Both the position numbers and the translations under genes were made by a program. From the IMG/VR virus record IMGVR_UViG_3300021962_000389, positions 1 through 32,047 of that record: a stretch of DNA of 32,047 nt. One strand, written 5' to 3'. The notes beneath the pieces are model-generated. The model had not been told where the DNA came from. It searched no databases and worked only from the letters and a program-made list of their open reading frames with translations. Origin of the DNA: a virus. This document shows, one piece after another, positions 1-32,047 of the stretch (positions are counted from its first letter, which is position 1; each line of letters starts with the position of its first letter).

Positions 1-144
1 GGTTTGCTGTACTGACTTAATATTTTCTTTACGACTACTTTGTACTATTTCGTTTTTTATTGTCTTATTTCGGCTCGTTTCACGTTTGTGACGTATTTTA
101 GCATTAAGATAGGACGTTTTTTTGCCGTTATTGTCGATAATTAC
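1..144. repeat. Left copy of terminal overlap (circular junction)
   Basis: Bases 1-144 match 31904-32047 at 141 of 144 positions. The three differences are all within the last 21 bases, at positions 127, 130 and 133. The gene lying across the repeat (minus strand) stays open in both copies and is completed only by joining the ends, so this is most simply assembly overlap of a circular or circularly permuted genome. A genuine short direct terminal repeat is the alternative. Confidence 0.9.
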
Positions 145-351
145 AATCGCTTTGCACGTATCAATAGGCTCAATATCGAAATCATCCTTAATAGTTTCAA
201 TATTATAAGCCGTATTTGTAATAATTTTAGTAGTATCGGAGATAGTTACCTCCGTTTTTGTCGTCGTTTCGGTATTGCTTTTGTTTACTTTACGAGTTCC
301 GCAACCAACTAAAAGCAATAATACTAATAAATATTTGATTTTATTTTCCAT
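1..351 (-). CDS. Lipoprotein with C-terminal membrane anchor, candidate unimolecular spanin (N-terminal part)
   Basis: This is the first 117 residues of a protein that continues at 31904 and below, giving 157 residues once the ends are joined. Residues 1-17 form a lipoprotein signal: a Lys near the start, a Leu/Val-rich core and the lipobox LVGC with Cys17. A polar, Thr/Lys/Glu-rich stretch follows, as expected for a periplasmic region. The C-terminus, encoded at 31781-31903, is a Trp/Leu-rich transmembrane helix. An outer-membrane lipid anchor plus an inner-membrane helix in one chain is the architecture of unimolecular spanins such as T1 gp11, which fuse the two membranes in the last step of lysis. 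The gene starts 10 bases after the phosphoesterase stop and is last in the lysis cassette, which supports this. The spanin call is inference; a structural lipoprotein is possible. Confidence 0.7.
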   Translation of the reverse strand, partial: MENKIKYLLVLLLLVGCGTRKVNKSNTETTTKTEVTISDTTKIITNTAYNIETIKDDFDIEPIDTCKAIVIIDNNGKKTSYLNAKIRHKRETSRNKTIKNEIVQSSRKENIKSVQQT

Positions 352-361
352 TATAACTCAA

Positions 362-1354
362 TTATCGGATTTTATTTTCCACTATTCTAAGGTTATTGAC
401 CTCATATTCGCCATTTTTTTCCACTTTAATATGAGCAAAGCCATTATTCCAACTATTAAAAGGCATATATTCCGGTTGCAATCCACATAAACAACCAACG
501 CTCCAGGTCGTTGTCACGTTTCCACTTAAGGAAACCTCAGTATGTTCGGACGTTCTATGGTGGTGGCCAATAATTGAGCTTTCTTTGGCTTTCATATACA
601 AGCCTCTGGCCGGATTAACCGGAGGCGCAAAACCGCTAAAAAATTCGTGTCCGTGAAGTAGTGGCAATTTACCGGCTTTGGCAATTTGTTTACTTTTTAC
701 CTCTTGGACGCCAGCCTCTCCAAATCTTAAAATTGTGGAAAGTTCAAAATCCGGTATACCTAAAAGCTCAGGCGCTTGTAATTTTAAAAAGTTTTGCCAA
801 CGATCCTCGTGGTTTCCTATTTTATAATAAATCGGAGCTTGAAAATGGTCTTGTAAATTCTTTAAAAAGTTTCGAGTCATCTCCAACTCGTCGGCCATAT
901 TACGAAGTCGCCTATCTTTAATAAATCGGCTCAACATATACATGTCGATAGTATCTCCGTTTAAATAAACGCAATCGATTTTCTCTGACTTACCATAATC
1001 GAGCGCTAATTTAAGAGCGTCGTTGTTTTGGTACGGAAAATGAATGTCCGATAAAAATAAAATGTTTTTGTTAGGGACTATAACTTCGCTTTGCTTTTCG
1101 TAGTCCGATTCTGGTAACTCAAAATTTTTTTCCATAAATTGTTTTCTTTCTTTTGCTGTTCTTACTGAGGTCGTTTGTTTAACGCTATTGTTTAATTCAC
1201 CTCGATGCGCTCTTACAAGTCCTCGAGCTGCCTCTACACTATTAAAATCAATCGGATAATCTGCAACCAATACACGACTGATTGCGTTTGTGGATGCGTG
1301 AGGAAATTTAAGTAAATATTCTCTAACAATTTCCCCCTTATAAGTTACTTTCAT
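362..1354 (-). CDS. Calcineurin-like metallophosphoesterase
   Basis: A 330-residue protein with the full metallophosphatase signature: DIH near residue 103, GD near 132, GNHE near 180, HGHE near 235 and GHHH near 264. These residues bind two metal ions in calcineurin-like phosphoesterases. About 95 residues precede the fold; they are basic and helical, and their start (a run like REYLLKFPHASTNAISRVL) could be a winged-helix-like DNA-binding segment, which is inference. The ATG overlaps the endolysin stop in an ATGA, so the two are translationally coupled. The substrate cannot be read from sequence; nucleotides, nucleic acid ends or phosphoproteins are all possible. Its place between endolysin and spanin candidate is odd, because it has no known lysis role. 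Confidence 0.88.
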   Translation of the reverse strand: MKVTYKGEIVREYLLKFPHASTNAISRVLVADYPIDFNSVEAARGLVRAHRGELNNSVKQTTSVRTAKERKQFMEKNFELPESDYEKQSEVIVPNKNILFLSDIHFPYQNNDALKLALDYGKSEKIDCVYLNGDTIDMYMLSRFIKDRRLRNMADELEMTRNFLKNLQDHFQAPIYYKIGNHEDRWQNFLKLQAPELLGIPDFELSTILRFGEAGVQEVKSKQIAKAGKLPLLHGHEFFSGFAPPVNPARGLYMKAKESSIIGHHHRTSEHTEVSLSGNVTTTWSVGCLCGLQPEYMPFNSWNNGFAHIKVEKNGEYEVNNLRIVENKIR

Positions 1355-1830
1355 ATTTTTGGATATAAAATTCCGTTGTCAAATATAGTAATTTTTTTAT
1401 CAATCAAATTTTTTAATTTTCTCCAATCATAACCAAAGGCTTTTTGAAAATGTGGAGCGTCTTTAAATTTTTTCCAATCGCCTCCCCACTCATAACCGGC
1501 AGCCTTAAAAAAAGAAACTACAAATTGCCAATTTTTATCATTTGCCCAGCTTGCACTTTCAAAAGTTCCGTCGTTGTTTTTATCATACAATAATACAATA
1601 TCAAAAGCGAGTCCGTAATTATGTATACTTTGCCAGCTGTCAGCGTTTGTAACTTTTGGCGTTTGTAAAAATAATTTTCTTTGCTCCTCCGGACTTCTAA
1701 AAACATAAGCAAAACGAAGTCTCACATTTTTAGGAAGTTTTTTATTGCATTCTAAATACAAATTTAGCAATTCGTTTTTAATTTTAGGATGCGCCTTGCT
1801 TATTCTCTCAATCGTTATTTCGTCCTTCAT
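1351..1830 (-). CDS. Endolysin, M15-type L-alanyl-D-glutamate/D-Ala peptidase
   Basis: A 159-residue protein of the M15 (VanY/CwlK-like) zinc peptidase type. The visible signature is SIHNYGLAFDIVL around residues 69-81, which supplies the His and Asp zinc ligands, and DAPHF near residue 126, which supplies the last His. The AAGYEWGGDW segment before it is typical of phage M15_4 endolysins. No signal peptide is seen, so export would depend on a holin. It overlaps the preceding small membrane protein gene by 23 bases and its stop overlaps the phosphoesterase start, so it belongs to a tight lysis operon. It would cut peptide cross-links or stem peptides in peptidoglycan at the end of infection. 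Confidence 0.9.
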   Translation of the reverse strand: MKDEITIERISKAHPKIKNELLNLYLECNKKLPKNVRLRFAYVFRSPEEQRKLFLQTPKVTNADSWQSIHNYGLAFDIVLLYDKNNDGTFESASWANDKNWQFVVSFFKAAGYEWGGDWKKFKDAPHFQKAFGYDWRKLKNLIDKKITIFDNGILYPKI

Positions 1831-1987
1831 TTTTATTTTTTTCCATTAAATACCAACGACGTAAAGTATAGCCTGAGGCTAATATAAATGCAAATACTTT
1901 CATTGCAACGTCAACCTCAGCAAAAGAGATAATAAAATAAGTTCCGGTCAATAGGGAAAGTTTTAAGTCTAAAAAATACTGTCTCAT
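1808..1987 (-). CDS. Small membrane protein, holin candidate
   Basis: A 59-residue protein starting in an ATGA overlap with the gene before it. It has two hydrophobic stretches, roughly residues 9-22 (LSLLTGTYFIISF) and 29-41 (MKVFAFILASGYT), separated by the short acidic turn AEVDVA, then a strongly charged tail (RRWYLMEKNKNEGRNND). Two short membrane spans with a charged C-terminus, directly before an endolysin, is holin-like. It shows no sequence motif that proves this; the assignment rests on size, topology and position. It and its upstream neighbour could form a holin/antiholin pair. Confidence 0.6.
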   Translation of the reverse strand: MRQYFLDLKLSLLTGTYFIISFAEVDVAMKVFAFILASGYTLRRWYLMEKNKNEGRNND

Positions 1988-2166
1988 TTTCTCAATCTCT
2001 CTACAATATTAGTAATTCCCTCAATTCCAATATAAGCCGTTGCAATAACAACCCAATCGGATGAGGTTAATGTTTGGTTAAATAACCCAATACAAGCGAT
2101 TACAAAAACCGATAATTTTCGAGAGATTAATTTATTTAAAATTACGTCAAATTGCTGTCTGCTCAT
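1984..2166 (-). CDS. Small membrane protein, holin or antiholin candidate
   Basis: A 60-residue protein with a basic N-terminus (residues 1-17), then two hydrophobic segments near residues 18-30 (LSVFVIACIGLFN) and 38-50 (WVVIATAYIGIEG), and a basic end (VERLRK). It overlaps the coiled-coil gene upstream by 20 bases and the second small membrane gene by ATGA. The size and topology fit a phage holin. Two adjacent genes of this type ahead of the endolysin suggest a pair that sets lysis timing, but nothing shows which one makes the hole. Confidence 0.6.
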   Translation of the reverse strand: MSRQQFDVILNKLISRKLSVFVIACIGLFNQTLTSSDWVVIATAYIGIEGITNIVERLRK

Positions 2167-2317
2167 TTTTAATATTTTGTATTTCGTTGTAAATTCGTAA
2201 AAGTTCCGCCTCTTTTTCTTTGAGTAATTCCTCAGGCGTTTTCTCGTCTTCTACTTCTATATATTGAACTTCAATAAGTCCATTTTCGTCGTATATTTCA
2301 TTTTTTATTTGTGCCAT
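2147..2317 (-). CDS. Small acidic coiled-coil protein
   Basis: A 56-residue protein. The N-terminal half is acidic (IYDENGLIEVQYIEVEDEK) and the second half is a heptad-like helix (PEELLKEKEAELLRIYNEI). It lies between the fibre gene, whose stop it follows by 9 bases, and the first small membrane protein, which it overlaps by 20 bases. Short proteins in this place in Bacteroidota phages may be fibre-associated or chaperone-like, but no function can be assigned here. Confidence 0.6.
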   Translation of the reverse strand: MAQIKNEIYDENGLIEVQYIEVEDEKTPEELLKEKEAELLRIYNEIQNIKNEQTAI

Positions 2318-2326
2318 AATTTAATA

Positions 2327-4606
2327 TTATACTGATATTAATACTAAAGGAATATTTGAATTAAAGCCTGTCCCTCCCGTCCAAGTTGCCGGAGCTGAAC
2401 CTATTGCCGCTGTAATTCTATAGTTTGTTATTGGTGCTAAAGCTGGGGTTTTTATTTTTATTTGTAATAGAGCAGTTAAACTAATAGTTTGAATACTTGC
2501 CATTGTTGAAGTTCCGCTATTATGAAAAGTAATCCAATATGTTGTACCAGCTGTAAATGAAAATGTATTTGTAGCTGTTTTAAATCCTGTACTTAATAGA
2601 GATAAAGTTGCACTTTCATAAAGTTTTGTATTTGGTAAGCCATTTAAATCGCTATAAATTAAAATTCTTCCTACCGCTCCAGCTTGACCAGTAGTGCAAT
2701 AAATTGAAAATGATGTTGCTGTAAAAGTTTGAGCTGAGATGAAAGGAGAAGCGTATAAAGTATCAATTAAGTGAGCAAAATTTGCTTGACTTGCTGAATT
2801 TATAGCTAAATTAGTAGAGTCTCCAGCGCTTAATGGAATTAAATTATGAACTCCTGGCAATCCACCACCTCCACTTATTGTTAAATTTCCACTTCCTAAA
2901 ACAGAATTTCCGTTTATTGTTTTTATATTTGTTCCGCTTACAAGCGTATCTTGTACAGCAATATTTCCACTACCTAATAAATTATTTGAGTTTATAGTTT
3001 TTATACTTGTTCCACTTACTAACGTAGGTTGCACAGCAATATTTCCACTACCTAATAAAGTAGTTGAGTTTATTGTTTTTATATTCGTGCCACTTACAAG
3101 CGTGTCTTGTTTTGAAGTAGCTAATCCACTATATAAACTATTTACGGCATTGTCTCCGGTATTTGTTCCGCTTTGGTTTTCTATTGTGGTTAAATTGGCA
3201 TCCGTAACATAACGCTTATTTGTCGAGTCAGCGACGTCAGCCGTTGTCAAAGTAACGTCTGAGCTTAACGCTTTTGTGTTAATTGTGCGAGTGTTTGGAA
3301 CTAAGCCACTCAAATCCTGGTCGCCGGTATTACTTCCGCTTAAAGTTGTAATCCCTAACTTTGATTTGATTGTCGCCGTCGTTTCGTCTCCGGTATTCGT
3401 TCCGCTTTGATTGCCAATAGTTGTCAAGTTAGCGTCAGTAACATATCGCTTATTGGTTGAGTCAGCAATATCGGCAGTCGTTAATTCTTGAATATCTAAG
3501 TCAGTTATAAAAGGATTAACTCCGTCAGCTCCGTCGTTTATTAAGTCACTTGTTTTTGTAACGGCTGCCGGAATAGTTGGTTTATTTAAAATTTGAGTAA
3601 CGCCACTTGTAGCGTTCCAATCGCTATTGACTTGCGCTGCCGGAATAGTTGGTTTATTTAAAATTTGTGCGTCGCCTGACGTTGCATTCCAGTCAGCGTT
3701 GACGTTAACCTCTGCGCCGTCTTGGATGCCGTCAAGTTTTGTTTTTAAAGTATTCGTAAAATCGTTTGTACTTAAACCCTTTCCCGTTACTTTGTCAACT
3801 TTCAAAGCGTCTTGAGCGTCAACGTATGTAATTGTCGCTAGTCCACTAATTGACGGAATGGTTGGCTTATTTAATATCTGAGCGTCGCCACTTGTAGCGT
3901 TCCAATCGGCGTTAACATTTACCTCCGCTCCGTCTTGGATGCCGTCAAGTTTTGTCTTTAATGTATTTGTAAAGTCGTTAGTACTTAAACCCTTTCCGGC
4001 AATCTTATCGACTTTTAAAGCGTCTTGAGTGTCAACATAAGTAACCGTAGCCAATCCACTAATTGACGGAATAGTTGGTTTGTTTAATATCTGAGCTTTC
4101 CCACTTGTAGCGTTCCAATCTGAATTGACTTGCTCAGCTGGAATTGTCGGTTTGTTTAAAATTTCAGCAACTCCGCTTGTAGCGTTCCAATCTGAATTGA
4201 CTTGACCGGCTGGAATATCTTGAGCCGTAATAAACGGATGCACTCCGTCCGCTCCGTCGTTAATTAATTCGCTTGTATTTGTGACTTGAGTCGGAATTGT
4301 AGGCTTATTTAAAATCTCAGCCACTCCACTCGTAGCGTTCCAATCTGAATTTACTTGAGCGTCAGGAATTGTAGGCTTATTTTTAATATAAGCGGGGTCT
4401 TGAGGTATTGTAACATCCCAATCGCTTTGAACTTGCTCTCCGATTACTTTATTAATATTAATAATATAGTCGTTTGGATTGCTTATAATTGTAATCTCCT
4501 CAACGGAAGCCTCAACAGTTATATCAATTGTCTCAACGATAGTCGATGAATTTACAACAATATCGTTGATAGTGTCTTGTACTATTATATCTATATTGTC
4601 GCTCAT
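2327..4606 (-). CDS. Tail fibre / receptor-binding protein with internal repeats
   Basis: A 759-residue protein built from low-complexity repeats typical of phage fibres. After an N-terminal region rich in Ile/Val/Asp (residues 1-60) come six close copies of the unit WNATSG-x-AQILNKPTIP plus one degenerate copy, interleaved with two copies of an LKTKLDGIQDGAEVN unit and two INDGADGV units. Further on are GNQSGTNTGDE units and three copies of a GT-IKTIN-LLGSGNI unit. The last 180 or so residues after a GGGLPG hinge are non-repetitive and beta-rich, and are the likely receptor-binding head. The gene sits between a small baseplate-type protein and the lysis genes, the usual place for fibres. Host range would depend on the C-terminal part. 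Confidence 0.85.
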   Translation of the reverse strand: MSDNIDIIVQDTINDIVVNSSTIVETIDITVEASVEEITIISNPNDYIININKVIGEQVQSDWDVTIPQDPAYIKNKPTIPDAQVNSDWNATSGVAEILNKPTIPTQVTNTSELINDGADGVHPFITAQDIPAGQVNSDWNATSGVAEILNKPTIPAEQVNSDWNATSGKAQILNKPTIPSISGLATVTYVDTQDALKVDKIAGKGLSTNDFTNTLKTKLDGIQDGAEVNVNADWNATSGDAQILNKPTIPSISGLATITYVDAQDALKVDKVTGKGLSTNDFTNTLKTKLDGIQDGAEVNVNADWNATSGDAQILNKPTIPAAQVNSDWNATSGVTQILNKPTIPAAVTKTSDLINDGADGVNPFITDLDIQELTTADIADSTNKRYVTDANLTTIGNQSGTNTGDETTATIKSKLGITTLSGSNTGDQDLSGLVPNTRTINTKALSSDVTLTTADVADSTNKRYVTDANLTTIENQSGTNTGDNAVNSLYSGLATSKQDTLVSGTNIKTINSTTLLGSGNIAVQPTLVSGTSIKTINSNNLLGSGNIAVQDTLVSGTNIKTINGNSVLGSGNLTISGGGGLPGVHNLIPLSAGDSTNLAINSASQANFAHLIDTLYASPFISAQTFTATSFSIYCTTGQAGAVGRILIYSDLNGLPNTKLYESATLSLLSTGFKTATNTFSFTAGTTYWITFHNSGTSTMASIQTISLTALLQIKIKTPALAPITNYRITAAIGSAPATWTGGTGFNSNIPLVLISV
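2880..3110. repeat. Three tandem-like units in the fibre gene (GT-IKTIN-LLGSGNI type)
   Basis: Three near-identical coding units of about 72 bases, each encoding LVSGT-x-IKTIN followed by LLGSGN or VLGSGN, lie within the C-terminal half of the fibre gene. They form a fibre-shaft repeat rather than an independent element. Confidence 0.8.
3570..4420. repeat. Repeat block in the fibre gene (WNATSG...ILNKPTIP units)
   Basis: Six close copies and one degenerate copy of a roughly 63-base unit are spread through this stretch. Longer composite units combining the WNATSG unit with the GIQDGAEVN unit occur twice and are close to each other at DNA level, so they are targets for unequal recombination and for assembly collapse. 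Confidence 0.85.
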
Positions 4607-4607
4607 A

Positions 4608-4931
4608 TTATCGAGTTATATCGTCAGTAATTGTAAATAATCCACTTATCCAAGTGTTAACCTCTCCGTCTTGGTTTGTGATTTGAATATCGTATTTATA
4701 ATTGCAAGCCGGAATATTAATAATCTGCTCGTCGATTGCAAATTGTCCGTTCTCAGCATCAAAAATAGTCAACGCTGGCTCTAAAGCAATAACTCCTCCA
4801 GCCTCTTTACGTAATTGCATTTTTACCTCTCCGTCAGTTAAGTCGAAAGGTAACTCGTTAATGTTTATTTGAAACGTTACTCGTCTGAATGTATCCCCTC
4901 TTTTGGTTGTAAAGTTTAATGTTTGCGCCAT
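4608..4931 (-). CDS. Small beta-rich baseplate/fibre-attachment protein (BppU N-terminal-like)
   Basis: A 107-residue protein whose start, LNFTTKRGDTFRRVTFQIN, followed by PFDLTDGEVKMQLRK, resembles the N-terminal domain of baseplate upper proteins that plug fibres into the tail tip: 'rgDt' then 'dltga-v-mqlR'. It ends YKYDIQITNQDGEVNTWISGLFTIT, also typical of that fold. It immediately precedes the fibre gene (one base between the stop and the fibre start). I infer a fibre connector. The family resemblance is from memory and no profile was run. Confidence 0.6.
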   Translation of the reverse strand: MAQTLNFTTKRGDTFRRVTFQININELPFDLTDGEVKMQLRKEAGGVIALEPALTIFDAENGQFAIDEQIINIPACNYKYDIQITNQDGEVNTWISGLFTITDDITR

Positions 4932-4993
4932 TTGTCAAAAATTTTTTTAATTTCTTTATATTTTCCTCTGTTCTTTTGTCCGTCTTCCTCATA

Positions 4994-5503
4994 TTAATAT
5001 GGTTTGTCTAGCCACCATTTACCGCAAATTAAATTTGAGCGCATTGGATTAACTATATTGTTTGAATTACTAACGTACTCAGGTAAATGGAATTTATTTA
5101 ACCAACGTAACATGCGATCCTGGTACATTTCCGACTTCAATCTCATATTATTAACTAAATAATCGACCTCAGTTTTGTCAACCGCAACCGAATTGTCAGG
5201 CTGAGCCTTAAAAATTCCGTTATTGTTTACTTTATAAGCTCCAATTAGTAGATATTCAACGGCTGCCGCTGCAATTAGAAACGGAACTATATATCCCTCG
5301 TATAGAGTTAAATATTCATTCTCTAAGTCGTCGTTCTCAAAGTCTAAGCAAATCTTATTGTAAAGAGTTTCCCCTAAAATTTCCTCAAGTCTTATTCTCT
5401 GAGCGTCTGCGATGCAAGGAATGTATAAATCAATATCAATATTGCCACCCAAAAGGGTGTTTTTAGTAAGTTCGTTTTCTTTTAGTAATATAGTTGTCGC
5501 CAT
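4994..5503 (-). CDS. Putative head-tail adaptor (gp6-like/DUF6712-type)
   Basis: A 169-residue mainly helical protein. Its N-terminus (KENELTKNTLLGGNIDIDLYIPCIADAQRIRLEEILGETL) resembles a family found next to portal genes in Bacteroidota phages and probably related in role to HK97 gp6 adaptors. It then has a hydrophobic helix (LIAAAAVEYLLIG) and ends with Trp-rich KWWLDKPY. The start codon shares one base with the portal stop, showing tight coupling. By position it would form the ring below the portal. The assignment is mostly from context. Confidence 0.55.
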   Translation of the reverse strand: MATTILLKENELTKNTLLGGNIDIDLYIPCIADAQRIRLEEILGETLYNKICLDFENDDLENEYLTLYEGYIVPFLIAAAAVEYLLIGAYKVNNNGIFKAQPDNSVAVDKTEVDYLVNNMRLKSEMYQDRMLRWLNKFHLPEYVSNSNNIVNPMRSNLICGKWWLDKPY

Positions 5504-7248
5504 TATTGTCTATAATTTGGTGTTAATGACCAAAAATTGTTACTCTCTGAGGCAATTTGTGCCACCTCAATCTCATTTTCTTGCCACCTTGCATGAGGTC
5601 GGTCTGCCGGATCTAAGTCTAAAATCATTTTTCTCGCCTCGTTTACGCTTATTCTCTCGTTATTTCTACGTAAATATATTTTTCTCATCCAAAAATGTTG
5701 ACAATTTACGCCTCCTTTGTATAGCCAAACGCTGTAAGTGTCAGCTCCTCCAGCTCCTAAGCCTGGATTAACTACTTTTGTTCCGGCGATTGTGATGTCT
5801 TCTTTGCGATAGGTACGTCCAGCGCTTACCATTTTTTGACAAAAATCTCTCTCAGCTCCCAAACTCCCCTCGTAAGTATAACGAATTTTAAAAAGTTCGG
5901 TGTCTTGTTCGCTTGTAACGTTTGGAAAACTTGCAAATGACTTCGCTAAATTTAAAGTTATTTCGTTTATTTCTAAGTCTTTTGTTACCGGTATTGCGTC
6001 AACTTCAACCCACTCGTCTTCGTTTATTATTTCGCCCATTTCAATAAGAGCGTCGGCAACTTCGGAAAGTCCGTTGTCTTCTTTTGAACAGCAAACGTAC
6101 TGACTTGCTAATTGTGTTGGCTCAATTGCTGGCGTTTCTACAATCGTTGTAGTTTCCGTAATTATTGGCTCTTCACTTCTTAGGCTTTCAAATTGTAAGT
6201 CAAGCGTTATTCCATTAACGGCAAAGACTTCCATTAATCCGTCTAAAATAATCTCTTGTTTTGGTTTGATTACGTTAATCATTAACTCAGCAAAACCTAC
6301 TTTTATTTCCTCAGCGTTTGAGCTAAAACCATTCGCCTCTTTTATTCCAACTAACATTGGAGACGTTAATTTGTGAGACGTGCAAAGTTGTTGTCTCGCC
6401 TCAGCGCTTAAATAAGCGTATTGCTGGTGCGCATCCGATACTTCTAAGGCTGAAATCGTAATCTCGCTGTCTTTATTGTCATTCCAATTTAAAAAGAAAG
6501 CTCCGGCGTTTTGTGATCCGGTTAAGTGGTTACGAATTTGTCTTGTATTTTCTTGAATTGTCTCGGCACTTTCTTGAACTCCACAATTCATATTTATAAT
6601 ATGTCCGAACGACAAGCCTTTTTGAATGTGATTGATTGAATAATTACTTATTTCCTCCTCCATTTTAGCCCACGAAATCCCTGAGACATAACTCGGATTT
6701 GAATAATAAAATTGTCCGACTTGGTAATCTCTAAAAATGTAAATTTCAGAGCGTTCTCCTAAGCCGTCTCCAAAACCAAAAGCGTCAAAGCGTTCCGGCT
6801 TATATTTATTTACATTTGCAAAATCATAACAATAATAATAGCCAGTAATGTCTCCCTCTTCATTTGCAACCTCCGGAGCAATCCTTTGCTTTGCAATATG
6901 AAAACAGCGCTGTATTTTATTATTGATATATTTTACCTCAATTGATGCCTCTCCAAACATTTCAAAATCTTTGCATATTTTACGCAAATCTTTTTTTGAA
7001 ACTAACGACAAAACAGCTGCCCACTCGGACGGCTTTTTTGCTTTCTCGTCTGACGTCAATCCCTTACCATAAATAAATTGGCTATAAGAGTCAATTATCG
7101 CTGAATTAGTTGGCGAGCCATTGTAAGCGTCAATAATAGTTTGATAAAAGCTATTTTTATCTCCATTTAAAACCCACTTTTTACCGCTTACCTCCTTAAT
7201 CTCAGGACGAATGTAATTTGATAGGTTTATAATTTGTAATTTCTCCAT
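5503..7248 (-). CDS. Portal protein with C-terminal extension
   Basis: A 581-residue protein. Residues 1-370 have the pattern of portal proteins in Bacteroidota siphophages: PTNSAIIDSYSQFIYGKGLTS near the N-terminus, the clip/stem-like region with NYSINHIQKGLSFGHIINMN, then AEARQQLCTSHKLTSPMLVGI and NAEEIKVGFAELMINVIKPKQEIILDGL. After a poorly conserved linker (residues 375-430) comes a separate C-terminal domain (about 440-581) containing RYTYEGSLGAERDFCQKMV and GGVNCQHFWMRKIYLR. That domain resembles the segment often found at the end of Mu-gpF-like minor head proteins, suggesting a portal/minor-head fusion. It would form the packaging vertex that docks the terminase. Its place downstream of the capsid gene is unusual. 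It starts 4 bases after the small protein upstream. Confidence 0.75.
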   Translation of the reverse strand: MEKLQIINLSNYIRPEIKEVSGKKWVLNGDKNSFYQTIIDAYNGSPTNSAIIDSYSQFIYGKGLTSDEKAKKPSEWAAVLSLVSKKDLRKICKDFEMFGEASIEVKYINNKIQRCFHIAKQRIAPEVANEEGDITGYYYCYDFANVNKYKPERFDAFGFGDGLGERSEIYIFRDYQVGQFYYSNPSYVSGISWAKMEEEISNYSINHIQKGLSFGHIINMNCGVQESAETIQENTRQIRNHLTGSQNAGAFFLNWNDNKDSEITISALEVSDAHQQYAYLSAEARQQLCTSHKLTSPMLVGIKEANGFSSNAEEIKVGFAELMINVIKPKQEIILDGLMEVFAVNGITLDLQFESLRSEEPIITETTTIVETPAIEPTQLASQYVCCSKEDNGLSEVADALIEMGEIINEDEWVEVDAIPVTKDLEINEITLNLAKSFASFPNVTSEQDTELFKIRYTYEGSLGAERDFCQKMVSAGRTYRKEDITIAGTKVVNPGLGAGGADTYSVWLYKGGVNCQHFWMRKIYLRRNNERISVNEARKMILDLDPADRPHARWQENEIEVAQIASESNNFWSLTPNYRQ

Positions 7249-7252
7249 AAAT

Positions 7253-7561
7253 TTATACTTTTAGAACTCCTTTGTTAAGTTCAAAATTCTCAAGGTCGGT
7301 TTGAGCAGTTGCAAAAGCCTTGCCTCTATATATTAAAATGTCATTTTCATTGATTGTAATCTCGAAACTTTGTCCCTCTTTTAAAATTGGCTCTTCAAAA
7401 TCTAATATTAACACATTATTTTGGTAAAATGTGCCTAAAATTTCAATCTCAATCGTTGTATCTCTTAGCTCATCCCTTAAATAAAACGTCAATTCGCCTC
7501 CGTTATAATTGCGAGGTATACATTTGAATTGATAAGGTGCTGTTAAATTAAATATCCACAT
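7253..7561 (-). CDS. Small beta-rich structural protein upstream of portal
   Basis: A 102-residue protein when started at 7561 (MWIFNLTAPY...). An in-frame ATG at 7627 exists but lies inside a terminator hairpin, and the late-promoter motif sits between the two. Starting at 7561 puts the ATG exactly 5 bases after GTTATA, as at two other late genes, so I prefer it. The protein is rich in beta-prone residues (IEIEILGTFYQNNVLILDF). It is the first gene of the portal/adaptor/fibre unit. No family is recognised with confidence. Confidence 0.7.
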   Translation of the reverse strand: MWIFNLTAPYQFKCIPRNYNGGELTFYLRDELRDTTIEIEILGTFYQNNVLILDFEEPILKEGQSFEITINENDILIYRGKAFATAQTDLENFELNKGVLKV

Positions 7562-7566
7562 ATATA

Positions 7567-7590
7567 TATAACTATAAAATAGTGTTTTGT
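7567..7590 (-). promoter_or_regulatory. Late promoter motif B
   Basis: On the minus strand this reads ACAAAAC, 11 bases, GTTATA, then 5 bases, then ATG at 7561. It is one of four sites with identical internal spacing. It follows a terminator, so it restarts transcription for the portal unit. Confidence 0.7.
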
Positions 7591-7594
7591 AACA

Positions 7595-7620
7595 AAAAAA
7601 GCCACCGAAGTGACTTTTTT
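7595..7620 (-). terminator. Rho-independent terminator after probable tail tube gene
   Basis: On the minus strand AGTCAC-TTCG-GTGGCT forms a six-pair stem (one G-U) with a cUUCGg tetraloop, followed by seven Ts. It lies 22 bases after the stop of the gene at 7642-8169 and before the next promoter. Confidence 0.85.
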
Positions 7621-7641
7621 TTAACAAACTATGAAAGAAAA

Positions 7642-8169
7642 TTAGGAAACAACCACGTTGCTAACTAAAGCCATTAAATCGGCTTTCGTTGCAGTGTCCA
7701 AAAATGGACTTAAATTGCTCTCTTCAGCAGCAATCGTCAAAGTGAATCCTGATAAATCAGCTCCAGCTCCTCCGGTTACTTTTGTGCAGTTTGACATCGT
7801 TCCGTTAGCTGCACCAACTAAAAGAATATTTCCGTTATAATCCTCTACGAAAACGTAAGGACGAGATGCGCAAATCAATTGAATTTGACCTTGTAAGTCA
7901 GCTGACAATTTTGGAAGTGTAACCGCTAAAGCTTGAGCGTTTAAAAATGTTCCGTTATCTTGTGAGCTTGTTCCAGTTTCAGTCAAAGTATTGGTTGTCG
8001 CTTTTACTTCGTATTTAAAAACTTCCGGCAAAGTTCCCAAGTCAGTAACTTGGTGACCAGAGATAACAAAACCATAATCGTCATAATTGGCGAAGTATAG
8101 ATTTTTATAACCGCCACGTTGGTCTTTGCATCCAAGCAATTTTCCTTTGCTAATAAGACATGTTGACAT
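7642..8169 (-). CDS. Structural protein, probable major tail tube protein
   Basis: A 175-residue protein rich in Gly, Ala, Ser, Thr and beta-prone segments, starting MSTCLISKGKLLGCKDQRGG and ending TKADLMALVSNVVVS. It has no predicted signal or membrane span. It directly follows the major capsid gene, is bracketed by two terminators and so could be made in large amounts independently, and has the size of siphophage tail tube subunits (around 150-220 residues). The GFTLTIAAEESNLSPF segment fits a tube-type beta fold. A head decoration or head-tail connector role is the main alternative. The assignment is inference from size, order and composition. Confidence 0.55.
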   Translation of the reverse strand: MSTCLISKGKLLGCKDQRGGYKNLYFANYDDYGFVISGHQVTDLGTLPEVFKYEVKATTNTLTETGTSSQDNGTFLNAQALAVTLPKLSADLQGQIQLICASRPYVFVEDYNGNILLVGAANGTMSNCTKVTGGAGADLSGFTLTIAAEESNLSPFLDTATKADLMALVSNVVVS

Positions 8170-8186
8170 ATATTTTTTATTTTTTT

Positions 8187-8215
8187 ATTAAAAACCGCCC
8201 AAGTTAATGAGCGGT
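8187..8215 (-). terminator. Terminator or attenuator after the major capsid gene
   Basis: On the minus strand ACCGC and GCGGT pair around a loop of about 12 bases and are followed by TTTTAATAAAAAAA. It lies 16 bases after the capsid stop. The U-tract is short, so partial read-through into the next gene, which has no recognised promoter of its own, is likely. Confidence 0.7.
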
Positions 8216-8230
8216 ATTTATGTTAATTAA

Positions 8231-9130
8231 TTAGTCTAAAGATAACCAAACGATTTCCTCAGCGTTGTAGTAACCTACTCCAACAGCGTAAACTACTTTT
8301 CCTCTAACTTTACCAGTTAATAAACCGATTTCGTCTTCGTCAACAAGTGCAACTTGGTTGTAGTCAGCAGTTAATCCAGTAGCGAAAACTAAGTTTTTCT
8401 TTTCGTAGATTACAACTGAGTTTGAAGGCAATCCGTTTAATACTACTAAATTGTGACGTCCAAATGAAAGTGGGAAGTCAGAGTTTCCGTTTCCGTAAAC
8501 AATCCCTTGAGTAGATAAGTAGAAAGCGTAAGCCTGAGCAACGTCCGGAGAAACCGCAACGATTAACTCTTTATTTCTTAATGCAACTGGTACAGTGTTT
8601 AAAGCTGGTTTCAAGTATTTAGTCAATACGTTAGCCTCAGTAACAGCAGCGTCAGCAGTTGGCTTGTTAACGTCAGCGTCAGCAGCAAACAAAGTTAAAA
8701 ATCCGTCGAAGTTTGTTGAAGACGTCCAAATGTCTGACTCCAATTTTTCTCCAATAGCTCCTAATACTTCAGCTTGGATTGCGTCCATAATGTCGCTCGG
8801 TGCTGTTCCGTTAGCAGCTCCAGCTCCCATAATTCCGTCAGACCAAGTTTGTCTGAAATCTTCTTTACAAACATCAAAGTCATTTTTGAATTTGAAAGGC
8901 TCGATAGTATTTTCGTTTAATACGATAGTACCAGCTGGCGCAAAACCGCAAGTGTATGCAGTAGTTCCGTCAGTGTAAGCGATTTTTCTTAGTGACAATT
9001 TAAAGTTTACATTCTCAGCGATAGTAACCGCATTTTTTTCGATTGTGTCAATCGTTTTGAACGCTTGACCGATAATCATACCGGCAGCCGTTCCGTTGTA
9101 GTTTGATGATACAGTTGTAGTTGTAGCCAT
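8231..9130 (-). CDS. Major capsid protein
   Basis: A 299-residue protein with a Gly/Ala/Val-rich composition and no catalytic motifs. The middle contains KNDFDVCKEDFRQTWSDGIMG and a segment ALRNKELIVAVSPDVAQAY, as in HK97-fold capsids of Bacteroidota phages. It lies 10 bases after the protease/scaffold gene and is followed by a terminator, the usual setting for the most abundant virion protein. Codon choice differs visibly from the accessory genes (more GTT, GCA, GGT, AAC), consistent with high expression. The N-terminal region may be removed by the prohead protease during maturation, but no cleavage site can be named. Confidence 0.8.
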   Translation of the reverse strand: MATTTTVSSNYNGTAAGMIIGQAFKTIDTIEKNAVTIAENVNFKLSLRKIAYTDGTTAYTCGFAPAGTIVLNENTIEPFKFKNDFDVCKEDFRQTWSDGIMGAGAANGTAPSDIMDAIQAEVLGAIGEKLESDIWTSSTNFDGFLTLFAADADVNKPTADAAVTEANVLTKYLKPALNTVPVALRNKELIVAVSPDVAQAYAFYLSTQGIVYGNGNSDFPLSFGRHNLVVLNGLPSNSVVIYEKKNLVFATGLTADYNQVALVDEDEIGLLTGKVRGKVVYAVGVGYYNAEEIVWLSLD

Positions 9131-9140
9131 TTTTTAAAAT

Positions 9141-10250
9141 TTAATTTTTTAAGTTATTTAATATTTTTTGTGATCTTGTTAATTTCACATTTTTGTTTGA
9201 AGTTTCAGCAACTTCCGGCTTTGCTTTTGTTGACGCTTTCACTTCAACTTGAGTAGTTTTAACCTCAGCAATTTGAGCGCTTAACTCAGTTTTGATTGCC
9301 TCGATTTGTTTTGAAACCTCAACGCTCATATTGGTAACGATAGCTTTTATCATTTCCTCAGTAGTCATTGCAACCTCAACCTCAACTTCAGCCTCAGGCG
9401 TTTCAACTTCCTCAGCCATTACTTCTTTAATTTCAGCAATAATACCCTCTTGAGTGATTACTAAAATTCGTCCGTCTTCAAGTTCGTGTTCTCCAACTGG
9501 AGCTGGAACTTTGTCTCCGTTTTCAGCTACAATCATAACTGATTGATCCGGCTCGAAAGCCTCAGCCTCTAAAACGGTTACACCGTCTTTTAGCATCATT
9601 GTCATTAATGAAACTTCAACAGTTTCAACAACTTCAACTTGCTCGGTCTCGTTCGATAATTTTACCGATGCGAAACCCTCTTTTATCGCATTAACGATAG
9701 TTTCTAAATTCATATTGATTTCTGATTTTAAATTTACTTTCTCCATATCAAAGACTCCGTCAATCGAAAATCCTTTGACTTTACCAGTCTTAACGTAATC
9801 GTTCCAAATCTCGTCGTTATTGACTTTCATTAAACCAAATAACGTACCTACCGGCTCACTAAATCCATACAATACGGATTTGTCGTGTACTTCATCCTCT
9901 TTTATCCAAGTCTCAACAAATGTCACGTTTGGAATTGCTTTTCCTGAGTGTTCTAGTGTTGAATTATTTTGATAACCTTGTTGGACGAAATTATGTTGAA
10001 CTTGTTTAATCGTTTCTTTTGGGAACATTATATTATATTCGTGTCCGTCTTGATTACGATAAATTAATTGATCCGGAATTAATATTGGCCCAACTAAAAT
10101 TCTTTGCTCCTCGTTAATCGTTGCAAGTTTAATTTCTCTTTGCTTAGAAAGTGAAACGAAATTGACTTCGATTGCTGGATCTGAAACTAACGAGATTGCA
10201 TAAACTCCCTCGTTTTCCTGTTCGTTAAATAAAACTTTATAAGTCTCCAT
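9141..10250 (-). CDS. XkdF-like prohead protease fused to scaffold-like region
   Basis: A 369-residue protein. Residues 1-175 resemble the XkdF-like putative serine protease domain of phage heads: YKVLFNEQENEGVYAISLVSDPAIE at the start, then EEQRILVGPILIPDQLIYR, LEHSGKAIPNVTFVETWI with a His-Ser that could be catalytic, and VKGFSIDGVF. Residues 190-369 are acidic and helical (EEVETPEAEVEVEVAMTTEE...) with a basic end (LTRSQKILNNLKN), as expected of an internal scaffold that binds the capsid protein. The gene is preceded by its own late promoter motif and directly precedes the capsid gene. The protease would mature the procapsid and the scaffold would set its size. Confidence 0.8.
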   Translation of the reverse strand: METYKVLFNEQENEGVYAISLVSDPAIEVNFVSLSKQREIKLATINEEQRILVGPILIPDQLIYRNQDGHEYNIMFPKETIKQVQHNFVQQGYQNNSTLEHSGKAIPNVTFVETWIKEDEVHDKSVLYGFSEPVGTLFGLMKVNNDEIWNDYVKTGKVKGFSIDGVFDMEKVNLKSEINMNLETIVNAIKEGFASVKLSNETEQVEVVETVEVSLMTMMLKDGVTVLEAEAFEPDQSVMIVAENGDKVPAPVGEHELEDGRILVITQEGIIAEIKEVMAEEVETPEAEVEVEVAMTTEEMIKAIVTNMSVEVSKQIEAIKTELSAQIAEVKTTQVEVKASTKAKPEVAETSNKNVKLTRSQKILNNLKN

Positions 10251-10255
10251 AATAC

Positions 10256-10279
10256 TATAACTTTTTTTTATTGTTTTGT
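10256..10279 (-). promoter_or_regulatory. Late promoter motif C
   Basis: On the minus strand this reads ACAAAAC, 11 bases (AATAAAAAAAA), GTTATA, then 5 bases and the ATG at 10250. Only the two boxes and their spacing match the other sites; the spacer itself differs, which argues for selection on the boxes. Confidence 0.7.
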
Positions 10280-10298
10280 TATAAACTTTTTTTCATTT

Positions 10299-10316
10299 TT
10301 AAGGTTTCAACCTTAA
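10299..10316. repeat. Perfect inverted repeat after tape measure gene
   Basis: TTAAGGTT-TC-AACCTTAA lies just past the tape measure stop. It is not followed by a T-run on the minus strand, so it is more likely an mRNA 3'-end or processing hairpin than a terminator. Confidence 0.6.
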
Positions 10317-10320
10317 ATAT

Positions 10321-12216
10321 TTACCCTCCTATCGTTGCATTCTTAATAATATTCCTATCGAGAGCCTGAGCTGTACTAACGTCTGACGCTACAACGTAAC
10401 TTCTTATTGGCGTTTGAGATTGACTTCCTATTGATTGAGCGAGTTGGTTTGTCGAGCTTGAGCCAACCGTGTTAAAACTCGGAGCAGTCATTGAGTTACC
10501 TCCGCTCGGTGCTGTCCCTCCCGATCCACCACCTCCAGGCGTTTTAACGGCTAATATTTTTTGAACGTTTAACAATCCTCCGGCTATTGCAATACCAGCA
10601 GCGATTGTCGCTCTAATTGGTGCGTCAGGAGTTGGAATTGCTAACTGAGACTCATAAGCCTTATTCGCTGCGCTATATGTTGAAATTGTCGCACTTGCTA
10701 CGGCAGCAGCCTTTCCAGCAGTTGTCGACTCTCCTAACATTCCGGCAATACTTCCTAATGCGCTCCCGTAAGAGTCTAAGGCATCCATTTTAGCCTTTGC
10801 CTCAGCTTGAGCGATTTTAACTTTTGCGTCAGCTGTTGCTTTCTCTTTGTCAAGTTGTTTTTGTTTTTGCTCTGCGTCCATATTTTCCATATCGGAAATA
10901 TGTTGCATTTCAAGTTCAAATGTGCTTTTATTGGCTGCCTCTAAAATTGCTTTTTTCTCTTGAAATTCTCTCTCTAATTTTTGAGCTGGAGTCTCTTGAC
11001 TTTTAGCCAAATCGTCCAAAATCTTTTGAGCGTCGTCTTGTCTTCTTTTTTCTGCGTCGGCTTGGCTTTTATTTAACTCTTGTATTTGTTTTTGAGTTTC
11101 CTCGTCAAACTTCTTTTTATCCTCAATCGCTTTTTTTCTTGCTCTTTCGGCATCGTCTTTTAGTTTTTGACTATGTTCTTTTGCTTTGTTTTCAACTTCT
11201 TTTTGATGATTAGTTTCGGCTTGTCGAATTTCAACTTGGTGTCTTAATTGAATATCCTTGCGCTCATCGTAAGCCTTTTTTAAATTCTCGCTTTGCTTAT
11301 TAACTTGCTTAACCGACTCATTAACGACCTCCGTTTGTTTTTTAATTAAATCCTCGTCAGCTCCGGAGGCTTTTAAAGACATTAAATAGTTTTTATTTTT
11401 CTCGTAGGTGTTCATCGCTACGGCTTTCGCTGACTTCTCGTAAGCAATTTTTTCGTCAATCAATTTCAACTCCAACGCTCTAATAGCTGACGCACTTGCT
11501 CCGGACGCTTTCGCCATTGCAAGCTCGTGACTTTGCTTTCTTTGTAATTCAGCCGAGTTTTTGTCTAGTGTTTGAGATTGACTTTTTATAGCTTTCTCAT
11601 TTTCTTTTACGGCTGCCGTATTTTGAGCCGTAGCTGCCGACGCTCCCTTAAAATAATTTACTAAAGCAACTCCAGCAGCGATCAAAGCAGCAATCACAAT
11701 AACAAGCGCACCGATTGGATTGGCATTTAAAGCAGCGTTCCACAACCATTGACCGGCTGTAACTATTTTTTGAACTATTGTATAGGATTTTGCAACCGCT
11801 CCAAGTTGTTTGAATGCGTCAACGCTTTCTCCGAGTTGTTGTAAACCCTGAGACAAAGCCATTGCCGATTGAACTTTTAAAAGTGTTTGCTCAACCTCTT
11901 TTGATTGCGTTCCAAATAAAGCCATTCCACCCTGTAGCGCTGCAAATCCTCCAGCAACTCCAGCCAAAGACGAAGTCAACGCTTTAAATTTAGCGTCCGG
12001 ATTAAACGCATCCGTTAAGGCTTTTGCGTCTCCGATTTGATCCTTTAATTGACCGGCTCTTTTAGCTGCCTCAATTGCCTCCTTTGAAGTAACTCCAAAT
12101 TTTTCGGATAATGCAGCGACGTCAGCCTGAGCCTCTCTTAATTGTGAGCGTAAACTTCCAACCCTTTCGTCTGCGTTGCTTTCAATTTTTATATCAATTA
12201 TTTTCTCAATCGCCAT
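10321..12216 (-). CDS. Tape measure protein
   Basis: A 631-residue protein with the typical layout of a siphophage tape measure: an N-terminal coiled coil (residues 1-50), a Gly/Ala-rich amphipathic stretch, a strong hydrophobic segment near residues 165-190 (NPIGALVIVIAALIAAGVALV), a very long charged coiled coil from about 195 to 480 (repeated Lys/Glu/Gln heptads), an Ala/Gly-rich region near 485-550, and a Gly/Ser-rich end. Such proteins fix tail length at roughly 1.5 angstroms per residue, which would give a tail of about 95 nm. It is the last gene of the tail unit, overlapping a small gene by 19 bases, and is followed by a new promoter for the head genes. Confidence 0.9.
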   Translation of the reverse strand: MAIEKIIDIKIESNADERVGSLRSQLREAQADVAALSEKFGVTSKEAIEAAKRAGQLKDQIGDAKALTDAFNPDAKFKALTSSLAGVAGGFAALQGGMALFGTQSKEVEQTLLKVQSAMALSQGLQQLGESVDAFKQLGAVAKSYTIVQKIVTAGQWLWNAALNANPIGALVIVIAALIAAGVALVNYFKGASAATAQNTAAVKENEKAIKSQSQTLDKNSAELQRKQSHELAMAKASGASASAIRALELKLIDEKIAYEKSAKAVAMNTYEKNKNYLMSLKASGADEDLIKKQTEVVNESVKQVNKQSENLKKAYDERKDIQLRHQVEIRQAETNHQKEVENKAKEHSQKLKDDAERARKKAIEDKKKFDEETQKQIQELNKSQADAEKRRQDDAQKILDDLAKSQETPAQKLEREFQEKKAILEAANKSTFELEMQHISDMENMDAEQKQKQLDKEKATADAKVKIAQAEAKAKMDALDSYGSALGSIAGMLGESTTAGKAAAVASATISTYSAANKAYESQLAIPTPDAPIRATIAAGIAIAGGLLNVQKILAVKTPGGGGSGGTAPSGGNSMTAPSFNTVGSSSTNQLAQSIGSQSQTPIRSYVVASDVSTAQALDRNIIKNATIGG

Positions 12217-12344
12217 TTTAATAAGTCTTTAAATTGTTGTAAATAGTTTTTTTTAAGTTCGTATTTTCCCTTAGCGGTTGCGATTATTTCATTGTGTTCG
12301 TATTGCTCAGCGTGTTTGAGCATTTGCAAAATATTTGTTATCAT
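12198..12344 (-). CDS. Small basic protein between baseplate-like gene and tape measure
   Basis: A 48-residue ORF. Its ATG overlaps the previous stop in an ATGA and its end overlaps the tape measure start by 19 bases in another frame. The sequence is helical and basic: MITNILQMLKHAEQYEHNEI... ending KDLLKWRLRK. The double overlap is good evidence of translation in a compact operon. The function is unknown. Confidence 0.6.
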   Translation of the reverse strand: MITNILQMLKHAEQYEHNEIIATAKGKYELKKNYLQQFKDLLKWRLRK

Positions 12345-14386
12345 AATTCATTTAAAAGCTCGATGTCGCTCTCTCCATTTGTTAAGTTAGTAGTTATTTT
12401 ATTAATTCTAAAAATACGATCCACAATTTTAAACCTATCATTCAGCTTTAAATTCATAAAAATACTAATTGGCAAAATTGCTTTGATTTTTGTCAGTCTA
12501 TTTTTAGGATTAAAAACTTGCATAATATAATCCTGATAATATTTAAAAAATAATGTATCGGTAAAATCGTTAGTAGCAGTCCATTCGTTAAGCTCGGCTT
12601 TGAAATTTATATTTGAGGTACTAACTAACGGATCAAGTTCCAACGAATTTGACGGCAAAATATAATCGTTTATTAATTCGTGAGTCGAGGTTGTTCTTTT
12701 AAATGAAAATCCGGTAGGATCGTTTTTTCCAATAGGATAAAATAAAAGAGGTTTGTTAAGTGACGACTCATAATTACCAGTTGCAGCGTTAAAATTGTCG
12801 TTTGCTGAATATCCCCACTGAATATCCGTTGCGGTATTGTCGACAATATCGTACAATCTCTCAAATTTCATGTGAGAAAACGGAAGAGTTACTTTATAAA
12901 CGCCTCCCTCAATTTCCGGTAACTCGTTATAAATCTCTTTTGCCCAGTCGTAATTGAATTGCTGGCTATGTTTTAACGCTAAAAGTGTCTTTGTGTCTTC
13001 ATATCCGAACTCAACTTGTTTAAATGGTAGAGCTACGTTTATACTTTTGCTATCTACTTTGATATATTTAGTAATATTGTGGACGTTTCCGGTACTATAA
13101 AAGTCGTTTAATGTTTTGACTACTATTATATTATTCTCAACATAAGCCGTCAAGTTGAACATTTTAAACAATCCAGTTAGGAAATCCAAAACTTTCATCT
13201 CAGGGATTTGCTGAGCAATATCAAAAATGAAATCATTTATAGTATTAAAAGCCGGTGCTGTATAAACGTCAAAAACTACACTACTCGGATTATCCGGATA
13301 ATCAAAACGAGGTAAATTCAAATCGATTAAGTCCATTGTAATAATGACTTGAGATTGAATAAAAAATGTATAATTTGCAACGTCAATAATTCCCAAATCT
13401 AAATAAGCGTTTCCGTTTAAAGTATTACTTTGAAAATATAAAGCTCCGTTTCTAAATACGCTTATTCTATAATCGTCAGTCGAGGTTGTCGTAGTTTGAA
13501 TATAAGAGTTCCCAGCTAAATAGTCTTGAGTTACGTGCAAAATTGTCGAGTTTTCAAAATAACTATCGACTCCAGTTCCCGTCCACGTATCGATTAACTC
13601 CGGAGGTAAAATATTTGAGTCAACCCCTTGAACGTTCCCTTTACTTCTATGCAACCACATAAATAATTGATAATAGTCAACGTTTGAACTATTAAAAAAA
13701 TCATTACTAAAAGTTAATCCGTATTGAGTTTCAATTGCTCTGATTATTTTATCAATTCGAATTGCATATTTTAACTCGCTCCACAAAAGTCCGTGATTGT
13801 GACCTCCTCCGCTATGGTAGTGTAAATTTCTATCGTCATTTGAATGTCCGGTTGAACTATCATAATAATACCTATTTGTGTGCGTTATAAAAGGGACTAA
13901 AACGTCGGCACTTGTTGGATCGGTTTTAAAGTAAGTTAGTACATTGTCAGCGTTATAGATTTGATTATAAGCCGACAAAGGCAAAGCGTTCAATTTATCC
14001 TCTCCAATTAAGTCGTTGAGCTTTATTGTGTCTCCGTAGTAAGTAATTCTATAAGCGTAAGGCTGATTATTTTGTAAGTCAACGCCCTCAAGTTTGATTT
14101 TACCACTATTAAATCGGTTTGAGTCGATTTCAATATAGCCGTCAATTCTTACTCTCGCATCAAAGCCTCCGTCAATATCATAATTATAATAATGTTTGAA
14201 TAAACGATTATTTTCTGAGGTTGCTGGAATTGAGAACGACTTAGAAAAATCGGTAAAAACTTTCGAAATATCTTGAACGTCTTGGATAACTTGAGTTATT
14301 GAAATCGTCTCATCGTTAAATAAATCCGTTCTTTGAAATTTACCGGTTGTATTGTCTTTTAAATATAATGCTAAAGTTAAATCCAT
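12341..14386 (-). CDS. Tail tip / baseplate-like structural protein
   Basis: A 681-residue protein, mostly beta-prone and rich in Asn, Asp, Tyr and Thr. The N-terminal 60 residues (IQDVQDISKVFTDFSKSFSIPATSENNRLFKHYYNYDI) resemble the start of a tail protein found in many Bacteroidota siphophages, where a segment 'sFt-pfsiPas--N--lf' opens the protein. A His/Gly cluster near residue 190 (HYHSGGGHNHG) could bind metal. It is next to another large tail protein and the tape measure, so I infer a tail tip or baseplate component. No enzymatic motif is seen. It begins directly after the preceding stop. Confidence 0.6.
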   Translation of the reverse strand: MDLTLALYLKDNTTGKFQRTDLFNDETISITQVIQDVQDISKVFTDFSKSFSIPATSENNRLFKHYYNYDIDGGFDARVRIDGYIEIDSNRFNSGKIKLEGVDLQNNQPYAYRITYYGDTIKLNDLIGEDKLNALPLSAYNQIYNADNVLTYFKTDPTSADVLVPFITHTNRYYYDSSTGHSNDDRNLHYHSGGGHNHGLLWSELKYAIRIDKIIRAIETQYGLTFSNDFFNSSNVDYYQLFMWLHRSKGNVQGVDSNILPPELIDTWTGTGVDSYFENSTILHVTQDYLAGNSYIQTTTTSTDDYRISVFRNGALYFQSNTLNGNAYLDLGIIDVANYTFFIQSQVIITMDLIDLNLPRFDYPDNPSSVVFDVYTAPAFNTINDFIFDIAQQIPEMKVLDFLTGLFKMFNLTAYVENNIIVVKTLNDFYSTGNVHNITKYIKVDSKSINVALPFKQVEFGYEDTKTLLALKHSQQFNYDWAKEIYNELPEIEGGVYKVTLPFSHMKFERLYDIVDNTATDIQWGYSANDNFNAATGNYESSLNKPLLFYPIGKNDPTGFSFKRTTSTHELINDYILPSNSLELDPLVSTSNINFKAELNEWTATNDFTDTLFFKYYQDYIMQVFNPKNRLTKIKAILPISIFMNLKLNDRFKIVDRIFRINKITTNLTNGESDIELLNEL

Positions 14387-15502
14387 TTAAATAGCGTCGT
14401 TAATTAAATTATAACTATATTCAAAATCAATCTCGTAGTTAATCAATCTATTTTTTAGCTTAGTTTTTAGCTCAGTACCTTGAGTTTTTACAATTACCGG
14501 CTTACGATCCAACAAAACGGTTTCGCTTAAAAGTAAATCGGTTATCAATTCGTTGTAATTTTCGTCAATCCAACCGGAATTTACTTTTATCGTTTGAGTT
14601 CCTACAAAATTAAAGGACTTGTTTTGACCTCTTAACGCTGTATAATTTACATTATCCGGACTCAATTTATAATCACTATTTTTGACGCTTAAATTATTGG
14701 TTTGAGCTTTGTAAAAAGTCAAAGTCTGCCAGCCTCCCTCTCTATTTATAAAGTCAATTAATACCGGAGTGTATTTTGGCTCGCAAATTGGATAGGTATA
14801 AAATGGATCAAAAACAATTGGAGGCGTTACATCGTCGCCAGGTGTGAATGTTATTGTAACGCTACAACCATTTACGTAAGCGCTATCGCTTTTAACTAAC
14901 GAAATCGGAATGCGATATAAATAAACTCCGATTAAATTATCAAAATTTATTGCAGTTGAATAAGTGACTCCGTCAATACGATTATAAGTAATATTTAAAT
15001 TGTCTAGTAAAGTTTTATATTCAACTAAAATATTTAAATATTGAATTGTATTTGTCGGATAGGTATTTTGTATTTGATAATTGTTTTTTATATTTGGATT
15101 AAATAATAAATCTACTCTACTATTAACAGCATATTGCAATCCGTCCATATATTGAGTGAAACCATTTACTCCAACGTATTCAGTCGTATCAATCAAAACA
15201 TAAGTACCGGCATTATTCCAATATCTTTTTATTCTAAACAAAGCAAAATTTTCGTTATAATCTCCAAGTGGAACGTCAGTATATAAAGGCGCAATATTAT
15301 CGATAAATTCCTTAACGAAATTTGAGACGTTATAATAATTTGATACGTTTGTCGGATCAGGCGACGGCTTGCTCAAGGTGTATCTCGGAGAGATTGGAGG
15401 GACTTCGCCTTGTCTCCAAATAAATAACTCTATTTTAGAGCCAATTTGCCCAGCCTCAGTGACTTCAATTACAAACGGACTTCTTACTTTAACTACTTTC
15501 AT
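14387..15502 (-). CDS. Tail structural protein, probable distal tail component
   Basis: A 371-residue beta-rich protein (RSPFVIEVTEAGQIGSKIEL at the start, many Tyr/Asn/Thr). It directly abuts the genes on both sides, with no untranslated bases between it and the 681-residue tail protein. By order it sits between the tail completion genes and the tail tip. A distal tail or baseplate hub role is inferred; no specific family could be named from the sequence. Confidence 0.55.
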   Translation of the reverse strand: MKVVKVRSPFVIEVTEAGQIGSKIELFIWRQGEVPPISPRYTLSKPSPDPTNVSNYYNVSNFVKEFIDNIAPLYTDVPLGDYNENFALFRIKRYWNNAGTYVLIDTTEYVGVNGFTQYMDGLQYAVNSRVDLLFNPNIKNNYQIQNTYPTNTIQYLNILVEYKTLLDNLNITYNRIDGVTYSTAINFDNLIGVYLYRIPISLVKSDSAYVNGCSVTITFTPGDDVTPPIVFDPFYTYPICEPKYTPVLIDFINREGGWQTLTFYKAQTNNLSVKNSDYKLSPDNVNYTALRGQNKSFNFVGTQTIKVNSGWIDENYNELITDLLLSETVLLDRKPVIVKTQGTELKTKLKNRLINYEIDFEYSYNLINDAI

Positions 15503-16042
15503 TTATTTAATATCTTTTAATGTAAATTCTAAAAACGATTCCAAATCTAAGCCGTATTTTTCAGCTATTTTATTGTCAAAATCTTTGTACTCATTGTCAA
15601 ACGCATTCCTAAAAAATCTTGTCTCGTATGTTCCCGTCCTATTTATCGAGTTTGTTATCGAGGTAACCATTAATTTACGATTTGTAAATTGACCTCCAGC
15701 GCCTCGAACTCCTTGAATGCCTTTGCGAATAACCCACTTATCAATTGCACTCCTTGAGGCGTTTGCTTTGTACGGAGAATTTGGAGCTTTTGCACTTGAC
15801 TCACTTCCTTTCGTTCCATAATCTAATTGCGCCCAATAATCCTCAGCATAAAAATCAAACTCGATTGAGTTTTTATTCTCTTTGGCTTTGTACTCTAAAG
15901 ACTTCGACAATTGGCCGGATGCGTTATGCGTTCCGTAACGTCCTCCGGTTTTTAGATTTTGCCTCGCTCTCTCGACAACCGATTGACCGAACTCATTTAG
16001 CGCTTGCTGTACGTTTTTAATCTCCATTACAGCAAACTCCAA
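15503..16042 (-). CDS. HK97 gp10-like tail completion protein
   Basis: A 179-residue protein with the pattern of HK97-gp10-like proteins: an N-terminal helix (NVQQALNEFGQSVVERARQNL), then TGRL-like GQLSKSLEYKAKE, a beta segment SIEFDFYAEDYWAQLDYGTKGSE in which YWAQLDYGT is characteristic, and a basic helix later. The family forms the tail completion or connector ring between head and tail. It overlaps the preceding gene by 26 bases and is followed immediately by the next tail gene. I am fairly sure of the family, less of the exact role. Confidence 0.75.
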   Translation of the reverse strand: MEFAVMEIKNVQQALNEFGQSVVERARQNLKTGGRYGTHNASGQLSKSLEYKAKENKNSIEFDFYAEDYWAQLDYGTKGSESSAKAPNSPYKANASRSAIDKWVIRKGIQGVRGAGGQFTNRKLMVTSITNSINRTGTYETRFFRNAFDNEYKDFDNKIAEKYGLDLESFLEFTLKDIK

Positions 16043-16481
16043 AATCGTTATTCGGTACGCTTATCTCAATATCACATTTCCAGCCGTCAAGCGCATTCGT
16101 AAACGCTAAAAGTATCGGCTGTAAACTCGGATCGTTTTGTAATTCAATATCAAACTCATTACGTTGCAATCTCATTTTCGTAATCATATAATTTAGGATT
16201 GCGTGGCAAGTGTTGAGGTTGTCAAGCTCGTTGTCGTTCCCTAAGAATTTATCTTTAACATTTATCTTTGACATATTACGAATATCAACAACAGCCACCT
16301 CGAAAGTAAAATTGACAACTCCATTATTAATTGAAGAGCTGAGTATATTAATATGAGCAAGCGGAAAAATATTTTTTTTAACATTGTCGATTATGTCTGT
16401 GCCGTGAGTAATTGTATTTAAAAGAGGTGCGCTCTCCAACGTACTTTTAATGTAATCTATTGCCTGATAAAATGCTCTCAT
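16017..16481 (-). CDS. Putative tail terminator/completion protein
   Basis: A 154-residue alpha/beta protein (YQAIDYIKSTLESAPLLNTITHG...FPLAHINILSSSINNGVVNFTFEVAVVD) with the order expected of tail terminators: N-terminal helix, then beta strands carrying an 'h-f-v-vvD' edge. It is followed by the gp10-like gene, the usual partner. It starts in an ATGA overlap with the -1-frame chaperone ORF. The terminator call is inferred from gene order and secondary structure pattern. Confidence 0.55.
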   Translation of the reverse strand: MRAFYQAIDYIKSTLESAPLLNTITHGTDIIDNVKKNIFPLAHINILSSSINNGVVNFTFEVAVVDIRNMSKINVKDKFLGNDNELDNLNTCHAILNYMITKMRLQRNEFDIELQNDPSLQPILLAFTNALDGWKCDIEISVPNNDFGVCCNGD

Positions 16482-16738
16482 TTTTTAAAGTGATTTTTAA
16501 TTTGTTTTGCCTCCTCTTTGCTTTCGTCGATTAAGTAAGATAATAACGTGAGTGACTCGTGAAGAGGCTCTGCTCCAACTTCTCGAGGCTTAATTCCAAG
16601 CTCTCTTGAAAGTCTAACAAAAGATTGATACCAACCCCAGCGTTCGTTGAAACCTCCTCGAGAAATTTCCCCTCCCTCATCGCCTTGCTCTCCAAATGCG
16701 ATAGGATATTGCTCAATAATTCCTTGCTTAAATTCCAA
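16478..16738 (-). CDS. Tail assembly chaperone, -1 frame extension (T-like domain)
   Basis: An 86-codon open frame with no ATG of its own that starts where a nine-T run lets ribosomes slip from the 230-residue frame. It encodes FNERWGWYQSFVRLSRELGIKPREV and LHESLTLLSYLIDESKEEAKQI. This is the pattern of C-terminal domains of phage tail assembly chaperones, where 'WGWY-sl--LA' precedes a helical end. The fused product would be 162 plus 86, or 248, residues. Its stop overlaps the next gene start, so the ribosomes that shift would be coupled to the downstream tail gene. Such G/GT pairs handle the tape measure during tail assembly. Confidence 0.7.
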   Translation of the reverse strand: MEFKQGIIEQYPIAFGEQGDEGGEISRGGFNERWGWYQSFVRLSRELGIKPREVGAEPLHESLTLLSYLIDESKEEAKQIKNHFKK

Positions 16739-17223
16739 AAAAAAAGAATAGAGCCAGTAACAACGTCCATTCTTACGTCGTTAAATAACTCGGCTTTGCT
16801 CTCGTCTCCGTCGTAATCCTCAATTTGATAAAACGGCATCGCTGACTTTGTAATCGGACGATATAATACCGACATCAATAGAGCCAAATTATCCTGGTCT
16901 CCGAGTAAGGTGTCAATCGTTGCGTGTTCTCCGATAGTCATTTTGTCTAAGTTCGGAATAAATCCGTAATTAACTCCGTTCATTTTAAACGTCCTAACGA
17001 GCTGAGGTTTCTGATCCAATACCTTAGCCAATTGCTCAACGATTTCAGCGAAGTCGTTAACCGGTATTTTCATAACGTCGGCCACGCTTAAGTTACAAAA
17101 TATCGCAACCATTTGAATGCAAACAAAAGTCTCATCGTCCTGGTTGTCTTTTACTACTTTTAAATATCTCAAATATTGAGACAATTTAATCTCCTTTAAA
17201 TCCGTTGGAATTACTACTCTCAT
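16531..17223 (-). CDS. Tail assembly chaperone, zero-frame product (G-like)
   Basis: A 230-residue protein starting 5 bases after the GTTATA box of a late promoter. It begins MRVVIPTDLKEIKLSQYLRYLKV, then FCNLSVADVMKIPVNDFAEIVEQLAKVL, and continues to a helical stretch ILFFWNLSKELL around residues 158-169. This is the general form of G-like chaperones in Bacteroidota phages. The zero frame runs 68 codons beyond the slippery T-run at codons 160-163, overlapping the -1 frame. If the T-run is instead an indel in the assembly, the true gene is a single 248-residue frame. Confidence 0.7.
   Translation of the reverse strand: MRVVIPTDLKEIKLSQYLRYLKVVKDNQDDETFVCIQMVAIFCNLSVADVMKIPVNDFAEIVEQLAKVLDQKPQLVRTFKMNGVNYGFIPNLDKMTIGEHATIDTLLGDQDNLALLMSVLYRPITKSAMPFYQIEDYDGDESKAELFNDVRMDVVTGSILFFWNLSKELLSNILSHLESKAMREGKFLEEVSTNAGVGINLLLDFQESLELSLEKLEQSLFTSHSRYYLT
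16737..16745 (-). other. Slippery nine-T run for -1 frameshift
   Basis: On the minus strand the zero frame reads CTT TTT TTT TGG. Slipping back one base in T TTT TTT keeps both codons paired and opens the -1 frame as TTG GAA TTT. Programmed -1 frameshifting or RNA polymerase slippage could both work on such a run. Confidence 0.65.
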
Positions 17224-17228
17224 ATATA

Positions 17229-17252
17229 TATAACTAAAAAAAGTCGTTTTGT
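17229..17252 (-). promoter_or_regulatory. Late promoter motif A (tail operon)
   Basis: On the minus strand: ACAAAAC, 11 bases (GACTTTTTTTA), GTTATA, 5 bases, ATG at 17223. It occupies nearly all of the 38-base gap after the large terminase gene and would drive the tail genes. Confidence 0.72.
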
Positions 17253-17261
17253 TTATTTTTT

Positions 17262-18527
17262 TTATGTAATTATTATTTTGCGCGTTGGCTTAAGTTCAAA
17301 AAATATTCTCATCATTAAAGCGTCAGAGTAATCCGGAGAGCGTCCGATTTTCTTTTTAATTTCGTCTTTATTTATTAAAGCTATTTTTGAGGCGTCTGTC
17401 TCCCTTGCGAGCCTAACCATTTCTAACTCTTCCGTTAATTGTTGAGATTGTTTTTCGTTGCAATTTATATAAATTTCATTTCTATTTATTGTCTCAGCTA
17501 ATTTATAATAACATTGAGTTTTAATATTTTGAAAATTCTCTTCTTTATTGTTGTATTTTATTGGCTTAGCGTTATTGGTAAATCCTAAGCATTTTAAATA
17601 ATCTTTTACTCCTCCTCCAACTCCGTCCTCATCGACAATAATATTATTTCTATTTACATTATATTTTTCAGCTAGTTTATTAATTGCGTCAACGCTTTCG
17701 TCAACTCTTGAGACTTGCATTTCAAAAACTTCAATAACTCTAAATCCGTCCCAACAAAAAATAACGGTCTTATCTCTACCAAGTCGAGCAATATCGGCGG
17801 TAATATATTTGACTCCGCTTTCAATATGTGTATTTGAAAATAATTTAACTATGCTTTCATTTGTCATTAGTTGTCCCTCATCTTCCGATTGCTCAGCCTC
17901 ATAAAGTTCCTTAAAAATTTTCTCAGGTAAATCTCGTTTTGCTTGTAAAATTTCCTCCTCTTCAATTATTCCCTCTGCTACCGCATCCCAACAAGTTACT
18001 TTAAAATATTCATATTCTTTGTCTGTTTTGGCTTTCTCTTTTAATTTATGCACCCAGTTTGAAATTCCTCCAAAGTTACCAATTAATTTGCAAGGTGCAT
18101 TTGTTGAGGTTAATGTTGAACGTAAAGCAAACCAAGCCTCCTCTCTTGCTCTTGGTGCTTCGTCAAATACACACGCATAAACATCCTCTCCATATAAATT
18201 ATCTGGTTTTTCTGCTGACTTAAAATGTATTTCAGCTCCATTGGGACAATAAATAATAAGATTTGTCTCGTTAAATTTATACAATTTTGTAGCTGCTAAA
18301 TATCTCCGAAGTCTATTAAATGCGATTTTAGATTGATTAAATACTGGAGCAACCCACCAATAATTGTGACCTTGTTGGTTTTGATTTTCGTGAGCTTTAC
18401 CAAATAGCCAAATAATATGCGAAAACGTTTTACCTACTTTGGTCGATGCCTCAGTAATTGTAAAACGTGATTTCGAATTTAATATTTTCTTTTGGTAACT
18501 TGTTAAATTTGGAGGTATTATGTCCAT
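17262..18527 (-). CDS. terL: Terminase large subunit
   Basis: A 421-residue protein with both activities of the packaging motor. The ATPase part has a Walker A-type segment EASTKVGKTFS near residues 27-37, a following aromatic-rich strand YWWVAPVFNQSKIAFNRL and a Walker B with catalytic Glu, VYACVFDEAPR, near residue 118. The nuclease part has TADIARLGRDKTVIFCWDG near 240, IIVDEDGVGGGVKDYL near 297 and PDYSDALMMRIFF near the C-terminus, supplying the acidic metal ligands of the RNase H-like fold. It overlaps the small-subunit candidate by 10 bases. Its place directly before a new late promoter separates packaging genes from tail genes. Confidence 0.93.
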   Translation of the reverse strand: MDIIPPNLTSYQKKILNSKSRFTITEASTKVGKTFSHIIWLFGKAHENQNQQGHNYWWVAPVFNQSKIAFNRLRRYLAATKLYKFNETNLIIYCPNGAEIHFKSAEKPDNLYGEDVYACVFDEAPRAREEAWFALRSTLTSTNAPCKLIGNFGGISNWVHKLKEKAKTDKEYEYFKVTCWDAVAEGIIEEEEILQAKRDLPEKIFKELYEAEQSEDEGQLMTNESIVKLFSNTHIESGVKYITADIARLGRDKTVIFCWDGFRVIEVFEMQVSRVDESVDAINKLAEKYNVNRNNIIVDEDGVGGGVKDYLKCLGFTNNAKPIKYNNKEENFQNIKTQCYYKLAETINRNEIYINCNEKQSQQLTEELEMVRLARETDASKIALINKDEIKKKIGRSPDYSDALMMRIFFELKPTRKIIIT

Positions 18528-18787
18528 TTAGTCATGTCGATAACAGGAATTGTCACTCCCTCAACGTCAATAGTTTGATCCGGTTTTCCAACTGTGTACT
18601 CTAAAAATAATTTTGCAGCGGAAACGTCTTGATCTCCAATAGCTTTGATTTTTAACATCGTCAAAACTTGGATGATATCTTCGTTGTTAAAAGACTCATT
18701 TATTATCTCTTTAAATTTATTTTTTCTTTTGTCGTCTGGACGAGTTGCCTTTGTGCTATGCCCTCCGTTGTTTTTTCTATTATCCAT
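18518..18787 (-). CDS. Putative terminase small subunit
   Basis: An 89-residue basic protein: N-terminal 25 residues rich in Lys/Arg/Asn (DNRKNNGGHSTKATRPDDKRK), then a helix-turn-helix-like region (IINESFNNEDIIQVLTMLKIKAIGDQDVSAAKLFLEYTVGKP). The 'gd--AaklLle-~vGKP' pattern is common in small phage DNA-recognition proteins located just before terL. The overlap with terL supports the call. It would bind the packaging start site. The small size leaves some doubt. Confidence 0.65.
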   Translation of the reverse strand: MDNRKNNGGHSTKATRPDDKRKNKFKEIINESFNNEDIIQVLTMLKIKAIGDQDVSAAKLFLEYTVGKPDQTIDVEGVTIPVIDMTKWT

Positions 18788-18799
18788 AATTAATACAAA

Positions 18800-19018
18800 T
18801 TAACTATTAATTTTGTAAGCTCCTAAAATAACCTCGTTATTCGTCAAAAACCTCGATGCAAACAATTTAAATCCCTTGTGAGACTTCTTTTTTAATAAAT
18901 CATATAAGTTACTCGGCATCCAAATTTCGTTCGCTGAGAGGTCTGCTGGTGCGTTTTCGATTATAGCGTCCAAAAATTCGTAAAATTCGGCTTGCTGTTG
19001 TTTTCTAGTTGTTTTCAA
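18800..19018 (-). CDS. Hypothetical protein in packaging/sigma operon
   Basis: A 72-residue protein that overlaps the end of the preceding gene by 14 bases and stops 12 bases before the terminase small subunit. It is helical, with KQQQAEFYEFLDAIIENAPADLSANEIWMPSNLYDLLKKKSHKGFKLFASRFLTN, and could be a small DNA-binding or assembly protein. I do not recognise it. Confidence 0.6.
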   Translation of the reverse strand: MKTTRKQQQAEFYEFLDAIIENAPADLSANEIWMPSNLYDLLKKKSHKGFKLFASRFLTNNEVILGAYKINS

Positions 19019-19382
19019 AACTGAATAATTTATATAAATCTTTGATTATAGCCTCGTGTACTTTTGAACAGCTTGAGCAATTTGAATTGTCAATCCCAAA
19101 ATAATACGAATAAAGTCCGTTTAAAAATTCAGCATCCTCAAAATTTAACTCGGTACGTTTTCCGTCGATTACTCTTTGACCTTTTACGTCTAAAAATATT
19201 CTAAAATGTTCTTTGTCGATTGCTGTCATTTCCGATTTTACCTTTTTAAAGTTAAATAATCGGTTAAGTCCAAATCGTCTCTCCTCGCATCCTTGACAAG
19301 GCTCAATTCCTACGGCTGAGGTTACAGCTGCAACCACGTCTCCGAGTCCTTGAATTTCTTTTTTAGTTCTTTTTTTTGCCAT
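19005..19382 (-). CDS. Small Cys-rich phage protein (putative zinc-binding)
   Basis: A 125-residue protein with GLGDVVAAVTSAVGIEPCQGCEERRFGLNRLF (CxGC followed by RR) in the N-terminal third and CSSCSKVHE near the C-terminus. The two CxxC pairs could bind one zinc ion. The first segment is widespread in Bacteroidota phages in my experience, where it is annotated only as hypothetical. It starts one base into the previous gene's stop (ATG/stop overlap at 19382). A structural or transcription-related zinc finger is possible, but no function is known. Confidence 0.65.
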   Translation of the reverse strand: MAKKRTKKEIQGLGDVVAAVTSAVGIEPCQGCEERRFGLNRLFNFKKVKSEMTAIDKEHFRIFLDVKGQRVIDGKRTELNFEDAEFLNGLYSYYFGIDNSNCSSCSKVHEAIIKDLYKLFSFENN

Positions 19383-19585
19383 TATATTAATTGCGTTAAA
19401 ATATTAATATCTCTTGAAAATTCTATATCGTAATGGCTTGTCTCACTTGTATTATTACTTAAATAATAAACGTATGTATAAGGCCTTTGTAAAATACCTG
19501 TTATTTGTCGAGGTATTTGCTCTTTGTCAGTAATAAGAAATACAATATCTCCAATATTATATTTTTCAATCTTTTTTTCTCCCAT
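19382..19585 (-). CDS. Small hypothetical protein
   Basis: A 67-residue protein, beta-rich: YNIGDIVFLITDKEQIPRQITGILQRPYTYVYYLSNNTSETSHYDIEFSRD. The pattern 'G-iVylktD-eq-~r~VtgI' then 'Y-ls-gt--s-HyD-Eis' recurs in Bacteroidota phages and may be a small KOW/SH3-like barrel. It overlaps the sigma-like gene by 20 bases. Role unknown. Confidence 0.6.
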   Translation of the reverse strand: MGEKKIEKYNIGDIVFLITDKEQIPRQITGILQRPYTYVYYLSNNTSETSHYDIEFSRDINILTQLI

Positions 19586-19994
19586 TTAGTTTTAATTTTA
19601 CCATTTTATTAATCCGGTGTATAGTTTGAATGTGTATGCCGGTTTGTCTTGAGAGTTCTCGTTGACCTATTAACGTCGATTGCTCAAACATCGTCCTTTC
19701 GTACCAAGTTAAGTCTTTTGATAGCTCTGAGTAATCAATTCCCTCGCAATATTCCTCGTCTTCGACTTCAAATTTACTAAAATCGTCGATTAAAATATCG
19801 TTATTTTTAAGAGAGTCATAAAATAATGACCTCAAAGTTACAAAAATATATCCGTCAGTGACCGGAATAGTCCTTTCTGACAATTTAATATACATATTTT
19901 GCACCAACTCATCCGCTAAGTCCTTGCTTTTGCAAATTTGAAAAGCCATTTTTCGCCACTGAGCGTCCTTTTTAGCGAGTTCGTGAATTATCAA
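19566..19994 (-). CDS. Sigma-70-family-like phage transcription factor
   Basis: A 142-residue protein with the two domains of a minimal (ECF-type) sigma factor. Residues 1-60 match region 2: KKDAQWRKMAFQICKSKDLADELVQNMYIKL then a YIFVTLRSLFYDSLK helix that would hold the -10 recognition surface. An acidic linker (DDFSKFEVEDEEYCEGIDYSE) follows. Residues 95-138 match region 4: LTWYERTMFEQSTLIGQRELSRQTGIHIQTIHRINKMVKLKL, with a clear helix-turn-helix that would read the -35 box. It starts in an ATGA overlap with a small gene whose promoter carries late motif D. It is the best candidate to recognise the motif found at four late promoters, including its own. Confidence 0.75.
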   Translation of the reverse strand: MIIHELAKKDAQWRKMAFQICKSKDLADELVQNMYIKLSERTIPVTDGYIFVTLRSLFYDSLKNNDILIDDFSKFEVEDEEYCEGIDYSELSKDLTWYERTMFEQSTLIGQRELSRQTGIHIQTIHRINKMVKLKLNGRKKD

Positions 19995-20224
19995 AGCCTC
20001 ATCGGATTAAAATACTCACTTAAAAAATGCAATACGTGAGTTTCGTTTTCAATATAATATGCCGTACCTCGAATAATTAACACAATTTCGTCCGGAGACT
20101 CCACCCAATATCCGTCAATACTATCGACGTTGACTCTAAAATCGACAAACGATCCATTGAGTCCGAGATTGTCGTCCTCTTGCTCCAACCACATTTGAGT
20201 CGATATTGTGTAAGGTTTTATCAT
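19991..20224 (-). CDS. Hypothetical protein, first gene of the sigma/terminase operon
   Basis: A 77-residue protein starting 4 bases after a TATATTTG box and downstream of late motif D. It is acidic and beta-rich: FVDFRVNVDSIDGYWVESPDEIVLIIRGTAYYIENETHVLHFLSEYF. The IxLIIRGxxYYIE-like core recurs in small phage proteins. Its ATGA overlap with the sigma-like gene links the two. A sigma regulator is possible but unsupported. Confidence 0.6.
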   Translation of the reverse strand: MIKPYTISTQMWLEQEDDNLGLNGSFVDFRVNVDSIDGYWVESPDEIVLIIRGTAYYIENETHVLHFLSEYFNPMRL

Positions 20225-20228
20225 ATTA

Positions 20229-20236
20229 CAAATATA
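20229..20236 (-). promoter_or_regulatory. Host-type -7 box before the sigma operon
   Basis: TATATTTG on the minus strand fits the Bacteroidota -7 consensus TAnnTTTG. No TTTG box is found at the usual distance upstream. The ATG at 20224 is only 4 bases downstream, so transcripts from this box would be essentially leaderless. Confidence 0.4.
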
Positions 20237-20249
20237 GTAAATATATTAA

Positions 20250-20273
20250 TATAACGGTAAAAAGTGATTTTGT
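20250..20273 (-). promoter_or_regulatory. Late promoter motif D (sigma/terminase operon)
   Basis: On the minus strand: ACAAAAT, 11 bases (CACTTTTTACC), GTTATA. It is the most divergent of the four (last base of the first box is T) and the only one not 5 bases from an ATG; the start codon lies 25 bases downstream. It would place the sigma-like gene under its own control. Confidence 0.6.
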
Positions 20274-20280
20274 AACAAAT

Positions 20281-20973
20281 TTAGAACAATTTTGTTTGGT
20301 TTGTGTGGTTTTTAATACGTTCCATTGCCTTATCAAAATATTCCTTATCAAGCTCGCAAGCTGTTAAGTTAAAGCCATAATCATGACAAGCGATAGCGAT
20401 TGAGCCTGAGCCTAAATGTGTATCGAGTATTTTATCGCCAGGCTTAGAATATTTATCAAGTAACCATTTATATAATACTATTGGTTTTTGAGTTGGATGA
20501 ATTGTTTGTTTTCCACTAAATGGAATATTATATATAACAGGTTGATTGTATCCAATATTTTGCCCTCTTTTAAATCCGTCTTGTAATAATGGAACTATTT
20601 TTAAAGGTCTTTTAAATGAAGTCCAAGCCAATTCTCCGTCACTTCTAGTTTCTAAAACCTGTAATTTATTCCAAACAATCCAAGAATTTATTAATGGCAA
20701 GGGAAAATAATTTCCTCCCCAAATAATTTGATTTTTAGAAACTCTAAATAATTCATCAAAATATTCTTTTTTTGGAATTTCATTATCCCAATTTTTAGAT
20801 TTTAAATCACTTCTTTTAATAATAGAATTTTTTCTTCCTTTCATTTTAGAACTTGAAATACTTTGTTTTCCTGCTCCAATACCATAAGGAGGATCGACAA
20901 TTGCCAAATCAAAATAGTTATCAGGATAGCGAGCCATTAGCTCCATGTTATCCTCGTTGGTAATATTTAACAT
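20281..20973 (-). CDS. DNA methyltransferase (N4/N6, beta-type order)
   Basis: A 230-residue protein with the catalytic motif DPPYGIG near residue 26 and the S-adenosylmethionine-binding motif, DTHLGSGSIAIACHDYGF followed by ACELD, near residues 187-210. The order (catalytic motif first, AdoMet motif last) is that of beta-class amino-methyltransferases. Other parts such as NQIIWGGNYFPLP and HPTQKPIVLYKWLL are typical of the family. No restriction partner is adjacent, although a VRR-NUC nuclease lies next to it and overlaps by 7 bases. It would protect phage DNA from host restriction or act in phage regulation. Target sequence cannot be told. Confidence 0.9.
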   Translation of the reverse strand: MLNITNEDNMELMARYPDNYFDLAIVDPPYGIGAGKQSISSSKMKGRKNSIIKRSDLKSKNWDNEIPKKEYFDELFRVSKNQIIWGGNYFPLPLINSWIVWNKLQVLETRSDGELAWTSFKRPLKIVPLLQDGFKRGQNIGYNQPVIYNIPFSGKQTIHPTQKPIVLYKWLLDKYSKPGDKILDTHLGSGSIAIACHDYGFNLTACELDKEYFDKAMERIKNHTNQTKLF

Positions 20974-21236
20974 ATTTGTTTACTTTTAAATTCAACATTC
21001 CAATCACTCCAAACATATACAATACATCCGTATTTTTTAAGCTCTGAGAGCCTCAATTCCTGTAAAGGTGACAATATACCATTTTCTCTTTTTACTTCGA
21101 TAAATGTCGCCTTTCCGTCTTTGATAGCTAATAAGTCAGGAATGCCATTTGTTGAGGTCTTTATTAACTTCGTAACAAAATACCCTTGCGCCTGGAGTTT
21201 CTTTTTTATCTTAGTTTGAATTTGCTGCTCTGTCAT
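20967..21236 (-). CDS. VRR-NUC domain nuclease
   Basis: An 89-residue single-domain protein of the VRR-NUC (PD-(D/E)xK) family. The motif runs NGIPDLLAIKDGKATFIEVK (residues 30-49), where the Asp and the E-x-K supply the metal site, followed by SPLQELRLSELKKYGC. Stand-alone VRR-NUC proteins are common in phages and are thought to act on branched or structured DNA, possibly as Holliday-junction resolvases. Its overlap with the methyltransferase gene shows shared transcription. Confidence 0.88.
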   Translation of the reverse strand: MTEQQIQTKIKKKLQAQGYFVTKLIKTSTNGIPDLLAIKDGKATFIEVKRENGILSPLQELRLSELKKYGCIVYVWSDWNVEFKSKQIC

Positions 21237-21242
21237 TTGGTT

Positions 21243-21425
21243 TTAATCTACAAGGTATTCATTTGTACTTAAACATTGTTGACCCTCCAATAACTCTGCT
21301 CTGTCACTTGTAACATAAACCGAAGTATGTGGATGATGATTTTCAGCCAAATATTTCATTAATGGTCTAACTGCCTCTTCAAATTTTTCTTGTTGCTCTT
21401 CTAAATTTTGTGATGTTTGTTTCAT
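21243..21425 (-). CDS. Small hypothetical protein (MKQTS start, NHHPHT motif)
   Basis: A 60-residue protein when started at 21425, where the upstream bases match the leader shared with three neighbouring genes; a start 45 bases earlier is possible but lies inside the repeated leader. It has a helical N-terminus and the motif LAENHHPHTSVYVTSDRAELLEGQQ, which I recall from many phage hypothetical proteins of unknown role. It ends 6 bases before the VRR-NUC gene. Confidence 0.65.
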   Translation of the reverse strand: MKQTSQNLEEQQEKFEEAVRPLMKYLAENHHPHTSVYVTSDRAELLEGQQCLSTNEYLVD

Positions 21426-21444
21426 AATCTTATTTGTTTTTAAA
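21423..21444 (-). repeat. Repeated start-region leader, copy 1
   Basis: On the minus strand TAAAAACAAATAAGATTATG precedes the ATG. Closely similar blocks lie at 21766-21792, 22113-22139 and 22330-22351. Similarity between this copy and the third extends into the 3' end of the upstream gene, showing duplication of a whole gene-plus-leader unit. Confidence 0.8.
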
Positions 21445-21768
21445 TGTTTCGTTGTAGTATTGTTCTCCACAAGTTATAACATCTTCTTCCGCATATTTTT
21501 CTCTTTCTTCTAAAGACATTTTATTAACTTTATCTTCGTGTATGTGTTGCAAAAAAGCACAAGTATTTCCAGCATCAATAATCTGTTGCTTTTCCATTTC
21601 TAAAAGTTCTTCATCAATTCTTTTAATAATATTTTTTAATGTTAAACTAATAACTTCTTGACAAGCTTCTCTTATTTCTTGATTTTCAATTTCAAGTAAA
21701 GATTCTTCCGCTGATGTTTGAGTTAATATTAAATCTTCTCTTAAATCTTGCATTGCTGTTTGTTTCAT
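21430..21768 (-). CDS. MKQTA-family small protein, long member
   Basis: A 112-residue, acidic helical protein of the local family: N-terminal MKQTA, a central LEMEKQQIIDAGN motif and the ending EQYYNETFKNK. It differs from its relatives by a longer N-terminal part (QDLREDLILTQTSAEESLLEIENQEIREACQEVISL). The family is common in flavobacterial phages and prophages and has no known function. The last 13 residues are encoded by sequence repeated at 22120-22160. Confidence 0.7.
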   Translation of the reverse strand: MKQTAMQDLREDLILTQTSAEESLLEIENQEIREACQEVISLTLKNIIKRIDEELLEMEKQQIIDAGNTCAFLQHIHEDKVNKMSLEEREKYAEEDVITCGEQYYNETFKNK

Positions 21769-21792
21769 AATCTTATTTGTTTTTAAATTGTT
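21766..21792 (-). repeat. Repeated start-region leader, copy 2
   Basis: Second copy of the leader that ends at the ATG of an MKQTA-family gene. It is nearly identical to the third copy over about 25 bases upstream of the start codon. Confidence 0.8.
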
Positions 21793-21803
21793 GATTTTAA
21801 GTG

Positions 21804-21845
21804 TAATAAACTTATTTTTGTATAATAAACTTATAAGGTTTATTA
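21804..21845. repeat. TAATAAACTTAT direct and inverted repeats between small genes
   Basis: TAATAAACTTAT occurs at 21804-21815 and 21823-21834. An inverted arm GTTTATTA at 21838-21845 pairs with TAATAAAC at 21823-21830 around a 7-base loop. The hairpin includes the stop codon of the upstream gene and is not followed by a clean T-run. It could be an mRNA-processing hairpin or a protein-binding site. Confidence 0.55.
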
Positions 21846-22115
21846 TGGTTTTTTAAATTTTTCAAACCATTGGTCAATTTCACTACCATTTATTATAATA
21901 TTATGTTTTTGAGCAAAATGTCCTAAACATTCATATAACTTTACTTGAACTTCTTCCTCACTATACCCTTGTTGTTGCTTTTCCATTTCTAAAAAAGGTT
22001 TAATAAATTCATCGTATGATACAGGTTTGTTCTTTCCTGTTTCTTCAAAGTTATACCAATCTTTTTGCCATTGTCTAAATGCAATTCCTAATTGCTCTAC
22101 TGCTGTTTGTTTCAT
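21843..22115 (-). CDS. MKQTAVEQL-family small protein
   Basis: A 90-residue protein: MKQTAVEQLGIAFRQWQKDWYNFEETGK, then FLEMEKQQQGYSEEEVQVKLYECLGHFAQKHN. It shares the first nine residues and the MEKQQ centre with its neighbours, but its C-terminus is unrelated to the EQYYNETFKNK ending, suggesting a recombinant member. It follows the next family gene by 4 bases. Function unknown. Confidence 0.68.
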   Translation of the reverse strand: MKQTAVEQLGIAFRQWQKDWYNFEETGKNKPVSYDEFIKPFLEMEKQQQGYSEEEVQVKLYECLGHFAQKHNIIINGSEIDQWFEKFKKP

Positions 22116-22139
22116 AATCTTATTTGTTTTTAAATTGTT
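22113..22139 (-). repeat. Repeated start-region leader, copy 3
   Basis: Third copy of the leader. Similarity to the first copy continues upstream into the FKNK-encoding end of the preceding gene. Confidence 0.8.
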
Positions 22140-22332
22140 CGTTGTAATATTGTTTTCCGAATTTTAATTCATCTTTTAATGTATCAATACTTCCATTTTG
22201 ATAACCCTCAATAATCTGTTGCTTTTCCATTTCTTTGGCTTGGTCAAGAATAATTCTAATTGCCAATTGATGTCCGCTTGGAATTAATTGTTCTAATTGC
22301 TCTACTGCAAACTCTACTGCTGTTGGTTTCAT
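22120..22332 (-). CDS. MKPTAVE-family small protein
   Basis: A 70-residue protein with the complete family layout: MKPTAVEFAVEQLEQLIPSGH at the start, AKEMEKQQIIEGYQNG in the middle and GKQYYNEQFKNK at the end. It is first in the paralogue array, so it may be the parental form. It is followed by the shared leader and the next member. Function unknown. Confidence 0.7.
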   Translation of the reverse strand: MKPTAVEFAVEQLEQLIPSGHQLAIRIILDQAKEMEKQQIIEGYQNGSIDTLKDELKFGKQYYNEQFKNK

Positions 22333-22351
22333 AATCTTATTTGTTTTTTAA
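22330..22351 (-). repeat. Repeated start-region leader, copy 4
   Basis: Fourth copy, with one extra T on the plus strand compared with the others; similarity stops about 22 bases upstream of the ATG. Confidence 0.7.
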
Positions 22352-22388
22352 AAGTCAAGTTTTTTCCATCATTTACCTGACAAAATTA

Positions 22389-22481
22389 TTACTTTGTCAT
22401 TAAATAAATAAAAGCAACGGCTAACGTGATTACTGAAATCCACGCCATAATTTCAACGATTAAATCCTCTTTGTTGTTCAT
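22389..22481 (-). CDS. 30-residue membrane microprotein
   Basis: A short ORF, MNNKEDLIVEIMAWISVITL then AVAFIYLMTK, consisting of a short polar start and one transmembrane helix of about 18 residues. Its ATG overlaps the 3' end of the upstream gene in another frame, fills an otherwise empty 120-base gap, and has a similar counterpart at 31014-31100. This supports a real gene, but it is short enough that chance cannot be excluded. Confidence 0.5.
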   Translation of the reverse strand: MNNKEDLIVEIMAWISVITLAVAFIYLMTK

Positions 22482-22644
22482 TTTTTTTTCTATAAATAAT
22501 TAATAATTCCTCAATGGTTAAATTTTTCCCTTTGTAATCCCAAAGGTATATTGAATTAAAATCGCATTCCAAACGCAACCAAGTTACAAATTGAATAATC
22601 TCGATTAAATCGTCGTCCTTTGGAATATATTTTGTACCTTTCAT
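22453..22644 (-). CDS. Small hypothetical protein
   Basis: A 63-residue protein, MKGTKYIPKDDDLIEIIQFVTWLRLECDFNSIYLWDYKGKNLTIEELL and a basic end. It starts in an ATGA overlap with the previous gene and its 3' end overlaps the membrane microprotein. The family is not recognised. Confidence 0.6.
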   Translation of the reverse strand: MKGTKYIPKDDDLIEIIQFVTWLRLECDFNSIYLWDYKGKNLTIEELLIIYRKKNEQQRGFNR

Positions 22645-22874
22645 AATTTTTCAATTTCTTTTTTTACGTCCTCAAAATATTCAATAGTATAACTTTGTAC
22701 ATAACCACCAAATTCAGAACTTGGCATACTATGATTAATTAGCTCATCAACTGCTATTAATGCACATCGTTTTGCGTGAACTACGTTTGTAAAATAACCG
22801 TCGTCGCATTCCTCAGTCCTAATTGCGTGACAATATTTATCGAATAACTCTTTTGCTTTGTCTTTTGCTGTCAT
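22641..22874 (-). CDS. MTAKDKAKEL-family small protein
   Basis: A 77-residue protein, paralogous to the next gene: MTAKDKAKELFDKYCHAI at the start, KRCALIAVDELI in the middle and YFEDVKKEIEKL at the end. The ATG overlaps the stop of its relative (ATGA). Members of this family are common in flavobacterial phages and have no known function; the KEL...CALIAVDEI...W-eVK-EIE pattern is helical. Confidence 0.7.
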   Translation of the reverse strand: MTAKDKAKELFDKYCHAIRTEECDDGYFTNVVHAKRCALIAVDELINHSMPSSEFGGYVQSYTIEYFEDVKKEIEKL

Positions 22875-23077
22875 AGGTTTTCAATTTCTTGTTTAACTTC
22901 TTGCCAATTTATATCCTGACCATAACATTCATATTTACTGCATCCATTTTTTTCTTTTAATACCTCATCAACTGCAATTAATGCGCATTTTTTTTGCTCG
23001 TGTATTGAGGGAATAAATATTTCATTTAAAAAAATGTATTTATTTACTAACTCTTTGGCTTTCTCTTTTGCTGTCAT
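22871..23077 (-). CDS. MTAKEKAKEL-family small protein, paralogue
   Basis: A 68-residue protein that matches its downstream neighbour in the first ten residues (MTAKEKAKEL), in KKCALIAVDEVL and in the ending WQEVKQEIENL. The middle parts differ. The pair arose by tandem duplication followed by divergence. It overlaps the previous gene by ATGA. Confidence 0.7.
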   Translation of the reverse strand: MTAKEKAKELVNKYIFLNEIFIPSIHEQKKCALIAVDEVLKEKNGCSKYECYGQDINWQEVKQEIENL

Positions 23078-23313
23078 ATCTTTTTTACAAAATTATCGTT
23101 ATAGTCAAACTCCATTTCAAAAATCTCGGAGTTATCTAAATACTTAAATGTATAAATCCAATGAGAGCAAAAGGCTTTTTTTTCGTTGCTCCACTTCTCC
23201 GGCATCTCTAAATTTTTAGACGTTCCAATCATTCGGAACTCACGCCCCGCCGTTCCGACTTGAGGCAATAAGTGAATTGCGATTTTATTATTCTTTACAA
23301 TTAGATAATCCAT
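23074..23313 (-). CDS. Hypothetical protein
   Basis: A 79-residue beta-rich protein: MDYLIVKNNKIAIHLLPQVGTAGREFRMIGTSKNLEMPEKW, then KAFCSHWIYTFKYLDN and an acidic end. It shares a base with the stop of the gene upstream and overlaps the next by four bases. The family is not recognised. Confidence 0.6.
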   Translation of the reverse strand: MDYLIVKNNKIAIHLLPQVGTAGREFRMIGTSKNLEMPEKWSNEKKAFCSHWIYTFKYLDNSEIFEMEFDYNDNFVKKI

Positions 23314-23630
23314 TATTTAGGATAATTTTTATCAATATTATTTTTTACACTATTCCAAAAAATAACAAAATTACTTATTTCAGCTCTTACTTTTGCATCC
23401 AACTCAATAGCATGAGTTGTATTTGTATAATCAATAGTATAAGCGCATTTTTTATTAGCGTCAAGTATTTCATCAATTAAATCAAATATAATTTTTTTAC
23501 TTAATTCTTTATCTATAACAGCTACAATCCAGCCAATTTTTTCATCGTTATAGTCTTTATGTTTTAAATAAAATTTATTCCAAAGCTCCTCAGCTTTTTT
23601 TTCTACTGATATATCAAAATCACTTTTCAT
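23313..23630 (-). CDS. Hypothetical protein, distantly like the MTAKEKAKEL family
   Basis: A 105-residue helical protein with SVEKKAEELWNKFYLKHKD at the start, LIDEILDANKKCAYTID in the middle and VIFWNSVKNNIDKNY at the end. The layout (KA-EL--KF, then a W--VK--I ending) resembles the two-gene family downstream, so it may be an ancient relative. Its AT content looks higher than its neighbours. Function unknown. Confidence 0.55.
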   Translation of the reverse strand: MKSDFDISVEKKAEELWNKFYLKHKDYNDEKIGWIVAVIDKELSKKIIFDLIDEILDANKKCAYTIDYTNTTHAIELDAKVRAEISNFVIFWNSVKNNIDKNYPK

Positions 23631-23633
23631 AAC

Positions 23634-23888
23634 TTATAAATTTTTTATCGCCCAATTGGCGTAATCAATAATCTTTTTAAAATCCTCTTTGTCTTGATCT
23701 TTTTGTCTCCAATTGTATTTGTCAATATTAAATTTGCAAATCGCTAAGATTTCCTCCTTACTTAAGTTTGCCTCAGCTCGCTCAAAGGTATCGATACCGA
23801 TTTGATATTGCTTAGGTTTATTCTTTTGAATTTGTGCAAAAGGATTTTCAACTGAGTCAAAAAAATTTTCTTTTGGTATGTGTTTCAT
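23634..23888 (-). CDS. DUF3310-like small protein
   Basis: An 84-residue protein whose C-terminal half, IDTFERAEANLSKEEILAICKFNIDKYNWRQKDQDKEDFKKIIDYANWAI, has the layout of DUF3310 (SaV-like) phage proteins: 'id-i-a--ls--e~~ai~-fNi-KY-wR-k-K----D~-Ki--Ya'. The family is linked to nucleotide metabolism only by annotation transfer; the role is uncertain. It is the first gene after the host-type promoter and the structured leader at 23920-23981. Confidence 0.65.
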   Translation of the reverse strand: MKHIPKENFFDSVENPFAQIQKNKPKQYQIGIDTFERAEANLSKEEILAICKFNIDKYNWRQKDQDKEDFKKIIDYANWAIKNL

Positions 23889-23919
23889 AATATAAAAAAT
23901 AAACCCTCCTCGATTGCTA

Positions 23920-23969
23920 CCGCCAAGCGCAAAAGAAAAGGGAATTATTAAATACTTTACTTTGGCGGT
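23920..23969 (-). repeat. Inverted repeat in 5' leader of the accessory operon
   Basis: ACCGCCAA (23920-23927) and TTGGCGGT (23962-23969) are perfect 8-base inverted arms separated by 34 bases. In the minus-strand transcript the first arm would be near the 5' end, so the RNA would begin with a closed stem. Confidence 0.65.
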
Positions 23970-23973
23970 TGTA

Positions 23974-24006
23974 CAAATATATAAAACTTATTTTAATATA
24001 TCCAAA
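23974..24006 (-). promoter_or_regulatory. Host-type promoter for the accessory operon
   Basis: On the minus strand TTTG (24006-24003), 21 bases, TATATTTG (23981-23974). This matches the Bacteroidota consensus TTTG-N17-23-TAnnTTTG in both boxes and spacing. It overlaps the end of the helicase gene and would serve the small genes that follow. Confidence 0.7.
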
Positions 24007-25244
24007 TTATTTTCAAAAGTTTTTTTATAAATTGATATTGTAAAATCTTTTTTATTTAATACGGATTGATAAACGACTCGCTCAATACTTTTTAAATCCT
24101 TAGTGTCTTTTGAAAATACCCAAAATAAAGTATTTTCTTTGCGATCCATTGTAGTCATACGATCACGAAATTGAAAGTAAGTAGTTGCAGAAAAATCAAT
24201 ATTTATAGCAACTATATAATCCGCCATTTTTAAACTCACTCCCTCACGTCCGGATAAAAATTGTAATGCAATCCATTTGTCGGAATTATTAAAATCGTCT
24301 AAGTCAGTCGTTAATTTATCCTTAAAAACATCTTTTAACATATTTAATTCCTCCTTAAATTTATAAAAAATTGCAATTTTATGATCGCTAAATTTTTCTT
24401 TAATAAAAAGAGCTTTTGAATTATCAATTATTTTACTAGATCCGTCTTCAAATTTGCAAGTTCCTGAGGCAATTTGCAAATGTTTTTGCTGCAATTTCAC
24501 TCCGGTATCTCCGAGAATAACCTGGCCGTCGGTATTCTTAACAACTAAATTCTTTTTGAGCTTGTTAATTATCAAATTTGTGATAGGTTGCATCTCACAT
24601 TCTAAAATCATTTCGTTAACTGAGGTCGTGAAACCGGCTTGAGCTTGTGTAAAAGTTATAATATAGTGCTGTGTAATTCTACGTATTAACTGCTCTTTGG
24701 CCTGGCTGTAGTCTTTTATAACGGCGTAGCCTAAGCGTTTCTCTTTTACGTCCACATAATCAATCGCCCACTTGTAAAAGTTCGTATATTGTTTAAAAGG
24801 AGAGTAATCGGAAACCCAAAATTGATTAAACCATTGCGAGTGACTCTCCGGCGTTGGCGTTCCGGATAAAAATATCATAGGCAATTTTGAATAACGCTTT
24901 TTAAATAGCTGAGCGACTTTATTCGGCTTTGGATATGCTCCAAATCTGTGATGCTCGTCATGTATAATCAAATCAAAGTTTCCCTCAATTAAATGTAAGC
25001 TCTCATCGTTTATAATAGTAATGTCAAAGTCAAAATTAAAGTTATCGTAATCCCATTGAATTGACGAGATTGCTTTTTTCTTAGTTAGGAATAAAACTTT
25101 TTTTGCTCCGAATATCTTTGCCGTATTTAAAGCTGTCAAAGTTTTACCACAACGTACCTCCATAGCTAAATAAACAATATTTTTATGTTCTAAAACCTCA
25201 GCCGCCTGAGCTGAGATTTTAATTTGATAGTCTCTGAGTTTCAT
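23988..25244 (-). CDS. SNF2/DEAD-type helicase
   Basis: A 418-residue superfamily 2 ATPase. Visible motifs: Q-like start LRDYQIKISAQAAEVL, motif I MEVRCGKTLTALNTA near residue 31, motif II HDEHHRF (DEHH) near 96, motif III LSGTPTPES near 128, and the C-terminal domain with QFLSGREGVSLKMADYIVAIN near 335 (motif V) and YFQFRDRMTTMDRK (motif VI, with Arg finger candidates). This set is typical of small phage SNF2-like helicases adjacent to replication genes. It is likely to remodel replication or recombination intermediates. Gap to HNH gene is 2 bases. Confidence 0.9.
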   Translation of the reverse strand: MKLRDYQIKISAQAAEVLEHKNIVYLAMEVRCGKTLTALNTAKIFGAKKVLFLTKKKAISSIQWDYDNFNFDFDITIINDESLHLIEGNFDLIIHDEHHRFGAYPKPNKVAQLFKKRYSKLPMIFLSGTPTPESHSQWFNQFWVSDYSPFKQYTNFYKWAIDYVDVKEKRLGYAVIKDYSQAKEQLIRRITQHYIITFTQAQAGFTTSVNEMILECEMQPITNLIINKLKKNLVVKNTDGQVILGDTGVKLQQKHLQIASGTCKFEDGSSKIIDNSKALFIKEKFSDHKIAIFYKFKEELNMLKDVFKDKLTTDLDDFNNSDKWIALQFLSGREGVSLKMADYIVAINIDFSATTYFQFRDRMTTMDRKENTLFWVFSKDTKDLKSIERVVYQSVLNKKDFTISIYKKTFENNLDILK

Positions 25245-25246
25245 AA

Positions 25247-25744
25247 TTAGCTTAAATCTATAAATTCTCCATTAGGTTGAACATACATTCCACCATATAA
25301 ATAAATTCCTTGCTCTTCTTTATCATAACAATCTCTATCAAAATTTTTATATATATCTAAAAACAAATGATGACAATCTTTTTTATAAAATTTTTCTCCT
25401 CTAAACCAAATAGGAAACCATTTATTTATTTTTGATATTTCCTCAATATAATAACTATATCTACTTTGTAAAGTAAAATATTTTTCGTGTTCAATTTTAT
25501 GACAATTTCTGCATAAAGTAATTAAATGATTATTTGAATATTCCCAAGCATATTTATTTTTAAAATATCTAATATGATGTACTTCTAAATTATTATAATC
25601 ATCTCCACAATTAAAGCACTCGTAAAAATCTCTTTTTAATATTTCATCTCTTTTTTTAAACCAGCGAGGATCATTTAATTGATCTTCATAATTAATAAAT
25701 ATTTTATAATCATAATATTCATTAAATTTTTTAAAATTTCCCAT
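25247..25744 (-). CDS. HNH endonuclease
   Basis: A 165-residue protein with a complete HNH domain: a CFNCGD zinc pair near residue 41, LEVHHIRYF (first His) near 53, an Asn in SNNHLITL near 70 and CRNCHKIEH with the second Cys pair and last His near 80. The remainder is Tyr/Lys-rich with no known domain. It is squeezed between the helicase and primase genes with 2-base gaps. Its DNA is visibly more AT-rich than its neighbours, which fits a mobile homing-type gene. A role in DNA processing for replication or packaging is the alternative. Confidence 0.88.
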   Translation of the reverse strand: MGNFKKFNEYYDYKIFINYEDQLNDPRWFKKRDEILKRDFYECFNCGDDYNNLEVHHIRYFKNKYAWEYSNNHLITLCRNCHKIEHEKYFTLQSRYSYYIEEISKINKWFPIWFRGEKFYKKDCHHLFLDIYKNFDRDCYDKEEQGIYLYGGMYVQPNGEFIDLS

Positions 25745-25746
25745 AA

Positions 25747-28077
25747 TTAAAAAGCGATATCGTCTTCCTCGACTAATTCAACATTATTTGTTTTGATTGT
25801 AAACCAACGCATCCCGTTAGTATTTCCGTCGATATATTTTGCACCTATAAAATTGCAATACTTTTGTACCCAAATATTAAACTTTTTATTTGTCAACCAT
25901 TTTTTATAATCCTGGTATTCGGTTGTAAAATTATTAAAGTAAAAAGATTTTTCGAGTCTTTGATTGTGTGGCACGTTTTCAATATCCTTAACCCACTCCA
26001 AAAACTCCATAGAAGTCTCAGCGATAAATTTACGCATTTTAATATTTTTGGCGTTCTGAGGTACTAAGCCCAATTTCAAATAAGATTGCAAACAATAAAC
26101 CATATAATTATCAAAGCGCTTATAATCGTCCTCATCCCAGTCGTCAAATAGTTGGCGATTAAATTCGTCGTAAGGTGTCAAAGCCTTTCCGTAAAATTGT
26201 GCAAACTCAATTTCAAACCTACGACGATCGTGACTATTGCCCTCTCCTTTGATTGCGTAATTTGTAGAGATAACCATTTTAGGACTCTCCTCAACTTTTA
26301 ACTTAATAGCGTCTTTGTTTTTACGCTCGAGAGTCATTCCCTCCGTAACCAAACTAAATTTGCTCTCAAAGTCAAAATTCTTTTTGACGTCGTCAAACAC
26401 TAAAACTTGAGTCTCTGGAGATACGGTTTGGTATGGAAACGATTTTTTATCGTCAAATGACTTTCCGTCTAATATTGATATTTTTCTAATTTGTTTTAAA
26501 CCTTGAACGAATAATCCTTTCCCAGTTCCACCCTCCGGATTTTCGCTTATAACCTCATCATTTAAGATTATAGCCTTATTATTCATTTTGTTTTTATAAG
26601 TGCTTAAAAGATAGCCAACGACGCACTCGATAGCAATTGGCTCGTTGTTACTAATATTATTTATAAAAGTCTTATATTCATTTTCTAAGTCTTCAGATTG
26701 AATAAAATCTCTCTGAATAATTTGAGACTTCCAAACGTAGCCGTCAACGTCGATATAGTCAACCAATTTAACAGCGTCTTTTGTGACTTCTAAAATACCA
26801 TTCTCAAAGGCAATATAAGATTTTGTTTTGGTGTCTTTTAGCATCATTAAATCGACGCTATCAATCATTGACAAATAATTCTCTGAGAATATATTTTGAT
26901 AACTTGCGCAATAATTCCAAACGTCAATCTCTCCTCGATCCATTAAATAATTAAGTACAAAATCTTTTATTTTCTCGGCTGAGGTTTCGACTACTTTATT
27001 AGAGCTTATATAAATCCACGTTGCCTTTTGTGCCTCAGATTGAAAGTATTTTTTAAATCCATTACGCTCTAAAAATAATCGATACTTTAAATTATCAATT
27101 CTCAGTTTATTTTTTTCGCCATATTGCCAAAAGTCTTCGTGTTCGGATGCTTCCTTTATTTCGTTGAATGTATCCTCCGTAATACCGTATTTCTCAATAA
27201 CTTCCTTTTTACCTTTCTTTAAATCTACTTTTATAGAGTCTATTTTATTATAATTCTCAAAGTATTTTATATCAAAGTTACGTTTTTTATAAGCGGATTT
27301 TATTGTGGTTTTAGCCTCTGTCTCTGAGAAATCTCCTATCACTACATTATTAAGAATGTAACCCTCTGCATTGGCTTGAGAGATACCATATTCGCAAAAC
27401 GCTCCGGCCAAATCAAAAATAAAAGCGTTACGCTCTCCCTCTCTAAAATCTTTTTGCCAATTCCACTCCATTATCTTAGCAATAATTTTATCCTGGTCGG
27501 TAACCGGTAAAAGTGGAACTCTCTCCGATACATTAAATCCCTCTTCTTTTAGTATTGGATTGAAAATTTCAGCCTCCGGATTAAAATAAATATTCGGATC
27601 GTAGGACTCAAAACAAACTCGGTCAACATTTGAGTTGCTTATATCAAAATAATCGAAATTAAATTGTTTTTGAAACTCTTTAAATACTTTCGGATGAGTT
27701 TCTTTTGTGAGTTCATTTGATACTTTTATAACTCCTTTAATTCCAATTCCTGAGGGAGATATAAAAAGTAAACAAAAATGTTTATTTTGTTTTAATACTT
27801 CCAATTGAGCGAGCATCGTTTCAACGTCAGGATATTTGTCAAAATCGACAACCATTAATCCGGAATGTTGTTGAAGTGAGTTTGAGTTTCGTTCGTTAAA
27901 AATACCGGCAAAAATAATACAAGGAAGTTTTGTCTTATTTTCTTTTGCTCCGTTTCGGACTAATTCGACAATCTCTTTTGAAGTTCCTTTTTTTATCCTA
28001 TTGACTATTTTTTCAATTGGAACGTGAAAAGGTACGTCGGTTGACTTATACAAGTCTTTAAATACTGATACTATCAT
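25747..28077 (-). CDS. Replicative primase-helicase (BT4734/VirE_N domain plus SF3-type helicase)
   Basis: A 776-residue protein. Residues 1-170 resemble the BT4734-like (VirE N-terminal) domain: FHVPIEKIVNRIKKG, then HSGLMVVDFDKYPD with two acidic residues and CLLFISPSGIGIKGVIKV. This is the primase-type domain linked to Bacteroidota replication proteins. Residues 200-275 form a helical linker (WNWQKDFREGERNAFIFDLAGAF), like PriCT regions. The C-terminal helicase has Walker A PEGGTGKGLFVQGL near residue 512, Walker B TQVLVFDDV near 559 and a sensor-type segment PKMVISTNYAIKG. No DNA polymerase gene is seen, so the phage probably loads host polymerase. A terminator hairpin lies directly upstream of its start codon. 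Confidence 0.88.
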   Translation of the reverse strand: MIVSVFKDLYKSTDVPFHVPIEKIVNRIKKGTSKEIVELVRNGAKENKTKLPCIIFAGIFNERNSNSLQQHSGLMVVDFDKYPDVETMLAQLEVLKQNKHFCLLFISPSGIGIKGVIKVSNELTKETHPKVFKEFQKQFNFDYFDISNSNVDRVCFESYDPNIYFNPEAEIFNPILKEEGFNVSERVPLLPVTDQDKIIAKIMEWNWQKDFREGERNAFIFDLAGAFCEYGISQANAEGYILNNVVIGDFSETEAKTTIKSAYKKRNFDIKYFENYNKIDSIKVDLKKGKKEVIEKYGITEDTFNEIKEASEHEDFWQYGEKNKLRIDNLKYRLFLERNGFKKYFQSEAQKATWIYISSNKVVETSAEKIKDFVLNYLMDRGEIDVWNYCASYQNIFSENYLSMIDSVDLMMLKDTKTKSYIAFENGILEVTKDAVKLVDYIDVDGYVWKSQIIQRDFIQSEDLENEYKTFINNISNNEPIAIECVVGYLLSTYKNKMNNKAIILNDEVISENPEGGTGKGLFVQGLKQIRKISILDGKSFDDKKSFPYQTVSPETQVLVFDDVKKNFDFESKFSLVTEGMTLERKNKDAIKLKVEESPKMVISTNYAIKGEGNSHDRRRFEIEFAQFYGKALTPYDEFNRQLFDDWDEDDYKRFDNYMVYCLQSYLKLGLVPQNAKNIKMRKFIAETSMEFLEWVKDIENVPHNQRLEKSFYFNNFTTEYQDYKKWLTNKKFNIWVQKYCNFIGAKYIDGNTNGMRWFTIKTNNVELVEEDDIAF

Positions 28078-28082
28078 AGTGT

Positions 28083-28133
28083 AAAAAAATAGTCCCCAAT
28101 ACCAGCAGTGGTAGTTGCGTGGTATTAGGGACT
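28083..28133 (-). terminator. Terminator hairpin directly before the primase start (attenuator candidate)
   Basis: On the minus strand AGTCCCTAATACCA pairs with TGGTATTGGGGACT (14 pairs including one G-U), extended by GCA/TGC around an 8-base loop ACTACCAC, and followed by A and seven Ts. The start codon lies 5 bases after the T-run. An intrinsic terminator in this position would block the primase gene unless bypassed, so it looks like an attenuator. Confidence 0.8.
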
Positions 28134-28174
28134 TTGTAAAAAGTTAAATTATGGCTACCACTCCAAATGTTTTT

Positions 28175-28182
28175 CAAAGATA
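28175..28182 (-). promoter_or_regulatory. Host-type -7 box before the primase leader
   Basis: TATCTTTG on the minus strand fits TAnnTTTG and is identical to the box at 31599-31606. No TTTG is seen 17-23 bases upstream. Transcription from here would give a leader of about 90 bases ending in the terminator hairpin. Confidence 0.5.
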
Positions 28183-28221
28183 ATAATAAATTTTATATAA
28201 ACTAATTTTTTTTATTTTTTT

Positions 28222-28332
28222 TTAATAGTACACATACAACACATTTTTTTGGAAAATGTACCCCCCCCTTTACATTTCAAAATTTTATTTTCTAAGGGGG
28301 TATAGGGAAACGCTTAAAATGTGTACTATTAA
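28222..28332. repeat. Nested inverted repeats, candidate replication origin
   Basis: Outer arms: TTAATAGTACACAT (28222-28235) and ATGTGTACTATTAA (28319-28332), 14 perfect pairs. Inside: CCCCCTT (28264-28270) with AAGGGGG (28294-28300), and AAATGTA (28254-28260) with TACATTT (28271-28277), which cannot both form with the first. An eight-C run sits between them. Its place between SSB-like and primase-helicase genes suggests an origin or a protein-binding regulatory region. Confidence 0.55.
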
Positions 28333-28334
28333 GC

Positions 28335-28360
28335 AAAAAAAGGAGGACTTAAGTCCTCCG
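28335..28360 (-). terminator. Terminator after the SSB-like gene
   Basis: A perfect palindrome GGAGGACTTAAGTCCTCC (28342-28359) is followed on the minus strand by seven Ts. It lies 27 bases after the stop codon and ends the early operon. Confidence 0.9.
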
Positions 28361-28386
28361 ATTTCCATTATTAACCAAACTAATTA

Positions 28387-29076
28387 TTAAAAATCTAAAT
28401 CGTCCTCGTCGATAACCTCATCGCTTTCAATTGGTGCAATTGTATCGATAGGCTCGGCTTTCGCTAAATACGTTTTTAAATAAGCCTCCAATACATTGTA
28501 AGCCTCGTCAGCTAAGTCAGCCTCTGAGTCGCTTAATGACTTCTCAAACGCAAATCCTGGCGTTGTATATTTAACAGCTCCCTTTTTGCCGTCGATTGCT
28601 TTGTCAACTACAACCCACTCGTCAGTTAACCTGGATCGAGTCTTTGCTGTAAAATCTCCGTAACTTTGGCACGCTGCTCCCTTAAGTTGTAAATTAGCAA
28701 TTGATCCGTCTTCGAGCATACAATATACGCTCTTAACGTAATGACCTCCGGCAGCCTTAATTTTCTCTTTAATGTCTTTGTAAAGTCCTTTTGCGATTTC
28801 GTTTCCTTTGAATGGTTTGACAACCATTTCGTCACGTGAGATAAATTTAACCTCGTTGGAATTGATTTGACTTGAGCTTGCATCGTTCCAACCTTTTACG
28901 GTGTGTAATTCGTCAAGTACTAAGAATTTAAAAGGCAAAGGGATTGCGACGTTTTCTTTGGTTTCTTTGTCGTAATAGCTGAAACCTTTGTCGTTTGATT
29001 TCCACTCAATAAATTTAGTTGAGGGATTTGTTTGTGGTTGTGCAAACGCTTGTCTGCGATTTGAAATTGTACTCAT
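28387..29076 (-). CDS. Putative single-stranded DNA-binding protein
   Basis: A 229-residue protein. The body (residues 15-175) is beta-rich, with STKFIEWKSNDKGFSYYDKETKENVAIPLPFKFLVLDEL and DGSIANLQLKGAACQSYGDF, consistent with an OB-fold seen in phage SSB-like proteins. It ends with an acidic tail and hydrophobic tip, DSDEVIDEDDLDF-like (IESDEVIDEDDLDF), analogous to the DDDLPF tip that bacterial SSBs use to recruit partners. It precedes the replication block. Direct evidence is the tail and position; the fold is inferred. Confidence 0.7.
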   Translation of the reverse strand: MSTISNRRQAFAQPQTNPSTKFIEWKSNDKGFSYYDKETKENVAIPLPFKFLVLDELHTVKGWNDASSSQINSNEVKFISRDEMVVKPFKGNEIAKGLYKDIKEKIKAAGGHYVKSVYCMLEDGSIANLQLKGAACQSYGDFTAKTRSRLTDEWVVVDKAIDGKKGAVKYTTPGFAFEKSLSDSEADLADEAYNVLEAYLKTYLAKAEPIDTIAPIESDEVIDEDDLDF

Positions 29077-29141
29077 AATTTTATTTATTTATGGAGTGAA
29101 ATTAATAGATGCCCACCCCTTGCATCGGTATTATGATATTG

Positions 29142-29273
29142 CTAAATTATATAATTCTTTTTAATTAACAAAATTTTTCGGTATAAATTATTAACTCTCT
29201 CGGAATTTACGCCTCGTTTATAATAAAAATTCAATACTCTTTTAATCCTTGTTAGTTCGCTTTGCTTACTCAT
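29142..29273 (-). CDS. Small basic protein
   Basis: A 43-residue ORF starting inside the last codons of the preceding gene (ATGAGTAA overlap). It is strongly basic: MSKQSELTRIKRVLNFYYKR followed by a Lys/Ile-rich end. Base-pair-level overlap and filling of a 190-base gap suggest a real gene. It might bind nucleic acid, but there is no motif. Confidence 0.5.
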   Translation of the reverse strand: MSKQSELTRIKRVLNFYYKRGVNSERVNNLYRKILLIKKNYII

Positions 29274-29478
29274 AAACTTCCTCCAAATCTAAATAACGAT
29301 AAGTATTTGTAAATTTACCCCAGTCAACGACAACCGGAAGTCCCGGAGAGCGTTTTGGGTTTTTATATTCATTTCCTACCTCGACAATCACTCCGACTTT
29401 GTCAGTTGGATTGTGTTTATCGATTTCCATTGCAAAAACGCTTGTCTCTTTTAGTTTTACTTTTTGACCTACTTTCAT
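29266..29478 (-). CDS. Small beta-barrel-like hypothetical protein
   Basis: A 70-residue protein: KVGQKVKLKETSVFAMEIDKHNPTDKVGVIVEVGNEY then LPVVVDWGKFTNTYRYLDLEEV. The 'vG--Vkl---s------NP-~~-G-V-~v------~-V-W-n---n-Y---DLE' pattern is found in many small phage proteins and resembles a KOW/SH3-like fold. No function known. Confidence 0.65.
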   Translation of the reverse strand: MKVGQKVKLKETSVFAMEIDKHNPTDKVGVIVEVGNEYKNPKRSPGLPVVVDWGKFTNTYRYLDLEEVYE

Positions 29479-29485
29479 TTTTTAA

Positions 29486-29662
29486 TTATTTAATTATTTT
29501 TTTTTCTATTGTTATTGGAGAAGTATCTTTGCCTATCATTTGATCTTTTATTCCTTGTAATGTAATTTCTAAAATTCCAATTAATTCTATTGGACTAAAA
29601 CCGTCATTTGTTCTTGACATTGTTAAACTTTCTTCATTCCAAGTTATTTCATATTTTTTCAT
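29486..29662 (-). CDS. Small hypothetical protein
   Basis: A 58-residue ORF in the gap between two clear genes: MKKYEITWNEESLTMSRTND then GFSPIELIGILEITLQGIKDQM. The 'GFSP~E~IGiLE' helix followed by a charged tail resembles other small phage proteins in which this segment is conserved. It starts 5 bases after the stop of the gene upstream and ends 7 bases before the next. Confidence 0.62.
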   Translation of the reverse strand: MKKYEITWNEESLTMSRTNDGFSPIELIGILEITLQGIKDQMIGKDTSPITIEKKIIK

Positions 29663-29667
29663 AATAT

Positions 29668-30111
29668 TTAAAATTTTAGTGATATTGAATTTTTGCGAGG
29701 AGTCGTTCCTACTTTTGGAACGTCGTTTCCGTATGCGTCGATTATTGGTTGCTTTTGTGCGAGTTTTAATAACTCAACCCTTGCGTCCAGGTCGGCTTTT
29801 AATTGGCAATAAATTTCGTCTTCAGCGTAGTTAATAGTTTCGCCTCCATTTGTCGGAACGAACTCGACGCCGTAGTACTTTAATTTTTCAAATGGTAAGT
29901 ATTTTCTCATTTCTGAGTCGGCTGAATTGATTACTTCTTTTAATCGGCAAATATTCGCCATAAATTGATGTTTGTCAACCTCTCCGCTTTCGATTACATT
30001 GTCAACCATTCTTTTACCAGTTAGGATTGCATCCTTTTTTGTAAAAGTTGGCTCGTACATTGTAACAAATTGCTCTGAATTTTCTAAAAATAATTTTGAA
30101 TTTGCTCCCAT
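29668..30111 (-). CDS. Hypothetical early protein
   Basis: A 147-residue mostly helical protein. The N-terminus FLENSEQFVTMYEPTFTKKDAILTGKRMVDNVIESGEVDKHQFMANICRLKEVINSADSEMRKYL and the middle GVEFVPTNGGETINYAEDEIYCQLKADLDARVELLKLA are reminiscent of a protein family recurrent in Bacteroidota phages near replication genes. It starts on the last base of the preceding stop. Role unknown; a recombination or replication accessory is possible by position only. Confidence 0.65.
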   Translation of the reverse strand: MGANSKLFLENSEQFVTMYEPTFTKKDAILTGKRMVDNVIESGEVDKHQFMANICRLKEVINSADSEMRKYLPFEKLKYYGVEFVPTNGGETINYAEDEIYCQLKADLDARVELLKLAQKQPIIDAYGNDVPKVGTTPRKNSISLKF

Positions 30112-30377
30112 TAGATTTTATTTATTATTTGTTCTATTTCGTTTAATTTTTTTAAAATTTGCTCAGCTGTTTTTATATTCCAATTGCATTTATTTAAAAA
30201 TCCTTTTAATGCGCTTTTTAAATTTGGATAATAATAATTTTCAGTAAATTCTTTTATTTCTCCAGTACCTTTTATTTTTAATTTATCCTCTTTTTTAAAA
30301 ATTTCTTTATTTTCATAAAATTGTAAAATAGTATTTTCTGAGTCATAAATTATTCTATAATTTTTATTTAACTCCAT
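30111..30377 (-). CDS. Hypothetical early protein
   Basis: An 88-residue protein: NYRIIYDSENTILQFYENKEIFKKEDKLKIKGTGEIKEFTENYYYPNLKSALKGFLNKC. The 'F~----~~-k~G----~-~~-yYp-L~~AL-~~L~-~' layout is seen in small phage proteins (DUF5405-like). The DNA is very AT-rich. Its start overlaps the previous stop by one base (TAATG). Function unknown. Confidence 0.62.
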   Translation of the reverse strand: MELNKNYRIIYDSENTILQFYENKEIFKKEDKLKIKGTGEIKEFTENYYYPNLKSALKGFLNKCNWNIKTAEQILKKLNEIEQIINKI

Positions 30378-30496
30378 TACGATTTTATTTTTTGATAAGC
30401 GTTACACATTTTTTCGTTGTTTGAGTAGTGTATCGATTGGATTGTTTTTCGCATCCATTTATCGAATTTTTTAATTTGTTTTAGTTTCTGATCCAT
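30377..30496 (-). CDS. Small basic hypothetical protein
   Basis: A 39-residue ORF, MDQKLKQIKKFDKWMRKTIQ then SIHYSNNEKMCNAYQKIKS. It overlaps the RHH-like gene by 16 bases and its stop shares a base with the next ATG. The overlaps on both sides support translation. No family recognised. Confidence 0.5.
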   Translation of the reverse strand: MDQKLKQIKKFDKWMRKTIQSIHYSNNEKMCNAYQKIKS

Positions 30497-30624
30497 TTTT
30501 CTAAGATTTTTTCTATTGTTTGTTTGATTTCGTTTTCTGCCTCTATTGGGATTAACCTTTTAATTATTTTGGTTTGAGTTCCCTCTTTAAATTTTGACTT
30601 TCGTCCGGCGTTTCTTTTATTCAT
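30481..30624 (-). CDS. Small ribbon-helix-helix-like protein
   Basis: A 47-residue ORF starting on the last base of the preceding stop (TAATG). It begins MNKRNAGRKSKFKEGTQTKI and continues IKRLIPIEAENEIKQTIEKILEKWI. The GRKSKFKEGT-x-T-K segment followed by a short strand and a helix is the pattern of small phage proteins with a ribbon-helix-helix-like DNA-binding fold. A regulator of the early region is possible. The fold is inferred. Confidence 0.6.
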   Translation of the reverse strand: MNKRNAGRKSKFKEGTQTKIIKRLIPIEAENEIKQTIEKILEKWIRN

Positions 30625-30833
30625 TATTCTTTAAATAAACTAAGTAAATTGTTTAAGGTAGTTTCAGTATCTAAAAACGTACAAATTGAGCTTGCCTCGT
30701 CAATAGTCAATCCGAAGACGCTTTGATTATTTTCTAAGCTCTTAATAATTTTTTGAGCTGAGGTTGGATAATATTTTTTTACAATTTCCAATTTTTCTAA
30801 ATATTCCGGTTTTAATCTTTGTAATAAATTCAT
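30624..30833 (-). CDS. Hypothetical early protein
   Basis: A 69-residue helical protein: LLQRLKPEYLEKLEIVKKYYPTSAQKIIKSLENNQSVFGLTIDEASSICTFL then a Leu-rich end. Its start overlaps the previous stop (ATGA). No family recognised. Confidence 0.6.
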   Translation of the reverse strand: MNLLQRLKPEYLEKLEIVKKYYPTSAQKIIKSLENNQSVFGLTIDEASSICTFLDTETTLNNLLSLFKE

Positions 30834-31024
30834 AATGAATAATAATAAGTTAATAATCTATTTCCTATTTGTAGCATTATTTTGGCTCTTTGTAAGTTGT
30901 AATTTAAATGTAAACCTAAATTTACTAATTCAATATGAGACTCAAATTTTTGCTGAGCGTTGTCAATCATTTTTAAGATTGCAATTTGTTTGCGGTGTTT
31001 GTGGATTAGTTTTTTAGTTTCCAT
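30830..31024 (-). CDS. Hypothetical early protein
   Basis: A 64-residue basic helical protein, METKKLIHKHRKQIAILKMI then DNAQQKFESHIELVNLGLHLNYN. It overlaps the membrane microprotein upstream by 11 bases. No family recognised. Confidence 0.58.
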   Translation of the reverse strand: METKKLIHKHRKQIAILKMIDNAQQKFESHIELVNLGLHLNYNLQRAKIMLQIGNRLLTYYYSL

Positions 31025-31100
31025 AACGTAAAATTATTTGAATTAAAAAATAACTCGCTGCGATTATACAAAATGTATAATAAAATTTTTTTGATTTCAT
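31014..31100 (-). CDS. 28-residue membrane microprotein
   Basis: A short ORF, MKSKKFYYTFCIIAASYFLI then QIILRYGN: a Lys-rich start, then one transmembrane helix of about 18 residues. It fills the gap between two genes and overlaps the next start. Small, so chance cannot be excluded, but the positive-inside layout and fit to the operon support it. Confidence 0.5.
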   Translation of the reverse strand: MKSKKFYYTFCIIAASYFLIQIILRYGN

Positions 31101-31110
31101 AATTTTGTTT

Positions 31111-31392
31111 TTAAAATTTTAAATATAAATCGTGATAAAATTTAACTTTATAATTATAATTATTAAATTTTGAATAATCCATTGGTAAACTTTCTATTGA
31201 TATAATTATTACTTTTTCAAAAGATTCTTTTATATTATCTAAAAATTCATTTATTTCTAAATTTGAATTTTCAGTTATTTCTGTTGTAGCTGTTATTTTA
31301 TATGATTGCATTTTTTTTTGTTTAGGTATTTGTTTTGGTATTTTATGGAGAGGTATTTCTCTACCTCCCCATTTTTTAGGAAAAAAACACAT
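31111..31392 (-). CDS. Hypothetical early protein
   Basis: A 93-residue frame whose ATG overlaps the previous stop as TAATG. An internal start at 31311 (MQSYKITATTEITENSNLEI...) gives a 66-residue protein without the unusual Lys/Pro-rich beginning (FFPKKWGGREIPLHKIPKQ). The overlap favours the longer form. The remainder is an alpha/beta protein ending in Tyr/Lys. The DNA is very AT-rich. No function. Confidence 0.55.
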   Translation of the reverse strand: MCFFPKKWGGREIPLHKIPKQIPKQKKMQSYKITATTEITENSNLEINEFLDNIKESFEKVIIISIESLPMDYSKFNNYNYKVKFYHDLYLKF

Positions 31393-31565
31393 TAGTTATC
31401 ACAGTTATTAATTAACCAATTTTCAAAATCTTTTTTCATTTGTTCAAAATCAAAATCTAAAGATAAAATTTGTTTTTCTCTTGGTAAGTAAAAATCATTG
31501 CAATCATCTGACATTAATAATTCGTTTGCAAAATCTTTTTTAGTTATTGTATTTAAATCAATCAT
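31392..31565 (-). CDS. First gene of the early operon
   Basis: A 57-residue acidic protein, MIDLNTITKKDFANELLMSD then DDFYLPREKQ-like and LDFDFEQMKKDFENWLINN. It starts about 30 bases downstream of the predicted early transcription start and is therefore likely to be made first in infection. Acidic composition is shared by many phage proteins that target host enzymes, but this is speculation. Confidence 0.58.
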   Translation of the reverse strand: MIDLNTITKKDFANELLMSDDCNDFYLPREKQILSLDFDFEQMKKDFENWLINNCDN

Positions 31566-31598
31566 AATTTCTTTTTTTTATTTGTTGTTATCTGAGTA

Positions 31599-31606
31599 CA
31601 AAGATA
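31599..31606 (-). promoter_or_regulatory. Early host-type promoter -7 box
   Basis: TATCTTTG on the minus strand fits the Bacteroidota TAnnTTTG box, 33 bases upstream of the first early ATG. No matching TTTG box is seen at the usual distance, so a weaker or regulated promoter is likely. The same 8-mer is found before the primase leader. Confidence 0.6.
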
Positions 31607-31681
31607 CAATCATTTTTTAATTAAAAGGACTTAAATTAAACTTTAACAAAATTTTAACATATTAAAATTATATGCAATCGG

Positions 31682-31714
31682 GTATAATTATCCGTATTTA
31701 TTCGAAATTATACG
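31682..31714. repeat. Operator-like repeats upstream of the early promoter
   Basis: TTATNCG occurs three times, starting at 31688, 31698 and 31708, exactly 10 bases apart (TTATCCG, TTATTCG, TTATACG). The same region contains inverted arms GTATAATT (31682-31689) and AATTATAC (31706-31713). Helical-turn spacing suggests a protein-binding array. Confidence 0.6.
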
Positions 31715-31726
31715 TAAAAGGATATA

Positions 31727-31750
31727 AAAAAACCACTTAAAAAAGTGGCT
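31727..31750 (-). terminator. Terminator of the whole late/lysis operon
   Basis: On the minus strand AGCCACTT-TTTT-AAGTGGTT forms an eight-pair stem followed by Ts and then TATATCC. It lies 31 bases after the stop of the membrane-anchored lipoprotein and separates late from early transcription across the junction. Confidence 0.88.
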
Positions 31751-31780
31751 TTGATTGGCTTAAGGCTGTGACGTCTCCAG

Positions 31781-32047
31781 TTAAGCGAATAGATTTAATC
31801 TCTTATTTAGATAATATAGTAATATTGCCAATAATAGCAACCATAACCACCAAAATTCAGTAATTATTGAGATTTTTCTTTGTACTTCTTTGACGCTTGT
31901 TTTGGTTTGCTGTACTGACTTAATATTTTCTTTACGACTACTTTGTACTATTTCGTTTTTTATTGTCTTATTTCGGCTCGTTTCACGTTTGTGACGTATT
32001 TTAGCATTAAGATAGGACGTTTTTTTGCCTTTGTTATCGATAATTAC
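31781..32047 (-). CDS. Lipoprotein with C-terminal membrane anchor (C-terminal part)
   Basis: This 89-codon open piece (88 residues and a stop) covers the same protein as 1-351. Its first 48 codons overlap that copy; the new part adds 40 residues. These include KTSVKEVQRKISII, a transmembrane helix TEFWWLWLLLLAILLYYL (near residues 132-149 of the joined protein) and the short tail NKRLNLFA. The Trp/Leu-rich helix followed by positive residues fits an inner-membrane anchor with the N-terminus outside. The copy here differs from the left copy by one amino acid (Lys instead of Asn). Confidence 0.72.
   Translation of the reverse strand, partial: VIIDNKGKKTSYLNAKIRHKRETSRNKTIKNEIVQSSRKENIKSVQQTKTSVKEVQRKISIITEFWWLWLLLLAILLYYLNKRLNLFA
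31904..32047. repeat. Right copy of terminal overlap
   Basis: Matches 1-144 with three substitutions in the last 21 bases. Two of the three are silent in the overlapping gene and one changes Asn to Lys. This pattern points to natural sequence variants rather than random error. Confidence 0.9.

Follow-up and report, generated by a model that had tools for sequence, protein, structure and literature searches.

A 5′ seed complementary to its own terminator loop defines a family of putative RNA-only attenuators in mostly virulent Bacteroidota phages

The leader of a phage primase gene carries near its predicted 5′ end a short sequence, the seed, that is complementary to the loop of the terminator hairpin in the same transcript, and leaders of this design recur in related phages. 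We consider it probable (roughly 60%) that they are transcription attenuators made of RNA alone, carried by mostly virulent phages of Bacteroidota, in which pairing between the 5′ seed and the terminator loop would play the regulatory role. The window, that is, the whole stretch of DNA analysed here, is a virus record of 32,047 bases; its gene content, including terminase, portal, tape measure, primase and helicase, together with TAnnTTTG promoters, is that of a Bacteroidota-type tailed phage. The primase gene lies on the minus strand (25747–28077) and its product contains the BT4734-like_N and PriCT_1 domains (phrog_28855).

The leader before the primase gene, element 1, is likewise on the minus strand. 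Its predicted promoter comprises the −7 box TATCTTTG (28175–28182), of the form TAnnTTTG, and a −33-like TTAG (28202–28205) at a distance of 19 nt, which fits the Bacteroidota promoter and would leave about 6 nt between the RNA 5′ end and the seed. The seed AGUGGUAG (28155–28162) sits in the 8-nt loop, A plus GUGGUAG, of a small 5′ hairpin with a UGG/CCA stem (HP1, 28152–28165), and the design is therefore of the loop-loop type. The terminator hairpin HP2 (28091–28133) contains 17 bp with a bulged C, and reads from 5′ to 3′ as AGTCCCTAATACCA, the bulged C, GCA, the loop ACTACCAC (28115–28108), TGC and TGGTATTGGGGACT, followed by an A and a U7 tract (28083–28089). Its 8-nt apical loop (28108–28115), ACUACCAC, holds the anti-seed CUACCAC. 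With a folding energy of −28.5 kcal/mol (z = −5.7) and the U tract directly after the stable stem, HP2 has the make-up of an intrinsic terminator. Specifically, AGUGGUAG (28162–28155) is complementary to CUACCACU (28114–28107) over 8 bp, 7 of which lie within the 8-nt loop, and an exact search of the window finds the octamer at these two places only (0.28 expected). A first-pass annotation of this DNA had described the hairpin and seven Us ending 5 bases before the primase ATG at 28077, the 7–8-nt match between the loop (CUACCAC) and the upstream GUGGUAG, and the TAnnTTTG box just upstream of the leader, and all three proved exact in letters and place.

The upstream regions of 80 primase relatives served as our first sample. 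The letters of these leaders differ, while their order is constant: box, seed, linker, terminator with complementary loop, and ATG. The seed/loop pairs include AACUACGAC/GUCGUAGUU, AACUCCUAC/GUAGGAGUU and GGUCUGAC/GUCAGACC, as well as AGGUCUGGC/GCCAGACCU, AGGUGUGGC/GCCACACCU and GUGCAACAAUGA/UCAUUGUUGCAC. A terminator hairpin stands behind the box in 41 of the 77 primase leaders tested, the remainder having other upstream regions. At loci L026–L030, about 100 nt before the primase, a long hairpin lacks the U run and the complement is just 5 nt long (GGCGG/CCGCC); these leaders may be a variant that does not terminate. Wider scans and whole records brought the sample to 313 non-redundant contigs (4.15 Mb), in which a relaxed detector of our own making, expected to return some false elements, found 339 candidates on 206 contigs. 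The element-bearing relatives are all metagenome or MAG sequences, with predicted strands and start sites. The seed mostly starts 3–15 nt after the box, and across the family TTNG is enriched upstream of the box with a peak at 19-nt spacing, which supports the boxes being real promoters.

The test against chance covered all distinct leaders with a box, a strong terminator and a nearby ATG, the complement not being required for entry. In 99 of 127 such leaders the loop is complementary, over 7 nt or more, to a stretch within the first 40 nt, against 7.0 expected from dinucleotide-shuffled leaders and 8.0 from swapped loops. When the test was confined to primase leaders, the automatic run passed 9 of 14 hairpin clusters (0.7 expected), and four of the five failing clusters (L025, L057, L064 and L066) do have the pair on inspection, an upstream box having been picked. 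Additionally, two structural families, B and C, were retrieved on the terminator sequence alone, any loop being accepted, so that their complement is no selection effect. The exact 7-nt complement is present in 92 of 94 members of family C, compared with 30% for shuffled partners, and the two misses are a G-U wobble (L384) and an unrelated match within a gene (L398); in family B a complement is present in 36 of 36, compared with 17%. A chance match of loop and leader is ruled out by these terminator-only retrievals and the count of 99 against about 7.

The first-pass annotation had staked the loop pairing on covariation in homologues, and compensatory changes were indeed found. In an alignment of 57 family C sequences (A1), 100% of the cells of the seed-loop helix are paired, and three of its seven pairs have changed on both sides (24, 9 and 12 cells, with 2 more of a third type at a pair that is already in this count, hence 45–47 double changes by the per-pair table). 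Both-side changes also affect three of the four pairs of HP1, whose stem covaries strongly, and all seven pairs of the outer terminator stem, while every measure collapses when the partners are slid by 1–3 columns. Family A, to which element 1 belongs, has seed and loop invariant, with the seven seed-loop pairs intact in 24 of 24 sequences, and thus holds no covariation information on that pairing. Its terminator stem does covary, with 100% pairing and double changes at 6 of 17 pairs, and in six sequences the loop-closing pair has changed from A-U to G-C, which fixes the loop at 8 nt. The HP1 loop consists of one base plus seven pairing bases in families A and C; HP1 is not universal, since some members of family B carry their 5′ seed without it. 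We conclude that the seed-loop pairing is real; as a structure deduced from aligned sequences alone, it appears unusually secure.

Our model of how the element would work is as follows. A TAnnTTTG promoter would start a leader RNA of about 77 nt (predicted length), with a seed of 7–10 nt at its 5′ end, in many cases presented by the loop of a small hairpin. An intrinsic terminator, its apical loop reverse-complementary to the seed, would follow after about 20 nt, and the start codon of one phage gene would lie about 14 nt further on (median distance from hairpin to ATG 14 nt; 5–95% range 6–45 nt). Seed and loop would form a loop-loop (kissing) or pseudoknot helix of 7–10 bp, the pairing itself being shown by covariation. 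The loop emerging from RNA polymerase would be met by the seed before the 3′ arm exists, and this pairing would delay or alter closure of the terminator, thereby setting the amount of transcription into the gene; in the finished RNA the helix could stay as a kissing or pseudoknot helix.

When RNA cut just after the loop is folded computationally, 96% of 102 distinct elements form the seed-loop helix (median energies −11.2 kcal/mol for the seed-loop duplex and −17.3 kcal/mol for the terminator), so that the helix can form before the terminator closes, a result that is built in to some extent because GC-rich complements in an AT-rich RNA will pair. It had been suggested that leader and loop pair with each other instead of the hairpin arms, or as a pseudoknot. 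The partner of the seed is the loop rather than the arms, and what survives of the former idea is that the seed-loop helix can precede the terminator; the latter stands insofar as the helix could coexist with the closed terminator as a pseudoknot or kissing complex. Once the RNA is complete the helix leaves the terminator stem in place, and its role may be no more than decoration of a terminator that works constitutively. Linkers are not longer where stems are taller (Spearman −0.22, 112 seeds), and geometry thus gives no support for simultaneous cis pairing of the seed and the full terminator.

A constitutive terminator could also belong to a free-standing small RNA, its 5′ end tied to the 3′ hairpin by the seed-loop helix so as to protect the RNA or bind a protein, while transcription of the downstream gene would come from promoters further upstream or from a fixed level of leakage. 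The terminators are very stable, and both family A and family C have letters conserved beyond the paired positions, which would also be expected of a protein site; yet the element lies nearly always directly before a start codon, ahead of unrelated genes, and no other target is enriched in the genome. In the window, moreover, a separate terminator-like hairpin (GGAGGACTTAAGTCCTCC plus a T run, 28334–28359), behind a 229-aa ORF, parts the primase from the gene upstream and would isolate the primase unit. We therefore regard the small-RNA explanation as improbable. Control of translation, by which seed-loop pairing in cis or in trans would open or close the hairpin beside the start codon in the read-through mRNA, would suit the short distance between hairpin and ATG and has a phage precedent in IsrK (PMC4825925). 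We consider it very improbable, since there is no evident ribosome-binding site to mask and the elements examined have a U tract after the hairpin (part of the detector, but also present in the families fetched without it), which suggests termination.

Attenuation of transcription thus remains our preferred reading, and the elements are spread over many genes. The genes behind them encode primases, NUMOD4/HNH and GIY-YIG endonucleases (the endonucleases mostly with family C), T5orf172, C5 methylase, Prim-Pol and HTH_36 proteins, and short ORFs of no assigned function. The name attenuator, which the first-pass annotation gave to the primase leader, suits the anatomy (a promoter-like box, a terminator and an ATG close by), whereas control of transcription is what we infer from it; likewise, element 1 does sit before the primase, as claimed, but the element is a phage-wide, gene-specific module not peculiar to that gene. 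The window itself has a second element (23973–23904, minus strand), unrelated to element 1 in letters and pairing. It comprises a predicted promoter with the −7 box TATATTTG (23974–23981), the seed ACCGCCAA (23962–23969) at the predicted 5′ end, and a terminator hairpin (23904–23942) with the loop GCUUGGCGGUA and the anti-seed UUGGCGGU, before a gene (23634–23888, minus strand) for an 84-aa nucleotide-kinase-like C-terminal domain.

More than one element is present in 92 contigs, and some phages have two to five, each with its own code, so that the genes would be controlled separately. Outside the element, seed and anti-seed are not over-represented in the same genomes (40 against 39.0 and 45 against 40.0 expected), which makes the element itself the partner and rules out a second target elsewhere in the phage. 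The elements also move: of 65 primase pairs with 95% identity or more, 12 have incompatible elements, and L017 and L018, with primases 98.5% identical, carry entirely different ones. The sequences show the leader to be swapped between phages as a module or cassette, and family C genes and leaders behave as if they travel together.

None of the 148 pairs of elements on a common contig has a 7-nt pairing in common. Free permutation predicts 9.0, permutation inside downstream-gene clusters 2.7 (P = 0.04) and permutation inside structural families 1.8 (P = 0.13); with related contigs being non-independent, such avoidance is suggestive only. It hints at action in trans, in which the loop of the terminated leader of about 77 nt kisses the seed hairpin of nascent copies and tips termination, as a self-antisense feedback. 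This reading, which we consider rather unlikely, also draws on the incompatible elements at the same gene in close relatives, on the loop-loop antisense binding of the pT181 attenuator (PMC4878617) and on the short IsrK RNA, whose target in trans is the read-through form of IsrK itself (PMC4825925). Weighing against it, the avoidance is not significant within structural families, the seed and loop of a single RNA can satisfy each other, and the family A seed is unchanged in all 24 sequences. Furthermore, there is no lysogeny to protect in most carriers: the PF00589 (tyrosine) integrase, the only type searched for, is lacking in the window and in 26 of 29 records, in keeping with mostly virulent phages, which makes P4-style lysogenic immunity unlikely as a general purpose. 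Dosage feedback in the lytic cycle would fit such integrase-poor carriers. If feedback in trans did operate, expression might fall as phage copies rise and a co-infecting phage with the same code might be damped. A phage-wide RNA code, with self-antisense attenuators on several genes, each terminated leader acting in trans on its own gene only, and more than 100 pairings swapped between phages like immunity specificities, is similarly a speculative possibility. An interior loop below the apical loop was considered as a mark of trans-kissing RNAs and dropped, as it occurs in 91% of elements and nearly as often (85%) in length-matched control terminators.

In the plasmid copy-control kissing RNAs (ColE1 RNA I/II and R1 CopA/CopT), loops of about 7 nt are nearly fully paired, loop letters diversify, and the two RNAs come from opposite strands, whereas here both loops lie on one strand of a single leader. 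With the pT181 attenuator, which uses a separate antisense RNA bound by loop-loop contact and an antiterminator that sequesters the 5′ arm of the terminator (PMC4878617), the element shares putative RNA-only control of an intrinsic terminator in the 5′ leader and specificity from loop-loop pairing; orthogonal variants of such attenuators can be made (PMC4878617; PMC3753616). No antisense gene was seen for our leaders, in which the seed is instead complementary to the loop of its own terminator, and the conserved partner in families A and C is this apical loop rather than the 5′ arm, although the family A seed could also pair with 6 nt of that arm (UACCAC), which is not general. The P4 CI RNA (seqA/CI/seqC), in the account of PMC4825925, belongs to a replication leader with complementary sequences upstream of and inside the RNA and premature termination, and resembles our leaders in having a complement upstream of and inside an RNA structure. 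That account has P4 serving lysogenic immunity with two targets and RNA processing, whereas we find one seed and one anti-seed, without copies both upstream and downstream, a terminator at the gene, and mostly integrase-free carriers. IsrK of Gifsy-1, like our predicted transcripts, yields a short terminated RNA and a read-through mRNA from one promoter, the short form acting on the long; it differs in activating translation of orf45/anrP (PMC4825925). The element thus shares parts with pT181, P4 CI and IsrK and falls under no one definition.

No Rfam 15 family scored above the gathering threshold in the window, nor was there an Rfam match of any kind in six relatives at a permissive threshold, and a known Rfam RNA is thereby ruled out as its identity. 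Element 1 has no blastn match among 50,697 phage records, and the element is absent from the cultured phages phi46:1 and Leef_1. A covariance model of family C (R1) gave one marginal match, not an element, in 299 Flavobacterium genomes, which disposes of an origin from host genes there. We found no description of the element in the open-licence literature. Hundreds of related leaders in other phages retain the match with altered letters, which suggests a so far unrecognised family of RNA switches acting on individual phage genes. If our reading is right, replication and homing-endonuclease genes of many virulent Bacteroidota phages are under an RNA-only switch that is missing from the family libraries searched, and RNA-coded interaction between co-infecting phages becomes possible. 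The elements offer a testable model of a terminator tuned by its own 5′ end and a natural set of more than 100 distinct loop-loop pairings usable for synthetic attenuators.

Several further features were observed. Family C terminators have an invariant GAUAAAG/CUUUUGA internal loop (tandem G-A), as in L013 (4218), L040 (7480 and 9350) and about 100 other loci, mostly before homing-type endonuclease genes. The N-terminal part of the window's primase shows a resemblance, scoring below the cut-off, to CRISPR-associated primase-polymerase type B (NF040562, E = 3e-16). In G004 (L234, L235) primase pieces lie at both record ends, as expected of a circular or permuted genome with assembly overlap. 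Just upstream of the element 1 promoter, an inverted repeat (28215–28339; arms 28215–28235 and 28319–28339, 90% complementary) encloses C-rich and G8 tracts. A similar C-tract/G-tract block, with different flanking repeats, lies beside the primase in L040, L042, L043 and L045, and together with the inverted repeat we consider it a candidate replication origin.
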